From: Chloroflexota bacterium
GTDB lineage: Bacteria > Chloroflexota > Dehalococcoidia > Lucifugimonadales > JADFKI01
Length of the DNA stretch: 64,000 nucleotides
Reading direction: 5' to 3'
NCBI GenBank assembly: GCA_009840355.1
Contig: VXNZ01000049.1
Location: 1 to 64,000 of the forward strand
Shown here: positions 1-64,000 of the stretch, piece by piece
How positions within the stretch are numbered: position 1 is the first letter of the stretch
Layout of the letters: every line of letters begins with the position of its first letter
Position numbers and translations under genes: made by a program
Notes under the pieces: model-generated
Database searches by the model: none
Told to the model about the DNA's origin: nothing
The model's input: the letters and a program-made list of their open reading frames with translations, nothing else

Positions 1-148
1 TACTCTTTCAATGCGACTCTATCACCTTCCACTCCATTTGACGACACGACCTAGGAGTCCGTCAAACCGAGCCGTTGCGAGTTTAGTATGCGCTGATCGA
101 TTTCCGGTCAGTTTCAGGAACGGGATTATGGAAGTTTCATTATCCGGA

Positions 149-173
149 GCGCCTCCCCGCGAGAGGGAGGCGC
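149..173 (+). promoter_or_regulatory. GC-rich hairpin before the first gene
   Basis: A perfect 9-bp stem (GCGCCTCCC / GGGAGGCGC) encloses a 7-nt loop. It ends 22 nt before the chosen start of the HerA-like gene. No T-run follows, so it is more likely a leader structure, or the end of an upstream transcript, than a simple terminator. Similar hairpins precede other genes in this block. Confidence 0.5.
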
Positions 174-195
174 GAAGCGGAAGTTGAGGAATGGA

Positions 196-2850
196 ATGTT
201 CAGAAAAAGCAATGAACGGCAGAGCGAGCCTGGGGCAGGCGAGAGAGCGGTGCTGTTCCGGGTGATACCGCCGAAGTCAGGCGAGTTCAGCGCGCAGGGC
301 TTCATCAATGCGCTTGAGGCGCTGAACCTGGTCGACGAGGTGCTGAGCCTGGAGCTCTGCGCCACCGACGGCCGGGTGAGGATGTACGTGCGCTCGACGC
401 GGCCGGACCACGTGCTGTCCGCGCTGCGGTCGCACTATGCGCACGCGCGATTTGCGACCGTGCCCCCGGAGGACGACCCGCTCCTGATGTCAGAGCGGAA
501 CGGGATCGTCTGTCGTCAGGTTCTCTGGCCCGCCGGAGAGCAGTGGCTGCCCTTCCAGGTGCAGGACGACACGGAGGACGGCGACCCGTTTGTTGACATG
601 CTGGCCGGCCTGTCAGCGAAGATGGCCCCGGGAGGAAGGGCCGTCACTCGCGTGCTGCTGAGCGAGAGGGACCGGGACTGGAGCGAGCGCTGGCGCAACC
701 AGGCGATAGCCGGAAGCGGTAGCGCCAACCAGCTCGCGGTGGACGCGATGCGCCGTGAGGAGAGCGGGCCCGGGGCGAACGGGCAGAATGGAGACAGCTC
801 TAACACCGGCGGTCAGATGCTTCAGCTCCTGCTGATCGTCATAGGCATGGCGGCGCTGGTCGCCTTCGTCTACCTCCGCCACACATTCATCTCCATCTGG
901 GACGAGCATCGGGTCGAGCTGTTCGCCTACGCCGCCCTAGGACTGCTGGCGCTTGCGGGCCTGGGTTACCTGCTGCACCGCACCGGTATCGTGAGCGCTC
1001 TCCTCAGGAGTCGTTTCTTCAGGGCGTCGCCCAAACCGAAGTTCTACGACCCGGACCAGGTCAGGCTGCGGGTCTCGGGCGCCGCGTTCCGTCTGGAGGT
1101 GCAGCTGTACGCGCTGCTGGGTGATGGCCGTGCCGGCGCGGAGGTGTTGGAGCGGGTGCTGCGCCCGGTGGTCGCCTCCTACCGTCGCTTCGACAGTCCT
1201 ATGGGAGCGCGCTTTGCGGCAGGCCCCCTGGAGAGGCTGTCAGGGTTCGACCCTGGCGCGGACGACCTCGGCCTCCTGGGCGGACGAAAGAGGTTCCTCC
1301 GCAGCACGAAGGTCGGTCAGGGAGTCGTGGGCACGCGGGAGGCGGCAGCGTTCTGGCACGTGCCGGGAGACGCCGTGGACGTGCCGGGCCTGGCGCGCAC
1401 GGGAAGCAGGCGGCTGCCTGTCCCGCAGGAGATGTTCGCGCCGGAGGACGGGCGACTCGACGGGGCCGCACTGATAGGCGTGGAGGCGTACGGCGACGGC
1501 GGGCTGCGCAAGCTGCACATTCCCGCCGAGGCGATGCACAGGAGCGGCCTGATAGTGGCGCGCACAGGGATGGGCAAGACGACGCTCACGCAGCACATAG
1601 CGCGCAGCCTGCTGCGCGACAGGGCCACGGGCACCGGCGACGCCGCGCTCGTCGTGGTCGATCCGCACTCTGATCTCGTAATGGACATCCTGAACGGCTT
1701 GCCGGTGGGCGCAGCCGCGGACGTGCGGCTCGTGGACCTGGGAGACGAGACGCGCGCCTGCGGCCTCAACCTGCTCGACACCCGCACCTTCCCGGAGCGG
1801 GACCTGACAGTGGAGACGGTGCTCACGGTCGCAAGGTCCTCGTCGCGCAACTGGGGCGACAGGATGGAGGAAATACTGCGCTGGACCCTGTACGCGCTCT
1901 ACGAGGCGAACCGCAACAGGAAGGCAGAGGAGCAGTACACGATCTACGACGGCATCATGTTCCTCACCAACGAGAGCAGGCGCCGGGAGGTCATCAGGGA
2001 AGGGCGCGACCGGGAGGAGGGGGACGTGTCCGTTGCGCAGTGGTGGAACGAGATATACCCGCTGCTCGTGCCGGTCAACGACCGCCTGGCGCTCGCCCCC
2101 GTGCTGCGCAAGCTGGGGCAGTACGCGGGAAGCAGAAGCGCGCGCAGGGTGCTGGGACAGCGCCGCACGACGCTCGACATCGCGGACACCATCCGCTCCG
2201 GCAGGGTGCTGCTGGTGAACTCGGCAAGAGCGCAGACAGGACCCGAGGTGTCGTCCATAGTGGGAGGGGCGATACTCAACCTGCTGAACCACATCGCCAA
2301 GCAGCAGGGCAGGCTTGAGCCCCACAAGCGCAGGCGCGTCGTGATCATCGTGGACGAGATGCAGGTGTTCCCCGGCGTGCCCTTCGACGAGATGCTCTCA
2401 GAGCTTCGGAAGTTCGGCGGCAGCCTGCTGATGGCCACGCAGAGCCTGGGCAGGCTCAACGAGATGACCGAGAGCGGGAATATGGGGGAGACGATCCTTG
2501 CGAACCCGGGAAGCCTCTTTTCGTTCCAGGTGAACGCCTCGGACGCCGAGCTGCTGCACCGGGAGCTGGAGAGCGATGTGATCGAGGAGAACGACATCGT
2601 GGAGCTGCCGCCGCATCACTGCTACGGCAGGCTCACGCTGGAGAGCGGGAACATCCACTTCTCGATGGAGGTGCTGCCGCCCATGCCGGGAAACAGGGGC
2701 ATCGCGGACCTGGTCCGCAGGGCGTCGGACGCCTACACCAGACCCACGGCTGACATCGACGCGGAGAACGCCGAATTCATGCGGGGCAAGTACCGTGAGT
2801 ATTTTGGCGACCTAGGCGACGATGATGACGCAAGAAACAATGGCCGGTAG
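196..2850 (+). CDS. HerA/TraG-like membrane-anchored DNA-translocating ATPase
   Basis: A protein of about 884 residues with two hydrophobic segments (about 211-230 and 245-265), so probably a membrane-anchored hexameric pump. The C-terminal half is a RecA-type motor. Walker A (ARTGMGKTT) is near residue 455, a hydrophobic strand ending in VVDPHSD near 490, Walker B (VIIVDE) near 720, and a sensor-like ATQS follows. This matches the HerA/VirB4/TraG group that moves DNA in conjugation or segregation. An in-frame TTG lies at 184, but the ATG at 196 has GAGGA at proper spacing and is preferred. It is followed after 13 nt by the replication-relaxation gene, which suggests a conjugative or plasmid-like element. 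Its exact partner system is not visible in the window. Confidence 0.8.
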   Translation: MFRKSNERQSEPGAGERAVLFRVIPPKSGEFSAQGFINALEALNLVDEVLSLELCATDGRVRMYVRSTRPDHVLSALRSHYAHARFATVPPEDDPLLMSERNGIVCRQVLWPAGEQWLPFQVQDDTEDGDPFVDMLAGLSAKMAPGGRAVTRVLLSERDRDWSERWRNQAIAGSGSANQLAVDAMRREESGPGANGQNGDSSNTGGQMLQLLLIVIGMAALVAFVYLRHTFISIWDEHRVELFAYAALGLLALAGLGYLLHRTGIVSALLRSRFFRASPKPKFYDPDQVRLRVSGAAFRLEVQLYALLGDGRAGAEVLERVLRPVVASYRRFDSPMGARFAAGPLERLSGFDPGADDLGLLGGRKRFLRSTKVGQGVVGTREAAAFWHVPGDAVDVPGLARTGSRRLPVPQEMFAPEDGRLDGAALIGVEAYGDGGLRKLHIPAEAMHRSGLIVARTGMGKTTLTQHIARSLLRDRATGTGDAALVVVDPHSDLVMDILNGLPVGAAADVRLVDLGDETRACGLNLLDTRTFPERDLTVETVLTVARSSSRNWGDRMEEILRWTLYALYEANRNRKAEEQYTIYDGIMFLTNESRRREVIREGRDREEGDVSVAQWWNEIYPLLVPVNDRLALAPVLRKLGQYAGSRSARRVLGQRRTTLDIADTIRSGRVLLVNSARAQTGPEVSSIVGGAILNLLNHIAKQQGRLEPHKRRRVVIIVDEMQVFPGVPFDEMLSELRKFGGSLLMATQSLGRLNEMTESGNMGETILANPGSLFSFQVNASDAELLHRELESDVIEENDIVELPPHHCYGRLTLESGNIHFSMEVLPPMPGNRGIADLVRRASDAYTRPTADIDAENAEFMRGKYREYFGDLGDDDDARNNGR

Positions 2851-2863
2851 GAGGGACTGACTG

Positions 2864-4576
2864 ATGGGCCGAGACAATGCACTCTCTCAAAACTCTCTCC
2901 ACCTGCTGGGCGCGCTGGCGCATACCCCGTTCGCAGAGTGTGACGAGCTCGCGGCATTTGCGGGTATGCCGCCCAGCAGCACGCTTGAGTCGCTTCTGGG
3001 ACTGGAGGCCCGGGGGCTTGTGGCCTTCGTGCGGCACACCCGCACGAACACCTCTAGGGTCAGGCGCTGGTACCTGCCGCCGCGCGGGATAATGCTGCTT
3101 GCTGAAATCCGAGACACCTCGACCGGAAAGCTCCTTCGGGAGCTGCCGCTATCCGGAGAGTGGAGACGTCACCTGCTCAGGCGACTGGACGCGGTGGTTC
3201 CGCTCTACCGCGTGGGCCGGGACGTCGCGGGATGCACGGGCGGCCCTGTTAGCTGGAGCTGGATGCGCGCGGGCGCGCTCGACGCGCTGCTGGAACTGCC
3301 GGACGGAGGGACGCTCGCGCTGATGTGCTTTGGGCCTACACTCTCCTGGCAGGCGATGAGAAGCCGCATCGGCACGCTCTACTGGTCGCAGCGGACGCGC
3401 AGGTGCCCCCCGGCGCTGCTCCTGCTGCCCGGGAATCTTGACGCGCAACGCCTCGCGGCGGACCTGCGCGGCAGGGTAATCGACGCCTACGCGGCATCGG
3501 AGGAAGACGTAATGCAAACCGCGCCCGGCTCAGCCGTATGGCGCAGCCTGCGTGACTCCCGGGGTCTGACGCTCGATCAGGTCGTCGGGAAGTCCCGTGA
3601 TATGCACGGAGCGGACGTCCCCGTGGCGGGAGGTTCAGCACGCGCATCGATGCCCGCACTCCCAATCTCCGATGGCGCGGACGGTCTCGACCTCGTTGCG
3701 ACAGAGCTGACGATGCCCGGCAGGCGCCTGCTGGACGCCATCTACGACTGGCCTCTGGCGACTGCAGCACACCTGAAAATGCTCCTCGATATGACGGAGG
3801 CAATGATGAAGAAGACGCGGGCGCAGCTGGTAAGGCGCGGCCTCGTGTGCCAGGTGCGGATCGGTGGTACTCCGGAGCAGAGGCGGCGCAACAGCAGCAG
3901 GCTGTGCCTGAGTTCCGGCGGGCTGCGCTACATCGCGCGCCGGGACCGCAGGCGCGTCTCAGAACTGCTCGGGCGCTGGGGCACAACTCAGGACGATGCC
4001 GGCGACGGACGCCTCGAGGTGCAGCATTACCGTCTGGAGGGATCGAAGCTCCGGGTTCTGGCTCGGGAGCTGCGGCACACGGACGGCGTGAGCGGTTTCG
4101 TGGGGACGCTTGCGGCCGCCTGCCGGCGCGACGGGGACTGGCGGTTGCGCCAGGCGCTTCCGCCGCACCGCTGGGAGCGCTGGTTCAGGTACGACACCGG
4201 CTGGCGCAGCGTCAGGCCCGACGCCACCATCGAGCTCGCTCATCGCGGCAGGAGGCTCTCGTACCTGCTGGAGTACGAGATGCGGGCGATCAAGCCTGGG
4301 ACAATGATGGCGAAGCTCCTGCGCTACCTGCGCTACTTCGGCGCGGTTGATACGAGAGCGGATTTCGACGGCAGGAGGCCGATCGCTCTGTTCGTCTTCG
4401 CTGACCAAGCTACTGCGAGCCGTTTCTGCGCTCTCGCGGCGCGAACGCTTCGGAACCCCCTGCCACTGCTCGTATCCGACATGCGGACCATCACCGAGAC
4501 GGGTCCGCTGGGTCGTGTGTGGAGGTCGCCGTGGCAGCTTCAGCGCGGGCGCGTGTCGCTTGCCGCAGCGTTCTGA
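2864..4576 (+). CDS. Replication-relaxation family protein
   Basis: 570 residues. The N-terminus (about 5-75) and the middle (about 275-335) each look like a winged helix. Near residues 445-490 is the family signature: Arg-Pro-Asp-Ala followed by a strand, GRR, then LLEYEMRA and a Lys-Leu-x-x-Tyr-x-x-Tyr helix, as in the Replic_Relax family. These proteins are encoded on mobile elements beside HerA/TraG-like ATPases and are thought to help plasmid replication or transfer. GGAGGGA precedes the ATG by about 7 nt. The gap to the upstream ATPase is only 13 nt, so the two are probably co-transcribed. A cluster of short repeats starts 18 nt after its stop. The family call rests on motif memory only. 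Confidence 0.65.
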   Translation: MGRDNALSQNSLHLLGALAHTPFAECDELAAFAGMPPSSTLESLLGLEARGLVAFVRHTRTNTSRVRRWYLPPRGIMLLAEIRDTSTGKLLRELPLSGEWRRHLLRRLDAVVPLYRVGRDVAGCTGGPVSWSWMRAGALDALLELPDGGTLALMCFGPTLSWQAMRSRIGTLYWSQRTRRCPPALLLLPGNLDAQRLAADLRGRVIDAYAASEEDVMQTAPGSAVWRSLRDSRGLTLDQVVGKSRDMHGADVPVAGGSARASMPALPISDGADGLDLVATELTMPGRRLLDAIYDWPLATAAHLKMLLDMTEAMMKKTRAQLVRRGLVCQVRIGGTPEQRRRNSSRLCLSSGGLRYIARRDRRRVSELLGRWGTTQDDAGDGRLEVQHYRLEGSKLRVLARELRHTDGVSGFVGTLAAACRRDGDWRLRQALPPHRWERWFRYDTGWRSVRPDATIELAHRGRRLSYLLEYEMRAIKPGTMMAKLLRYLRYFGAVDTRADFDGRRPIALFVFADQATASRFCALAARTLRNPLPLLVSDMRTITETGPLGRVWRSPWQLQRGRVSLAAAF

Positions 4577-4593
4577 GCAGGGAAGTCTCAGGG

Positions 4594-4770
4594 GCATGTG
4601 TCGCCACATGTGCCACCACGGCGACACATATAACCTGTACGGGAAATTTGTACATGACACATGATGAAACACATTCTCCTGCACCGCGTAGCGGCGGGGT
4701 AAACGCATGTGTCGCCCCGGGGTGACACATGCAGAATCCTGGTTACCACCGGGAACAGGCCGACACATGC
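4594..4770. repeat. Iteron-like cluster of GCATGTGTCGCC repeats
   Basis: The 12-mer GCATGTGTCGCC occurs at 4594-4605 and 4705-4716. Its inverse GG(C/T)GACACATGC occurs at 4620-4629 (10 nt, partial), 4655-4663 (partial), 4721-4732 and 4759-4770 (one mismatch). The copies at 4705-4732 form a 28-bp inverted repeat with a single mismatch. A further partial copy (ACATGTGCC) lies at 4606-4614. The cluster fills the gap between the replication-relaxation gene and a gene with an N-terminal HTH, so it could be a replication origin, a transfer origin or an operator. Confidence 0.65.
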
Positions 4771-4837
4771 GATGTGCCGGCTGCGTGAACGGGCTTTGAG
4801 GACTTGGTGACTCCATAAGAGAAATACGGAGGACGTG

Positions 4838-6376
4838 ATGGACAGCAATGCACGGGACCTGGAGCTTGAGTGGCTGAGTGCCAGGGCTGGACTGTCGAAC
4901 CGCGCGATAGCCCGCATCCTGGGCGTGCATTACGAGGTGGTCAGGAGGGCAAGGCTGACCGGACACCTCGGTGACGCGCTCAGGGGCAACATCCGCGCAT
5001 ACATAGAAGAGCATCCCGGCGGAGGCAAGGAGGAGTCACCACCAGAGGATGAGCCCCGGTTGGGTGACGACGACTCCAATGGCGATGGAGATGAGCGGAC
5101 AACAGAGGCGGGTCAGCCGAAGCGGGAACGACGGCCTCTCAGTCGCGGACGCAGGGGCGGGCGGCGTGCCACGTCAGATGAGGGGCGAGCCGATGATGAC
5201 GGGTCGCCTGAAGATGAGAAGGCGGCGGATGAGGAGCGAAAGAGGGCCCTTCTTCTGATGTATGAGGTACTCGCTTGCAGCGACGCCAGCAAGCTCGCAG
5301 GGATAACGGCTCGGATACGGGATCGACACGGCGCGGATGGAGGCAGCCTGTCTGCCGCGCCTGAGCCGTGCCATACCCGCCCCACTGAGGCGACGCTGGA
5401 TGAGCTCAAAGCCCACGCCCTCTCCCTCATATCGGGAGTGCCGGTGGTCGGGGAGCTGAGCCTCGGCGCCGCGGTGAGCGCCGCGAGAACCGTGCTGAAC
5501 GATGAGGTGTCGCTGCTGGAGCCGCCCCTTCTGCTGCACGGCGATGCGGTCCTGCTGCTCGTTATGAGGGCACAGGCCAGCTACGCGGACATGGGCGCGC
5601 GCGAGGTGGCGTTTGCGCCCGCCGGAAGGCGCTACGCGTGCGGGCTGTTCGCCGAGGAGCTGCGCGACGGAGTCACCATCGAGGAGCGCATGCGCCGCTA
5701 CTACCGCGACGACCACAGGGACAGGCCCCGTCTAATCGGCATGAGGTTCAGCGACGTGATACCGGAGAGGCCTTACCCCGACGAGGACTGGTTCTTCGGC
5801 TCTACCGGCCGGACAGACGGGGACGGAGCCTGGAGACCGGGAAGGGCGGAGCTGACCGCGCGCTGGCGGCACGTCGGTAGCCTGTGCGAGGACTGGGGAG
5901 CAGGAAGGCCCAATACTCCGTGGCAATACGCGCTCGCATCGGAGAGGACGGCGCTGGAGCTGACGCTGCTGAGCCCGGAGTACGCGATGACCTTTGACAG
6001 GGACATCCTTGGCGACGCCCGCTGGCCCACTTCCACGCGGCTGGGACACCAGACACAGTCCCGCCTGCTGCTGCTCAGGGGGTACGACCAGGCCATCGGG
6101 AGGCTGAGAAGGCGCAGGATGCTGTCTGCGCTTCTGCTGTGGCTGCCGCGCCTTGCACTCCGGACGATAGACCGGCTGCTGCGCCGCCCCAGTTCGGCGC
6201 TCGACGGCAGCGTCTGCGGCAAACGCGTCTGGAAGGCTGCCGACCCGCCGATGACGCCCGACTACACGACACCTAATCCCTCATCAGGTTACGTGCCTTC
6301 GGATGCGTTTCGGCTTCGCTTCCGGGACCACGAGCTATCAGCCAACGGCAATAGAAACACTGCAAGTGAAAGGTGA
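4838..6376 (+). CDS. Unknown protein with N-terminal helix-turn-helix
   Basis: 512 residues. Residues about 8-40 (GLSNRAIARILGVHYEVVRR) read as a helix-turn-helix of resolvase/Trp-repressor type. A very acidic and Arg-rich linker spans about 60-130, and a longer domain without recognisable motifs follows. A GTG lies at 4835, but GGAGG sits 5 nt before the ATG at 4838, which is preferred. Because it directly follows the ATGTGTCG repeat cluster, it is the natural candidate to bind those repeats, as an initiator or autoregulator; that is inference. The next gene begins 7 nt after its stop, so they form an operon. Confidence 0.6.
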   Translation: MDSNARDLELEWLSARAGLSNRAIARILGVHYEVVRRARLTGHLGDALRGNIRAYIEEHPGGGKEESPPEDEPRLGDDDSNGDGDERTTEAGQPKRERRPLSRGRRGGRRATSDEGRADDDGSPEDEKAADEERKRALLLMYEVLACSDASKLAGITARIRDRHGADGGSLSAAPEPCHTRPTEATLDELKAHALSLISGVPVVGELSLGAAVSAARTVLNDEVSLLEPPLLLHGDAVLLLVMRAQASYADMGAREVAFAPAGRRYACGLFAEELRDGVTIEERMRRYYRDDHRDRPRLIGMRFSDVIPERPYPDEDWFFGSTGRTDGDGAWRPGRAELTARWRHVGSLCEDWGAGRPNTPWQYALASERTALELTLLSPEYAMTFDRDILGDARWPTSTRLGHQTQSRLLLLRGYDQAIGRLRRRRMLSALLLWLPRLALRTIDRLLRRPSSALDGSVCGKRVWKAADPPMTPDYTTPNPSSGYVPSDAFRLRFRDHELSANGNRNTASER

Positions 6377-6383
6377 ATAAGAG

Positions 6384-7550
6384 ATGACGACACGTATTGA
6401 CACAGGAACCGACAGACAAACGCTTACGCAGTTCATTTCCGCGTTCGGGATCGAGTACAGGTGGCTCTACGCCGACGAGGGAGGCAGGCCTCCCGTCGAC
6501 CCGGACACAGACTGGGCGGAATTTACCGCGAGTGACCGCTTCATGGCTTGGGAGATGTATCGATGCGTTGCGCACCATATCGTAGCGATCAGGGGTAGCG
6601 TCTGGCTGAATGATGACGAGGATATCATCATGCCACTGGGCATCGTCGAGATAACCGCGGCGAGCGCGGCTTTAGGTGACTTCTGGAGGGACTTCGAGCA
6701 CAGGACTAACGATCTCAGACTGCATGAGAACAGGTATGCCCCCGCGGGCCGCATCGTAAGGGCGATCTACCGGGAGACCATCCAGGCGTTTCTCTGGCAT
6801 TGGGAGGGGACCGACGCCGAACTCAGGGAGCCGTCCTGGCCCACGCAGTGGACTCACGAGTTCCCGCTGGCGCTTGCAGAGCTGCTTGGGACGCTGGACA
6901 AGGAGGCGGCACTGCTGGCGAGCATCGCCGGCACATCTCGCATCGACTGTTCCGACCGCCACGAGTTCGCAGAGCTCCCGATCCACGAGCACATCGCCAG
7001 ACACGGCCTCAGGCTGCACTCGACCGTCCACCAGCGCCGCTTCATGAAGCAACTGCGGCCCCAGGACATCTACATCGCATCCCATCTCGCCTGGTCTCTC
7101 GACAAGGTGGAGGCGCGGGATGAGCAGGGCTCGTCGCGCACCAGGACCGCCGATCGGCTGGCACACATCCTGGGGGCGTCGGAGGCGATCCATACGACAC
7201 TCAAAGCCGCCATCGCCACCTGGCCTATGCGCTCACGTATGGCCGTCATAATGGCGGCATTTATCCGTGACGTCGTTGTCCCCACGCTCAGGATATACGG
7301 GGCCTGCGTGGCGGTGCATATCGTGCTCGATGCCGCGAGGGTGCGTCCACGGACGGACGATGTTCGGGCGGCGTTCATCAGCGAGGTCCTGGCACCCACG
7401 CTCAGGTATCCGACTGAAGACATACCACACTACGAGCGCTTCGTCTCCCAGCTGCGCGGGCTGCACGCGCTGGCGCGAGAGTTCGCGGGCGACATCCGCC
7501 TGTTCAGCGGTGAAGTCGCGGAAGGGCCAGCGGAATCGTCCGTTTCGTAA
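6384..7550 (+). CDS. Unknown protein of the mobile block
   Basis: 388 residues, family not recognised. Composition is that of a soluble, mainly helical protein rich in Trp, Arg and Glu, with one moderately hydrophobic stretch near 285-320. AAGGTGA lies about 7 nt upstream of the ATG. It follows the HTH protein by 7 nt and is the last gene of this + strand operon before a stretch of about 1 kb without clear genes. Codon use matches the GC-rich neighbours, so it is likely a real gene. Confidence 0.55.
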   Translation: MTTRIDTGTDRQTLTQFISAFGIEYRWLYADEGGRPPVDPDTDWAEFTASDRFMAWEMYRCVAHHIVAIRGSVWLNDDEDIIMPLGIVEITAASAALGDFWRDFEHRTNDLRLHENRYAPAGRIVRAIYRETIQAFLWHWEGTDAELREPSWPTQWTHEFPLALAELLGTLDKEAALLASIAGTSRIDCSDRHEFAELPIHEHIARHGLRLHSTVHQRRFMKQLRPQDIYIASHLAWSLDKVEARDEQGSSRTRTADRLAHILGASEAIHTTLKAAIATWPMRSRMAVIMAAFIRDVVVPTLRIYGACVAVHIVLDAARVRPRTDDVRAAFISEVLAPTLRYPTEDIPHYERFVSQLRGLHALAREFAGDIRLFSGEVAEGPAESSVS

Positions 7551-8509
7551 GTCCGTAAGTCGAAGAGGGCCCGTCCATCACGATTCCTTACTCAATCTAT
7601 CGGGAAGTCGCCGATTGCGTGAGCAATCTGCCGATTCTCAGGGCAATTTCCGTCGTTTTCAGGCCATTTTGCTTGACTCGGCCATATCCCGTGAGAAAAT
7701 AAGGGTGTATATATCTATCCCAAATCCCTCAGTTACGTCCGCAGCTTTTGAGCGGCCGTAGCCGCCACATTCGGAATCATCTCCGATTACGGGTATTCGA
7801 TCTTCCAGTTGCAGCGCTTTGCGCTCCTGAATCGGAAACTCCCGCAGTGTCGGCAAAAGGCGCCGGGTAAAGTCGCAGCGCGTTGCGCTCCTGCCGGTGC
7901 AATTCATCAGCCTCTGTTCACCGCATTTCGCAAAGAGCCGAAAAGCAGCGGTGGTGTTAACTGCGTCCGCGACAACTCCCGCGCTCAGCGCCCGTATGCC
8001 TCGCGTATACGCCACCGACTCCCCGCAAACCGCTTCTTCCCACCCGGACTTCACGCCTCTACCTACCCCTCCCTGCCTGACGGCATCCCCACCCTATCTC
8101 TTACACCCCTGGGCGAACTGCGCCCTTTTCCACCGCTTGCGTTTCAGACGGCTCAACCCCCGTCTTATCCCTTAACGTCTGACGCCGGCTGCGCCTGAGA
8201 GCCTGCCGAACGGCGCGACTCGTCACCTCAATCCGCGTTTCCTCGCGGACTTCAATGGTTCTCGGCGACACCCCCCGCCTAACTCCCTCCCCCTTTTTCC
8301 CTCACGCCCTGGGCGAGCTGCGCCTTGGGCGATTTGCGCCCTCTCCCGTCATCCCCATTTCTGACGGTCTCTCACCCGTCACCTATTGGCGCGTCTCCCG
8401 CTGGCGAGTGATACGGCAACCGCCGTCAGCACAGGCAACAACCGTCAGCACAGGCAACAACCACATCGCACTCCCCTTTGGCACATTGCCTCGGGGAATT
8501 CTCATTGTT
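7551..8509. other. Gene-poor stretch with short internal repeats
   Basis: No convincing gene was found on either strand. The DNA is C-rich on the + strand and contains near-repeats, for example GCAGCG(C/-)TTGCGCTCCTG around 7810 and 7877 and a GGGCGA(A/G)CTGCGCC motif near 8112 and 8310. It may be decayed sequence or a non-coding part of the mobile element. Confidence 0.4.
8423..8460 (+). repeat. 19-bp perfect tandem repeat (two copies)
   Basis: The unit CCGTCAGCACAGGCAACAA occurs at 8423-8441 and again immediately at 8442-8460 without mismatch. It lies in non-coding sequence 80 nt upstream of a small gene. It could be a binding site or simple slippage. Confidence 0.7.
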
Positions 8510-8523
8510 GGCGCGCATGCGCC
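8510..8523 (+). promoter_or_regulatory. Hairpin in the leader of a small gene
   Basis: GGCGC-GCAT-GCGCC forms a short GC stem ending at the ribosome binding site GGAAAGG (8524-8530) of the gene starting at 8540. Its position and sequence resemble the hairpin at 8748-8762 before the next gene. Confidence 0.45.
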
Positions 8524-8539
8524 GGAAAGGACGGTACAC

Positions 8540-8677
8540 ATGACCAGAGGAAGTTTCGGCAAGCACAGGCGCAGAGGACCGCCAAGGACAGGAAAGGAGG
8601 AAACGGAACGGATAGGGGGAGTGAACACCAATCCAGCACCCCCGATCCTCAGAGACGCCGTACAGGACGTCTCGTAA
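8540..8677 (+). CDS. Small basic hypothetical protein (45 aa)
   Basis: An ORF of 45 codons beginning ATG at 8540, with GGAAAGG 9 nt upstream. The product is rich in Arg, Lys, Gly and Pro in its first half and has no recognised family. Support comes from layout rather than similarity: hairpin, Shine-Dalgarno, ORF, then a strong terminator at 8712. The same arrangement is repeated for the next gene. It may be a small DNA- or RNA-binding protein, but that is a guess. Confidence 0.4.
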   Translation: MTRGSFGKHRRRGPPRTGKEETERIGGVNTNPAPPILRDAVQDVS

Positions 8678-8711
8678 CAGTCCAATTATATCAAAGAGCA
8701 CAACTGACCTG

Positions 8712-8742
8712 AAGCCCCTGGCGATTTCGCCAGGGGCTTTTT
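8712..8742 (+). terminator. Strong rho-independent terminator
   Basis: AAGCCCCTGGCG (8712-8723) pairs perfectly with CGCCAGGGGCTT (8728-8739) across a 4-nt loop, and a run of five T follows. It ends the transcript of the small gene at 8540. Confidence 0.85.
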
Positions 8743-8747
8743 CATTG

Positions 8748-8762
8748 CCGGCGCTAAGCCGG
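8748..8762 (+). promoter_or_regulatory. Hairpin in the leader of the zinc-finger gene
   Basis: CCGGC-GCTAA-GCCGG, immediately followed by the purine-rich ribosome binding site GGAAGGAAGG (8761-8770) and the ATG at 8779. Nearly the same hairpin recurs at 9604-9620. Confidence 0.45.
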
Positions 8763-8778
8763 AAGGAAGGAAAACACG

Positions 8779-9213
8779 ATGGTTGCAGAGTATTACATCG
8801 AAGACTTGGCGACAGTCGGCGCGCCCCTCTGCCAGGGCTGCGGACACGAGTTGAGCCGGGACGAGATCGGCACGGTATGCGACCTGTGCATCGCCGAGGA
8901 GATCGCGGGAAGGTACGCCAGCCGCAAGGACAAGTCGGTCGTCGACATGGAAGGGCTGGATGTTATGAACACCAGCGACCCGGCTGTGTACTGGTACTGG
9001 CTGAACGTGGAGGACACTATGTTGGCGAGACCTGGAGAGCCCACGAACCTGGAGAGGCACGTCTCGACCGGCGTTGCGATCAGGTGGGCGGAGATCTATG
9101 AGGAAGACCGCAGAAAGCTGAACGAACTCTATGAGTGGTCCGGCATCGGGAAGGACACGCCGTTTGCCCAGGTGATGGGCGGGACAAGTTGCATGGCGCC
9201 GACTAGTCTCTGA
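8779..9213 (+). CDS. Small protein with four-cysteine zinc-binding motif
   Basis: 144 residues. Cys18, Cys21, Cys34 and Cys37 form a CxxC-x12-CxxC cluster typical of a small zinc ribbon. The rest is acidic and shows no family I recognise. GGAAGGAAGG lies 8 nt upstream of the ATG. The gene sits alone between the terminator at 8712 and a terminator-like hairpin at 9234. Its GC-rich codon use fits the mobile block. A role in nucleic-acid binding is possible but not shown. Confidence 0.6.
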   Translation: MVAEYYIEDLATVGAPLCQGCGHELSRDEIGTVCDLCIAEEIAGRYASRKDKSVVDMEGLDVMNTSDPAVYWYWLNVEDTMLARPGEPTNLERHVSTGVAIRWAEIYEEDRRKLNELYEWSGIGKDTPFAQVMGGTSCMAPTSL

Positions 9214-9233
9214 TCGGCATCCACTGAAGTCGT

Positions 9234-9259
9234 AGCCCCTGGCGTACTCGCCGGGGGCT
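9234..9259 (+). terminator. Terminator-like hairpin
   Basis: AGCCCCTGGCG (9234-9244) pairs with CGCCGGGGGCT (9249-9259), with one G-T pair and a 4-nt loop. It is almost a copy of the terminator at 8712 but lacks a clear T-run, so termination may be weaker. Confidence 0.6.
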
Positions 9260-9360
9260 GCTGCGTCACACGAAGCTCGAAACTACGGCGAGACTCAATC
9301 GAGACGCAGGAAACTCCAGCTTCCTGATGCCTCTGACTCCACCTTGAGACCGCTGGATTC

Positions 9361-9600
9361 ATAGACGAAATCGGCTCGTGCCGCCGTCGGAGGACAGGTG
9401 CCGAGCTGTTCTTTGAGGTCTTCAGCCAGGGCTACGAAAGGGGCTCGATAATCCCGACAAACGACGCGCGGGTCGAGATGATCGGATCGGGGAGGCTAAC
9501 AGGCGCTCTGCTGGACCTGCTTACTCACCACGCCCACGTCATAGAAATGAACGGCGACGGCTACCGCCTCAAGAGGAACAGTCGAGCCGACTCAGGATAG
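9361..9600 (+). pseudogene. istB: IstB C-terminal remnant (IS21-family helper ATPase)
   Basis: Open from 9361 to a TAG ending at 9600, with no start codon. Translation begins with IDEIG, the Walker B end of IstB. It continues after a scrambled spot with TGAELFFEVFSQGYERGS and ends LTGALLDLLTHH...MNGDGYRLK, the well-known IstB tail. The usual residues between IDEIG and TGAELFF are replaced by Ser-Cys and a run of Arg, which suggests small compensating frameshifts. The N-terminal two thirds, including Walker A, and the partner transposase IstA are missing. It is a dead insertion-sequence fragment at the edge of the GC-rich block. Confidence 0.85.
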
Positions 9601-9603
9601 CTT

Positions 9604-9620
9604 TCCGGCGTTTAGCCGGA
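9604..9620 (+). other. Hairpin TCCGGC-GTTTA-GCCGGA
   Basis: A perfect 6-bp stem just after the IstB stop, close in sequence to the leader hairpin at 8748-8762, but here no gene follows. A second small stem (AAGAGG/CCTCTT) lies at about 9629-9646. The stretch from 9601 to 9780 marks the change from GC-rich to AT-richer DNA. Confidence 0.4.
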
Positions 9621-9780
9621 CACTGCTGAAGAGGACAACTCCTCTTGACAGTTTGCGCGGACCCGATCACTGAGCACTAACACGTTGGCACTGTCAGCTA
9701 GCCATGGATTTTAGCCAATACAGTGCAACTTGTACTGTCGGATTCTGGAGATAGTAGTCAAGCCCTCCTCTATTAGGTGG

Positions 9781-11040
9781 TTAGGCTTGGTTAACCCAAG
9801 GGACGTCCTCAACAGGATAGGAGCCGCTCCTGATCAACAGGCGATTTCGGTACTTACCTGTATAGCCAAAAAGACTCAGTAGTATCAGTTCGATGTACCA
9901 CTGTCCTAATGCTGAGGCTTCGAAGCAGCCATCCAGAGAAAACCCACCAGAAGAATTATCTGCGTGAACTGTACTATTTCTCATTTCCGTTATTGCGTGC
10001 GCACCGCCTTTCCAACCTTTCTTGGCGCTCAGTGACCTTAAGACCGGCAAGCTCTCGGGGATCGCGGAATCATCTATTCCACTCTCCTTCAGTGCCTTGC
10101 TTATTCTGTATCCAGCTGCTTTCTTCGAATCTCCTCCTGACAGGATGCGATGCGACAGGCATTCCAGAGCCACTTGATTAAAGACGATGCTACTATCAAC
10201 GAATCGCGATTCATTCCCTTGCAAGTACCAGTCGATCACTCGTCTTATGGTTTCATTCCAGCCTTCCTGAGTGAATAATTGCCAAAACCCCGGAAACAAC
10301 TCTTGCAGGACATCACCTCCGGCCATTCTCGGACACCACGACTGTCTGCTTATCCATGGGGCTGTGTATCGAGGACCCCATTGAATCAACGATGGTTCAC
10401 CGTTAAAATCCAGACCCTCGACATGTGAAATACCAACATGCGATCCATGAGCGAATGAGAGGAAGACACGCAATCCATCGGTGATCGTCTGAACGTCCTC
10501 CTTGGAAAATGCTTTAGAATCCTTCCCCCCAATGACTCCAGTATGCGTGATTGCGTGGCCTCTGGATTTTCTCAGTAACTTTTCTATTTCAGCATAACCT
10601 TCGTCTGCCGCGATTTGGATTGACCAGCGAGAAGTCTCCATTTGCGTATGCGGCACCAATACCTTACTATCCCCCGCTTGGACCCATTTGTCTTGTCCAC
10701 CATAGAAAAAGGACAGGTTGATGACACTGAACCGTACTGACTGGATCGGCCTCCCTTCATCTAATGCCATGACTGGTTGACGAGACGGAATCAAAGAGCC
10801 ACTTCCACTTGAATTCATCGAATTTAAGAGCACATCGATCTCAGTTCCATTTTCAAGCTCCACTTTGTTTCCTTGTTCCACGTTCCTTAACAGTAAGGTG
10901 GGAAGGTGGTCTGACTCAAAGACTACCTCGGGACTCGGCAACATGCGCAACATCACGTTCACAGGCACCTTTACGCTATGCCCGTCTATATTAGTGATGT
11001 TGGTCTTGGACAAGGTCAATGGTTGGTTTGGTTCAGGCAT
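9781..11040 (-). CDS. HEPN-type protein (putative defence ribonuclease)
   Basis: 419 residues. The C-terminal region (about 280-400) is helical and contains Arg354-Asn-Ser-Thr-Val-His359, a match to the R-x4-H catalytic motif of HEPN ribonucleases, which often has a polar residue after Arg. The first 250 residues are a beta-rich domain of unknown family, an overall layout like ApeA-type anti-phage proteins. It is the first gene of the AT-richer defence island and is divergent from the small membrane protein and second HEPN protein. No signal peptide is seen. HEPN assignment rests on one short motif plus context, so it is moderate only. Confidence 0.5.
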   Translation of the reverse strand: MPEPNQPLTLSKTNITNIDGHSVKVPVNVMLRMLPSPEVVFESDHLPTLLLRNVEQGNKVELENGTEIDVLLNSMNSSGSGSLIPSRQPVMALDEGRPIQSVRFSVINLSFFYGGQDKWVQAGDSKVLVPHTQMETSRWSIQIAADEGYAEIEKLLRKSRGHAITHTGVIGGKDSKAFSKEDVQTITDGLRVFLSFAHGSHVGISHVEGLDFNGEPSLIQWGPRYTAPWISRQSWCPRMAGGDVLQELFPGFWQLFTQEGWNETIRRVIDWYLQGNESRFVDSSIVFNQVALECLSHRILSGGDSKKAAGYRISKALKESGIDDSAIPESLPVLRSLSAKKGWKGGAHAITEMRNSTVHADNSSGGFSLDGCFEASALGQWYIELILLSLFGYTGKYRNRLLIRSGSYPVEDVPWVNQA

Positions 11041-11550
11041 TATCGGCCCTCTGCACCTTAACTGGCGACGATTCTATGCAAGATCGCCATTAAATGTAAT
11101 TCGGGAAACTTCGAAGTTTCCGTGACCGACTTTGGTTCATTATATCAGTGGGGTGGAAGAGGGTCTCTCTGATTCTGGATCTGCCCGGAGTTCATCTTTA
11201 TGAGCACAGTTACTCTAATCGCATTGCTACACTAGCAGAACCAGACGTTGATCGGTCGACGAAGTCCCGATCAAGCTCGACGGACTGCACACAATTTAGA
11301 GATTCAGTACATTCGATGTGCCCGGCAACAAGTGGGCGAGCCGGTGAGTATCTTCCCAAACTGATAGGCAAGACTGCGGCTGGTTGGCGCGGTACTAATT
11401 CGAGCAGCACGATGAAGCAAAAAGCCGCTAAAGTTAGATGACGCGGGCCACTAGATGTGGTCCTTCACCAACGACGACTGGAGCCAAATCTGCGAACCTA
11501 GTTGGCTACTATCCCGGAATTTTGAGGAATTCAAAGGAGAATGTCGCACA
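11041..11550. other. Divergent intergenic region
   Basis: About 510 nt between two divergent genes, with no convincing ORF. It should hold the promoters of both sides, but no pair of consensus boxes stood out. Confidence 0.4.
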
Positions 11551-11793
11551 ATGTCCGTAATAGGCTACCTTCTGGGAACTCTTCTTGGTACGGTTGTCAT
11601 TGCCTGGTTAGCATCATTGCTACTCGGCAGCGCTATTGGAACTTTCAGGGTCGAACCGATCGATAGAGCGGAGTACAAGTGGTTGGCGTTCAGAGTGACT
11701 ATGCAGGTATCCGCCGCCTTAGCCGCTAGCTTTTACGGTTTCACGAATGCGGCAGATATTATTGAGGCCGTCGCTAGAATCATTCGACCGTAG
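11551..11793 (+). CDS. Small membrane protein (80 aa)
   Basis: Start chosen at ATG 11551, with AAAGGAG about 11 nt upstream; the frame is open further upstream but without a good ribosome site. Residues about 3-30 form a Gly/Leu-rich transmembrane helix and about 48-70 a second, weaker one. No family was recognised. It lies 44 nt before the second HEPN gene on the same strand, so they probably form one unit. Small membrane proteins often serve as partners or effectors in defence systems, but nothing here proves that. Confidence 0.5.
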   Translation: MSVIGYLLGTLLGTVVIAWLASLLLGSAIGTFRVEPIDRAEYKWLAFRVTMQVSAALAASFYGFTNAADIIEAVARIIRP

Positions 11794-11837
11794 TTGATCT
11801 GGAAGTCATACAGTCCCCCGAGCTAGACTTAGAAAGG

Positions 11838-13337
11838 ATGACTAGACGAAGCAGCTGGTCGACATATTCTGCTAGAAATATCCACGTCCAACTTTTCGCT
11901 AGAGCGACAGATTCAGAGGGTGGCTGGCCGGATTGTTGGCACAGGCTTACTAGCGAATCCAAGGAGTATAGAGATCAAGCGCCAAGAAATGAGCATCCTA
12001 GCGAAGTCAATCGTAACGCGATGTGCGACGAGGGATACACTGTGCTGACTGGAATTAGCGAACAGATTTACGTTGCGGAATTGACGATCCCGTCATGTTT
12101 CTATCCGAGTGGAGAAACGAGACGACCGATTTCCGATCCAAAAGGTTTTGGGATCAGCAAGGGCTACTATATCGTCCGTACCGAGGATAATTCGTCCGCC
12201 GTGGGTGGGTACACCGACATTGTCCTTGTGGTCGAATTTGTGTGTCCTGGGCTGCGGGAGGCTGAAGATCATGCCTTGAAGGTAGGCCAAGTGTTCAGTT
12301 CCCTGGTTTCTGCTTACGGAGCTTATCCCCTTCAGTCTCCACGATTGCAAAGGCTCGCCACTACGGACATCGCCGAGAATCTTATCTCTGAGCATCATTA
12401 CTGGCATCGCCAGGAACCCTATATGCTTTCCGCATTCGACCAAACAGTTGACCATCAATTCCAACAGTACATTCAGTCTATTTCTTCAATTGACGAAAAA
12501 GTGCAGCGCCAACTCCAATCAGCGATCCATTGGTATGGAATTTCCATAAGCACTGATGAACCGACGGTGAGTTATGTGGCTGCGTGGACTGGACTGGAGT
12601 GCATCGGTACGGTTCTTGATAGTATAGCACACCCCAACGGGCCCAGAGCTCGATGTGAGACGTGCAACGACAAACCTGGCGAAAAGAGAAACCGCAAGAT
12701 GGCGGGTATTCAGCATATTTTCAACGGTATCTCCAAGGGGCCATTGTCCGCGTCGCTCTCCGAAGAACTTAAGGAAAGACTTTCGAGGGAATTGCGCCGT
12801 TGCTTCTCGCCGGACGAGGCACACAGATTGCGGAGTCAAATCGTCCATGGACTAGAGGGACTTGAACCACTAAGAGAGCACAGCGCAAACCTACGACTAC
12901 ATGTCATACATGCCCTTAACGCATCTATTCAGACCATCATGGGCGTGCAGGCCAAGTCCTGGCTACCTGGGTCGGACTATGGAGTTCATCCGGATGCTCG
13001 TTACTCTCTCAGATTCAAGGGTGAGCTTAAGAGTTCTCCATATCAGGGAGAGTGGCAGTCCGCTTTACACGGTAAGGTCACAGCCGGCTCGGAGAGTGAA
13101 AAAGAGAGTCCCCAGCGCGTTCAGGAGTTCGAGTTCGAAATCAGAGCAACCGCCGCTGGCTACGTTGAGTTCAGCGGCGAGGACGTCTACAAACGCGACG
13201 ACGACATCTTCAGGATTCCTCCTGACCCTGACTGGAATGAGCATCTGTCGTGGTTCGAGAGGCTTAGTGAACCCGAATGGAAGGAGTTCATTCCCTCCGA
13301 TCCTCTAGACTCGCGAAGTCGTCCGAAAAATAACTGA
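11838..13337 (+). CDS. HEPN-type protein with possible zinc knuckle
   Basis: 499 residues. The C-terminal half resembles ApeA-like HEPN proteins: a helix with AIHWYG-type sequence near 229, an aromatic-rich AAWTGLECIG segment near 248, then Arg332-Ser-Gln-Ile-Val-His337, which fits the R-x4-H catalytic motif. Cys273 and Cys276 (CETC) could bind a metal with other residues. The N-terminal 200 residues are unassigned. AGAAAGG directly abuts the ATG at 11838, which is tight; a downstream ATG at 12021 is an alternative start. It is paired with the small membrane protein upstream. The likely role is abortive-infection RNA cleavage; this is inference from the motif and the island context. Confidence 0.5.
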   Translation: MTRRSSWSTYSARNIHVQLFARATDSEGGWPDCWHRLTSESKEYRDQAPRNEHPSEVNRNAMCDEGYTVLTGISEQIYVAELTIPSCFYPSGETRRPISDPKGFGISKGYYIVRTEDNSSAVGGYTDIVLVVEFVCPGLREAEDHALKVGQVFSSLVSAYGAYPLQSPRLQRLATTDIAENLISEHHYWHRQEPYMLSAFDQTVDHQFQQYIQSISSIDEKVQRQLQSAIHWYGISISTDEPTVSYVAAWTGLECIGTVLDSIAHPNGPRARCETCNDKPGEKRNRKMAGIQHIFNGISKGPLSASLSEELKERLSRELRRCFSPDEAHRLRSQIVHGLEGLEPLREHSANLRLHVIHALNASIQTIMGVQAKSWLPGSDYGVHPDARYSLRFKGELKSSPYQGEWQSALHGKVTAGSESEKESPQRVQEFEFEIRATAAGYVEFSGEDVYKRDDDIFRIPPDPDWNEHLSWFERLSEPEWKEFIPSDPLDSRSRPKNN

Positions 13338-13530
13338 GGGACAGGGATGCCACGGGGGTAGCAACGTTGAGAGAAATATAGAGCGCCAGTTGTGCCCCAA
13401 CCATTTCGGGTATTGGTGAATTGTAAAGCATAGACGGTTTATCGCCTTTTCGTGTCTGTTGATTTCTATGGATTTCACTACAACCTTCTGTTTCGCAACC
13501 ACAGCCTCAACGAAAGAAATCCGCCCTTCG

Positions 13531-13556
13531 GTCAGAAATCATGATATAATTCTGAC
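13531..13556. promoter_or_regulatory. Inverted repeat over a TATAAT box (probable AbiEi operator)
   Basis: GTCAGAA (13531-13537) and TTCTGAC (13550-13556) are perfect inverted arms with a 12-nt spacer. A consensus -10 box TATAAT lies at 13545-13550, inside the repeat, 25 nt before the abiEi start. AbiEi antitoxins are known to repress their own operon by binding inverted repeats at the promoter, so this is the expected site. No good -35 box was seen. Confidence 0.6.
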
Positions 13557-13574
13557 AAAGGAAATGAAAGAACG

Positions 13575-14171
13575 ATGGCCAGTCTCAAGACGAGAATCCT
13601 GCAACTCATCTCAACAATGCCGGAGGGCACAGTCTTAAATCCGAAGGCCCTTCTCCACCTCGGCAACAGAGCGGCTGTGGATCAGTCCCTGTCCCGTCTG
13701 GCCCGAAGTGGGAACTTGATGCGCGTTTGCCAAGGCGTCTATGTGCCACCAGTCAAGACACGCTTCGGCACTAGGCCGCCCGAAATCGGGAAGACTATCG
13801 AAACTCTGTCAAAAATGTGGAGTGAGACGATTGTTCCTTCCGGTGGTTCTATGGCGAATGCGCTTGGACTTACCACGCAGATACCTATCAGGCAGGTTTA
13901 TCTAACCTCCGGCCCGAGTCGAAATTTGAAGTTTGGAGAGATGTCCGTAGAACTTGTACACGCCCCGAAATGGCAGCTGGTTTCTCCGAACAGGTTATCA
14001 GGAGATGTTGTCAGAGCACTTGCCTGGATGGGACCCCAGGAGGTGGAACATTGCCTTAGTAAAGCTAGGTCGCGCCTAACTCAGGAGGACATTGACGAAC
14101 TAGCGGAAGCACGAGCTATTGTTCCGGAATGGATAGCCAAGCCGGTAAGTGAAATGATTTCAGTTGGATAA
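13575..14171 (+). CDS. abiEi: AbiEi-like antitoxin (DUF6088 type)
   Basis: 198 residues. The N-terminal 70 residues form a winged helix (LNPKALLHLGNRAAVDQSLSRL then ...GVYVPP) as in AbiEi/DUF6088 antitoxins. The following domain includes IVPSGGSMANALGL and VYLTSGPSRNLKFG, typical of this family. It is the antidote and autorepressor of a type IV toxin-antitoxin pair. Its stop overlaps the start of the toxin gene by 8 nt, so the two are translationally coupled. A palindrome covering the -10 box lies just upstream and fits autoregulation. Confidence 0.85.
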   Translation: MASLKTRILQLISTMPEGTVLNPKALLHLGNRAAVDQSLSRLARSGNLMRVCQGVYVPPVKTRFGTRPPEIGKTIETLSKMWSETIVPSGGSMANALGLTTQIPIRQVYLTSGPSRNLKFGEMSVELVHAPKWQLVSPNRLSGDVVRALAWMGPQEVEHCLSKARSRLTQEDIDELAEARAIVPEWIAKPVSEMISVG

Positions 14172-15192
14172 GACGCCATTCTATTCACTGTCGTTAGACG
14201 ACCAGAGGAACTCCTTGCTGGTAGCGGCCGGCTTTAGCGGGCGACCTGCACATCTTTTGGAAAAGGATGTCTGGGTAGTTCGGCTGTTGCACGCTCTCTT
14301 TGCAACCCGATTCACTGACAATCTGACATTCAAGGGTGGGACATCTCTGTCGAAGGCATACAGAGCAATCCGGCGATTTTCAGAAGACATCGACATAACC
14401 TACGATATCCGAGCCATAATTCCTGAATTGGTCGCAGATGCCGGCGAGGCAGCGTTACCGCCAACCCGAAGCCGGGAAAGAAGTTGGTCGCGTCAGATCA
14501 GAAGGCGACTCGACTCTTGGGTGAGCGACGAAGTGAAGCCCGCCATCGAAAGTGAATTGCTACAAGCTGGGCTGTCCACCCGGCTGGTGTCTGACGGTGA
14601 CAAGATAACTGTCGCTTATGAGCCCCTATTTCCTGACTATGGATTCGTGCGCGCCGAAGTTCTGTTGGAATTCGGCGCGCGTTCAACCGGAGAACCACGT
14701 GATCAGCGGATCGTCGAGTGCGATGCGTCTCCTTTCATTCCTGACGTAGAATTTCCATCGGCACGCCCGTGGGTAATGTCGGTCCACAGGACTTTTTGGG
14801 AAAAAGCAACCGCCATTCACGTTTTCTGCCATCAGCGTAGAGACTGGGCACAGAGGCTATCAAGGCACTGGAACGACGTGGTTAGGCTCGATGAAGCCGG
14901 CTATGCGGACAAGGCACTTGAAGATCGCGCCGAGGCCCTGAGTGTTGCTAGGCACAAGCAGATGTTCTTTCGAGAAAGAGACACCCACGGTAATTGGATT
15001 GACTACGAAGATGCCGTCAACGGGAACCTTCAGTTGGTACCCGAAGGAAATGCATATTCAGCTCTCAGATCGGACTACGAAAGGATGGTGAATGACGGGA
15101 TTTTGCTTGATGATGGTGAAGGGTTTGACGACCTGATGAATAAGTGCGCTGAATTGGAAGAAAGGGCCAACTCCTTTTTCCCACGAGCTTGA
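14164..15192 (+). CDS. abiEii: AbiEii/AbiGii-family nucleotidyltransferase toxin
   Basis: 342 residues. Near residues 53-77 is the nucleotidyltransferase core: LTFKGGTSLSKAYRAI then FSEDIDI, i.e. the GGTSL motif and the D-x-D metal site of AbiEii toxins. The N-terminal LEKDVWVVRLL is also typical. AbiEii toxins add nucleotides to RNA such as tRNA acceptor ends and stop growth upon phage infection. The TTG start at 14164 overlaps the antitoxin stop. Length is normal for the family and the active-site residues are intact, so it is probably functional. Confidence 0.88.
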   Translation: MDKTPFYSLSLDDQRNSLLVAAGFSGRPAHLLEKDVWVVRLLHALFATRFTDNLTFKGGTSLSKAYRAIRRFSEDIDITYDIRAIIPELVADAGEAALPPTRSRERSWSRQIRRRLDSWVSDEVKPAIESELLQAGLSTRLVSDGDKITVAYEPLFPDYGFVRAEVLLEFGARSTGEPRDQRIVECDASPFIPDVEFPSARPWVMSVHRTFWEKATAIHVFCHQRRDWAQRLSRHWNDVVRLDEAGYADKALEDRAEALSVARHKQMFFRERDTHGNWIDYEDAVNGNLQLVPEGNAYSALRSDYERMVNDGILLDDGEGFDDLMNKCAELEERANSFFPRA

Positions 15193-15341
15193 ACACGTGA
15201 CAAGAATGATCGAATCTCCTTGCAGCACAGCTAAGGGAAACTGCTATAGGAGAACCGATCTATCAGTGGATAGGATTCTCCTGCCATTCCGCGTCACATA
15301 GGGTTGCCTTAGCAAACCTGAGAGAGGCCGCCGAAACAACT

Positions 15342-17039
15342 TTAGAGCAACCCTAGCACTTTGGCCACACTGACCTCCTGAAGGTGACACCTCTTGAACT
15401 TCAACCCACTACCACATGGGCAGGGCTTATTCCTGCCAGTCTTGACCATTGAACGAAGTTCGCCAAGATACTCGCTCTGCGTCTGTGTGAATTGATGGGG
15501 GTACGTCTTCCATAGTTTATGTCTGGATGCTTCCAGCCCATAATGGTCGGCGTAGGCGACGCGATAGAGGAAAGGAACAACCAGACTCCTTATGAACTCC
15601 GGCAATCGAAAGGGTTTACCCGTTTCGACCTGAAATCCCAAGCAGCAGCGATTCTCAGAAAAGCCCGGGTAACAGTGCATATCTGCGATTTCTGAGATGG
15701 CTTGCTCCTGCATTATCTTCTCTATCCGACCGCCCACCTCAACGACTGTGGGCCACGGGTTGAATGTAGTGGGTTCAAAGGTGAGGCGGATCTCGATGTC
15801 GAACGCGTCGTGTATCGCAAACTGACTACAGTCTTCTCCAAGTGGAGCGAGCGGTTTCAGCAAGCCGTCATCTGGGTCGTACCTCTCCGCGAACGCCAAC
15901 CTGCCGGAAATTAGATTGCCATCAGAAACGTACGATAGTCCAGGCTGTACTTCGCGGAGCCACTGAAGGTCGCTGTCCGAAAGCCTCAGCGATACGGTCT
16001 TTGCCTCCCTATCTTGAGTCGCCACAGGGCCGGCGTACTGCGGCCTAGGCCTTACAGGCGTCGCGAATAACGCGGCTGAGCTTCTCCCACTGGGCCCACC
16101 GGACGGCTTCGGCTTGGAACCTCCTCCACCTCCATTACCGCCTCCCGACGACCCTTTCCCGAAATCGTCTCCGAACAGTTTCTGCCAAATCTTGATAGCT
16201 TCTTCACTGGACTCGGCGCCCAGTGCTTCGCGCGCTGTCTGTGCGTGAGCGTGAATTCTGGTTCTGAAATTCGCATATTTGGTCTGGTCCCAATGACGGT
16301 TAAACGTCTCGCTCGGAAGGACGGGATTCTTGATCTCCGGCATCCGGGGATTTAGCTGGAGGTAGTTATCTATCCTCGTCAAAATTGTGCATAGGGTGTC
16401 CGCATCGGTCCTTACGTTTTCGGTGTCTTTGTCCGAGGACTCAATAGCGTTCCCAGCGAGAGTAGTGAGTAGGATGGACTTGGCAGTGAAGTTGCCTTTG
16501 TGGTCTCGGAGGTACTTCAGTAGCCTGACTGCACGCTTGAGATTGCCTCCGGTTATCCGGTTCTTGTCGTTGAACCAGTCACGGTATCCATTTCCGTCCG
16601 TCGGCTCAAACTTGTTCGTGCTCCTATTGCACACATAGTGCTGGCCCCCAATCGTGACGCGCGGCACCACGTCGAGATGGAAATCTCCAGCGTAGTTGAT
16701 CGTGACGCAACGAGTCTTGCGCTGAAGTTTATCCGAGTAATTCCCGTTTTCCTTTAGAGTATCGTAAATCGCGCTGATGTAGTCTTTCGGCTCCCAGTCA
16801 TCGTTGGGATTCATTACGATCTGTATGTCAGCGTCGAATTCGGCATTCTCTTTCACCGGCTTGATGATAGTGCCGAGAGCAAACGATCCCTGTGGCTCCA
16901 TATTCTGATAGCCCTTCAGATTGTCTTTCAAGTATCTGCCTACCGCACGGACACTTTTTCTCAGTCGTTCCATCCTCGAGTCATTCACGTTTACGTGGTC
17001 TGCCAGGAATTTGCGGAAGTCTTCGCTGTTCTTCGTCAT
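15342..17039 (-). CDS. CBASS CD-NTase with E2-like domain and SEC-C tail
   Basis: 565 residues, AAGGAGA 8 nt before the ATG. Residues 1-290 are a cGAS/DncV-like nucleotidyltransferase: GSFALGT at 51-57, FDADIQIV with Asp69 and Asp71, and a third acidic residue in HLDVVPR at Asp123. A Gly/Ser/Pro-rich linker spans about 293-322. Residues about 345-510 look like an E2/RWD fold: a strand-rich part with PWPTVVEVGGRI, then His455-Cys-Tyr-Pro and Cys465-Cys-Leu-Gly, recalling the H-x-YP...CL pattern of prokaryotic E2-like proteins. The end carries a SEC-C zinc motif (Cys540, Cys542, Cys551, His552). It would make a cyclic nucleotide signal upon infection to activate the adjacent phospholipase. The E2-like assignment is tentative; the nucleotidyltransferase is firm. 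Confidence 0.85.
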   Translation of the reverse strand: MTKNSEDFRKFLADHVNVNDSRMERLRKSVRAVGRYLKDNLKGYQNMEPQGSFALGTIIKPVKENAEFDADIQIVMNPNDDWEPKDYISAIYDTLKENGNYSDKLQRKTRCVTINYAGDFHLDVVPRVTIGGQHYVCNRSTNKFEPTDGNGYRDWFNDKNRITGGNLKRAVRLLKYLRDHKGNFTAKSILLTTLAGNAIESSDKDTENVRTDADTLCTILTRIDNYLQLNPRMPEIKNPVLPSETFNRHWDQTKYANFRTRIHAHAQTAREALGAESSEEAIKIWQKLFGDDFGKGSSGGGNGGGGGSKPKPSGGPSGRSSAALFATPVRPRPQYAGPVATQDREAKTVSLRLSDSDLQWLREVQPGLSYVSDGNLISGRLAFAERYDPDDGLLKPLAPLGEDCSQFAIHDAFDIEIRLTFEPTTFNPWPTVVEVGGRIEKIMQEQAISEIADMHCYPGFSENRCCLGFQVETGKPFRLPEFIRSLVVPFLYRVAYADHYGLEASRHKLWKTYPHQFTQTQSEYLGELRSMVKTGRNKPCPCGSGLKFKRCHLQEVSVAKVLGLL

Positions 17040-17152
17040 GTCATTATCTCCTTAGATGGTAAGCCTAAGGCGGTCGCCGCGTCTTAGGCCTGAAAATGTT
17101 CTTTAGTCGGCTCATGGGTTTGATACCCATAGATTCTTCACTAGGTCAGACC

Positions 17153-18061
17153 TCACCTCCTCATCGTCTTAAGGATTTCCTCGCTTCGATGGGCGAAGTC
17201 TCTGGTTGCGAGGGCCTTCAGATTGCTGAGATGCTTTGTATCGTCTAGCGCCCACTCTTCTATTTCAGGATCCAGGCGCACGTACCTCTCTCCCAGAATC
17301 AGACCCGCCATATTGGATGAAGACTGGGACTGCAGATTGAGAAAATAAGAGACGAGCTTCTTGTGTCCCCATCCCGTGGCAAGTCCCCAATGCCGATGGT
17401 GGCTGTACATTTTCGTTGGATGCCCAGTTCCGATAGACAGAATGTGAATCTGGTCGACCGTTTGCTTGAACTTTGAAATGGCCTCTGTGACAGCCAGAAT
17501 AGATGGGTTGTTCGCCCAAAGACCACCATCCGCCAAGTGGTTCTCGCCAACCTGTACGGGATCGAAGTAAGACGGAGCTGCGCAGGAGGCAAGGATGGCT
17601 TCTACGAGCGGAATTTCGCTGTCCCTCACATAAGGCTCGCCTAGCTCCGCGAGATAACTGGACTTGAAGACGTGCACTCCGCCAGTGGCAATGTTGGAGC
17701 TCGTAATGATCAGCGGAGTGGCAATCTCGCCAAGGGTCGTGTTAGGCAGGCAAGAATCTATGACATCTTCTAGACGCTTCCGTGGGTACCTACTTCTGAA
17801 AATACCCCATCTAAGGCGCTTACTGGGAAATATGTGGAGAGCCTGCTGCTCAAAGAGTTCGACAACTTCCTTGAGAGGGATTCCAGTCGCGGCCGCTCCC
17901 GCAACTATTGAACCTGTGCTGGTTCCCGCGATTAGGTCGAAACTGTCCCTGATCGGAGCGCCAATTTGAACTTCAACATTCGCCAGAACTTGCGCTGAAT
18001 AAATTCCCCTCGTGCCACCACCGTCAAGAGCTAGGATGTGGAAGTGTTTTTCGTTCGCCAT
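17153..18061 (-). CDS. capV: Patatin-like phospholipase effector of CBASS (CapV type)
   Basis: 302 residues. The oxyanion-hole motif GGGTRG is at 14-19, the nucleophile elbow G-T-Ser48-T-G and the catalytic Asp178 in ADGG complete a patatin Ser-Asp dyad. In CBASS, such enzymes are switched on by the cyclic dinucleotide made by the neighbouring CD-NTase and degrade membrane phospholipids, killing the infected cell. It lies upstream of the CD-NTase on the same strand with a gap of about 110 nt. Its length and motifs are normal for CapV, and no signal peptide is present, consistent with a cytosolic effector. Confidence 0.88.
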   Translation of the reverse strand: MANEKHFHILALDGGGTRGIYSAQVLANVEVQIGAPIRDSFDLIAGTSTGSIVAGAAATGIPLKEVVELFEQQALHIFPSKRLRWGIFRSRYPRKRLEDVIDSCLPNTTLGEIATPLIITSSNIATGGVHVFKSSYLAELGEPYVRDSEIPLVEAILASCAAPSYFDPVQVGENHLADGGLWANNPSILAVTEAISKFKQTVDQIHILSIGTGHPTKMYSHHRHWGLATGWGHKKLVSYFLNLQSQSSSNMAGLILGERYVRLDPEIEEWALDDTKHLSNLKALATRDFAHRSEEILKTMRR

Positions 18062-18152
18062 TATGTTTCTTGCCTTCTGGGAGTTAATTCGAATTTATAA
18101 GCATTCTTTGAGTGGAATTACAACTCAACAAAAAATTGGCGATTCACCAAAG

Positions 18153-18797
18153 TTAACTCAGACGAATTTGCCCTTCGTATTCTTGACGCGATGGATAGAG
18201 TAATCCGTCCTTTGAAATGTACAGCAGGCCAAGCCGCTCCAATCTGACCTTCAGCGCCGTGATTGTCACCTGAAATTCTTCTCGGAGACTATACAACTCA
18301 CGCCAACTGAGTAGGTCAACATCCCTTATCGCCTCAAACAAGAGGCGCGACGGCATAAGAAGGAAACCCATAAATCTATGAGCTTGAATCTCCTGAGGTG
18401 CCTGGCCGGGTCCAGAGGAGCGGTAGAGGCATTTGACTGAAGGCTCCATACCAGATAGGGCCAATTGGTGAACCTGTCCTTTATCGACATGCACCTCCCA
18501 GTGTCCTGCCTCGTGGCCCAATATGGTCTGGTAGAGGCCTGGGGTTTCAGTGATCAGATCTTGCCTCGCCTCGTTGAACACGACCCTTCTGGAATCAGGA
18601 TTGAGTTCAGCGAGTATGGACTGGTCCGGCTCCTCTTGAATGGTGTCCCATAGAATACTGAGGTCCAGTACATCTTCCAGAATATCCTCGACAGGCACAG
18701 GAGGACAGTCAACTTCGCCGTAAAGTGCCTCGTGCCGGCCCAACAAGCGGGCCGCGCTGTTTTCCAATTGTACATCCGACAGAAAAGTAGTAACCAT
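18153..18797 (-). CDS. ImmA/IrrE-type zinc metallopeptidase (possibly CapP-like)
   Basis: 214 residues if started at the ATG that forms TAATG with the stop of the upstream XRE gene, with GGAG a few nt before it. The His-Glu-Ala-Gly-His motif (ILGHEAGHWEVH) is the zinc and catalytic site of ImmA/IrrE peptidases. These enzymes cleave a partner XRE-family repressor to turn on genes. Here the partner lies directly upstream and the CBASS effector starts about 90 nt downstream on the same strand, so control of CBASS, as described for CapH/CapP modules, is likely. The frame also extends 13 codons upstream, overlapping the XRE gene; I prefer the later start. Confidence 0.8.
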   Translation of the reverse strand: MVTTFLSDVQLENSAARLLGRHEALYGEVDCPPVPVEDILEDVLDLSILWDTIQEEPDQSILAELNPDSRRVVFNEARQDLITETPGLYQTILGHEAGHWEVHVDKGQVHQLALSGMEPSVKCLYRSSGPGQAPQEIQAHRFMGFLLMPSRLLFEAIRDVDLLSWRELYSLREEFQVTITALKVRLERLGLLYISKDGLLYPSRQEYEGQIRLS

Positions 18798-19156
18798 TAT
18801 TGCTCCGACGACCAGTGACGGATTAGTCGCTGCCATTCCGCTGGCGACCGCACGTCATCTCCGATAGATCTTAGGAAACGAACAGCTTGTGGATTCCGTG
18901 ATAGCGTCTCTGCGATATCCGAAGGCACCTTTCCAGCAAGTGTTATTAGCTCATCTGCAAGCTCGATCTGATTCACCCCAAGCCTTCCTGCAAACTCTTC
19001 AGATATCCGTCGCAAGACCGCCTCGCTGGGTGGCTCAACTCGGCTGTTTTCGATCTTGCTTAGATAAGTGAAGTCGACTCCGATCTTCTCCGCCAACTCG
19101 CGCTGGCTCAGCCGGGCTTCCCTACGTAATGCACGCAGTCGCTCTGGGAATTCCAT
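18797..19156 (-). CDS. XRE-family transcriptional repressor (possibly CapH-like)
   Basis: 119 residues. Residues 5-60 are a classic Cro/CI helix-turn-helix (RREARLSQRELAEKIGV then FTYLSKIENSR). The C-terminal half may be the part recognised by the peptidase. The gene overlaps the downstream ImmA-like gene by the shared TAATG. A palindrome (GTTGATTATCAAC) covers the -35 box of its own promoter, which points to autorepression. With the ImmA-like protease it forms a repressor/protease switch upstream of the CBASS genes. Confidence 0.85.
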   Translation of the reverse strand: MEFPERLRALRREARLSQRELAEKIGVDFTYLSKIENSRVEPPSEAVLRRISEEFAGRLGVNQIELADELITLAGKVPSDIAETLSRNPQAVRFLRSIGDDVRSPAEWQRLIRHWSSEQ

Positions 19157-19173
19157 CTATCTGCCTCTTCTCG

Positions 19174-19204
19174 AGTATAGCATGATGTTGAGTTGATTAT
19201 CAAC
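19174..19204 (-). promoter_or_regulatory. Promoter and palindromic operator of the XRE-ImmA-CBASS unit
   Basis: On the minus strand, TTGATA (19203-19198) and TATACT (19179-19174) are separated by 18 nt, a good sigma-70 promoter. The 13-bp palindrome GTTGATTATCAAC (19192-19204) lies over the -35 box, and the longer TGTTGA...TCAACA (19187-19205) is also symmetric. It lies about 18 nt before the XRE start codon. This is the expected layout for an autorepressed XRE gene. Confidence 0.7.
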
Positions 19205-19340
19205 ACTATATTGGCTTAGCATAATTAAAAAGTCGCAGACTAGGCACACATACTGTTAAGAGAGCCCGGGTTGAATGAAGACAAGCTCGTCACGGTCTCT
19301 GCCATTTTCAACAACCCGTATTACTCTGCCGTCCGCACGC

Positions 19341-20285
19341 TCAATATAGAAGGTGATAATTGTCGAAATAGTAGGTATCTACCTCGACGACCTTCCCAAC
19401 AGTCCTGATTCCCCAGCCGAACTGTCTCACTTTTTCCATAAAGGTTTCACCATCAATCATCACAATTGAAGCTTCGCCCTCCTTGATCGCTTCGCGGCAC
19501 GCAGTCTCTGCAAAGCTCCCAGTGGTCATGACAATGCCTATCAGGCTGTCCGAAGCCAGAGTTTCACGGAACTCACTAACCACCACTGAGTTCACTTTCC
19601 CACGATAACGCTTTACGAGAAATGGCACGCGATGCTTGCCTAGATCCTCCCATTCCACTGTAACAGAGCCGTAAAAGCCTCCATCGTTCCGCGTCGTTCC
19701 GGTAACGTCCGCATCCGTGAAACCGTGTTCACTGAGGAATCTCAGACACAAGTGTTGAAATGCCTTCGGCGACATGGCTAGCAGCGACACCAGCAGAATT
19801 TCTCGCCAAACGTCATCGCCAATCAGACTACCGACCACCTGCAGGTCTGTATCGGTTAGAGACTTCATTAAAGCTGCATCGCCAGGCCGTCGTGTGCTCA
19901 CCTCATGCAATTGCCTGTCATATTCATACGAAAGCCGCTTGTCCCGGCTGACGTCGTATGCCCTGACGTCGGAAGCGTCGACTTCACGTACAGAACGCCC
20001 CCAACTCGTTAGTGCCCACACACCTCGCCTAGGATTCTCAATAACCCCATAGCGCTTGAGTGTAGTTCTAGTCCAAGCCAGCCTGGAAGCCAACTCTTTC
20101 TTCACATTGAGCCGTCCGACAATGTCGGGGCCGATTTCAAACTGGCTCCTGACAAGGGCTTCTATCTGTGCATTTGTTGCGCTGCCGCCATGCGTATGCA
20201 GAGCTTCCAGCGTAGGATTAAACAGATCGTCCATAAAGGGAAGCGCGTCATAGGCGCGCATTTCTTCTGTGATGCGCTTGGCCAT
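19341..20285 (-). CDS. Mrr-like protein with altered nuclease signature
   Basis: 314 residues. The N-terminal 100 residues match the Mrr N-terminal winged helix. Residues about 170-300 match the Mrr restriction-endonuclease fold (FQHLCLRFLSEHGF, TGTTRNDGG, VVSEFRETL, GIVMTTGSF). The usual GDGGxD is NDGGFYG (200-206), lacking the second Asp, and the usual Q-x-K is Leu223-Val-Lys225. So two conserved catalytic positions differ; the protein may be inactive as a nuclease or work differently. Its ATG directly follows the stop of the TPR gene, making it the last gene of the five-gene restriction operon. Confidence 0.7.
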   Translation of the reverse strand: MAKRITEEMRAYDALPFMDDLFNPTLEALHTHGGSATNAQIEALVRSQFEIGPDIVGRLNVKKELASRLAWTRTTLKRYGVIENPRRGVWALTSWGRSVREVDASDVRAYDVSRDKRLSYEYDRQLHEVSTRRPGDAALMKSLTDTDLQVVGSLIGDDVWREILLVSLLAMSPKAFQHLCLRFLSEHGFTDADVTGTTRNDGGFYGSVTVEWEDLGKHRVPFLVKRYRGKVNSVVVSEFRETLASDSLIGIVMTTGSFAETACREAIKEGEASIVMIDGETFMEKVRQFGWGIRTVGKVVEVDTYYFDNYHLLY

Positions 20286-21122
20286 TTAGCTGTCATCCGA
20301 GTGTTGTGGAGTGGGTGGGCTTGCCATCAGACGCAGATGAGTCGCCAAGGAAGCTCTTGCGAGTATTGAAGACGGATCTTTAGGATTGAGTTTAAGTGCT
20401 CCATCGTAGTCTTGGCTTGCCTGCACGAAATTACCTAACTTCTCATAAGCGACCCCTCGATTATATAAGGCGCGCGCCATTAGGGGGATCCCGTTGGAAT
20501 TTGCAACTGCATGGTTGAAATCTAGGACGGCCTTCCTATATTCACTCTTCCTAGCGTAGGCTAATCCCCGAAAGTAAAAGGCGTAAGGATATTTGGGCTG
20601 AATTTCAAGGACTCTTTCAAAATCCTCTATCGACCGGTCGTAGTTGCCCTTCTTGTAGTAGGTTACGCCTCGATTGTAATAGCCGAGGCGAGCACGCAGG
20701 GTTTTGGGACCGGTAAGGGCGAATACCCTGTCCAAGTATTCCAATGCTTTGTCGTATTCACCGATCGCGGTGAGAGCTTCGCCTGTCTTGTTGCAGGCAA
20801 GGGCAAGTACTTGGTTGTTGTTAGAGAGCTCAATCACCTTTAGGTAATTTTCAATGGCTCTTTTGAACTGCCCATTCTCGAAGTAAATGTCAGCCTTACG
20901 GTTATAAGAGTGGGAATGGCTCGGGTCAAGCTCGATTATTCTATTGAAATCCCTGATTGCGCTCTCCAGAGCGCCTTTGTACTTGTGCGTGCAACCCCGG
21001 TTATAGAAAGCCTCGACATTGCCCGGATTGTCTTTGATGATCTTTCCGTATTCCCGCGTGACTATATCATGCGGATTGACGGCCCTCTCGCGCACATTTC
21101 CTCTTGCCATAGTTGACTCCAT
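20286..21122 (-). CDS. TPR-repeat protein of the restriction operon
   Basis: 278 residues made almost wholly of tetratricopeptide repeats, about six, with the usual YNRG.(A/T)Y...G....AI.DF....ELDP pattern (for example near residues 37-75, 76-110, 145-180, 182-212 and 220-250). Such repeats mediate protein-protein contact. A second ATG at 21110 has GGAG 7 nt upstream and may be the true start. It sits 60 nt after the helicase gene and is directly followed by the Mrr-like gene. It probably acts as a scaffold or sensor within the same system. Confidence 0.8.
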   Translation of the reverse strand: MESTMARGNVRERAVNPHDIVTREYGKIIKDNPGNVEAFYNRGCTHKYKGALESAIRDFNRIIELDPSHSHSYNRKADIYFENGQFKRAIENYLKVIELSNNNQVLALACNKTGEALTAIGEYDKALEYLDRVFALTGPKTLRARLGYYNRGVTYYKKGNYDRSIEDFERVLEIQPKYPYAFYFRGLAYARKSEYRKAVLDFNHAVANSNGIPLMARALYNRGVAYEKLGNFVQASQDYDGALKLNPKDPSSILARASLATHLRLMASPPTPQHSDDS

Positions 21123-21182
21123 CTGTCCAAGTCAAGATTGAAGAGAACCGCAAACCAATCGCCGAATCTGAAGGCAGATAAG

Positions 21183-23255
21183 TCACATCTGCATGTCTTC
21201 AAGAAAATCTGACGCAGGAATAACCCCAGTAACCAATAGCTGATCTCGAGCCCGGGTACACGCGACGTAAAGCAGGTATCGTTCGGTGTTGTAGGCGTCC
21301 TTAAAATCCGAATCTTCCGCCATAAGCGCCATCCTTTCCCTAGAGGGAATGACTTCGGCATCGCACGCTATCGCTGCCACGGCGCGAAATTCCAATCCTT
21401 TGGCTAGATGCATCGTGCCGACGGCGACTCCTGCTTCCCCTGCTACGGCGTCGCCCTGAAGCAGTACAGGCTTCAGCCCAGCCGCTTCTGCCACTCTAGT
21501 GGCACGTCTGAGTTCAGATTCGGAGCGCACGAAGACTCCAATCTCACTTGGCGCCATTCCGTCCTCGGATAGTTCAATTATCCATTTAGCAACTGCGTCG
21601 ATCTCCTGCGATTCCGAATCATACACATGCACCGCGGGTGTCGGTCCATTGAATACGGAAATTGTTCCGCTGCGTCTTTCCGTTATACCGTCGACGTCTG
21701 CAAGTTCTGGACCGAGTAGTAGGTCCGCTTGCGTCCTGATCTGGTGGGACGTTCGATAGTTCACACGCAATGTCTGAGAGCGTCCTCGTATATCAACGCC
21801 GACCGAAAGCCAAGAAAATGGCTGCTGAAAGATGCGCTGACCCAAGTCACCGGCGAAGAATAATCCGTCAGGGCGGTCGCCGCCAAGAGCTGCCAGAAAA
21901 TCCAATTGCCCGATGTCGAGGTCTTGCGATTCATCCACCACGGCATATTCAAAGACAGGATTTCTCCTCTGAGCGACGGCCTTCGCGAGACTCCGGTACA
22001 AGTCCGAGCGGGTTATGAGTTGGTTTTCGCTGAATCCCGCTCTGACTTGCTTAAACACCGACCAGAGAGTCTTACGCTGGGTCTCCGGCAGTCGCCTTCG
22101 TCTTCCCAATCGCTGAACATCTCGATAATCTTCCCAAGTTGCCAGTCCCCAAGCGTCAACCACCTGCTGCCATTCGGAGACAAGGAACGAGGGAGAAAAT
22201 TGCAGACCTTCTTCTTTACCGGCTACCTGATGAATTAGGTCAACAACTGCCTCATCTGTAGCAATTTGAGGTTCGCCGATCATTGTTCGGTACAACCGAA
22301 TTGCAACCGAGTCCAACGAGCCAACTTCTATCCGCTCTGCGAGTTCAGGTTCACCAGTAATGAGAACGCGAAGTTTGGATCGCAGCGCACTCGCCAGCGT
22401 GTCGGAGAATGTAGTCAGCAACACTCGCGCATCCGGATTGGAACGGGCTAAGAAAACCGACCGATGCAGAGCCACAACAGTCTTGCCAGTCCCTGCGGAA
22501 CCAGAAACGCGCGCGGGGCCGTTGTAGTTCCGTTCAACGATAGCTCGCTGATCGGGGTGTAAGAATACGCTCCACTTCTCCCACGGATACTCCAATGCCT
22601 TCTGAAGTTCCTCGATGTCGCGCATAACGCGGAACCGGCGCAGCGCATCTGGATGTTCAAACGGGTCGGTTCCCGCCGTTATCGGCAGAGGCGCTTGTGG
22701 AGTTCCCCCCGTCGCCAACTGTAGAAGGGCCTCGGCTGCCTCCTCCGGCAGATGATCGGACACTTCAAGGTAGTTGTCTTCGGTTGCGCCACGAACGTAT
22801 TCCAACCATTCTTCCGGCACGCCGTAACTCAAGAGCTCTTCGTCTGAGACTCTGCCGAATAGTGGGGGGTTCGGTGGCAGAGGCTCTATGACTTGCACAT
22901 AGTGAGGGACTCGGACTTCCTCGATAGTTTCTCTTATTTCCACCAGCTGCGCCGCTCCGGTTCGAGGATGCGCTTCAAGCTTGCGCTTCTGCGCCCAATC
23001 GTATGCGTCGTCGTGGTGCGCCACATAGCAGAGAGTTGCATTTTCTCCCCGCTGGTGGAAGATAATACGGATATCGCGATTCACGCGCGCCGAGCGGAAG
23101 TTCCTGTCAGCTGCTCCTTGGATGGGGTGTACTTGGTGTCCGCCGCGCCCAGGGTCTGTCTGGAGGTCAAACGCAGTCTGCTTAGCGATTGACTGGTCCT
23201 GAGTGCTGAGTCTCGCTAGGCTATCCGTGAATGTGTTGGCGATTCGGAACTGCAT
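21183..23255 (-). CDS. UvrD/Rep-like helicase with RelE-like N-terminal domain
   Basis: 690 residues. The first 95 residues resemble a RelE/ParE toxin fold (short helices then strands with NFRSARVNRDIRIIF and VAHHDDAYDWA). A superfamily 1 helicase follows: Walker A GSAGTGKT near 252-259, Walker B AVVDESQD near 440-447, a VNYRTSHQIR motif, and a C-terminal HLAKGLEFRAV plus ACTRARDQLLV. It should unwind or translocate on DNA. Its ATG overlaps the stop of the methyltransferase by one base (TGATG), showing translational coupling. Whether the RelE-like part is a nuclease or only a fold relic is not visible. Confidence 0.85.
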   Translation of the reverse strand: MQFRIANTFTDSLARLSTQDQSIAKQTAFDLQTDPGRGGHQVHPIQGAADRNFRSARVNRDIRIIFHQRGENATLCYVAHHDDAYDWAQKRKLEAHPRTGAAQLVEIRETIEEVRVPHYVQVIEPLPPNPPLFGRVSDEELLSYGVPEEWLEYVRGATEDNYLEVSDHLPEEAAEALLQLATGGTPQAPLPITAGTDPFEHPDALRRFRVMRDIEELQKALEYPWEKWSVFLHPDQRAIVERNYNGPARVSGSAGTGKTVVALHRSVFLARSNPDARVLLTTFSDTLASALRSKLRVLITGEPELAERIEVGSLDSVAIRLYRTMIGEPQIATDEAVVDLIHQVAGKEEGLQFSPSFLVSEWQQVVDAWGLATWEDYRDVQRLGRRRRLPETQRKTLWSVFKQVRAGFSENQLITRSDLYRSLAKAVAQRRNPVFEYAVVDESQDLDIGQLDFLAALGGDRPDGLFFAGDLGQRIFQQPFSWLSVGVDIRGRSQTLRVNYRTSHQIRTQADLLLGPELADVDGITERRSGTISVFNGPTPAVHVYDSESQEIDAVAKWIIELSEDGMAPSEIGVFVRSESELRRATRVAEAAGLKPVLLQGDAVAGEAGVAVGTMHLAKGLEFRAVAAIACDAEVIPSRERMALMAEDSDFKDAYNTERYLLYVACTRARDQLLVTGVIPASDFLEDMQM

Positions 23256-26041
23256 CAGACTTTGAAAACCTTCATAACCTCGTCGCCCAGGTGGTTGATG
23301 ACCTTTACGGCTATCAGTCCCGATTCCGGCTTGTCAAATGGACGAGAGACGGCGCTGTGAAGCGATTCCCATGCGTCGGCGTCAATCTCCGCCTTCAACG
23401 TCGTCCGCATTGACTTGTATGGGTCGCTCGCGCCCAAGAAGTACGCATGGCGAACAAAGAACGCCTCTTTGTTGTAGTCGGTGTCGATAAACCAGCAGGC
23501 AATGCCTTCAGGTCCGTCGCTGCGAACCTCACCGGTGTTGGGATGGAACACATCCACACCGTTCACTCTCACCTCAATCTGCTCATCGTCCGCAGGCAGA
23601 ACGTCAATGTCGGGCTCGCCGAATATGACGAACAGGTTCCCCTTGCCTGTGTTCTTCAAGTCGTCCGCCATGTGCAGGTCGGCGTTCATCCTAGCCTTGA
23701 GAACTGGTACGCCGCTGTAACTCTCCAACTCGGTCGTGTGTGCATCGTAGTTGAAAGCGCAGGCGACAAGCACATCAAAATCAGCGTCCTTGGCTTCTCG
23801 TGCGGCATCAACCAGATCTTGACGGGAAACTGTGCCAAACTCCGGCCCGATGAAGATGCCTGCGCGCATTTGCTTGGCTTTGCGGCGTCCTTTGCCCTTT
23901 TGGATGTAGATCCCCTCAGCGCAGACGAAATGGCCCGGCCACACTGTCAGTGACTCAAAGTCAATTCGATCTTCCTTGTGAGCTTGCTGAACACCGGCAG
24001 TTCGCAGATTATCAAGAATTATCGAGGCGAAGTCGTAGCCTTGCCCATATCCGTTGGACGACTCAGCGATACGGTCCATTAACTCATCGTTCTCGTCAAC
24101 CTCAAGCATACGGTGCGGGGAGATGCTTTCGACGGTGAATGGTCCAGCGACACGCACCTTACTCTTGTCTTCATAAGGCTTGTCATAGAGATCTTCGTAA
24201 TCCGCTTTGGCGTCGATGGAGGCGTCAATTTCACGCTGGCGCGCCATTCGTAGGTCCCACCATTCCTTGTGGATTCGCTTCGTGTTCGCTTTCCAAGTAT
24301 TGTCGGCATCACGTGGGATCTCCCATTCTTCCCAGCTTTGCTTGACTGCCCGATTCAATTTCTTGCGGTGCGGCTCAAGTTTCTTTTGGAAATCTTCCCA
24401 AATGACATTAATTTCCGCATTATTGGCAATGTCGCGAAGGGTGATATGCGGGACCCGCTCGTACACAAAGCCCTGACGGATGTCACAGAAATTGGGAGAT
24501 TCAGAAGGGGCTCTCCTTTCAATCTCAGCCATCTTGGCTTGACCGTCGGAACTGTCAGCGAGCAGGTAGTACGGAAAACGCGCTCCCATGATGCGCGCGC
24601 GGGCGAGCGCCAATGCAACGCGACTCGTGTCTATCGTTATCCAGCGCCTGCCCCACTGCTCGGCGACATATGCAGTCGTGCCACTTCCGCAGGTTGGGTC
24701 AAGCACTAAGTCGCCGGGGTCGGTCGTCATCAAGATGCAGCGTCTAATTACTGTCGCATTCGTCTGTACCACGTATGTGATATTCCGCTCTCCCATAGTA
24801 TCTGACCAAACATCCTGCAACTCTCGAACAGGGAAGTCTTGAAAGAACCTTGCATATCTCAACGTTCTACCCATAGCGCTTAATCTGTTTGCCAGCGCCA
24901 GACGACTTAAACCTGTTTCGCTAGTCTTCCATCTCTGGGTGTATGTGCGTTGATTATGCGTGAAGGGAAAGAGTGGATTGGCAGATTCAAGAGAAGTAGT
25001 GGAGTACAAGCGGCCTTTGAGAGGTGTTCCATTGCTGACCTGCCTTTCTCCGCTTGTCAGAGAGCGACGCGTTGAATCGTCCAATTCGATGTATTGGTAG
25101 TCTTTAGGATTTGCTGATCGCTGTAAGTGAAGTTTCCGAAATTTAGCTAAACTTCGATCCTTTGCATACCACAATAGATAATCGCTGGTTCGCGGGAGAA
25201 AGTCCTGAACTAACCCACCAGTTTTTTGAAAAATTATCTGTCGCAGAAAATTATCATCGCCAAACACTTCGTCCATCAGGGTGCGGACACGATGTACATT
25301 CTCGTCGCCGATTTGCACAAAGATACTGCCGCTTTCGGTGAGTAGGTCGCGTGCTACGGTGAGGCGGTCGCGCAGATATGCCAGATAAGAGTGGATGCCG
25401 TCGCGCCACGTGTCGCGGAATGCCTTGACTTGCTCAGGTTCGCGCGTGATGTGTGTTGCGTTTCCATCACGTACATCGCGGCTAGTGGTCGACCACTGGA
25501 AGTTGGAGTTGAAGCGAATGCCATAAGGCGGGTCGATGAATACGCACTGAACTTTGCCACGCAGTTCTTCACGCTCCGCGAGAGAAGCCATCACTTGGAG
25601 GCTGTCACCAAGTATCATCCTATTCGACCAGTTGGCATCGTGCTGATAAAACTCTGTCTTCGCACTCTCCGAAGGAAGTCCGTTGAAATCAGCTAACAGG
25701 TCAGCGAAGATTCCCTGCACACCTTCGGAGTCGCCATCCCTTCGAGACGCGCTTTGTCCCATCAAATCGTCAATGAGCACCTTCGGATGAACACGCTCCT
25801 GGATGTATATCGGGGGAACATTGACAACGAGTTCTGAGCGATCCAAACTCTCCTTTCCACGCCAGACGAGCTGCGGGTCTAGATCAGGATTGCGTCGCTC
25901 GTATGCTACTCGAATAGGATGCCTCTCATCATCGCGCATCAGCCTCTGATGTTCGGCATTCGGCAGGTTTCGCCGCTTGGCGTCACCATGAGTAATGGTC
26001 TCAACGGACTTGGGAGTCCGTGTCCGCGTTCTTCTACGCAT
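23255..26041 (-). CDS. Type III-like DNA methyltransferase (Mod)
   Basis: 928 residues. Catalytic DPPYG at 170-174 comes before the S-adenosylmethionine-binding DPTCGSG at 448-454, the order of beta-class N6-adenine/N4-cytosine methyltransferases. The insert between them and the long C-terminal part likely recognise DNA and contact the Res partner. It lies 4 nt after the Res-like gene and overlaps the helicase start by one base. It would protect host DNA and define the target sequence. Length is larger than typical Mod proteins (about 600-700) and fits the Mod partners of BPTD_3080-type Res proteins. Confidence 0.88.
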   Translation of the reverse strand: MRRRTRTRTPKSVETITHGDAKRRNLPNAEHQRLMRDDERHPIRVAYERRNPDLDPQLVWRGKESLDRSELVVNVPPIYIQERVHPKVLIDDLMGQSASRRDGDSEGVQGIFADLLADFNGLPSESAKTEFYQHDANWSNRMILGDSLQVMASLAEREELRGKVQCVFIDPPYGIRFNSNFQWSTTSRDVRDGNATHITREPEQVKAFRDTWRDGIHSYLAYLRDRLTVARDLLTESGSIFVQIGDENVHRVRTLMDEVFGDDNFLRQIIFQKTGGLVQDFLPRTSDYLLWYAKDRSLAKFRKLHLQRSANPKDYQYIELDDSTRRSLTSGERQVSNGTPLKGRLYSTTSLESANPLFPFTHNQRTYTQRWKTSETGLSRLALANRLSAMGRTLRYARFFQDFPVRELQDVWSDTMGERNITYVVQTNATVIRRCILMTTDPGDLVLDPTCGSGTTAYVAEQWGRRWITIDTSRVALALARARIMGARFPYYLLADSSDGQAKMAEIERRAPSESPNFCDIRQGFVYERVPHITLRDIANNAEINVIWEDFQKKLEPHRKKLNRAVKQSWEEWEIPRDADNTWKANTKRIHKEWWDLRMARQREIDASIDAKADYEDLYDKPYEDKSKVRVAGPFTVESISPHRMLEVDENDELMDRIAESSNGYGQGYDFASIILDNLRTAGVQQAHKEDRIDFESLTVWPGHFVCAEGIYIQKGKGRRKAKQMRAGIFIGPEFGTVSRQDLVDAAREAKDADFDVLVACAFNYDAHTTELESYSGVPVLKARMNADLHMADDLKNTGKGNLFVIFGEPDIDVLPADDEQIEVRVNGVDVFHPNTGEVRSDGPEGIACWFIDTDYNKEAFFVRHAYFLGASDPYKSMRTTLKAEIDADAWESLHSAVSRPFDKPESGLIAVKVINHLGDEVMKVFKV

Positions 26042-26045
26042 AAAT

Positions 26046-29000
26046 CTATTCCTCCGAAATGGTCGCCCCCGTTAGACTCTGTATGAGTTCCTCAAAGTGC
26101 TCGGACATCAAGTAAAAGTCCGTTAATTCAGCGAAAGTCCATCTGCCGAATTGACCGAGCCTATTCACGCCCGGAACCCAGTAAGTTTCCATCGTTTCCT
26201 TCTTCACCTTGGCGTCTTCGCCTCGGTAACCCTTGATCTCGACCATTAGGTTAAGTGGATCCTCGTGTCCATCATCAAGCTGAACGATGAAGTCCGGAAT
26301 GTACTTCTTAGAAATGGAACCAAGCTTGTAAGGCACTTCAAGGCCTATATTATGGTTCTTCACATAGGCCCGGACTTTCGGATGTCCTTCGACGATTCGA
26401 CAGAACTCCCCTTCCCAGTCGCTATCCAGAATTACCCAGTTGATGTGGCACTTTTGCTTAGGCTCCCATCTATTCTCACTCGACGTTCTGAAATTCACGA
26501 ATCTCGTGGAGCCACTCGGTGTATAAGGGTCAAGCAATGCCCGCACGGGATGTTCCGCTATGTGGGAGCGAGTGATCGCTGCCGTGATCCTCTCGCAAGC
26601 CATGTCAGAGAGCACTTGGTATAGCAGCTGAGCCGGGTAAGTTCCTCCCTGACATTCCAGACACTCGTCCAACCACCTACGGACTATGCCACGCAAGGCG
26701 AAGAACTGGTTCGCCATTGGCACATCGTCAGAATCATGCCACTTAGTCGCGACTAGCCTCTCTGTCAACCTGTAGATCAGTTCTGACCGTCGGAGGTCAT
26801 TAGTATGCACCAGATCCAAATCTATGCCTTCGCCAATGATGCCTTCATTACGAGTCTCAGTGGCGCCGATTAGTTCGGGCGTAAGAACGAGCACCGAGTC
26901 CTCCGTGAAGTCCGCGCTGACATTCTGGCTAGGCATTTCCACACGGTAGCCGTTAACCCTAGGGAAGACTATTTCTAAGTGGTCGCGATCTGGACGGACA
27001 GCCTTGACTTCCACAGTAGGTTTGACTCTCTGGGGCTTGACAATGACCGGGGCGGCAGTGAAATCAAACGGAACTCCAAGCACATCGGCATACTCTGTGT
27101 CAAACCTGTCGTCATTGTTTAAGTCGTATGATTGACGGCGAAGTGCGCGCCCCACAACCTGCTCGCACAATAGCTGTGTGCCGAAAGCGCGAACTCCGAG
27201 AACATGGGTTACCGTGTTCGCGTCCCAACCCTCTGTGAGCATAGATACGGAAACTACACAACGAACCTGCTCCCCAAGTCGTCCCTCCTTGCCGACGGTA
27301 TTCATCACCTCCCGCAGAAGCTGCTCATCGGTGATTTTCTCAGCTTCTTTAGGATTGTTAGTTCGCGCGATTATCTCCCGCCGGAACTGCTCTATCTCGG
27401 AAGCTGCGGCCTCCCTAAAGTTTCCGTGCAGCGCGTCCCCGGATTCGAGCTGCTCGCTGTCAATCAGTAGCGTCCGAGGAATAGGCAACCTGTTTCCGTG
27501 CTCGTCGAAATTCTCGAACAGATCAAATTTACCCGGAACTGTATCTATCAAGCCATTTTCGAGCTCAATCTCGAAACCGGAAATGTAGTCGTATACTAAC
27601 TTCGAAGTTGATGTGTTGTTGCAGACGACTATGAAACACGGAGGGATAGATATCCCGGCTCTTTCCCACTCGTCAGAAACGTTCTTGTAGTGACCATACA
27701 ACGCTTCGAGAGCGGTCTGTAATTGGACAGGAAGTTGACGAGGATCAAGGTTCCCGGCACTCCTGCGCCCAGCCCTCGGCATTGATCCGCCAATATGCTC
27801 CCATAAATTCCGGTACATCGGCATCTCTTCGCCAGGAATATTATCGGCCACCGGGACCCGCGGCAACTTCACTATGCCGCATTCGATGGCGTCCATAAGA
27901 GAGAAATCGGATACTGTCCACGGGAACAGTGTTCCTTCAGCGTAGCCGGAACCCCTCAGAAAGAACGGCGTCGCCGATAGGTCGATCACCCGCGGTATTC
28001 CTAGTTTTTTCTTGACTGATTCAAGGCCGTTTATCCAGAGCCTTGCTGCTTCGCTGTTCTTCTTCCCTTCCTGTAATTCATCGCCCTTCAGATCACCCTC
28101 GTCATCTCTGCTTTGCTTCTCGCGGTAGCAGTGGTGGCCCTCGTCGTTCAGCACCAAGATATTCTTAATGCCCATCAAGTCGCACATTACACGCTGAATC
28201 ATCTGCCCGTCGGTTTCCAGCGTCTCTAGGGGCTGTCCCGTTTTGCCTTGAGCGAGTCGGCGGCCTACTGCGGATACCTGTATTCGCTCACGTAGCTTGA
28301 ACGCGTGGTAGTTTGTGATGACGATGCTGGCTCTATTGAGGTCGGGGCGCATGTCATTGGGTACAAGCTCTCTGGTGGTGTAGTAGTTGTCCAGGTCATT
28401 CGGCTGAAGCACACGGAGCCGATCTTTTATGGTAATGCCGGGGGCGACAATCAAGAAGCCACGTGTAAACCTCGAGCTTTGAGGATGCCTGACGGCGTTG
28501 ATCGTCTGCCAGGCTATGATCATAGCCATCACTGTCGTTTTTCCGGCACCGGTCGCCATTTTCAGCGCCCAACGCAACAGATCGCCATTGGCTTCCGAAC
28601 TGGAATTTTCGATCCTATCAAGAATGCGTCTGCCCGTCGGTCCAAGATTTGGAGCGACCTCCGTGAGCCAGATGATCGTCTCTACCGCTTCAACTTGACA
28701 GAAGAAGGGCCGGTAATTGGCGAAGTCGTGATTTCGCCAGTAATCGAGCAAGCGGGCCGTCTCCGGTGTGACGCCCCAGTCCCTAGAATTGGGAAGTCGT
28801 CTCCAGGCATCAACTTGCTGCCTAATCTCATCGACGTGCGCAGCAAGGTCATACTCTTGCTCTGAAGTCGAAAGTCCTTCGCCCTCATCCATTACGAATC
28901 TACCCTGAGCCGCCCCCCGCCCTCTCCGGCGGCGACGCCGAGGCTTCGGGATAGGCGTGTAGAAGCTAGCACTTCGTCGGTTCTCTACTACCCGCTGCGT

Positions 29001-29090
29001 AGGCTGGTTGTTCTCATCCAACTCCCAATGTCGATCAGGGTATCCGTAAGGTGAGTTAAGAACAGGGCTGTCAAAGAAGTTCCCGGGCAC
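26046..29090 (-). CDS. Type III-like restriction helicase-nuclease (Res, BPTD_3080-like)
   Basis: 1014 residues with a GTG start and AGGAG 7 nt upstream. A superfamily 2 helicase occupies the N-terminal two thirds: Walker A ATGAGKTT at about 179-186, DEGH box at 316-319, SATPF, and a later VVGRALRRQSY motif VI. The C-terminus holds a PD-(D/E)xK nuclease: Pro932-Asp933 and Glu951-Ile-Lys953. The N-terminal YPDRHWELDENNQP matches the BPTD_3080 restriction family. It cleaves unmethylated foreign DNA with the adjacent Mod. It is the first gene of the five-gene minus-strand operon. Confidence 0.88.
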   Translation of the reverse strand: MPGNFFDSPVLNSPYGYPDRHWELDENNQPTQRVVENRRSASFYTPIPKPRRRRRRGRGAAQGRFVMDEGEGLSTSEQEYDLAAHVDEIRQQVDAWRRLPNSRDWGVTPETARLLDYWRNHDFANYRPFFCQVEAVETIIWLTEVAPNLGPTGRRILDRIENSSSEANGDLLRWALKMATGAGKTTVMAMIIAWQTINAVRHPQSSRFTRGFLIVAPGITIKDRLRVLQPNDLDNYYTTRELVPNDMRPDLNRASIVITNYHAFKLRERIQVSAVGRRLAQGKTGQPLETLETDGQMIQRVMCDLMGIKNILVLNDEGHHCYREKQSRDDEGDLKGDELQEGKKNSEAARLWINGLESVKKKLGIPRVIDLSATPFFLRGSGYAEGTLFPWTVSDFSLMDAIECGIVKLPRVPVADNIPGEEMPMYRNLWEHIGGSMPRAGRRSAGNLDPRQLPVQLQTALEALYGHYKNVSDEWERAGISIPPCFIVVCNNTSTSKLVYDYISGFEIELENGLIDTVPGKFDLFENFDEHGNRLPIPRTLLIDSEQLESGDALHGNFREAAASEIEQFRREIIARTNNPKEAEKITDEQLLREVMNTVGKEGRLGEQVRCVVSVSMLTEGWDANTVTHVLGVRAFGTQLLCEQVVGRALRRQSYDLNNDDRFDTEYADVLGVPFDFTAAPVIVKPQRVKPTVEVKAVRPDRDHLEIVFPRVNGYRVEMPSQNVSADFTEDSVLVLTPELIGATETRNEGIIGEGIDLDLVHTNDLRRSELIYRLTERLVATKWHDSDDVPMANQFFALRGIVRRWLDECLECQGGTYPAQLLYQVLSDMACERITAAITRSHIAEHPVRALLDPYTPSGSTRFVNFRTSSENRWEPKQKCHINWVILDSDWEGEFCRIVEGHPKVRAYVKNHNIGLEVPYKLGSISKKYIPDFIVQLDDGHEDPLNLMVEIKGYRGEDAKVKKETMETYWVPGVNRLGQFGRWTFAELTDFYLMSEHFEELIQSLTGATISEE

Positions 29091-29129
29091 GATGCACTCC
29101 TCTTAAACGACTTCATAGGAATCGGATGA

Positions 29130-29138
29130 ATTATACCA
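29130..29138 (-). promoter_or_regulatory. Extended -10 promoter of the restriction operon
   Basis: On the minus strand TGGTATAAT (29138-29130) is a perfect extended -10 element, about 40 nt before the GTG start of the Res gene. No strong -35 box was seen, as is common for extended -10 promoters. Confidence 0.6.
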
Positions 29139-29186
29139 CTCGCGATCTAGGTACTTGATTTAATGGCTTGTACTGCGTTGGCCATT

Positions 29187-29203
29187 ACCGATCAATGATC
29201 GGT
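29187..29203. promoter_or_regulatory. 17-bp palindrome upstream of the restriction operon
   Basis: ACCGATCAATGATCGGT is perfectly symmetric around its central base. It lies about 50 nt upstream of the extended -10 box. It could be an operator. Alternatively, with the TTGTCTTTTT that follows, it could be a small terminator on the + strand. Confidence 0.45.
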
Positions 29204-29462
29204 TTGTCTTTTTAGGAGGCGAACGCATATTGAGACCTCACGTTAAGGAGTGGGCAATCTGAAATTGTAGCCGGGTAGAGTCGTTCATTTGACACCTTCA
29301 GGAGGTGCCGTTTCCGTCGTATGACTTACACGCTCATACCGGTAGGTCGCAAACTAACTCTTACCGTAAAGATATTGTCTCTCGAACCATTCCATTCAGA
29401 GCCACTCAGAGTCGGATTGTCAATTGGTCCCGCATGCCGACTATGGATAAATTAACACTTCC
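29204..29462. other. Intergenic sequence without a clear gene
   Basis: No ORF of note. A small hairpin (CACCTTCAGGAGGTG) is present near 29291. This belongs to the 372-nt gap between the restriction operon and a small gene. Confidence 0.4.
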
Positions 29463-29657
29463 CTAGAGAATCTCGGCATCTTTCGCAGCGTCATGGAGTC
29501 TGCGAAGAAGAGAGCGTGCCTCGCTTTCAACTTCTCTGCGGTTTCTTCCATATCCCTCAAGAGGGACATTACCGATTCGCTTTATCCGAAACACCCAGTC
29601 GCCCCTCGTCACGTTGATTAGTTCAATTCGTCCATAGCGAGTTGTGATGTCGTTCAT
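29463..29657 (-). CDS. Small hypothetical protein (64 aa)
   Basis: 64 residues, soluble and charged, with a beta-rich first half and a helical Arg/Glu-rich second half. AGGAG lies about 10 nt before the ATG. No family is recognised. It is on the same strand as the restriction operon but 370 nt upstream of it, so it is probably a separate unit. Confidence 0.5.
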   Translation of the reverse strand: MNDITTRYGRIELINVTRGDWVFRIKRIGNVPLEGYGRNRREVESEARSLLRRLHDAAKDAEIL

Positions 29658-30266
29658 TCTGCTTGCCGCTCCTTTCTTCTCTTAGGTAGGGGTGCCTAGG
29701 GGTGCGAAATCAGATTTACGGATCAGTTTCTCTGACTGCTGAGATCTGATTTTCGACTCCGTCCAGAGCGTCATTCAGATCCTTGCGCTATTTTAAGCAA
29801 TGACCCAGCAGATAAGAACAAATCTAAAGTCACGCAAACACGGGGCCGAATCTCACCCAGGTTGGCAAGCACACAAAATGATTTTCTATCAGTCCACTGT
29901 GGCTTAAAATAGTGGTGCCCTCTCCCCTTTAAGTGATTCTCGGGTGTTATGCTGAAGATATTTGTTGTGGGTTAAGTTGACGGGTGGTGTGTACACTAGG
30001 CAGCCTTTTAATTCTCCGTTGAAGTCAGCTTCGCCATCTACACTTCAGGTAGCGCTTCGCCGTACACCGTTAGCGCCGGTTTCAAGTATTGACGCCCGAC
30101 TGTCCACTCACCTTCGGCGCTACGAACACTGTGTATAGAGTAATGGCATTTACACACTCTAATACTCCAAGACCATCGATCCCTGTACACCCGCTTACCA
30201 AGCCTGAATTACAATTTTGGACACGCCATCTATAGTGGCGGTCAAACAGCTATAGGAGGTGCGAAG
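29658..30266. other. Gene-poor stretch with an 11-bp inverted repeat
   Basis: No coding sequence recognised. CTATTTTAAGC at 29788-29798 and its exact complement GCTTAAAATAG at 29902-29912 are 103 nt apart. The rest shows no structure I can assign. Confidence 0.4.
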
Positions 30267-30470
30267 GTGCGAGCTTTTTGGTACTCGTTTGTTATGTTCT
30301 GGTTCGGCGTTTTCATGTGGCTGGTCGTCGACTGCAATCAGGAGTGCAGAAGCGTTTATTCGAGCGAGTGCGACATTCCCACTGGCGCCTGGATTGTCGG
30401 TGCCATACTAGCACTGTTTACATTTTTCTATGTTGCCTCCGGACGTTACGACAGGGACAATAGAAAGTGA
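30267..30470 (+). CDS. Small two-helix membrane protein (67 aa)
   Basis: 67 residues starting GTG, with AGGAGG 9 nt upstream. Two aromatic-rich transmembrane segments (about 3-22 and 41-60) are joined by a short loop with three Cys, and the tail is basic. No family recognised. The strong ribosome site and clear membrane topology argue for a real gene. It stands alone in the gene-poor end of the defence island. Confidence 0.6.
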   Translation: MRAFWYSFVMFWFGVFMWLVVDCNQECRSVYSSECDIPTGAWIVGAILALFTFFYVASGRYDRDNRK

Positions 30471-31265
30471 ATATCGGCACCGTTCCGACGCCGCACCGAA
30501 GCGAGCCCACTGGAAGTCAGTTTTCTTAGCCACGCATGATAGCATTGACACAGTCATAGTCAAAATACGAGGCGTACCGGTGCCGACGAGGTAATTCAGA
30601 GTCGCTAAGCCGTTGCCTACATATCATCTAAGAGCCGTTCATACCCGGCGCAAGCGTCGAGGCGTTTCTATAGTAATTCGGACCCCAATGTCCTTTAAGT
30701 TGCAATTGATAAGACAACATTGAGCCAGATCGGCACGAGACTCCTCAAGAGGTCATTTCTCACTCACGAAGAGAAAGGAGCACTGTAGCAGAGGAACAGC
30801 AATTCGCACCAGATGGCCTTTGACACGGCTTGATGAAAAGTAATACTCGCCCAAATGAGACCGAAATTCGCCAATAGAGAGGGAAGAAAATTGAGTCTCT
30901 TCTGAACATTGTGGGAAATTATGTGGGATAGGGGTGAGTGAGCATTAGCACGAATACCTGTAACACCTTATAAACGGCATATTTTATTACTCCCCCTATC
31001 TCCACCACTTCTTCCTTCTCTTCCCATCTTTCTTCACTCACCGAGCATCTCCTCTGTGCGGTTCCGTGTCGTCTTCGCTCGTCTGTTTCATGCCCACAGA
31101 AACTATGGGTATGGCTATCTCTGTCTTTCCACACCTCCTGATTTTCCGATCGTGCGACTTGCATATCATGATTCTTGATTGCGACTTGCATGCCCATCCT
31201 TCGTCCGACCGTGCGACTTTGCAGAAAGCAATTTACAAAATCGCCGGAAATTCCTGGTAAATGTG
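30471..31265. other. Gene-poor stretch
   Basis: About 800 nt with no convincing gene on either strand. GTGCGACTT(T)GCA-like motifs recur around 31152, 31188 and 31211. Possibly decayed mobile DNA at the island boundary. Confidence 0.4.
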
Positions 31266-31294
31266 TTGACACATCGGTTTTGCGCCTGTATATT
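31266..31294 (+). promoter_or_regulatory. Near-consensus sigma-70 promoter
   Basis: TTGACA (31266-31271), a 17-nt spacer and TATATT (31289-31294). The -35 box is flanked by ATGTGT/ACACAT inverted arms (31261-31274). It points into the short ORF at 31364 and a hairpin-ended transcript. Confidence 0.6.
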
Positions 31295-31363
31295 GCTTAC
31301 AGAAATTAGTGCATACTAATTCTTGTGATGTCATAGCAGTAAGATAATATTTCAGATAGAACT

Positions 31364-31699
31364 ATGCGGTTAGACGATCATAGACACAGCGAATATGCTC
31401 TATCGCCGATTGACCGGCAAGGACATGGTGGCAGCGGAGCAATACGAGGTGTCGTAGCAGTCAGACGGCGGCAGGAGGCGACTGCCCGCCAAGCGCGCAG
31501 CAGTTTGGAGCATCAATTGCCCGCGTATTTCGTGGGACTGGACAAACCGATTCGCACTTGGACCGCGCTTGACGCTGCAAAAGACATCGCTGCGGAGGCA
31601 AGTGTTCCTGAGGATATGAAAAATCTGGTGCGCGTCCTTGCCTGTGCTTACCTAGCAGTGGACTGTAAAGATACTCACGCCCACCGAGCCGAACAATAG
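31364..31699 (+). CDS. Possible hypothetical protein (111 aa)
   Basis: The ORF lies 70 nt downstream of a near-consensus promoter and ends 41 nt before a long hairpin. The second half (from about residue 47) has a plausible globular composition; the first half looks less protein-like. There is no ribosome site before the ATG. It could be a real gene with a different start, or a non-coding RNA may be made here instead. Confidence 0.3.
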   Translation: MRLDDHRHSEYALSPIDRQGHGGSGAIRGVVAVRRRQEATARQARSSLEHQLPAYFVGLDKPIRTWTALDAAKDIAAEASVPEDMKNLVRVLACAYLAVDCKDTHAHRAEQ

Positions 31700-31740
31700 C
31701 AAGGTGCGGCAATACAACCTAGACTCTCTCCCTTTCTCGT

Positions 31741-31781
31741 GGCCGGCCCCTCTTTACCCTCCCAATAGAGGGGGGTCGGTC
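31741..31781 (+). terminator. Long GC hairpin, terminator-like
   Basis: GGCCGGCCCCTCT pairs with AGAGGGGGGTCGGTC, with G-T pairs and one bulge, across a loop of about 12 nt. Only weak T content follows, so it may be an attenuator or structured RNA end rather than a strong terminator. Confidence 0.45.
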
Positions 31782-31931
31782 TAAAACTTTGAGCGAATTC
31801 ACATTCGCAATCTACCATTCAATAATTATTGGCGCTTGGCACGGTTATTTTGTGCTTTTTCTAACACTCCACTTGAAGGGCAAGAGATGTTATAAACATA
31901 GATATGTTCAGTGCTACTCAAGGGTTATTTA

Positions 31932-31998
31932 TTGACATGTCAACATAATTTGTGCATATTAACAATGAATATTAATGACAGGGTTGACATTGGGTCAA
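31932..31998 (+). promoter_or_regulatory. Promoter and two TTGAC/GTCAA palindromes before the iron-type importer
   Basis: TTGACA (31932-31937), 17 nt, CATATT (31955-31960) form a good promoter. TTGACATGTCAA (31932-31943) is a perfect palindrome over the -35. A second symmetric site, TTGAC-N5-GTCAA, lies at 31984-31998 just downstream of the likely start of transcription. Two like sites around a promoter suggest a repressor, perhaps metal-responsive given the genes downstream. Confidence 0.55.
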
Positions 31999-32049
31999 TA
32001 TACAGAATCAGTGCGGCGTAGTGTCGCTGGGACAGGAGGTCTCATAGAA

Positions 32050-33315
32050 GTGTTCGGATACAAGGTTTGTCTGATGGTTGTCGCGCTTGCGGTCGCGGCA
32101 TTAGCGCTTGCGGCGTGTGGCTCTACGCCCGCCGCATCAGTCGCGCCACAGGTCATTGAGGTCGAAAGAATCGTCGAAAAGACTGTCCCCGTGGAAACCG
32201 TCCGCGAGGTGGTCAAGGAAGTGCCTGTCGAAAAGCAGGTCATCGTCGAAAAAGAGGTCGTGAGAGAAGTACCCGTCGAGCGCATCGTCGAGGTGGAGAA
32301 GGAAGTCGTGCGGGTGCAGGAAGTGCCCGTAGAGAAAGTCGTGGAGGTGGAAAGGGTAGTCGAAGTGGTGCGCGACCGCGATCCCGGCACACTTGTGGTA
32401 TATTCGGGTAGAAGCGAATCGCTCGTTTCGCCCATCATCGCGCAGTTTGAGGAAGTAACCGGCATTAATGTCGCAGTTAAGTACGGCAGTACGGGCGACA
32501 TCGCCGCCACGATACTTGAAGAAGGCGAAAACTCGCCTGCCGATGTGTTCTTCGCGCAGGACCCGGGCGGTCTCGGCGAAGTGGCGAATGCGGGTCTGTT
32601 CGAGACGCTTCCCACGAGCATCACGGAAAAGGTCCCGACATGGGCGCGATCTCCTGAAAGCCAGTGGGTGGGCATATCCGGCAGGGCGCGCGTGGTAGTG
32701 TATAATGCGGAAAATCTGACGGCCGACCAGCTCCCCACGCGGATGGAAGACTTCACGAAGCCCGAGTGGAAAGGGCGCATAGGCTGGGCGCCGACAAATG
32801 GATCGTTCCAAGCGATGGTAACCGCGATGCGCGTGGTCTGGGGCGAAGACAAGACCCGCGAATGGCTGCTCGGCATACAGGCTAACGAGCCGAATGTGTA
32901 TCCCAAGAACACGCCGACCGTCGCAGCTGCCGGCGCAGGCGAGATTGATGTCGGGTTTGTAAACCACTACTACTTGCACCGCTTCTTGGCTGAGGAAGGC
33001 GAAGACTTCGGTGCGCGTAATTACCATATTACCGGCGGCGGACCGGGCGGTGTGATACTGGTCGCCGGCGGTGGTATATTGAAGAACGCCGAGAACAAGG
33101 ACAATGCGGAACGGTTCTTCAACTTCATGCTGTCGCAGGTTGCGCAGCAGTACTTTGCCGGGCAGACCTACGAGTATCCACTGGTCGAAGGCGTGAAGAC
33201 GAACCGCCTACTGATACCGCTGGACGAGATTAATAATCCGGACGTTGACATGGCGTCTCTCGAAGACCTCGCCGGCACGCAGATGCTACTGCGAGACCTT
33301 GGCATACTGAACTAA
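32050..33315 (+). CDS. Iron-type ABC transporter substrate-binding lipoprotein
   Basis: 421 residues from the GTG at 32050, chosen because AGGAGGT lies 9 nt upstream and it yields a normal signal peptide ending in a lipobox (LALAAC). An ATG at 31975 would add an unlikely 25-residue leader. After the lipid-anchored Cys comes a run of about 75 residues rich in VEKEV/VEVE repeats, probably a coiled stalk, a habit of Chloroflexota lipoproteins. The rest is a periplasmic-binding fold of the Fe(III)/FbpA type (TLVVYSGRSESLV, SPADVFFAQDPGGLGE, PEWKGRIGWAP). It delivers substrate to the permease and ATPase encoded next. Fe(III) is the most likely ligand but is not proven. Confidence 0.85.
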   Translation: MFGYKVCLMVVALAVAALALAACGSTPAASVAPQVIEVERIVEKTVPVETVREVVKEVPVEKQVIVEKEVVREVPVERIVEVEKEVVRVQEVPVEKVVEVERVVEVVRDRDPGTLVVYSGRSESLVSPIIAQFEEVTGINVAVKYGSTGDIAATILEEGENSPADVFFAQDPGGLGEVANAGLFETLPTSITEKVPTWARSPESQWVGISGRARVVVYNAENLTADQLPTRMEDFTKPEWKGRIGWAPTNGSFQAMVTAMRVVWGEDKTREWLLGIQANEPNVYPKNTPTVAAAGAGEIDVGFVNHYYLHRFLAEEGEDFGARNYHITGGGPGGVILVAGGGILKNAENKDNAERFFNFMLSQVAQQYFAGQTYEYPLVEGVKTNRLLIPLDEINNPDVDMASLEDLAGTQMLLRDLGILN

Positions 33316-33341
33316 TATATTGAGGTGTAACCGTCATTCCT

Positions 33342-33369
33342 AATGTCCCTTCCCCTTATATGGGACATT
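33342..33369 (+). promoter_or_regulatory. Intercistronic hairpin
   Basis: AATGTCCC (33342-33349) and GGGACATT (33362-33369) form a perfect 8-bp stem between the binding-protein and permease genes. Such stems usually stabilise the upstream message or partly end transcription, so that more binding protein than permease is made. Confidence 0.6.
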
Positions 33370-33430
33370 GGTGTAAGGTTAGTGATGGGCGTCATCAGAC
33401 TTGCGCCCACATCTAAACCTAGAGAATCGG

Positions 33431-35080
33431 ATGGTAACGATAGCGCGAATTTCGCATAGCGTTGGCGCCGCCGGCTGGGCACTTATCTCCGGCCGGCGGC
33501 GCTCGCTGCTGGGCGCGCCGCCATTGTCCGCGCTTATTCCTGCGTTGCTTGTCGCCGCGGCGATGGCACTGCCCGTCGTTTATCTAATAGTGCGCGGCGC
33601 AAGCGCGAGCGATCAGGCATGGGACTTGCTGTTCCGCGTGCGCACTCTGGAGACGCTCTGGCGCACGCTGCTGTTAATCGGCTGTGTAACCGCGCTGTCC
33701 GCCGCTATCGCCGTGCCGTTCGCGTGGCTGACGACGCGCACCGACCTGCCGTTCCGCAGAGCGTGGACGGTGCTTGCGGCGCTGCCTCTGGTCATTCCTA
33801 GCTTCGTAGGCGCGTTCTTGTACATCTCCGCGCTGGGTCCGAAGGGGCTATTGCAATCGGGATTAGAAGTGCTGTTCGGCGTGGAACGGTTGCCGGACCT
33901 GTACGGTTTGGTGGGTGCGACAGCCGTGCTGACGCTGCTAAGCTACCCATACCTGTTCCTTACAGTACGCGGCTCTGTCGCCAATCTTGACCCTGCAACT
34001 GAAGAGGCGTCGCGCGGTCTGGGACACGGCGCGTGGAGCACGTTCTACCGCGTTACGCTGCCGCAGTTGCGCCCGTCCATTGCCGCGGGTTCGCTGCTGG
34101 TCGCGCTGTACACGCTCAGTGAGTTCGGCGCGGTGGCGCTGCTGCGCTACGACACCTTCACATTCATCATCTACCAGCAGTACGAAGGCTCGATAGACCG
34201 CTCCATCGCGGCGCTGCTGTCGTTCGTGCTCGTGCTGATGGCGGTCGTGATACTGCTTGCGGAGAACTATACGAGGGGTCGTGGGCGATACTACCGCTCC
34301 GGCGGCGGGTCTGCGCGCATGCCCGCCGTGATAAAGCTCGGGCGATGGAAGTGGGTGGCGATGCTTGCGATGGGCGCGGTTTTGCTGCTTGCGCTCGTGC
34401 TGCCCGTCGGCGTTTTGACATACTGGTTGCTGCGCGGCTTGAACGCCGGCGAGCCGCTGCTGCTCTTGTGGGACGCGACAAAGAACTCGCTGCTGGTGTC
34501 CGCCGCCGCCTCAATCGTAACCGCAGCGATGGCGATAGCGATGGCGGTGCTGCTGGTGCGCTTCCCGACACGGCTCAACCGCGTGCTAGAGCCTATCAGC
34601 TTCACCGGTTACGCGCTGCCGGGCGTGGTGGTCGCGCTCGCGCTGGTATTCTTCGGCGCGCGCTATGTCCGCCCGTTGTATCAGACGCACTATCTTCTGA
34701 TCTTCGCCTACGCCGTGCTGTTCTTCCCGGTCGCGCTCGGCTCAGTGCGTTCAGCGCTGCTACAAATCAGCCCACGCTTAGAAGATGCGGCGCGCTGTCT
34801 TGGATACAACCCGCTGCGAGTGATGATGCGCGTTACGCTGCCGCTAATGCGCTCTGGTGTGCTGATGGGCGCGGCGCTGGTATTCCTGCTTACGATGAAG
34901 GAACTGCCTGCCACTCTGATACTGGGGCCGTTGGACTTCAGGACACTCGCCACATCAGTCTGGGGCGCGACTCAGGAAGCGTTCTTCGCGCAGGCAGCCG
35001 CGCCCGCGCTGATGATAATCTTGACATCTTCCATACCGCTGACACTGCTCGCGCTGCGAGAGAAGAGGACGTTAGCGTGA
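33431..35080 (+). CDS. Iron-type ABC transporter permease, two membrane domains fused (FbpB-like)
   Basis: About 549 residues with roughly twelve transmembrane helices arranged as two homologous halves. Each carries an EAA-type loop (EEASRGLGHGAW...LPQLRPSI in the first, EDAARCLGYNPLRVMMRVTLPLMRSG in the second) that contacts the ATPase. This is the FbpB-type layout for Fe(III) import. The frame opens at a TTG at 33401, but the ATG at 33431 is a more likely start; no strong ribosome site is seen for either. Its last codons overlap the GTG of the ATPase gene (GTGA). Confidence 0.85.
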   Translation: MVTIARISHSVGAAGWALISGRRRSLLGAPPLSALIPALLVAAAMALPVVYLIVRGASASDQAWDLLFRVRTLETLWRTLLLIGCVTALSAAIAVPFAWLTTRTDLPFRRAWTVLAALPLVIPSFVGAFLYISALGPKGLLQSGLEVLFGVERLPDLYGLVGATAVLTLLSYPYLFLTVRGSVANLDPATEEASRGLGHGAWSTFYRVTLPQLRPSIAAGSLLVALYTLSEFGAVALLRYDTFTFIIYQQYEGSIDRSIAALLSFVLVLMAVVILLAENYTRGRGRYYRSGGGSARMPAVIKLGRWKWVAMLAMGAVLLLALVLPVGVLTYWLLRGLNAGEPLLLLWDATKNSLLVSAAASIVTAAMAIAMAVLLVRFPTRLNRVLEPISFTGYALPGVVVALALVFFGARYVRPLYQTHYLLIFAYAVLFFPVALGSVRSALLQISPRLEDAARCLGYNPLRVMMRVTLPLMRSGVLMGAALVFLLTMKELPATLILGPLDFRTLATSVWGATQEAFFAQAAAPALMIILTSSIPLTLLALREKRTLA

Positions 35081-36123
35081 GCCAACCGCTAATCGAGTGC
35101 TGGAACGCGACGAAGTACTTCGCCGATGTTCTCGCCGTTGACGATTTGAGCTTCCGACTGATGCCGGGCGAAGTGCTGTCGATTCTGGGCGCGAGCGGCT
35201 GCGGCAAGACGACGCTTCTGCGTCTAATCGCGGGCTTTGAGACGCTGGACGGCGGACGCTTGGCGTTGCAGCCGGGCCTAACTTCTGACGCGCGCAATCA
35301 TCTGCCGCCGGAACGCCGCAACATCGGCATGGTGTTTCAGGAATACGCGCTGTTCCCGCATCTAACAGTCGCGCAAAATGTGGCGTTCGGATTGCACGGC
35401 TTATCCAAGGCAGAGCAGTGTCAGCGCACATCGGATGCGCTGGAACTGGTACGGCTCGGCGCGCTGGAAGGGCGCTACCCGCACGAATTGTCCGGCGGAC
35501 AGCAGCAGCGAGTCGCGCTGGCACGAACGCTCGCTCCGGACCCTATTGCCGTGCTGCTTGACGAGCCGTTCAGCAACCTAGACGCAGGCATGCGCCAAGA
35601 TGTGCGGCAGGAAGTCGAGGCGATACTGCGAGACAGAGGCATCGCTGCCATCTTCGTTACGCACGACCGCGAAGAGGCATTCGCCTTCGCCGACCGTGTG
35701 GGTGTGATGAGCGACGGCCGCCTAGAGCAGATAGACACGCCGGCAGCGCTGTACCGCCGCCCCACCAACATCGCAGTCGCGAAAATAGTCGGCGACTGCG
35801 ATTTTCTGGCAGGCAGAGTACGCGGCGGACTCGCCGACACGGAGCTAGGCATCTTACCGTACATCTGCGCAGCCGGAAACCTGCCGGAAGGCGCAGAAAT
35901 CCGGCTAATGGTGCGCCCGCAAGATTTAGAGATCGCCACAAGCGACGCCGGCGCATGCGCCATCGCAGCCGCTGAATACCGCGGTGGTGAAACAATGCTG
36001 ACGGCGCAAATGCCCAGTGGTGAAACGCTGGTCTGCCACCGGCTCGGCTACTCCGCAATGGCCCGTGGCACGCGTGTAACGCTGACTCCGAAGGGTGACG
36101 CCCCATTCTTGGCGTTTGCGTAG
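35077..36123 (+). CDS. Iron-type ABC transporter ATP-binding protein (FbpC-like)
   Basis: 348 residues from a GTG that overlaps the permease stop (GTGA). Walker A GASGCGKTT is near 41, the Q-loop in FQEYALFPH, signature LSGGQQQR, Walker B VLLDEPFSNLD and switch His in FVTHDREEA are all present. The C-terminal 110 residues form a TOBE-like regulatory domain, as in FbpC/PotA/CysA ATPases. It powers the importer formed with the two preceding gene products. The frame stays open far upstream, but that part is a shadow of the permease gene. Confidence 0.9.
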   Translation: MSQPLIECWNATKYFADVLAVDDLSFRLMPGEVLSILGASGCGKTTLLRLIAGFETLDGGRLALQPGLTSDARNHLPPERRNIGMVFQEYALFPHLTVAQNVAFGLHGLSKAEQCQRTSDALELVRLGALEGRYPHELSGGQQQRVALARTLAPDPIAVLLDEPFSNLDAGMRQDVRQEVEAILRDRGIAAIFVTHDREEAFAFADRVGVMSDGRLEQIDTPAALYRRPTNIAVAKIVGDCDFLAGRVRGGLADTELGILPYICAAGNLPEGAEIRLMVRPQDLEIATSDAGACAIAAAEYRGGETMLTAQMPSGETLVCHRLGYSAMARGTRVTLTPKGDAPFLAFA

Positions 36124-36140
36124 TCCGTAGTACCACTGCG

Positions 36141-36170
36141 ACTATCCCATCCTGTCCTGTCTATCCATGT
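36141..36170 (-). repeat. Dispersed ACAGGAT-type intergenic repeat
   Basis: Read on the minus strand: GGATAGACAGGACAGGATGG. A member of a family of short purine-rich intergenic repeats, seen also near 42366, 44914, 51128, 60468 and 63498. Confidence 0.55.
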
Positions 36171-36303
36171 TAATTTCAATACCATTGTGCGCCTGTGCCG
36201 TTCTTGGCGATTCAAGGTATAATGCGGACGACCGTATGATATGATGACGGGCTTGAAATTGACGCTTGAACTATGACAGCGAATGGAGCGGAGGTTTGAC
36301 GGT

Positions 36304-39300
36304 ATGGCGCTTCAGAATCGAATGAACGATATTGACCCGAAGATGCTGAATGCGGTGAAATGGCGCTGCATCGGCCCGCCGCGCGGCGGGCGCGTGGTTG
36401 CGGTAGCGGGGGACCCTTCGGACATCGGCACGTTCTATTTTGGGGCGTGCGCGGGCGGCGTGTGGAAGACTTACGATGGCGGCACATACTGGGAAAACGT
36501 ATCCGACGGATACTTTAAGACTGCCTCCGTTGGCGCTATTGCCGTGTCCGACTCCGACCCCAGTGTGGTATATGCCGGCATGGGCGAAGCCACGATTCGC
36601 CTTGATGTTACGCACGGCGACGGCGTGTATAGGTCGAACGACGGCGGTCATTCTTGGGTTCACCTCGGACTCGGAGACACACGGCATATATCGACCGTGC
36701 GCATACACCCGACGAACCCGGACATTGTTTATGTAGCCGCTTTGGGGCATGCATTCGGTCCTAATGAGCAGCGCGGCATATTCCGCTCCACGGACGGCGG
36801 CAAAAATTGGGAGCAAGTTCTGTACAAGAGCGAGAACGCCGGCGCGAGCGACCTCAGCATCGATCCGAACAACCCGCGCGTGATGTTCGCCGGGATTTGG
36901 CAAGTGCGCCGCAATTTCTGGAACTTGACCAGCGGCGGTCCGGACAGCGGGTTGTGGCGCAGCAGAGACGGCGGCGACACTTGGGACGATATTTCGGATA
37001 ACCCGGGACTGCCGGAAAAGCCGTTCGGCAAGATAGGCGTGGCAGTCTCTCCAGCGAAGGCAGGGCGCATTTACGCCACCATAGAAGCGCGCGAACCGGG
37101 CGTGTTCATCTCCGACGACTACGGCGACACATGGCAGCTCGCCTCCGACAACCGCGACCTGCAGGGACGCCCATGGTACTACGAGCACATCTTTGCCGAC
37201 CCGCAAGACGCCGATACCGCTTGGGTGCTTAACTACGACGCGTGGAAGTCCACAGACGCCGGCAAGACTTGGACGCAGGTGAACACGCCGCATGGCGATA
37301 ACCACGACCTTTGGATAGACCCGCGCAACCCGCGTCGGATGATCGAGGGCAACGACGGCGGCGCGTGCGTAAGCTACAACGGCGGCGAGACATTCTCCAC
37401 CATCTACAACCAGATGACGGCGCAGTTCTACCATGTAACCACCGACACGCAGTTTCCCTACCGCGTCTATGGCACGCAGCAGGATAACAGCGCCATCAGC
37501 GTGCCGTCGCGATCCAACAAGGGCGCGATACCGTGGGGCGACTGCTACCCAACTGCAAGTTCGGAGAGCGGTTACATCGTGGTCGATCCGACGAATCCGA
37601 ATGTCGTCATTTCAGGCGCGATAGGCTCCTCTCCAGGCGGCGGCGGTAATATGCTGCGCTACGACCATTCCACCGGGCAGGTGCGAATCATCACCGTTTG
37701 GCCCGAACTGAATACCGGCTACGGACCCGTTGACGCGCGCTACAGATTCCAGTGGACATACCCGATACAGTTCTCTCCGCACGACCCCGGCGTGCTGTAC
37801 GCGGCGGGTAATGTCGTGTTCCGCTCGACAGACCAAGGCGAAAGCTGGGGGCCAATCAGCCCGGATTTGACGCGCAACGACCCGGACAAGCTGCAGCCAT
37901 CCGGCGGCGACATCACCGGCGACGCCTCAGGCGCGGAGACATACTGCACTGTGTTCGCGTTCCTCGAATCGCCGCACGAAAAGGGCGTTTTCTGGGCAGG
38001 ATCGGACGATGGGCTGGTGCATCTATCGCGCGACGGCGGCGCGAACTGGCAGAACATCACGCCGCCCGATCTCGAAGAGTGGACGCGCGTGGATATGATC
38101 GAAATATCCCCTCACAACGCGGCAACGGCATACCTTGCCGGTACGCGCTACAAGTTCGACGACAATCGCCCGTTCCTATTCAAGACGACCGACTATGGCG
38201 AGACTTGGCAGAGCATCGTGGGTAATCTGCCCACCGATGACATCACACGCAGCATTCGCGAAGACCCGGAGCGCGCCGGACTACTGTATGCCGGCACGGA
38301 GCTGGGCATTTATGTGTCGTTCGACGACGGCGCGAACTGGCATTTGATGCGCGGTAATCTTCCGGTAGCGCCGGTGTATGACATCGCCATTAAGGACGAC
38401 GATATTGTCGTCGCCACGCACGGGCGCGCGTTCTGGATTATGGACGGTGTGAGCCACCTGCGACAAGCATCAGGCGATTTCGCAGGCGAGGACATGTACC
38501 TCCTGAAGCCGCCCAGAAAGATTCGTCTTGCCGCGCCGTTCCGCGGTCGCGACGGCAGCCCGGCGAAGGACTACCAGCTCGCGCTTGGCGCAGCAGTCGC
38601 GTTCATCGACACGAAGGGCGAATACGGCGAGGCAATCCGCAAGACGCTGGACGCGGGCGAAAACGAACCGCATGGCGTGCGCGTCTGGTATTGGCTGAAG
38701 GACAAGCCCGACGGCGAAGTTACTCTCACATTCCTCGACTCCGAAGGCGCGGAAATCAAAGCATTCTCAAGCAAGAAGGCGGACGATGACGCCGACGCTG
38801 AAGACGCCGACCCGCGCGTGCCGGCAGAAGCGGGCATGAATCGCTTTGACTGGGACATGCGTTATCCCGGCGCGCACAAAGTGCCTGGCGACAAAACGAC
38901 CGGCGATGTCGGGCGCGGACCGCTCGCTCCGCCGGGTTCGTATCAGGTGCGGGTAACCGTCGGCGAGCAGTCGCAGACGCAAGCCTTTGATATGGTAAAA
39001 GACCCGCGCGTCAACGCCACGCAGGAGGACTTCGACGCGCAGTTCGCGCTGATGATGCAGCTCCGCGACAAAATCTCGGAGACGCACGACAATATTCTCA
39101 AACTGCGCAGCACTCGATCGCAGGTGAGCGATTGGGCAAAGCGCGCTGAAGGCACGGCGGCGCAGGATGCAGTATCGGACGCCGCCACAGCGCTCAACTC
39201 GAAGCTGGACGACATCGAATCCGCGCTAATCCAGACAGAGTACAAGGGTGCACGCGACAGGCTGCACATGCCCATCAAGCTGAACGCGAAACTGGCGGGG

Positions 39301-39492
39301 CTTGTGCCGGTCGTATCCGTCGGCGACTATCGCCCGCCGCAGCAGGCTTACGATGTGTTCGCGTACTTCGAGGGCTTGCTGGGTGAGCAGTTCGACGCGC
39401 TGCAATCCGTCTTGGACGAGGACCTAGACGAGTTCCAAAACCTGCTCGCGGAGTTGGAGATTCCCGCCATCGTGCCGCGCGCGGAAGCCTAG
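36304..39492 (+). CDS. Large BNR/Asp-box beta-propeller protein (VPS10/sortilin-like)
   Basis: 1062 residues from the ATG at 36304, which has GGAGG 9 nt upstream; an ATG at 36283 lacks one. The first 720 residues contain at least seven Asp-box motifs (S-x-D-x-G-x-x-W, such as SNDGGHSW, STDGGKNW, SRDGGDTW, SDDYGDTW, STDAGKTW, STDQGESW, SRDGGANW), so one or two seven-bladed propellers like GH74 or sortilin proteins. A beta-sandwich-like part follows, then a helical tail. No signal peptide is visible, unusual for this family. A substrate cannot be named. It ends in a 69-nt tail-to-tail overlap with the GNAT gene. Confidence 0.85.
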   Translation: MALQNRMNDIDPKMLNAVKWRCIGPPRGGRVVAVAGDPSDIGTFYFGACAGGVWKTYDGGTYWENVSDGYFKTASVGAIAVSDSDPSVVYAGMGEATIRLDVTHGDGVYRSNDGGHSWVHLGLGDTRHISTVRIHPTNPDIVYVAALGHAFGPNEQRGIFRSTDGGKNWEQVLYKSENAGASDLSIDPNNPRVMFAGIWQVRRNFWNLTSGGPDSGLWRSRDGGDTWDDISDNPGLPEKPFGKIGVAVSPAKAGRIYATIEAREPGVFISDDYGDTWQLASDNRDLQGRPWYYEHIFADPQDADTAWVLNYDAWKSTDAGKTWTQVNTPHGDNHDLWIDPRNPRRMIEGNDGGACVSYNGGETFSTIYNQMTAQFYHVTTDTQFPYRVYGTQQDNSAISVPSRSNKGAIPWGDCYPTASSESGYIVVDPTNPNVVISGAIGSSPGGGGNMLRYDHSTGQVRIITVWPELNTGYGPVDARYRFQWTYPIQFSPHDPGVLYAAGNVVFRSTDQGESWGPISPDLTRNDPDKLQPSGGDITGDASGAETYCTVFAFLESPHEKGVFWAGSDDGLVHLSRDGGANWQNITPPDLEEWTRVDMIEISPHNAATAYLAGTRYKFDDNRPFLFKTTDYGETWQSIVGNLPTDDITRSIREDPERAGLLYAGTELGIYVSFDDGANWHLMRGNLPVAPVYDIAIKDDDIVVATHGRAFWIMDGVSHLRQASGDFAGEDMYLLKPPRKIRLAAPFRGRDGSPAKDYQLALGAAVAFIDTKGEYGEAIRKTLDAGENEPHGVRVWYWLKDKPDGEVTLTFLDSEGAEIKAFSSKKADDDADAEDADPRVPAEAGMNRFDWDMRYPGAHKVPGDKTTGDVGRGPLAPPGSYQVRVTVGEQSQTQAFDMVKDPRVNATQEDFDAQFALMMQLRDKISETHDNILKLRSTRSQVSDWAKRAEGTAAQDAVSDAATALNSKLDDIESALIQTEYKGARDRLHMPIKLNAKLAGLVPVVSVGDYRPPQQAYDVFAYFEGLLGEQFDALQSVLDEDLDEFQNLLAELEIPAIVPRAEA

Positions 39493-40374
39493 CGCCTCGA
39501 ACATCCCGCGTTTCTCTTCGTCTTCGACAGCAACATTCGCATATACTCGGGCGGCGGTCTGACTGGAAGCCCAATCTGCCGCTGCCCGGATCAGCGTCTG
39601 CCAATAAGCGATGTGGTCGCGGCTCGTAAATCCGTCCACGCGGCAGTCGCCGGCATCATCCAGCCGCGCGGTGGATAGCCCGACGGCTTGCCCGCCATCA
39701 GCGCTTGCGACAAACCACGCGCCGCGACCGTCTGCGGCAATGGCGGCGTATCGTCGGTACAATCCTAGGCATGAGTCCTGTATAGCGTATCGCGTGGATT
39801 TCATATCCGTATTGGCATCAAGCGTGTGCCAGTCGTGCGGCGCGACGAGCAGTGGTATCATCGGCGCGCGGTCTGCGGGCGTGAGCGCGCGCACTTCGAC
39901 CGACGCAGTACGCAAGGCGCGGAAGTAATCCACGAACCACTCTTCGGGCGATGCGCCGCTTGCCACTTTGAGCATCAATCGTGCGCCGGCGAGTTTGCGC
40001 CATCCGAGCCGGTGGTATATTCGCGCCGCCGCCGGATTGACCGTGCCGAGAAACAGCGCCTGCCCGCCGCGTGCCTCGAAGTCGTCGAGTGCCTGCTGCG
40101 TGAGCGCGGTTGCGATGCCGGTACGCCGTGCCGCAGGTGTCGTCGCCACTTCGCCCAAGCCGCCGATGCTGGGCGTCGCATGCGAAGACGCCACCAGACA
40201 AGCGCCCGCAAGCCTGCCATTTAACCTGCGCGTATAGACCGTGATGAGCGAGTGTGGCACTTCCGCGCCCAGCAACGCCTCTCGCGTCAAATCAATCGCG
40301 CCGTCAAATATCGGCAGCCAAAGGTCAAGCAGCTCGTCCGTGAGATTGGAGTTCAACGGCGCTTCGTGTCTCAA
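39424..40374 (-). CDS. GNAT-family N-acetyltransferase
   Basis: 316 residues, TTG start with AGGAG 8 nt upstream. The acetyl-CoA-binding signature appears near 75-105: a beta strand, VATTPAARRTGIATAL (the R-x-x-G-x-A loop), then a helix, followed by LFLGTVNPAAARIYHRLGW. A second part, from about 150, resembles a degenerate GNAT repeat. The substrate is unknown. Its 3' end overlaps the end of the convergent propeller gene by 69 nt. Confidence 0.8.
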   Translation of the reverse strand: MRHEAPLNSNLTDELLDLWLPIFDGAIDLTREALLGAEVPHSLITVYTRRLNGRLAGACLVASSHATPSIGGLGEVATTPAARRTGIATALTQQALDDFEARGGQALFLGTVNPAAARIYHRLGWRKLAGARLMLKVASGASPEEWFVDYFRALRTASVEVRALTPADRAPMIPLLVAPHDWHTLDANTDMKSTRYAIQDSCLGLYRRYAAIAADGRGAWFVASADGGQAVGLSTARLDDAGDCRVDGFTSRDHIAYWQTLIRAAADWASSQTAARVYANVAVEDEEKRGMFEALGFRARHDGGNLQLREQVLELV

Positions 40375-40749
40375 TCGTTTGCTCCTGTCTAATGCCTGTA
40401 AAGTGCACAGGACTGAGAGAATTGCAGCTCAAATTATCTCACCCTGCTCTGTATATGCAATGAATTTGCTCGGTATGACATATCCGTCCCAAAAGTTTTG
40501 GAGCATTTGGAATGTTCAGAAATGTCAATTGTGCAGGAACTTCACACTGATATATTCTAGCCGATTCACCTTGCGCATTTACAAAGAATGACTGAATGTG
40601 TTCAAATTGCAATGGTGAATTCATAATTCCCTTCCATCGGTCAGCCCATCAAGGGCGAAAGTTAGGATGGGAGCAATGTCTCCATCAACAACGCATCAGC
40701 GAGTTCATATCGTAGAATTGTCAGCGACTTGTGTCTGGGAAGACGCAGC
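40375..40749. other. Intergenic region without a clear gene
   Basis: About 375 nt between divergent genes, AT-richer than its surroundings. No ORF with a ribosome site. It presumably carries promoters for both directions. Confidence 0.4.
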
Positions 40750-40878
40750 ATGGAATGGGCGATAGTGGTCGCGGTATTTGTGGTTATGTTCGTGGGAGCA
40801 GCGTATTGGCGAATGCGCGCGATGAAGCGCCAAGAAGACAATGTGCGTGTTCAGAAGCGGCGAATTAACGCGAATTAA
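40750..40878 (+). CDS. Small single-pass membrane protein (42 aa)
   Basis: ATG at 40750 with GGGAAG about 8 nt upstream. The product has a strongly hydrophobic helix (about 4-20: Ala-Ile-Val-Val-Ala-Val-Phe-Val-Val-Met-Phe-Val) followed by a very basic tail. This is the design of small single-pass inner-membrane proteins. No family is recognised. It lies 71 nt before the CoA transferase gene. Confidence 0.45.
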   Translation: MEWAIVVAVFVVMFVGAAYWRMRAMKRQEDNVRVQKRRINAN

Positions 40879-40949
40879 CCAAATTCGGCTGAATAAATAA
40901 AGCGGTCGCGCTATTTGGCTCAGGGATCAAGTCCGGGAGAAGTGCAAAG

Positions 40950-42368
40950 GTGTTCAAAGATACGCTATCCACGCTGACGGCGGTTGCGGGCTGGGACGAT
41001 GCGCGTGAGAACGAGGTCGAATTTAGCGACAGTGTTGACCCGATACTGCCCACTCCGTTTCGCATCGGCGAGACGGCTGCGGCGAGTCTTGCCGCCGTAG
41101 GGCTTGCCGTGTCGGACATCTGGCGGCTACGCACGGAACGCGGGCAGGACATCGGCGTGGATGTTCGACGAGCTACGGCATCGCTTCGCAGCAGCAAATA
41201 CATGATGCAGGATGGGCAATCCATCGCGGCTGAGCGGCATCCGTTGATGGGCGTTTACCCGGCGAAGAATGGTCGCTGGAGTTACTTGCACTGCAACTTC
41301 CCCAATCACCGCGATGCCGCGCTCACCGTGCTGGGTGTCGATGAGGACAACGACGCCGTGCGCAACGCCGTATCACAGTGGGACGCGCTGCAACTGGAGG
41401 AGGCTATTATCGCGGCTGGCGGCGCAGGCGGCATGGTGCGTACCTTGGACGAATGGGCGCAGCACCCGCAATCGGCAGCGGTAGCGTCGCTGCCGTTGTT
41501 GGAAATCACGAAGATTGGCGATGCGCCACGCGAACCGCTACCCGACGGTGCCAGACCTCTTTCCGGCGTCCGCGTGCTTGATTTGACGCGCGTGCTCGCC
41601 GGTCCGACTTGCGCACGCACGCTGGCAGAACACGGCGCCGATGTGCTGAAAATCACCGGCGCGCATCTGCCAAGCATCGGCTCGCAAGAATTCGACACCG
41701 GACATGGCAAGCTATCCGCGCATCTCGATTTGCGCGATGCGGCAGACCTTGATAGGCTGCGCGGACTGGTGCGCGATGCGGATGTGTTTTCGCAGGGATA
41801 CCGCCCCGGCACTCTTGCGCGGCGCGGGCTGTCTCCACATGACCTGGCGGCGTTGCGCCCGGGCATCGTCTATATCTCGCTATCAGCGTTCGGCCGCGTT
41901 GGTCCGTGGTCAGCGCGGCGCGGCTTTGATACGGTGGTGCAGACGGTCAGCGGTATCACGGCGCGGCAGGGCGAGTTGTTCCCCGCCGCAGAACCGGGTC
42001 CCCAGTTCTACCCAGTGTCGGCGATAGACTACCTGACCGGCTACCTGATGGCGTTTGGCGCGCTGCTGGCACTCGCGCGGCGCGTAACCGAAGGTGGCAG
42101 TTGGTTGGTGTCTATTTCACTGGCGCAGACGGGACGCTGGCTATTGCAGCGCGGTCAGGTGGCAGAGTCAAAATTGCGCGATGTGCCGCAAGATTTCACC
42201 GCCGAAGAAATCGCAAGTTGGTCAACGAAGAGCGATCTTGCCATCGGTAAAGTCAGCCACCTTGCGCCCGCACTGCAACTCTCCGAGACGCAGCCGCACT
42301 GGGCGCGACCGGCTGTGCCACTTGGTCATCACGATGCGGTCTGGCCTGAGCGCACCTGGCATGAATAG
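40950..42368 (+). CDS. Class III (CaiB/BaiF) CoA transferase
   Basis: 472 residues, GTG start with GGGAGAAG upstream. The second half holds the classic CaiB pattern: LSGVRVLDLTRVLAGPTCARTLAEHGADVLKI, then a nucleotide-loop region, then YRPGTLARRGL and IVYISLSAFG. The usual catalytic Asp lies in FDTGHGKLSAHLDLRD. The N-terminal 190 residues look like a diverged second CaiB lobe. It moves CoA between carboxylic acids; the substrate is unknown. It is the first of four + strand metabolic genes (CoA transferase, aldo/keto reductase, MFS carrier, LLM oxidoreductase). Confidence 0.85.
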   Translation: MFKDTLSTLTAVAGWDDARENEVEFSDSVDPILPTPFRIGETAAASLAAVGLAVSDIWRLRTERGQDIGVDVRRATASLRSSKYMMQDGQSIAAERHPLMGVYPAKNGRWSYLHCNFPNHRDAALTVLGVDEDNDAVRNAVSQWDALQLEEAIIAAGGAGGMVRTLDEWAQHPQSAAVASLPLLEITKIGDAPREPLPDGARPLSGVRVLDLTRVLAGPTCARTLAEHGADVLKITGAHLPSIGSQEFDTGHGKLSAHLDLRDAADLDRLRGLVRDADVFSQGYRPGTLARRGLSPHDLAALRPGIVYISLSAFGRVGPWSARRGFDTVVQTVSGITARQGELFPAAEPGPQFYPVSAIDYLTGYLMAFGALLALARRVTEGGSWLVSISLAQTGRWLLQRGQVAESKLRDVPQDFTAEEIASWSTKSDLAIGKVSHLAPALQLSETQPHWARPAVPLGHHDAVWPERTWHE

Positions 42369-42404
42369 ACAGGATAGATAATATACAGGGTAGGCAGGAT
42401 ATAG
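42366..42404 (+). repeat. Dispersed ACAGGAT-type intergenic repeat
   Basis: TAGACAGGATAGATAATATACAGGG and continuing GGCAGGATATAG. It fills the short gap between the CoA transferase stop and the aldo/keto reductase start. Confidence 0.5.
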
Positions 42405-43343
42405 ATGGAATATGTGAGGCTTGGTCGCAGTGGGATGAAGGTGTCGCGGGTTTGCGTGGGGACGAATATGTTCGGCGCGGGCTATGTGGACGATGACCGC
42501 GCGGAATCGGTTATCGACGCGGCGTTCGATGCGGGCATCAACTTCATTGACACGGCGGACGCGTATAATTCCGGGCATTCGGAAGTCGTCGTGGGCAGGG
42601 CAGTGCGCAGCCATCGCCACGATTTCGTCGTCGCTACGAAAGGGTTCATTGCTACCGGACAGGGCCCCAACGATGTCGGCCTGTCGCGCAAGCACCTCAT
42701 GGACGCGGTTGACGCGAGCCTGACACGCCTGAAGTCGGACTACATCGACTTGTATCAGGTGCATTACTTCGACCCGGACACGCCGTTGGAGGAGACGCTG
42801 AAGACGCTGGACGATATGGTGCGGCAGGGCAAAATTCGCTACATCGGCTGCTCCAACTTTGCGGCTTGGCAGCTGATGCGCGCGCTCTGGGTCAGCGACA
42901 GGGACGGCTTCGAGCGCTTCGAGTCGGTGCAGCCGGAGTACAACCTAGCCAAGCGCGACATCGAAGGCGAGCTTTTCGACGCGTGCGCCAATCAAGATGT
43001 CGGCATCATTCCATACCAGATATTTATGGGCGGGGTGCTGACAGGGCGCTACAGCGCGGGTTCACCGCCACCGGACGACAGTCACATGGCATCACGGCAT
43101 GCCCAACGTGCGAAGGACACCTATTGGAACGAGCGTACCTTCAGAATGGTGGACGCGCTGAAGGACGCGGCGGCAGAGTTGTCGGTCAGCGTGCCGCAGC
43201 TGCTCATCGCTTGGACGCTGTCCCGTCCGCAGATAACATCGGTGATAGTCGGCGCATCGAGGCCTGAGCAAGCGCAGAGCAACGCGGCTGCGGTATCCAT
43301 CGACTTGCCTGAGGAGATAGTTGCGCGGCTGGATTCGCTTTAG
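42405..43343 (+). CDS. Aldo/keto reductase
   Basis: 312 residues with the (beta/alpha)8 pattern of NADP-linked aldo/keto reductases. Asp-Thr-Ala-Asp-Ala-Tyr near residues 51-56 contains the catalytic Tyr and Asp. The Lys follows in VVATKG near 80, and the His in LYQVHYFDP. The C-terminal TSVIVGASRPEQ binds the cofactor phosphate. It reduces a carbonyl substrate that cannot be named. No ribosome site stands out; it follows the CoA transferase by 36 nt. Confidence 0.9.
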   Translation: MEYVRLGRSGMKVSRVCVGTNMFGAGYVDDDRAESVIDAAFDAGINFIDTADAYNSGHSEVVVGRAVRSHRHDFVVATKGFIATGQGPNDVGLSRKHLMDAVDASLTRLKSDYIDLYQVHYFDPDTPLEETLKTLDDMVRQGKIRYIGCSNFAAWQLMRALWVSDRDGFERFESVQPEYNLAKRDIEGELFDACANQDVGIIPYQIFMGGVLTGRYSAGSPPPDDSHMASRHAQRAKDTYWNERTFRMVDALKDAAAELSVSVPQLLIAWTLSRPQITSVIVGASRPEQAQSNAAAVSIDLPEEIVARLDSL

Positions 43344-43370
43344 AATCGAAAAGCCTCGCGCGGCGACGAT

Positions 43371-44702
43371 ATGCGCTATCTCCGACGGTCTTATGCCACA
43401 CTTAGCGGCCTGTTTTATGGATGGTACCTGGTAGGCATCGCCAGCTTCATGCTGATGCTGATGTCCGCTACCGTGTTCCAAGGCGTCGGCACGTTCTTTG
43501 TCGCGCTGGAACGCAACTTCGGCTGGAATCGCACCACGCTATCCGGCGCATTCTCGCTTTCTCGCGCGGAAGGTGCGCTGCTCGGTCCGGTAGAGGGCTT
43601 TCTCGTCGATAGGCTCGGCACTCGCAAGATGGTCGTAGTCGGCTATCTGATTATGGGTCTGGGCTTCGTATTCTTCTCGCAGATAGAGTCTGTCTGGCAG
43701 TTCTATGTTGCGTATCTCACCATCTCGCTCGGGTCGGGCATAGGCGGTTGGATAGCGTTCGTAACGCTGATAAACAACTGGTTCGCACGCCGCCGCGCGC
43801 TCGCAATGTCGGTCGCAGTATCGGGCATTCAGTTCGGCGGCTTTCTCGTCCCGATGATGGCGTGGGGAATCGAGAACGAGGGCTTTCGGCTGACCGCGCT
43901 GGTCATCGGCGTGATACTGATTGTGGTGGCATTGCCGGCGTCGCAATTCGTGCGCAATCGCCCGGAAGACATAGGCACCGGTCCGGACGGAGACCGAATA
44001 CCGCGCCCAAGAGCGACTCCGCCCGCATCCGCCGAGACTGAAGCAAGGCAATCTACCGTAAGTCAGGACGAATCCGCGCAAGCAGAATCGGCAGACGCCA
44101 ATGAGATGACGCCGCGACAGGCGCTGAAGACGCTCGCGTTCTGGGTGATAGCCGTCGCGCGGCTGACATCCGTGGTGTCGATAGTGTCGCTGTCGGTGCA
44201 TCTCGTGCCAAAGCTCACGGACTCGGGCATATCGCTGATAACAGCGAACTTCGTGGTTACGCTGTACACGACCGTCGCGCTGTTCAGCGGCTTCGTGGCG
44301 GGATACTTGGCGGACCGCACATCGAAGGTCGCGGTGCTGTTTGTGTGCATGCTGATGCAGGCGTTCGCGATGGCAATCCTGACTTTCACGGACACGCTGC
44401 CGATGGCGTGGGCGTTCGCAGTGCTATGGGGCGCGGGATTCGGCGGCCGCGTGCCGTTGCTGACGGCAATCATCGGCGACTTCTTCGGCAGGAAAAACTT
44501 CGGCTCGATACTCGGACTGAACATGGTGCCGTCGAACATAGCGATGATAATCGCGCCGTTCATGGCAGGGCTAATCTTCGACCTGCGGCAGAGTTACTTC
44601 ATCCCGTTCCTCACATTCACGGTGATGGCGTTCATCGGCGCGTTCGTCATACTGCTGGCGCGGATGCCGGGTCAGGCAAGTGCGGCGAGTGATGTGCGGT
44701 AG
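43371..44702 (+). CDS. MFS transporter (oxalate/formate antiporter-like)
   Basis: 443 residues with about twelve transmembrane helices split by a hydrophilic loop (about 205-245). The loop after helix 2 has LVDRLGTRKMV and its counterpart in the second half GYLADRTSKVAVL, the D-R-x-G/T signature of the major facilitator superfamily. The VFQGVGTFFVALERNFGWNRTTLSGAF start is typical of the OFA/monocarboxylate group. It starts 28 nt after the aldo/keto reductase, so they are likely co-transcribed. The substrate is probably a small organic acid. Confidence 0.85.
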   Translation: MRYLRRSYATLSGLFYGWYLVGIASFMLMLMSATVFQGVGTFFVALERNFGWNRTTLSGAFSLSRAEGALLGPVEGFLVDRLGTRKMVVVGYLIMGLGFVFFSQIESVWQFYVAYLTISLGSGIGGWIAFVTLINNWFARRRALAMSVAVSGIQFGGFLVPMMAWGIENEGFRLTALVIGVILIVVALPASQFVRNRPEDIGTGPDGDRIPRPRATPPASAETEARQSTVSQDESAQAESADANEMTPRQALKTLAFWVIAVARLTSVVSIVSLSVHLVPKLTDSGISLITANFVVTLYTTVALFSGFVAGYLADRTSKVAVLFVCMLMQAFAMAILTFTDTLPMAWAFAVLWGAGFGGRVPLLTAIIGDFFGRKNFGSILGLNMVPSNIAMIIAPFMAGLIFDLRQSYFIPFLTFTVMAFIGAFVILLARMPGQASAASDVR

Positions 44703-44913
44703 GCATGTTGCGTTGCCCGTGTCTTTGATATGAATCGCGCACATACCGCCCTTATGGACGGGCGCATTCTCGCATTCCGCTTGTTGTGTATAATCACCAC
44801 AGATAGCGTATTGGCACGGCATAGACGACGGTAGGCGACTGTCATGGAGTTGCGAACGCGCCGTCGAACCGTCCAAGCAAGAGCTTCAAGGTTCGGCTGC
44901 GGCGATGAAATGG

Positions 44914-44940
44914 CTAACAGGATAGCCAGAATAGGAAGGA
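44914..44940 (+). repeat. Dispersed ACAGGAT-type intergenic repeat
   Basis: CTAACAGGATAGCCAGAATA followed by GGAAGGATG. The repeat supplies the ribosome site region of the next gene. Confidence 0.45.
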
Positions 44941-44947
44941 TGAAACT

Positions 44948-45886
44948 ATGAAATATGGCTTCAATGTGCCCAACACGATGGACGGTGACGAACTGTGCAG
45001 GTTCGCGCAAAAGGCTGAAGAACTTGGCTTCGAGTCGGTGTGGATTGGCGACCATATTGTGCTTCCGACCGCTCCTACAAACCAATACCCGTACACCGAC
45101 GACGGCTCGTTCCGCCGCCCGCACGATGCGCCGTTCCTTGAAACCCTCACCGTCCTCACCTATCTCGCCGCCTGCACAAGCACAATCCGCATCGGCAGCA
45201 CCGTAGTCATCGTGCCATACCGCAACCCCATATTGCAGGCGAAGATATTCGCCTCGCTTGATGTCCTGTCCAAGGGCAGAGCCGTCTGCGGCGTAGGCGT
45301 GGGTTGGCTGGAAAAAGAATTCGAGACGCTGGATGTGCCTTACTCCGAGCGCGGCCCAATGACCAACGAGTGGCTCGAAATCTTCTTCAACCTGTGGGGC
45401 GAACAAGAGCCGTCGTACAGCGGCGACTACTATAGCTACGACGGCATATTCTTCGAGCCGAAGCCCTTGCAGCAGCCGCGCATACCAATCTGGGTTGGCG
45501 GACACACCCGCCGCGCGCTGCGACGAACCGCGAAGTACGGCGATGCGTGGCATCCGTCGCGGCAGACACCGGAATATGTCTCGCGCAACCTGCCGTACCT
45601 GTATCAGCAGGTGGAATCAGAGGGCCGCAGCGCCGATGAAATCACCATCTCGCTGAAGCGCAGCTTACACTTCTCCGACATCGGCGTCTCGGGATCAGGC
45701 AGCGGAAACGAGAATGCGGGCGCAGGCATCTCCGCCAGTACCCAAACCGTCATCGAGGACATCAAGAAGTGCGCCGACATCGGCATCCACCAACTCACCT
45801 ATGACTTCCCGACAAACGACATCGAGGAGTGCATACGCATCCTAGAACACTTCGCCGAAAGAGTAGCGCCGCGTGCGGAAATTTAG
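44948..45886 (+). CDS. LLM-class flavin-dependent oxidoreductase (F420-type)
   Basis: 312 residues, with GGAAGG about 10 nt before the ATG. Bacterial-luciferase-like TIM barrel: MKYGFNVPN at the start, ESVWIGDHIVLP near 36, RIGSTVVIVPYRNPILQAK near 84 and GVGVGWLEKEFETL near 117, as in the F420-dependent LLM proteins of the TIGR03619 type. It probably oxidises or reduces a small organic compound using F420 or FMN. A TATAAT box lies at 44789-44794. The gene ends before a bidirectional terminator. Confidence 0.9.
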   Translation: MKYGFNVPNTMDGDELCRFAQKAEELGFESVWIGDHIVLPTAPTNQYPYTDDGSFRRPHDAPFLETLTVLTYLAACTSTIRIGSTVVIVPYRNPILQAKIFASLDVLSKGRAVCGVGVGWLEKEFETLDVPYSERGPMTNEWLEIFFNLWGEQEPSYSGDYYSYDGIFFEPKPLQQPRIPIWVGGHTRRALRRTAKYGDAWHPSRQTPEYVSRNLPYLYQQVESEGRSADEITISLKRSLHFSDIGVSGSGSGNENAGAGISASTQTVIEDIKKCADIGIHQLTYDFPTNDIEECIRILEHFAERVAPRAEI

Positions 45887-45954
45887 GGCGTTGTGTCCGC
45901 GAGAGTCCCTTTCCTAGTGAGGGAATGGACTATTGCGGCATTCCAATAACCGAA

Positions 45955-45976
45955 GGGGCAGTCGTAAGACTGCCCC
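45955..45976. terminator. Bidirectional terminator
   Basis: GGGGCAGTC-GTAA-GACTGCCCC, a perfect 9-bp stem between two convergent genes. A-rich sequence lies on one side and CTCTATTTAT on the other. A second, weaker stem (GGAATG/CATTCC) is at 45922-45944. Confidence 0.8.
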
Positions 45977-46018
45977 GCTCTATTTATGATTGACCGGATT
46001 TGACGGTAAAGGTTCGCG

Positions 46019-47152
46019 CTATACCACGAGCGCCCCCACCTTCTCGTATGTGCCTTGCACTATAGGCTTAGCTTCTACTTCTAGCCAGTCTTCTAGGATT
46101 TCGGTGTACAAGCCGCGGAAGTCGTAGTTGAAGGCTAGGTCGCCTTCGACCAGCGTGTGTGGCTCTAGGGACGGGTATTCGTTGTAGTGGCCGCCCTTTA
46201 CGCCATCGCCTATGAGCAGTGATACGCCCCCGGAACCGTGGTCGGTGCCGTTGCCGTTGTCCTTGACGCGCCTGCCGAACTCGGAGAAGACCAGCATCAG
46301 CACATCGTCGCCGGCGTTGTGTTGTTTCAGGTCGGTGTACAGGTCGTAGATGCCGGCGGACACATCGCGCCACAGATGCTCTTGCAGTGCGTACTCGTTG
46401 GTGTGCGTGTCGAAGCTGCCGTGCTGCGTGTAGCAGACGCGCGTGCCCACATCGGCGAGCAGCACCTGCGCCACGCCCTTCATGCTCTTGCCGTACGAGT
46501 CCGATCCGTACTCCACATCGCTTTGGTACTTCTGCGGGGCTGTTTGCAGAATGTCCGCGCCGCGCAGAGCGTCCAAGCCGGTCTTGCTGAGGAAGTCCAT
46601 CACGGGACCGCTGCCAATAGCCTGCGTGTACATGTTCGCGAACACTTCGAGCGCCTCGGCGCGCTGATCGTCGCCGTCGATGTCGTTCAGCAAGCCGTAG
46701 CTTTCGAGATCGGTTACGGACGCGACCGGCACTCCGGGAGATACGAGCGCGCGCGGCAGCCCGGCGCCGAAGTTCACACCGCCTACGACATTCTCGCCGC
46801 TGGGGTCCATCTCGCGCAGCGCCTGCCCAAGCCAGCCCTGATCGCCGACCTTCGTGGGCTCGGCGGTGTGCCAGATGTCCATCGAGCGGAAGTGCGAGCG
46901 GTTGGGGGTCGGATAGCCGACGCCGTGAACGATGGCGACCTTCCCCTCGTCCCACAAGTCCTTGACCGGCGCCATGCCGGGGTTGAACCCGTAGTTCTCG
47001 TCGAGCGGCAGCGCGCGCTCCGGTTCGATGCGGATATTCGGGCGGTTGTCGATGTAAAGCGGCTCGTTGTACGGCACGATACAGTTAAGGTAGTCGTTGC
47101 CGCCGGAAAGCTGCACGACCACGAGTTTGCGGTTTTTGCCGTTACTGCTCAT
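46019..47152 (-). CDS. DUF1501-family protein
   Basis: 377 residues, AGGAGGAG 8 nt before the ATG. VVQLSGGNDYLNCIVPYNEPLY, NYGFNPGMAPVKDLWDEGKVAIVHGVGYPTPNRSHF and LVFSEFGRRVKDNGNGTDHG are the conserved blocks of DUF1501, related to alkaline-phosphatase/sulfatase-fold proteins. The Tat signal common in the family is missing here. It is regularly encoded with DUF1800 proteins, as here; their joint function is unknown. The broken PIN gene lies directly upstream and probably separates it from the rest of its old operon. Confidence 0.9.
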   Translation of the reverse strand: MSSNGKNRKLVVVQLSGGNDYLNCIVPYNEPLYIDNRPNIRIEPERALPLDENYGFNPGMAPVKDLWDEGKVAIVHGVGYPTPNRSHFRSMDIWHTAEPTKVGDQGWLGQALREMDPSGENVVGGVNFGAGLPRALVSPGVPVASVTDLESYGLLNDIDGDDQRAEALEVFANMYTQAIGSGPVMDFLSKTGLDALRGADILQTAPQKYQSDVEYGSDSYGKSMKGVAQVLLADVGTRVCYTQHGSFDTHTNEYALQEHLWRDVSAGIYDLYTDLKQHNAGDDVLMLVFSEFGRRVKDNGNGTDHGSGGVSLLIGDGVKGGHYNEYPSLEPHTLVEGDLAFNYDFRGLYTEILEDWLEVEAKPIVQGTYEKVGALVV

Positions 47153-47166
47153 GGGATTTGCTCCTC

Positions 47167-47627
47167 CTAAGTTATCAAGAGCGCATCGGCTCTATTATTG
47201 AAGCCTGCCTGAATAAAGTCCTTGTCAAAAGCGTAAGCAGTGTAAATATCATATCTTTCCATCACGATAAACGAAACGCAGTAAGCCAGTGAATACCTCT
47301 TGTCGTCGTGTCGCTTGAAATACTCCAGCTTTCCATAAGTAGAGGTTCGTCGGCGTGAATCAGGCGGATTGAAGGGCTGTTCAGCAACATATTTCCGACT
47401 GTCACCGCTTCGGAATGAAAGCCTCTAGCATTAATGTATGTAACTGTTTCAACCGACACCAGAGTGGTGGTTACAAAGTTAAGTCGGTCATGTGACAGAT
47501 TTCGCTAGTGCCTGATTGCGTCAGTATGATGTTGATCATTCCTTATCGTTTGCGCTATAAGATAGCCCGTATCAAGAAACACGGATGTCACATATGACTG
47601 GCTATAATCCGTAGATATACTTGTCAT
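47167..47627 (-). pseudogene. Broken PIN-domain toxin (VapC-like)
   Basis: Reading from ATG 47627, the product begins ...VFLDTGYLIAQ with the first PIN Asp. It meets a TAG after residues DAIRH where Trp (TGG) is expected, and then continues in frame as RNLSHDRLNFVTTTLVSVET with the conserved Thr/Glu. Near 47325 one base is missing; after the shift the frame reads EYFKRHDDKRYSLAYCVSF, the PIN C-terminal acidic block, to a TAG at 47169-47167. So one nonsense and one frameshift mutation silence it. It overlaps the end of the AbrB-like antitoxin gene as toxin partners do. Confidence 0.75.
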
Positions 47628-48202
47628 GGTTTACTGAACCGTCAGTGATTTCCGGGTCATATACAGGGATTGCATCCCAATCCCCAAAGAGGATCGTCCT
47701 TTGGGATGCCTCCCTTCCGGTTAGGGTTGGTTTTGCGCCCCAGTTGACGCAAAGGGATTTGCCCGTTCTCGTCAACCGGCGCAATCTCAATAAAGCCGTT
47801 GCTCTCCCGGAGCTCGACCTCATCGACATCGGGCAGAAGGGATTTGGGAATTGTAACGCCGTGTTCGGTTACTTTAATTCGCAGAAACTGTTTGTCCAAA
47901 GAGCCGTCCCTGCTTTGCATACCTAGAATAATCCGATCCGGCGAAGCGAAACGCACCGGAACATCATCCATTACATCACAGTTTTGCCGAAACCATTTTC
48001 TTAATGCACTCCCGCCCATAATACGCGCAGTGCCATTCTGATTTGCGCTTCGATTAACGAATGCTTGAACTTCTCGTCCAGTTTGGCCAAGTACGAGCGT
48101 TATTGGCCCCTCATCCTTGCGAACATAGCGATCAAGGTCAACAGGGATATTCCAAAATCCTTGATTGTAGTAAGTCTTGTGCAGTGTCAGATGAGCTTGC
48201 AT
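47602..48202 (-). pseudogene. AbrB-like antitoxin gene with C-terminal frameshift
   Basis: The open frame gives 181 residues (48202-47657). An N-terminal part with YYNQGFWNIPVDLDRYVR and GPITLVLG is followed by a SpoVT/AbrB-type DNA-binding stretch (VTIPKSLLPDVDEVELRE). Around 47657-47666 the frame shifts. The expected tail (DGSVNHDKYIYGL, common at the end of such antitoxins) is found in another frame and stops at 47602. The DNA-binding core is intact, so the truncated protein could still act as a repressor. It forms a toxin-antitoxin pair with the broken PIN gene and sits between the NHL and DUF1501 genes. Confidence 0.65.
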
Positions 48203-48213
48203 TGTTTATTTTT

Positions 48214-49233
48214 CTACACCCTCTCATACACCTGGAAGCGGTGGCGGCAGGTCTCTAGCACGTACACGCGCTCTTGTTCGTCTAGGACGACGGTTACCGG
48301 GTCCCAGAAGTATGATTCGATGCGCGCGGACGCTTCGTGCTGGTCGTCCACATCGACCTCGAATTCGGGGACGAAGCGGGAACGGGCGTCCAGCTCGTCG
48401 GCGTTGGCGTTTAGGTATTCGACCGCCCATTCGCCAAGTGTCGCCTGACCGCGCAGGGATGTGATGTATCCGCCGTCCGGGTCTAGCACTTGCACGCGCT
48501 GGTTGCCCCAGTCGGCGACATACATGTTGCCGTCCGAGTCCACGGCGAGACCGGACGGTCGGTTGAACTCGCCGCCGCCGTCGCCGCTGCTACCGTATGC
48601 CGCAATGAACTCGCCGTCGGGCGTGAACTTCTGCACGCGGTCGTTGCGCCAGTCCGCGATGTATATCAGCCCGGCGCTGTCGAGCGCGATGCCCCACGGC
48701 AGGTTGAACTCGCCGTCGCCGCTGCCGTAAGAGCCGAACTTGCTGATGTACTCGCCGTCCTTGTCAAGCTTCTGCACACGGTGGTTGCGGTGGTCAACGA
48801 GCAGCAGGTTATCATCCGCGTCGAATATCAGTCCCGATGGTCCATCGAACTCGCCGTTGCCAGCGCCGACCGTGCCCCACTTGGTGACGAACTTGCCGCT
48901 CTGGTCGTACACGGTGATGCGCTGCAAAAAGTCGTCTGCCATGTAGAGCATGTTGTCGCTGTCAAGCGCGAGCGCGGATGGCCATACCATCTGCCCGTCG
49001 CCCGTGCCGTACCCGTAGAGCTGCCCGAAAAACTGGTGGTCAACGGTCGCCATCTGGATGCCCACGATGTCGCGTGCCGTGGTGTTGCTGCGGCTGCCGA
49101 CGAATATCCTGCCATCGTCGCGTATCACCATGTCGGTGGGAAGGTGGAATCCCCGTCCCCCTTGGTCGGCGACGAAGCCTATGGTGTCCACATACTGTAG
49201 GGTAAACGGTTTTGTGGTTGTCTGTGTTGCCAT
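48214..49233 (-). CDS. NHL-repeat beta-propeller protein
   Basis: 339 residues with about five to six NHL repeats: GxGDGEFNxPxGIALDSxGxIYVADxxNxRVQKFxPDG, clearest near 85-125, 130-170, 175-215 and 220-260. The family forms six-bladed propellers that bind proteins or act as lyases or sensors. No signal peptide is present. It follows the small membrane protein by 39 nt in a minus-strand cluster with DUF1800 and DUF1501 proteins. Confidence 0.88.
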   Translation of the reverse strand: MATQTTTKPFTLQYVDTIGFVADQGGRGFHLPTDMVIRDDGRIFVGSRSNTTARDIVGIQMATVDHQFFGQLYGYGTGDGQMVWPSALALDSDNMLYMADDFLQRITVYDQSGKFVTKWGTVGAGNGEFDGPSGLIFDADDNLLLVDHRNHRVQKLDKDGEYISKFGSYGSGDGEFNLPWGIALDSAGLIYIADWRNDRVQKFTPDGEFIAAYGSSGDGGGEFNRPSGLAVDSDGNMYVADWGNQRVQVLDPDGGYITSLRGQATLGEWAVEYLNANADELDARSRFVPEFEVDVDDQHEASARIESYFWDPVTVVLDEQERVYVLETCRHRFQVYERV

Positions 49234-49272
49234 GTTGTTAGTCCCTTACAAGTGCGCTTCCGCTCTATGGCT

Positions 49273-49509
49273 TTATACGGCAGAGAGGCGCGCTATCATG
49301 TTTGCCAGCATAATGAACCCACCTATCGTAATTGACAGCAGCGCGACGAAGTGACGGTTGGTTTTCCTGTCAAGTTCACGAACCGTCTCTATCAAGTCTT
49401 CCAGCCGCTTTAGTCCTTGCTCCTGTCTGCTCTCAATTAGTCCTAGGTCTCTTAGCCCCAGGTCTCTGTCCATATATTGTCTCTGTTCAGTTTCCGGTGG
49501 TGTCGCCAT
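49273..49509 (-). CDS. Small coiled-coil membrane protein (78 aa)
   Basis: 78 residues. A charged N-terminal helix (about 12-50) with heptad-like Leu spacing ends in one transmembrane segment (about 54-74) near the C-terminus. It sits 15 nt after the DUF1800 gene and 39 nt before the NHL gene, so it is part of the same operon. It may anchor or oligomerise with those proteins. No named family. Confidence 0.65.
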   Translation of the reverse strand: MATPPETEQRQYMDRDLGLRDLGLIESRQEQGLKRLEDLIETVRELDRKTNRHFVALLSITIGGFIMLANMIARLSAV

Positions 49510-49524
49510 TCCGCTCTTTCATTC

Positions 49525-50979
49525 TTACGCCAGCTGGTATTCCTGCGTGGTCACCGCCATCTGCAGCATGGTGATTATCTTCTGCTCGGCGTAGGTGGCG
49601 GCGTCTTCGTCATCGAATGTCAGGTCGCCCCACTTGGCGGCGTAGTCGATCAGCCCTTGCCGCGTGGTGTCGAGAACAGGCATGGGGCCTATAACCTCGA
49701 AGCAGGCGTCAACGAGCGTCTCGGCGTTGATTGCGCCATTGTCCGCGTACTCGCGTATGTCGTTGATGAGCATGCGCAGGCCGGGCTTGTTCGGGTTGCC
49801 CAATACCTTGCTCGCGAAGTTGATGCGGTGTACATAGGAGCCGGTGTTAATCCACTCGGCGCCGCCCTGCCAGCCTTCTACGCTCGGCGGAGCGTATAGC
49901 GCCTGCCCCATCTGCGAGCAGACGCCGGCGGCTGCGTAAGTCTCCATCGACGGCAGCTCAAGACCGCCTGCCAGCCGCAGCGTGCCAACGACCATTTCTG
50001 CCGGGCTCTTGATGCGCGCGAAGCGGGACGCCTCTGCCTTGAAGAAGTCGGAGTTGAACATCACGCGCAGCATCGCGGAAATATCGTAGTCGGAATCGAA
50101 GTATGCCTGCGTCATCAGGTCGATGGCTTCCGGGTCTTTCGGGTCTTCATACGGCCACTGTGGTACGGGAGACTCGTCCGCCACGAAGAAGTGGTAAAGA
50201 TGGCGCGCTATGAAGCGCGGGGTGGCTTCCTGCTTGCAGATGATTTCCACGACATCCTCGCCGTTGAAATCGCCCGTCTCGCCAAGGAAGAACTTGTCGT
50301 CGTGGTCGTGGTCGTCTTCGTCGTAGTTGAACTGCCAAGCAATGTAACCGTAGGGACGGGCGGTGTTGTTGCGCATTTTGATGGACATATAATCCGGGTT
50401 AACCACGCTCCAGCCGGTGAACGCGCGGGCGCATTCTTTGATGTCCTCTTCGGTGTAGTTGCCCACGCCCATAGAGAACAGCTCGAGTATTTCCCTGCCG
50501 TAGTTTTCGTTAATGGCGCCCTTGTGATTGTCCTGATTGTCCAGCCACATCAGCATTCCGGGATCGCGGGACAGGTTGACCAGCAGGTCGCGGAAGTTGC
50601 CCATTCCGTAGTTGCGGAACATCTCGACTTGGTTGACGACCATGCGCGCCTGAATGAGCTTGGTGGCGGCAGTGGCGAAAATGCGATGCCAGAACAGCGC
50701 CATCTTCTCTTCGAGCGGGTTCGGTGTCGTTGCCATGCGATAGACCCAGTGCGCTTGCGCGGCGGGACCGTTGCGCAGGTCAGACTGGTCAACATGGTAG
50801 CGTCGGATGATGTCTTCGGGCATCTCGAAGGGCTTGTCGCGCGAAAGCAGGTCTTCGACCGTCGCTTCGTAGCCCATTTCGAGGCGCTGCTCGACTTCGC
50901 GCCGAGTCGCGCCGAAGGATGCTCTTCGCAGCAGGTGCGCCATTAGCGCGACATCCTGTTTCGACTGCACAGTGGTCAT
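49525..50979 (-). CDS. DUF1800-family protein
   Basis: 484 residues. LLRRASFGATRREVEQRL at the start, MALFWHRIFATAATK near 92, NYGREILELFSMGVGNYTEEDIKECARAFTGW near 158 and PSVEGWQGGAEWINTG near 360 are the conserved blocks of DUF1800. The family is found with DUF1501 in many environmental bacteria and its biochemistry is unknown. No Tat or Sec signal is visible. It is the first gene of the minus-strand cluster. Confidence 0.9.
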   Translation of the reverse strand: MTTVQSKQDVALMAHLLRRASFGATRREVEQRLEMGYEATVEDLLSRDKPFEMPEDIIRRYHVDQSDLRNGPAAQAHWVYRMATTPNPLEEKMALFWHRIFATAATKLIQARMVVNQVEMFRNYGMGNFRDLLVNLSRDPGMLMWLDNQDNHKGAINENYGREILELFSMGVGNYTEEDIKECARAFTGWSVVNPDYMSIKMRNNTARPYGYIAWQFNYDEDDHDHDDKFFLGETGDFNGEDVVEIICKQEATPRFIARHLYHFFVADESPVPQWPYEDPKDPEAIDLMTQAYFDSDYDISAMLRVMFNSDFFKAEASRFARIKSPAEMVVGTLRLAGGLELPSMETYAAAGVCSQMGQALYAPPSVEGWQGGAEWINTGSYVHRINFASKVLGNPNKPGLRMLINDIREYADNGAINAETLVDACFEVIGPMPVLDTTRQGLIDYAAKWGDLTFDDEDAATYAEQKIITMLQMAVTTQEYQLA

Positions 50980-51127
50980 TTGGGTCCTCCCAGTTCAGTG
51001 TCAGTTCGTTCCTGTTAAATCAAGATACTGGACATGCCGGAATGGGCGCAGTCAACGCCCGCAGACATACTTCAAGAGAGTTTATCAGTGTGCCTGATTT
51101 CGGTCAACGACTTGAGGCGCAAGCGCT

Positions 51128-51156
51128 AACAGCGATGGACAGGATAGCTAGGATCA
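51128..51156 (+). repeat. Dispersed ACAGGAT-type intergenic repeat
   Basis: AACAGCGATGGACAGGATAG followed by CTAGGAT. It lies between the DUF1800 and MFS genes. Confidence 0.5.
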
Positions 51157-51166
51157 AATATGGCTA

Positions 51167-52456
51167 TTACGGCTGCACAATGTCCGATTCTTCGCGCTGC
51201 TCGCGCACCCATAGCAAAAGCAGGAAGCCGATTACTAGGAACGCCGTCACTGTCATCATGGCGAGGCGGAAGCGGAAATCGCCCAGGTGCATGAGCGATG
51301 TCGTGGTCAAGCCCCACAGCAGCGGCCCCAGCACCGACGACAGCCTGCCGGACATCTGGAACAGCCCGAAGAACTCGCCTATCTGACCATCAGGCGCAAT
51401 GCGCGTCAGCAGCACTCTGTCGGCTACCTGCGGCGCTGCCCAGAAACAGCCGCCGATGACCGCGATGACCCAGAACGCCGACTGCGTACTTGCTATCGAC
51501 GCCGCGCCGACGAATATCGCCCATCCTGCGATCCCTGTCAGCAGCACGCGCTTAGAGCCGAACCGCCGCGCCAAGAAGCCGACAACGACAGCGGCGACGA
51601 ACGCCAGCAGCAACACGCGCACTACCAAGTCCAGCGCTTCATCGTCTGTGAAGACACCGATGTTCACCAGATACAGCACATAGAACGCGGCGACTGTGTT
51701 GATCGCCTCTGTGTATATGAAGCGCGCGATGATGAAGCGGAACAGGTTGGTGTGATGCCGCGCACGCCTGAAAGTGCTGTACAACTGCGCGTATGATTCC
51801 CTGATGAGCGCGATGTCGAGCGCATGGCGGACGCCGCCTTCCTTCACGATGAGCAACAGCGGCGCGGCGAAGAGCACATACATCAGTGCGGTCGGTAGGA
51901 ACGCCCACTGGTTGCCGTACTTCTCGACCTGCGGACCTAGTATCAGGAACGCCACGAACAGCCCCACATACCCAAGCCCGACACCGATGCCTGATACCAC
52001 GCCTCGCGTGCTTTCGGAACTGACATTGACGAGGAGCGAGTTGTAGAAGACCAGCCCCGTCTGGTATAGGAAATTGGCGATGAAGAACAGCGCAAGCCCG
52101 GTCGTCAGCCCGCCGAACATTCCTATCGCAGCCGTGGACGCGGCGCACGCGACCACACAGACTCCGAGCAGCGGCACGCGCCGGTTGAGCCTGTCCGAGA
52201 CCGTTCCCATCACGGGCGCGGTGATTGCGACCGCCAGCGCGGACAGCGACAGCACAAACGCGAACACCGCATCGCTGCCGCCCGCGTCCTCCATGTCCAC
52301 CGCGACCCAAAGCGGGAAGAAGAATGTCAGCAGGCTCGCCGAGAATATGGTGTCCGAGAAGTCGTACAGCGACCACGCAGGCATCGAAAGCTTGTCGCGC
52401 AGTGAGCGGCGTTGCGTTGAAGACGGGATTTGCTCGCCGTCCGGTTCGAGTTGCAC
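51167..52456 (-). CDS. MFS transporter, UMF1-like
   Basis: 429 residues with about twelve membrane helices. MPAWSLYDFSDTIFSASLLTF near the start (the A-x-Y-D-F motif) is typical of the UMF1/Atg22-like group, and GTVSDRLNRRVPLLG is the MFS loop. The GTG start at 52456 lacks a clear ribosome site; an ATG 24 codons later is possible. It is monocistronic as far as seen. The substrate is unknown, perhaps amino acids or sugars. Confidence 0.8.
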   Translation of the reverse strand: MQLEPDGEQIPSSTQRRSLRDKLSMPAWSLYDFSDTIFSASLLTFFFPLWVAVDMEDAGGSDAVFAFVLSLSALAVAITAPVMGTVSDRLNRRVPLLGVCVVACAASTAAIGMFGGLTTGLALFFIANFLYQTGLVFYNSLLVNVSSESTRGVVSGIGVGLGYVGLFVAFLILGPQVEKYGNQWAFLPTALMYVLFAAPLLLIVKEGGVRHALDIALIRESYAQLYSTFRRARHHTNLFRFIIARFIYTEAINTVAAFYVLYLVNIGVFTDDEALDLVVRVLLLAFVAAVVVGFLARRFGSKRVLLTGIAGWAIFVGAASIASTQSAFWVIAVIGGCFWAAPQVADRVLLTRIAPDGQIGEFFGLFQMSGRLSSVLGPLLWGLTTTSLMHLGDFRFRLAMMTVTAFLVIGFLLLLWVREQREESDIVQP

Positions 52457-52597
52457 TGTGGTGTATCCTATACTTGTTGTGGTGATTGGTGTGGTATTGG
52501 TGATGGGATAGGCTTCACCCGTACCCTAACCTACCAAGGGTAAAGGGATTACCGGGGAAAAGATTATTGCGCTCAACTCAATAGGTGCGGAGCCACA

Positions 52598-53167
52598 TCA
52601 AGATTGTATAGGAAGTGTCGCTTCCAGATGGGTGTCTAGTTCGATGCCGAGCGAGCCTAGCACGGCGTTTAGCATTGTGTAGTAGCCGATGACTACTACT
52701 AGCTCGACTGCGCCTTCAGGACCGAGCAGATGCTCGACTGCCTGAAATGTGCGCTCGCCTAGCGCGCCATTGCGCACGAATTCTTTGCCCGCCTGCGCGA
52801 ACACGCCTTCTTTCGGTGGCAAGCCCATCGGTGCTCTGCCACTGCGGATGGATTCGATGACTTCATCACGCACGCCGACCGACCGCGCTATCGGTTCGTG
52901 GTGCGCCCAGACATACTGGCTGTCGAGCGTGCGCGCCACGCCGAGTATCGCCGTCTCGCGGAACGCCGGATGCAGCGACGAACGCAGTCGGATGTGCTCG
53001 CCGAGCGCGCCTACGGCTTCCGCACTGTCCGGGCTGTTCAGCAGCAAGCGGAACGAATTCGGCATGCCATTGCCATCAATGCCGCCGCGCGTCTGCTCGA
53101 TGTGGTCGTATAGCGGTCGCTTGTCCGCGGGCAGGTCGTCTCTGGAGATGTATGGAACACGCGCCAT
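52598..53167 (-). CDS. Carboxymuconolactone decarboxylase/AhpD-like protein
   Basis: 189 residues, all-helical. The core FRETAILGVARTLDSQYVWAHHEPIARSVGV is the CMD motif with the E-x6-A and H positions. The redox C-x-x-C of AhpD is absent, so a peroxidase-linked role is unlikely and a decarboxylase or hydrolase-like role is more plausible. Upstream of the gene (53168-53406) no gene is seen. Confidence 0.8.
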   Translation of the reverse strand: MARVPYISRDDLPADKRPLYDHIEQTRGGIDGNGMPNSFRLLLNSPDSAEAVGALGEHIRLRSSLHPAFRETAILGVARTLDSQYVWAHHEPIARSVGVRDEVIESIRSGRAPMGLPPKEGVFAQAGKEFVRNGALGERTFQAVEHLLGPEGAVELVVVIGYYTMLNAVLGSLGIELDTHLEATLPIQS

Positions 53168-53406
53168 GCGTTTACCTCTTTCATTTTCACTTCTTGTATT
53201 GCACTTCGCATAGTGCCAGTGATTTGGCGATTTGCAACTCTCAATATGGTTGGTCTGTCGTAGATTGTTGGCGTTCGGAGATTTCGGATTCTTTACTTCG
53301 CGGCGCCGTGTTCGGAATAATAATGGTCCACCGGCGCTTCGTCCGATGATACATCATACCAATGTCCCTGCGTTGAGCGCGCTCTTTACCTGTCATGGTG
53401 TGACGG

Positions 53407-54825
53407 TTACTTCCCCTGAACCAATATGCGCCTTTTCGCCCGCCGTTGACGCTCTTCCAACCGCTCACTAACAGTTACCGGGTATTCAGCGGGCGATTCC
53501 ACCCTCTTGTGCGGCGCGGGCAGGCGTCCCAATTCCTTCGCCGCACGTGTTCGCAGTTCGTCCAATGACGGCGCTTTAGCGGTTCGTTTGCCGTCGCGCA
53601 TCACTTCAGTTAGCAGCGGCTTGGCGTCGTCCGGGGCGGGTTCGTCTGCACAGCCTATTGTGTCTCCGAGATACAAGCTGCCCGCATCGACGCGGCGGAA
53701 GACTTGCTTTGCGCCGACTAGCGTTTCCTTCTCTTCGCTGAGCTTCAGCGTGGGCTTGCCGTCGTACTGCACGAGCTTGTACACACAGTCTAGCCATGGG
53801 TAGTCCGCAGATGTGCCGACGTTCGTGCCTACACCAAATCCGTCGATTGCGGCGCCTTCGCGCAGCAGACGGTCAATTTGGAATTCGTCCAGCCCGCCGC
53901 TTGCCAGAATTTGCACATTAGGCAGCCCCGCCGCGTCCAGCATTTGCCGCGCCTGGATGGACAATGCACGCAAGTCGCCGCTGTCCAATCGGATGGCGTT
54001 GAGCGTGTGTCCCTGCCATTGCATGCGCTTGGCGACTGCGACCGCATTGCGGACCCCCTGCATCGTGTCGTAGGTGTCCACCAGCAATGTCGAGTTGTGC
54101 GGGAACGAGTCGGCGTATGCGTTGAAGGCGTCTAACTCGCTCTCGAACGAGGTTATGAACGAGTGCGCCATAGTGCCGATTGCGGGAATGTCGTAACGCC
54201 GGCTCGCCAACACATTACTAGTCCCCGCAAAGCCCGCGATATACGCCGACCGCGCGAACTTGACTGCCGAGTCGATGCCTTGCGTGCGCCGCGCCGCGAA
54301 GTCCATGACCGTTATGCCACTCGCGGCATGCACCACTCGTGCCGCCTTAGTGGCGAGCATCGTCTGCGCGTTGAATAGGTTCAGCAGGAGTGTCTCGACA
54401 ATCTGTGCCTCGATGATGGGCGCCGTAACCTCGATGACCGGCTCGTTAGCGAAAAACACGCTCGCCTCCGGAATGGCGCGCGCGCTGCCGGTGAATTGAA
54501 GGCGGGCGAGATACTGCAAGAAGTCGTCGTCAAGCAGACGCAGCGAACGCAGCGCAGCGATGTCCCCTTCCGTGAAGCAAGAATCTGCCAGTGCGTTCAG
54601 CATGTCATCCAGACCCGCGAATAGCAGGTATCCGCGATTGTCCGGCAGCCGGCGCACGAAAAGGCTAAAGCAAGCCTCCGCCGTAATGCCCGCCTGCCAG
54701 TATGCTTGTGCCATCGTCAGCTCGTACAGGTCAGTGAACAGGTTCAAAGATACGTCGTTAGCGGCGCTTTGCTGCGAGTTATGCGCGGTATATTGCATTT
54801 GCGATATGCTGCTATCGTTGTTCAT
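53407..54825 (-). CDS. pncB: Nicotinate phosphoribosyltransferase
   Basis: 472 residues. LFTDLYELTMAQAYW near 30, then TMAHSFITSFESELDAF, in which the His is the residue that becomes phosphorylated, then VDTYDTMQGVRNAV, IRLDSGDL and FGVGTNVGTSADYPWL, all hallmarks of this enzyme. It makes nicotinate mononucleotide from nicotinate and PRPP in NAD salvage. About 25 extra residues precede the conserved start, so an internal ATG at 54798 is possible. The gene is divergent from the selenoprotein candidate. Confidence 0.92.
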   Translation of the reverse strand: MNNDSSISQMQYTAHNSQQSAANDVSLNLFTDLYELTMAQAYWQAGITAEACFSLFVRRLPDNRGYLLFAGLDDMLNALADSCFTEGDIAALRSLRLLDDDFLQYLARLQFTGSARAIPEASVFFANEPVIEVTAPIIEAQIVETLLLNLFNAQTMLATKAARVVHAASGITVMDFAARRTQGIDSAVKFARSAYIAGFAGTSNVLASRRYDIPAIGTMAHSFITSFESELDAFNAYADSFPHNSTLLVDTYDTMQGVRNAVAVAKRMQWQGHTLNAIRLDSGDLRALSIQARQMLDAAGLPNVQILASGGLDEFQIDRLLREGAAIDGFGVGTNVGTSADYPWLDCVYKLVQYDGKPTLKLSEEKETLVGAKQVFRRVDAGSLYLGDTIGCADEPAPDDAKPLLTEVMRDGKRTAKAPSLDELRTRAAKELGRLPAPHKRVESPAEYPVTVSERLEERQRRAKRRILVQGK

Positions 54826-55033
54826 CAGCGTCCGCCAAAGCGGATATATGCGTTCAATGTTATGGTCAGAGTTATGGACAGAATCAATGCGGCAACCTTT
54901 TCCTGCGATTGAGCATCATATTATCTGATACTCTGCGAATTAGAAACCGTTGTAGTTCCTTACTCTTGAAGGAAGGGGCTATTGATGAATGTACAATCTG
55001 GTATTATTTCTAGTACGTGAGATTAAATTGAAG

Positions 55034-56047
55034 ATGAACATAAAGCTATATGCTAAGAACATTCTGCTGGGCGCGGTGGTTACACTGATGTGTGTGGCTG
55101 CGACTGCGTGCGCTGACAGTACGCCGGCAGCGCCAATACAATCGGCGACGCAACCCGCATCAGCGACATCTTCGACTGAGACAGCCCAGCGCGTGGATGC
55201 AATGCCGACTGCCGTGCCCGCGTCGCCTAGCGCCCAATCACCTGCCACGCCTGCGACCGCAGTACAGCCAAGCGCGATTGCGGCAATGCCGGTAACGCAA
55301 GCCATGCCGACAAGCACAGCTTCAGCTACGGTCGCCATTGCGCCCACAAGCGCGCCACAGCAACCCACACCAGCCACTGCTGCGACTTCCACGCCTGCGC
55401 CAAGCGCAACTTCCGAGCAACCGGCGGCGACCGCGACGACTGCCGCAACACCGCCAAGTGTGCCGCCCACCGCCGCTCCCGCTGACACGGCGACGCCCGA
55501 ACCCTCGCCGGTGGTGGCTTTGACAACCCCTACTCCTGCATTGGGTGCAAACGACAGCACGGACAGCGGCGATGCAAGCTTGGACGCAAATATCGGCACA
55601 GAGGTCGGCGACATCGCGCCCGGATTCGTGCTGCCTAGCGCACTTAGTGGCGACTTTGATTTGTCGGCGTTCAGGGGCGAGAAGAATGTGGCTCTGGTGT
55701 TTTATCGCGCGTTCTGGTGACCGTTCTGCCGTGCTCAGCTCGTTGAGCTGACTGACCATTACGGGGAAATCGAAGGGCTGGATGCCATCGTGTTAGCGGT
55801 GAGTGCGGACGACCTTTCCGGCGCGACATCGGCAGCACAGAATTGGGGACCGCCTTTTCCTATCCTGTACAACTCGGATACGACCGTCATTGAGAATTAC
55901 GGCGTCTTGGCGGGCAAAATATCCAAGCCGGCGACTTTCATCATCGACAAGAGCGGCGCCATACGCTGGAAGTACATCGGCGGCGACAAGGCAGACCGCC
56001 CTAGTCCGCAGGCAGTATTGGAGCAGCTGCGCGCACTTGAAGGGTAG
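55034..56047 (+). CDS. Candidate selenocysteine lipoprotein peroxiredoxin (UxxC)
   Basis: Reading through the TGA at 55718-55720 gives 337 residues. A signal peptide ends in a lipobox (VAATAC, Cys26). A low-complexity Ala/Thr/Pro linker of about 130 residues follows, then an AhpC/TSA-type thioredoxin fold. The motif FYRAFW-(TGA)-PFCRAQL places the TGA, codon 229, exactly at the peroxidatic Cys of FWCPFC, with the second Cys at 232. The downstream frame (GPPFPILYNSD, ISKPATFIIDKSG) is fully conserved. A SECIS-like hairpin follows. It would reduce peroxides outside the membrane. The ATG at 55034 is chosen over 54989 because it gives a normal signal peptide. The alternative is a simple nonsense mutation. 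Confidence 0.8.
55735..55751 (+). promoter_or_regulatory. Candidate bacterial SECIS element
   Basis: TCAGCTC (55735-55741) pairs perfectly with GAGCTGA (55745-55751) across the loop GTT (55742-55744). The loop starts 21 nt after the TGA and has G in its first position. The stem length, loop size, spacing and loop G all fall within the accepted bacterial SECIS pattern as I know it. Confidence 0.7.
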
Positions 56048-56311
56048 TTTGCCGGGAAAGTTGGCGCACAATCTCAGGTGCCTGCTCCGCGCCGCTAGAT
56101 TCGTCTCCCCAGTGCTTGTGCAAGTGCCGCGATGCACTGCCAGTTAGCAGTCTAACAGCGTATAAACGTCTAGTGTTCGCCGTGCCCTTGCAAGCCCAAG
56201 CCCGCGCATTTTTGAATAACGCGCGCCTTGACACATGTTGCCAATATATATAGGATTGGTTCATCGGGAGACCTAGATAATCTAGGGTTAACAACCTTAT
56301 GGGAGGTGAGT

Positions 56312-57916
56312 ATGGTTAGCATTGGCTTTACTATTTTCATTATACTCGCCGTCCTCATAGGCCTTACCATTGGGGCACTAGGTGGATACTTCGGGAGGGG
56401 GTTCCTGCAGAGGAAGTCCTACGACGCTGCTAAATCGGAAGCAGCGCAAATACTGGAAGACGCCGAAGACGAACGGCGCGCAATCGTAGTTGAGGGCAAA
56501 GAGGAAGCCCTACAGTTCCGCACGGAAGCAGAATCCGAAATCCGCGAACGCCGTTCCGATGTTCAGCGCACGGAGCGGCGCGTTGCTAATAGGCAGGAAA
56601 ATGTCGAACGGCGCGCCAGCAATTTGGACCGCCGCGAAAGGAATCTGACCGATAAGGAAAAGTCGGTCAGCGACCTTAAGCAATCCCTGACCGAGCTTCA
56701 GGCGAATCGAAAGCAGAAAATCCGCGAGATGAATGAAGAGCACAAGCAGCAGCAAGAAGCGATGCGCTCCGAGCAGCTGGTTCGTCTCGAGGAAATCAGC
56801 GAGTTGTCCATGGCTGACGCGCGCAACGAGCTGATGTACAACGCGGAACAGGAAATCCAGCGCGACCTAGCAATCCGTTACCGCGCCCTCGAAGAGCAGG
56901 CAAGGATCGACGCCAATGAAAAGGCGCGCAATATCCTGTCGCTTGCCATTCATAGGTTCGCGGCAGATGTGGTCTCCGAAGCCACAGTAACCACAGTGCA
57001 ACTCCCCAGTGACGACATGAAAGGTCGTCTCATAGGCCGTGAAGGGCGCAATATACGAGCAATCGAAAAGGCAACAGGCGTTGACCTGATAATAGACGAC
57101 ACACCGGAGGCGGTAACCCTTTCCTGCTTCGATCCCGTGCGCAGGGAAATCGCCCGCCTAGCCGTTACCAGTTTGGTATCGGACGGCAGGATACACCCTG
57201 CCCGCGTCGAAGAGATGGTGGGCAGGTCGGAAAAGGAAGTATCGGACATAATCTGGAAGTGCGGCGAAGAAGCCGCCCTCGAAGTCGGAGTGCGAGGTCT
57301 GCATCCGGATATCGTGCGGCTGCTCGGACGGCTGAAGTATCGCTATAGCTACGGCGAGAACGTGCTACAACACAGCATTGAAGTGGCACACTTGGCAAGC
57401 ATGATCGCGTCTGAAGTGGGCGCGAATGTCAAGATTGCCAAGGCAGGCGGACTGTTGCACGATCTCGGCAAGGCGCTGTCACACGAAATTGAAGGACCAC
57501 ACGCCGAAATCGGCGCGGACATTGCCTCCAAGCACAGCGTTGCGAAGGCGGTATGCGTCTGCATCGCCGAGCACCACGACGATGTGATGAGCAGCACGGA
57601 AGCGTTTATCGTTGCGGCGGCGGACGCCCTCAGCGCAGCGCGGCCCGGCTCGCGGCGAGACACGGCGGAAAATTACATCAAGCGGCTCGAAAAGCTCGAA
57701 GAAGTCGGGCGCGCCTTTGATGGCGTGGAAAAGTGTTACGCCATACAAGCAGGCCGAGAAGTCCGTGTGATGGTCAAGCCGCAATCCGTAGATGACGCCA
57801 CCGCCGCCAAAATGGCGAACGACATCGTAAAGAAGATCGAATCGACCCTGGTCTATCCCGGCCAGATAAAAGTAACGGTAATCCGCGAAAGCCGCACCGT
57901 CAGTTACGCGAGGTAG
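56312..57916 (+). CDS. rny: Ribonuclease Y
   Basis: 534 residues from the ATG at 56312, which has GGGAGGTGAG directly upstream; the open frame further upstream is not used. An N-terminal transmembrane helix (about 4-28) is followed by a long coiled coil (about 40-200), a KH RNA-binding domain (GRLIGREGRNIRAIEKATGVDLIIDDTPE, near 230-260) and an HD domain with the His-Asp pair in GGLLHDLGKAL. This membrane-bound endonuclease starts mRNA decay. All functional residues are intact, and a terminator follows. Confidence 0.95.
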   Translation: MVSIGFTIFIILAVLIGLTIGALGGYFGRGFLQRKSYDAAKSEAAQILEDAEDERRAIVVEGKEEALQFRTEAESEIRERRSDVQRTERRVANRQENVERRASNLDRRERNLTDKEKSVSDLKQSLTELQANRKQKIREMNEEHKQQQEAMRSEQLVRLEEISELSMADARNELMYNAEQEIQRDLAIRYRALEEQARIDANEKARNILSLAIHRFAADVVSEATVTTVQLPSDDMKGRLIGREGRNIRAIEKATGVDLIIDDTPEAVTLSCFDPVRREIARLAVTSLVSDGRIHPARVEEMVGRSEKEVSDIIWKCGEEAALEVGVRGLHPDIVRLLGRLKYRYSYGENVLQHSIEVAHLASMIASEVGANVKIAKAGGLLHDLGKALSHEIEGPHAEIGADIASKHSVAKAVCVCIAEHHDDVMSSTEAFIVAAADALSAARPGSRRDTAENYIKRLEKLEEVGRAFDGVEKCYAIQAGREVRVMVKPQSVDDATAAKMANDIVKKIESTLVYPGQIKVTVIRESRTVSYAR

Positions 57917-57959
57917 GATCCTACGCCGACGCGATTATTGCACGAGGGCAAGAAAACAG

Positions 57960-58006
57960 AAACACCGCCACCGGCTCAATATCAAGCCAATGGCGGTGTT
58001 TCGTTT
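57960..58006 (+). terminator. Terminator after rny
   Basis: AAACACCGCCA (57960-57970) pairs with TGGCGGTGTTT (57991-58001), an 11-bp stem with an inner GGCT/AGCC stem, then CGTTTCTTCGTT. Confidence 0.8.
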
Positions 58007-58300
58007 CTTCGTTCATTCCGGCTTGCTTCGAATTGTCGCGCCCCCCCTTTGGGGGATGGCTTTGGATTCCACACTGTACTCGGAATGACATACTGTAGGC
58101 TGCCGCAAATTCGCGGTAAAATGTGAACTTGAAAGTCGCGTATGGTATCCTGTTCTCTTGCTGCTTTTTGCAGATTCGGATGGCAGGGATAGACGCTTGG
58201 CGGAATGGCGTGCGTGGCATGCATCCATAAGTAGCCTTCGTCCCGTCCATTGATGGGGATAGACAGACAATATACGCACTTAAGAAGGATTGATAGCGAT
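58007..58300. other. Intergenic stretch before the PHP gene
   Basis: No gene found. It holds a CCCCCCTTTGGGGG hairpin near 58043 and a GGAATGAC-containing segment, possibly a remnant of a dispersed repeat. Confidence 0.35.
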
Positions 58301-59173
58301 ATGTCCAAAATACAGGCGGACTTGCACCTACATACCACATTCTCGGACGGTACGCTGACGCCCACGCAGATGGTGGCGCTTTGCGTGGAACGCGGATTGA
58401 CGACCATCTGCATTAGCGACCACGACACCACGAACGGACTGCCGGAGACTTTCGCCGCAGCGGAGGCGTATCCGGATCTGACGGTCATACCCGGCATCGA
58501 GTTGAGTACCGATGTGCCCGGCGGCGAGATTCACATTCTCGGCTATTTCGTGGACCACTACGACGAATCGCTGCAAGTCATACTGGACGATTTTCGCATG
58601 GGACGCGAAAATCGTGGATTCGGGATGGTGCAAAAACTCAACGAGCTCGGGATCGATGTATCCTGGGAGCGTGTGCAGGAAATCGCGGGCGATGCGCCGA
58701 TTGGTAGGCCACACATCGCCCAGGCGCTGGTCGAGGGGGGCTATGTGAAGTACCCGAAGGACGCGTTCGACGAGTACCTTGGGCGCGACGGTTTGGCGTA
58801 TGTGGAACGCCCGAAGCTGCTGCCCGTAGATGCCGTGCGACTGCTCGTTGCTCATGGCGCGCTTGCCGTTATGGCGCATCCGACATACTCGTCGTCCAAA
58901 TCCGACCGCGGCGAAGTGGATTCGCTGGACGAAATACTAACCGAGCTGAAAGAGGCGGGTCTCGTGGGCATGGAAGTGTATTACGGAGACTATACGCCGG
59001 AGCAGGTCGAATGGCTGCGCGGTCTCGCGGAAAAGTTCGACCTAATCCCGTTGGGCGGCAGCGACTACCACGCGCTCGGCAACCCAGGCGAGCCGGAACC
59101 CGGCACCGTCGGCCCGCCGATGTCCAGCGTAGAGGCGCTCTTCGAGATGCATGCGGCAACATCGGCACAGTGA
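58301..59173 (+). CDS. PHP-domain phosphoesterase
   Basis: 290 residues from the ATG at 58301, with AGAAGGA about 11 nt upstream. Metal-binding motifs: ADLHLHTTFSDG (H-x-H), ISDHDT near 36, a Glu in GIELS and IHILGYFVD, AVMAHP near 190, and SDYH near 260. Such PHP proteins are 3'-5' nucleases or 3',5'-bisphosphate nucleotidases of the trpH/YciV type. The stop overlaps the GTG of plsY (GTGA), so translation is coupled. Confidence 0.9.
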   Translation: MSKIQADLHLHTTFSDGTLTPTQMVALCVERGLTTICISDHDTTNGLPETFAAAEAYPDLTVIPGIELSTDVPGGEIHILGYFVDHYDESLQVILDDFRMGRENRGFGMVQKLNELGIDVSWERVQEIAGDAPIGRPHIAQALVEGGYVKYPKDAFDEYLGRDGLAYVERPKLLPVDAVRLLVAHGALAVMAHPTYSSSKSDRGEVDSLDEILTELKEAGLVGMEVYYGDYTPEQVEWLRGLAEKFDLIPLGGSDYHALGNPGEPEPGTVGPPMSSVEALFEMHAATSAQ

Positions 59174-59928
59174 CGACAATCGACGACGGGCTGATAGCCA
59201 TCGGGGTGGTCGTTGCCGCATATCTTTGGGGCGGCATCCCGACGGCGTATCTCGCGGCTCGCATTGTGGCGGGCATCGACATCCGCAGCTACGGATCGGG
59301 CAATGTTGGCGCATCGAATGCGCTTGTTCAGCTCGGCGCGAAGGCGGGTGTCGCCATCGGGCTGTTCGACCTCATCGGCAAGGGTATTTTGCCCGTCTTG
59401 CTCATTCGTGCGCTTGACGCGAGCCTCGCTGTGCAGGTCGCGGCGGCACTGGCGGCTGTCGCGGGGCATAATTGGTCACCGTACCTCCGATTCACCGGCG
59501 GCCGCGGCGTTAGCGTCGCAGGCGGCGTCATTCTCGCGTTTGCCCTGTGGCACGAAGCGGCAATATCCACTATCCTGATAGTAGCGCTAGGACGCTTGGC
59601 GTTCAAAGACACGGGCTTGTTTACGCTGATTGCGATGGTCGCGCTGCCGGTGACCGCGTTCTCGCTAGGCGCGCTGAGCATCGCGGACAGACCGCTTGAG
59701 ATTGTGCTGCTCTCCGCGCTGATATGCGCGATTCTAGTCGCAAAGCGCTTGACCGCCAACTGGGAGCGCCCGACTGCCGAGCAGCCTGTCATTGAGACAC
59801 TGTTATGTCGTATCCTGTGGGATAGGGATGTGCGACATAGGCAGAGTTGGACGGAGCGCATGCCGAGCGCGGATGCGTCGGACAACGACACGCCGGCGGC
59901 AGATACATCAGAGGCAGCAGACAGATGA
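59170..59928 (+). CDS. plsY: Glycerol-3-phosphate acyltransferase PlsY
   Basis: 252 residues from a GTG overlapping the PHP stop. YGSGNVGASNA near 40, then GHNWSPYLRFTGGRGVSVAGG near 100 are PlsY signature motifs. About five membrane helices. It transfers an acyl group from acyl phosphate to glycerol 3-phosphate, the first step of phospholipid synthesis. The C-terminal tail of about 50 hydrophilic residues is longer than usual. The ATG of the next gene overlaps its stop (ATGA). Confidence 0.92.
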   Translation: MTTIDDGLIAIGVVVAAYLWGGIPTAYLAARIVAGIDIRSYGSGNVGASNALVQLGAKAGVAIGLFDLIGKGILPVLLIRALDASLAVQVAAALAAVAGHNWSPYLRFTGGRGVSVAGGVILAFALWHEAAISTILIVALGRLAFKDTGLFTLIAMVALPVTAFSLGALSIADRPLEIVLLSALICAILVAKRLTANWERPTAEQPVIETLLCRILWDRDVRHRQSWTERMPSADASDNDTPAADTSEAADR

Positions 59929-60449
59929 CACAAGTGCAGTATTGCCCCAGACACTCCAAGACCGAGACGAACATTCGCTGCGGCAGGTGCGAGACGCCTA
60001 TCTGCCCCGAGTGCCTCGTGCATTCCCCGGTGGGCATGCGTTGCCCGGACTGCGCTAGGGTCAACATCGTGCCGACCTACGACGTGCCGTTGCCCTTTCT
60101 GCTGCGCGGCATAGGCGCGGGTGTGGGCGTGGCTGGCATTCTAGCATTGGTTTACCTATTCACCGTGCCCGCGATGTTCCGGCTGGTGTTCCTGGGAATA
60201 CCCGGTCTCAATATCGTTCTGCCCATACTGTTCACCGCGATGATGGTAGGTGTCGGATACGCTGTCGGCGAGGCAATCAGCCTAGCAACGAACCGTAAGC
60301 GCGGGCTGAAGTTAAAGCTGGTGGGCGCCGGCTCCATACTGTTGGTGTCGGTCGTGTTCACCTATGCGTTTCCGGCAGGCGCATACGGTCTGACATATCT
60401 ATTCATCGGCTTGGCGCTGGCGACATGGCTGGCGATTCGTCCGTTCTAA
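59925..60449 (+). CDS. Zinc-ribbon membrane protein (B-box/rhomboid-like N-terminus)
   Basis: 174 residues. The first 40 hold a Cys/His-rich zinc motif (YCPRHSKTETNIRCGRCETPICPECLV then CPDCA) like that in front of some rhomboid proteases. Four transmembrane helices follow, but no catalytic Ser-His of rhomboid is seen. It overlaps plsY by four bases and is the last gene of the PHP-plsY operon. The function is unknown; a role in membrane organisation is possible. Confidence 0.75.
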   Translation: MTQVQYCPRHSKTETNIRCGRCETPICPECLVHSPVGMRCPDCARVNIVPTYDVPLPFLLRGIGAGVGVAGILALVYLFTVPAMFRLVFLGIPGLNIVLPILFTAMMVGVGYAVGEAISLATNRKRGLKLKLVGAGSILLVSVVFTYAFPAGAYGLTYLFIGLALATWLAIRPF

Positions 60450-60467
60450 GTGACTATAATATAGGCG

Positions 60468-60494
60468 ACTAACAGGATGGACAGGATTCTCAGG
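60468..60494 (+). repeat. Dispersed ACAGGAT-type intergenic repeat
   Basis: ACTAACAGGATGGACAGGAT then TCTCAGG. The clearest copy of the family, between the zinc-ribbon gene and aspS. Confidence 0.6.
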
Positions 60495-60547
60495 ACGCTG
60501 TTTGCTGTATAATTCCTTGCACACTTGCGATTTCAAGGGGGCAACAT

Positions 60548-62362
60548 TTGCTTAAGACCATCAGCTGCGGCGATGTACGCGCCGAACACACTGGCAAAAC
60601 TGTAACGCTGGCAGGCTGGGTGCACCGCCGCCGCGACCACGGCGGTCTGATATTTATCGACATGCGCGACCGCGAGGGCATCGTTCAAGTCGTCTTCAAT
60701 CCCGACAACGCGCCGGACGGCGTGCATTCAGTCGCCGAGACGTTGCGCAACGAGTGGGTCGTGCAGGTAACCGGCGTTGTGGCTGCGAGACCGGAAGGCA
60801 CGGTGAACCCGAACATCGCCACCGGCGAGATCGAAGTCGCCGCCGAGCAGGTCAAGGTGCTGAACGAATCGAAGACGCCGCCCTTCTACATCAACGAAGA
60901 GAGCGAAGTCGATGAACTCATTCGCATGAAATACCGTTTCCTAGACCTGCGCCGCCAGTCCATGCGCGACACGATAATCATGCGGCACAAGGTTGTGCGC
61001 TTCATCCGCGACTTCCTCAGCGAGCGCAATTTCCTGGAAGTGGAAACGCCCATCCTCATCAAGAGCACGCCCGAGGGCGCGCGCGACTATCTTGTGCCGA
61101 GCCGCCTGTATCCGGGGCGGTTCTACGCGCTGCCGCAGTCTCCGCAGCAGCTCAAGCAGTTGCTTATGGCTGCCGGTGTGGAGAAATACTTCCAGATTGC
61201 GCGCTGCTTCCGCGACGAAGACCCGCGCGCCGACCGTCAGCCGGAGCACACGCAGTTGGACCTCGAAATGAGCTTCGTCGAAGAGGACGATGTGCTCAAC
61301 CTCATCGAAGAACTGTACACGAAGCTTGTCGAAACGCTGTTCCCGGACAAGTGGATAATGCGCCCGTTCCCGCGAATGACCTACGCGGAGGCGATGGCGT
61401 CCTACGGCTCCGACAAGCCGGACTTGCGTTTCGACTTAGACATGTCAGACCTGTCGGACATCGCGGCGCAGACGGACTTTCGCGTGTTCACATCGGTCGT
61501 AGCGGGCGGCGGCATCGTCAAGGGCTTCAGCGCGCCGGGCTGCGCATCGTACACGCGCCGCCAGACAGACGCGCTTATCGATTTCGTTAAGGCCAACGGC
61601 GCGCAAGGGCTGGTCACGATTGCGCTAACCGGCGACGGCACGGGCGGGGATGACTTGGAAGACCTGACCGCCGACGGCATACGCTCCGCCGCGGCGCGCT
61701 TCCTGAGCGTAGAGCAGGTGAAGGCTATCGCGCATCGGACGGAAGCATCGATAGGCGATATGATTCTCATCGTCGCGGGACCGGAGAAGACCACCAATCA
61801 GGCGCTGAGCGCGCTGCGCAACGAGATGGGGCGGCGGCTGGAACTCGCCGACCCGAACCTCGTCGCCTTCGCGTTCGTCACCGATTTCCCGCTGTTCGAG
61901 TGGAACGAAGACGAAGAGCGCTGGGACGCGATGCACCACGCCTTCTCGATGCCGAAGAACGGGCATGAGGCGTATTTGGACAGCGACCCGGGCAAGGTCA
62001 TCGGCAGGCTGTACGACCTGGTGGCAAACGGCGAGGAGTTGGCGAGCGGCAGCATCCGCATCCACACCCGTGATCTGCAGGAGCGCGTATTCGGCGTGCT
62101 TGGCTATACGAAGGAGCAGGTAGCAGAGCGGTTCGAGCAACTGCTATCCGCATTCGAGTACGGCACGCCGCCGCACGGTGGCATCGCGCCGGGCATCGAC
62201 CGCCTGATGATGGTAATGACCGGCCGCGACAACATCCGCGATGTCATAGCCTTCCCCAAAACCCAAAGCGGCTTCGACCCGCTATTCGAAGCGCCAAACG
62301 TCGTAGAACAGCGCCACTTAGACGAACTGCACATTACCATTGACGCGGAGGACGAAGCTTAA
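60548..62362 (+). CDS. aspS: Aspartyl-tRNA synthetase
   Basis: 604 residues starting TTG, with AAGGGGG 6 nt upstream and TATAAT at 60508-60513. The N-terminal OB-fold binds the anticodon ([26 protein letters not shown]). The class II core has motif 2 [21 protein letters not shown] near 215-235 and motif 3 [15 protein letters not shown] near 540. The bacterial GAD insertion lies between. It charges tRNA-Asp. Length is normal for bacterial enzymes, and a terminator follows. Confidence 0.97.
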
Positions 62363-62494
62363 CTTTGCTGCGTCCCGACACTTCCGCTGATATGCCGACG
62401 ATTGTCGAACCTGCATAACGGGGAAATTATAAGATTGTCAGATACAAGACGCTTAATCCACTGAATGTCAGTCCGCTAAATGAGGGGCAATGCA

Positions 62495-62540
62495 AAGGGG
62501 ATAGCAAGGCACATCGCCATCGCTATCCCCTTCGTTTTCC
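62495..62540. terminator. Terminator between aspS and the enoyl-CoA hydratase gene
   Basis: AAGGGGATAGC (62495-62505) pairs with GCTATCCCCTT (62522-62532), followed by CGTTTTCC. It lies between convergent genes and may serve both. Confidence 0.8.
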
Positions 62541-62631
62541 TATCCTACCGGCTGATTCCCCATCGCCAACGACAGCTCACCGGCGCACTCATACTTGACT
62601 GAAGACTGCGTTGCCGGAAGTGGTGGAGCGC

Positions 62632-63438
62632 CTATTGAAACGGAGCGTCCCGCGCTTCCAAGAAGGCGCGCATGCCGTGTTCTTGCTTGATTTCCTCTAG
62701 CGCGTCCTTTTCCGGCACTCCGGGCTGCATCGCTTCTATCATCCGAATCATCAAGTGGTGCTCAAACGCATCGGAGAAGCCCATCTTTTCGTATGTGCCT
62801 TTGATGCTTCGCTTCATCATCTGCACGGCGTATGGCGGCACGTTCGCGATACGGGTCGCTGCCTTGCGCGCGCTGTCCATCAGCTCGTCGGCGGGGACGA
62901 CCCAGTTCACCATGTTCCACTTCTCGGCGGTTTGCGCGTCAACTGTGTCGCCGGTGTAGTAAAGCCAGTGAAGATGTCGCAGCGGAATCATGAAGGGCAG
63001 CATTATCGCCGGCGAGTGTGCGACGAAGCGGATTTCCGGCTCGCCGAATGTGGCGTGTTCCGCGGCTATCACAATGTCGGCGGTCATCGCAAGCACATTG
63101 CCAGCTGCGAGCGCATGCCCATTGACTGCGGCGATTGTGGGCTGGCGCAGATGCCACAGCTTCATCAGCGTGTGCGCGGGCAGATGCTTCGCGTCCCATG
63201 CGGCGGTTGCGGGAATGTCGGGCGCTTCCTGCCCCGGCGATATGTCGTAGCCGGCGGAAAACGCCCTGCCCGCACCGGTGAGAATCAACACATTGACATC
63301 GTGGTCGTTGTGCACATCGTCGAGCGCATCGCTGAACTCGGTGAGCAGCCCGGCGCTGAGGGCGTTCATCTTCTCAGGGCGGCTGAGCGTGAGTGTGGCG
63401 ATGCGGTCGGCTTTTTCAAGCTTGATGAAGTCGTACAT
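62632..63438 (-). CDS. Enoyl-CoA hydratase/isomerase family protein
   Basis: 268 residues. Crotonase fold: LSRPEKMNALSAGLLTEF near 18, TGAGRAFSAGYDI near 54, the oxyanion loop AAVNGHALAAGNVLAM near 103, and FGEPEIRFV near 135. The first catalytic Glu position of hydratases is not obvious, so the reaction could be hydration, isomerisation or another crotonase reaction on an acyl-CoA. No operon partner is close upstream. Confidence 0.88.
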   Translation of the reverse strand: MYDFIKLEKADRIATLTLSRPEKMNALSAGLLTEFSDALDDVHNDHDVNVLILTGAGRAFSAGYDISPGQEAPDIPATAAWDAKHLPAHTLMKLWHLRQPTIAAVNGHALAAGNVLAMTADIVIAAEHATFGEPEIRFVAHSPAIMLPFMIPLRHLHWLYYTGDTVDAQTAEKWNMVNWVVPADELMDSARKAATRIANVPPYAVQMMKRSIKGTYEKMGFSDAFEHHLMIRMIEAMQPGVPEKDALEEIKQEHGMRAFLEARDAPFQ

Positions 63439-63497
63439 AGTCGATCAGTCTTTCAGTTTTTCAGTCGCTCAGCCCACTGATGGAGGGTTGGCATCAT

Positions 63498-63518
63498 GGG
63501 ACAGGATGGATAAGACGG
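63498..63518 (+). repeat. Dispersed ACAGGAT-type intergenic repeat
   Basis: GGGACAGGATGGATAAGACG, between two minus-strand genes. Confidence 0.45.
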
Positions 63519-63534
63519 GATCTGGGCGGTGCGC

Positions 63535-63882
63535 CTATCGCCTACCGACGACTCCGAACATCCACAGCAGGTTGAGCACGAATATGACGCCCGCCACAAT
63601 CCACAGGATAGTGCCATAGGTAGGATTGAACTGCAAGCCCACTCCAAGCCCGAAGAAGAAGACACCTATCGCGAGTATTAAGAGCAGCACATGGACGACA
63701 ATCCTTCTCCACGAATTGAGCGCGGATAATACCCACGCCAAGTTGCCAAGCAAAAGGATAAGCGCGGCAATCCTGAGAAAATTGCTCAGTCCGGGGTCAA
63801 TCTGCAATATGACAGGAGTCACCGGCAACAAGAAGGCAATCGCAAGTACGAAAAGCACCACCTGGATGAGAACTTTGGGCAT
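63535..63882 (-). CDS. Small four-helix membrane protein
   Basis: 115 residues with four hydrophobic helices (about 5-24, 36-55, 61-80 and 88-108). GGAGG lies 8 nt upstream of the ATG at 63882; a TTG one codon earlier is the alternative. No family is named. It lies 15 nt after the sulfatase stop on the same strand, so it may share that message. Confidence 0.65.
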   Translation of the reverse strand: MPKVLIQVVLFVLAIAFLLPVTPVILQIDPGLSNFLRIAALILLLGNLAWVLSALNSWRRIVVHVLLLILAIGVFFFGLGVGLQFNPTYGTILWIVAGVIFVLNLLWMFGVVGRR

Positions 63883-63896
63883 CAACTCGTCCTCCG

Positions 63897-64000
63897 TTAG
63901 ACACTCGGCAGTGGCGCGGTGTCGCCGGTTTGGTGCTGCCAGATTCGGATTCGCGCTGCCATATCGATGATGCGGTCGCGCTGTTCGGGGTCGTTGTACA
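63897..64000 (-). CDS. C-terminal end of a gene running off the window (probable sulfatase)
   Basis: The last 34 codons of a minus-strand gene. The sequence YNDPEQRDRIIDMAARIRIWQQ then TGDTAPLPSV and stop matches the tail of bacterial sulfatases, where NDPxExx...L follows the last strand. The catalytic part lies beyond the edge, so the identity is provisional. Confidence 0.5.
   Translation of the reverse strand, partial: YNDPEQRDRIIDMAARIRIWQHQTGDTAPLPSV

Follow-up and report, generated by a model that had tools for sequence, protein, structure and literature searches.

A predicted lipid-anchored UxxC selenoprotein with a peroxiredoxin fold, encoded across an in-frame TGA in a Chloroflexota bacterium

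In the 64,000-nucleotide stretch of DNA analysed here (the window), UGA codon 229 of the gene at 55034-56047 on the forward strand very probably encodes selenocysteine (Sec, U) in a redox active site. The complete interpretation, in which the product is a lipid-tethered, extracytoplasmic and thioredoxin-like UxxC selenoprotein, with Sec inserted by the organism's own SelA, SelB, tRNA-Sec and SelD under the direction of a hairpin in the message, is held with high confidence, whereas its function as a thiol/selenol oxidoreductase, which is suggested by comparison of motifs, is favoured more cautiously.

Standard annotation cuts these genes at UGA across a whole bacterial order, and, therefore, a redox family of a large order and of the wider phylum appears only as low-complexity lipoproteins devoid of an enzyme. 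If the interpretation is true, selenium use extends to a predicted layer of tethered redox proteins outside the cytoplasm, and the family offers a clean example of covariation in a short bacterial SECIS. The features of the gene, all on the forward strand, are as follows.

55034-56047 (+), the entire gene, encoding a selenoprotein of 337 residues in which Sec is residue 229; the orthologues keep the frame
55034-55111 (+), signal peptide with lipobox-like VAATAC and Cys26 as predicted lipidation site, from the sequence and from lipobox-like hydrophobic N-termini in relatives
55112-55594 (+), probably disordered Ala/Thr/Pro/Ser linker of about 160 residues, from its composition and from similar linkers, variable in length, among the relatives
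55604-56044 (+), peroxiredoxin-fold domain, from Pfam PF00578, AlphaFold2 and Foldseek
55718-55720 (+), TGA codon read as Sec, the U of UPFC; TGA in 48 aligned sequences, TGC/TGT in 80 homologues with Cys from beyond the order
55727-55729 (+), TGC codon for Cys232, the second residue of UxxC, invariant in alignment A2
55735-55751 (+), predicted bacterial SECIS hairpin, from covariation, a synonymous-site test and fit to the model in PMC13188914
55736-55740 with 55746-55750 (+), hairpin stem CAGCT/AGCTG, with an extra pair 55735-55751
55741-55745 (+), hairpin loop CGTTG, with an invariant G at 55742

The reading frame and its conservation

With TGA read as U, the frame contains a single in-frame TGA, which falls inside the FYRAFW-U-PFC segment of an AhpC/TSA domain, and ends at a TAG stop; a standard gene caller terminates the ORF at 55720. 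The coordinates of gene and TGA given by an earlier, sequence-only reading were right. The Pfam AhpC-TSA match extends across the TGA. Another in-frame ATG is found upstream, at 54989, but the start at 55034 is favoured by its conservation in the closest relative, L023, whose N-terminus reads MDINLYTKN. The gene stands alone between a divergent nicotinate phosphoribosyltransferase gene and that of RNase Y, an arrangement also present in two same-genus relatives (L169 and L170); a promoter and terminator scan was uninformative.

Same-genus relatives at 93, 67, 66 and 64% identity each show a single TGA within the same match, which excludes its occurrence by chance. Among 197 genomes of the order, TGA is found in every match with E < 1e-20, and the 48 aligned sequences retain both U and the second Cys, the TGA being always followed by xxC. 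The UxxC motif recognized in the sequence-only reading (U229-P-F-C232) is thus borne out by alignment A2, in which U and C are invariant. In the phylum beyond the order, most strong matches carry TGA, and true Cys homologues also occur (L062 and L063). A contig scan yielded 80 Cys loci with FYR[AG][FY]WC..C in Bacteroidota, Acidobacteriota, Planctomycetota and others; as its pattern demanded Cys codons, nothing but Cys homologues from beyond the order came up, and these were used as a negative control. The homologue alignment that the sequence-only reading had proposed as a check places the in-frame UGA on a Cys codon of the homologues (TGC or TGT in 80), and not on Trp. Downstream of the TGA, dN/dS among same-genus orthologues is approximately 0.1-0.26, which indicates purifying selection on that part of the protein.

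Some other candidates for Cys versions of the family were discarded: those non-TGA matches of the order that were opened (L175-L180) are TxxC peroxiredoxins with Arg, and one match in the phylum (L077) is of the PrxQ type. A few family copies (in G192, G182, G065 and G317) have, in addition to the TGA, a TAA or TAG inside the match, and these are possible decayed copies, assembly errors or alignments running beyond the gene end.

Decoding of the UGA codon

The genome (G000; 3.28 Mb in 57 contigs, 97% complete) contains all of SelA, SelB, tRNA-Sec and SelD, so that the search for selA, selB, selC and selD suggested in the sequence-only reading gave a positive answer for each. SelB is encoded by a 632-aa ORF; tRNA-Sec scores 66.4 bits against a 47-bit cut-off, and ARAGORN identifies it as SeC with a UCA anticodon; and selC, selA and selD lie within approximately 36 kb on one contig (C14). 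The selD gene (L017, G000:C14:129387-130307) likewise contains a TGA within its frame (SCAG-U-ASK), and selenophosphate synthetase itself is predicted to be a selenoprotein; Sec decoding, therefore, probably serves another gene too. Within the order selB was detected in 175 of 197 genomes. The matches listed place a TGA in 90 genomes, of which 86 have a detected selB; the other four are drafts of 74-89% completeness. With selB this widespread in the order, its co-occurrence with the TGA is consistent with Sec decoding but weak evidence for it.

Two explanations would dispense with Sec altogether, and each is given only a very slight probability. A nonsense mutation, leaving a pseudogene or a truncated lipoprotein, would agree with the standard gene call that stops at 55720; the same TGA is, however, kept across the order and beyond, the frame and purifying selection persist past it, SECIS-type covariation follows it (see below) and the Sec machinery is present, and the conservation of both the TGA and the downstream frame refutes this explanation. 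Insertion of Trp, Cys or some further amino acid at UGA, whether throughout the genome or by general readthrough, would account for a frame that is open on either side of the TGA. Yet TGA also serves as a normal stop in the window, as the sequence-only reading had noted for neighbouring genes when it judged recoding to Trp unlikely; of 30 non-overlapping ORFs of 250 aa or longer, picked mechanically, 9 end in it. Furthermore, tRNA-Sec(UCA) is found with SelA, SelB and SelD, the homologues have Cys rather than Trp, and the hairpin is largely specific to the TGA genes; general recoding was rejected. Assignment of the TGA to Sec, as proposed in the sequence-only reading, thus stands on the conserved codon, the full machinery and the SECIS-type hairpin.

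A SECIS-type hairpin downstream of the UGA

In published work, the bacterial SECIS is modelled as a hairpin with a loop of 3-9 nt, a G in the first two loop positions and a location 16-37 nt after the UGA, with the loop consensus N1-G-[G/U]-N-N2 (PMC13188914). The loop found here, CGUUG, with a C-G closing pair and beginning 20 nt past the UGA, agrees with that model. The stem joins bases 18-22 to 28-32, and base 17 to 33, when numbering starts from 0 at the T of TGA. Across 46 distinct sequences, 94.6% of the cells are paired; double-sided changes number 26 cells against a shuffled mean of 5.2, with none of 500 shuffles as high, and the covariation score is 0.269, against 0.137 in shuffled alignments and at most 0.084 in slid controls. 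RNAalifold applied to the full 54-nt segment gave only a weak consensus (-1.6), because single-sequence folds vary; it was by counting the named pairs that the hairpin became clear.

Since the protein motif QLVEL could by itself favour a stem, synonymous positions were tested. At the third base of Gln and the first of Leu in the stem, the combinations are A-T in 20 cases, G-C in 16, G-T in 7 and A-C in none, whereas A-C is the most frequent combination (13 of 28) in control Q..L pairs elsewhere in these genes (Fisher p 6e-7, a value that, like the other hairpin p-values, is inexact and overstates significance, the sequences being related and not independent). Loop base 24 is G in all 46 Sec genes, although the codon that contains it specifies V, G, D or A, and in 35 of 80 Cys homologues; every stem pair forms in 39 of 46 Sec genes versus 5 of 80 Cys homologues, a comparison that is supportive and not decisive, as the Cys homologues are more distant in protein sequence.

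A predicted lipoprotein with a long linker

The N-terminus and linker described in the sequence-only reading were also recovered, namely a lipobox-like site, LMCVAATAC followed by A, with Cys26 as the candidate lipidation site, and a linker composed of 26% Ala, 19% Thr, 18% Pro and 12% Ser. The lipobox of this protein, VAATAC, is weak, with Ala at -3, and stronger ones are seen in many relatives (e.g. FALTVVGC and LLVVALAAC); among the 48 aligned sequences, most of those whose N-terminus is covered have both lipobox and linker. Export and lipid anchoring of the selenoprotein are sequence-based predictions.

Fold and active site

The domain that carries the Sec residue is of the peroxiredoxin (Prx) fold. 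Pfam AhpC-TSA (PF00578) matches residues 191-312, with an E-value of 1.7e-25 and 89.8 bits against a cut-off of 26; AlphaFold2 models the domain with confidence as a Prx fold (mean pLDDT 91.5), and with this model Foldseek retrieves AhpE and 2-Cys Prx at a TM of approximately 0.9. Against solved structures, the family profile finds peroxiredoxins best (7e-26), with ResA at 8e-18. No NCBIfam model scored above its cut-off on the five proteins tested, the best match of the window protein being the SelL-related redox protein model NF040769 (57.8 against a cut-off of 120 bits).

The term peroxiredoxin used in the sequence-only reading is, then, justified for the fold and not for the active site, which has neither the PxxxTxxC/U motif nor the catalytic Arg. 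On alignment to solved peroxiredoxins, the segment RAFWUPFC has Arg in place of Pro (this being the invariant Arg of FYR), Sec in place of Thr, and Cys kept, while the Pro or Ala of KPATF or SASVF occupies the place of the catalytic Arg (R116 of AhpE, of which the wild type and R116A were compared). Contrary to the placing of the TGA at the catalytic position, Sec229 thus falls on the Thr of PxxxTxxC, and it is Cys232 that falls on the peroxidatic Cys. The whole looks like a thioredoxin-type active site built on a Prx scaffold and distinct from that of the peroxidases. The UxxC form also looks functionally separate, because the same genome has two other TGA frames, both TxxU with Arg at the aligned place. 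These are an AhpE-like frame (L015, G000:C25:170214-170660; FTGGU) and a PrxQ-like one (L016, G000:C37:41468-41860; TRGU), each with one in-frame TGA and both predicted to be Sec peroxiredoxins.

How the active site works admits more than one answer. A true peroxiredoxin, in which Cys232 would be peroxidatic and Sec229 resolving, or in which Sec would reduce peroxide directly by the Prx mechanism, would agree with the Prx identity of the solved structures that match best (AhpE, BCP and 2-Cys Prx), whether compared by sequence or by fold, and with the alignment of Cys232 to the peroxidatic Cys; it is nevertheless considered unlikely, though by no means negligible, given that Arg, Sec and Pro/Ala stand where the Prx site has Pro, Thr and Arg, and given the two TxxU frames with Arg in the same genome. 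Less probable still is that the enzyme is no reductase but an oxidase or isomerase of the disulfides of exported proteins, in the manner of DsbA or DsbC: the UxxC motif is predicted to be extracytoplasmic and the ResA and DsbE models are weakly similar to the protein, but the Prx scaffold differs from that of DsbA, and Sec usually favours the reduction of a peroxide or a disulfide.

In the preferred reading, that of a thiol/selenol oxidoreductase, the protein would be exported, lipidated at Cys26 and anchored to the outer face of the cytoplasmic membrane, its long flexible linker carrying the Prx-fold domain. SelA, SelB, tRNA-Sec and SelD would decode UGA 229 as Sec, guided by the short hairpin just downstream, and Sec229 and Cys232 would form a thioredoxin-like UxxC pair. 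The selenolate may attack the substrate (a disulfide, sulfenic acid or peroxide), Cys232 would resolve the intermediate with formation of a Se-S bond, and re-reduction might come from a thiol carrier on the extracytoplasmic side fed by a membrane protein of the CcdA-like kind or a TlpA-type thioredoxin. The genome encodes one CcdA-like protein, which has the motifs NPC and SCTLP and matches below the Pfam cut-off. In a Cys relative from the phylum (L062:91-1935), a lipoprotein-like single chain fuses SurA-like and WCPPC AhpC-TSA/thioredoxin domains, which suggests a thioredoxin-like partner.

Relation to known selenoproteins

Prx-like UxxC selenoproteins are a class already predicted in the literature, as the sequence-only reading stated for UxxC redox proteins in general, and their thiol:disulfide oxidoreductase activity is a prediction there too (PMC1088965, PMC2398784, PMC13188914). 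The protein shares PF00578, and UxxC instead of TxxU, with the Prx-like thiol:disulfide oxidoreductases ('Prx-like 1') of the GOS survey. It may differ from that class in the predicted lipid anchor and long Ala/Thr/Pro linker, in the tandem arrays of several relatives and in the presence of Sec in all strong matches of the order searched; the predicted lipoprotein-with-linker form, its order-wide use and the tandem arrays appear to be new. The match to NF040769 covers the UxxC region, but its score makes the protein no member of that family by the model. With the Sec peroxiredoxins (TxxU; PrxU, PrxQ and AhpE-like), of which L015 and L016 are the representatives in this genome, the fold is in common, but in those enzymes Sec is peroxidatic and is accompanied by the catalytic Arg, whereas here it takes the Thr position and the Arg is absent. 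The ResA/TlpA extracytoplasmic thioredoxins are membrane-bound CxxC redox proteins, and the family profile matches ResA structures at approximately 1e-17; they have Cys, however, while the protein described here has Sec, a predicted lipid anchor and a long linker, and is overall nearer to Prx. Literature searches returned no study joining selenoproteins with SAR202 and, for Chloroflexota and Dehalococcoidia, nothing on this protein.

A second UxxC TGA redoxin is found in the same genome (L014, G000:C11:81748-82161; FYRAHW-U-PYC); it has neither signal peptide nor linker and is, therefore, probably cytoplasmic. That surface-tethered Sec enzymes, two or three in tandem with varied xx residues and linkers, form a lineage-wide, selenium-dependent extracytoplasmic redox relay in the order, with a chemistry (a thioredoxin-type site on a Prx fold) not known from any characterized enzyme, is a tentative and rather doubtful proposal. 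The tandem arrays themselves (L162-L168) comprise two or three TGA redoxin lipoproteins, with motifs UPYC, UPSC/UGFC and UGIC and, in some lineages, decreasing linker length.
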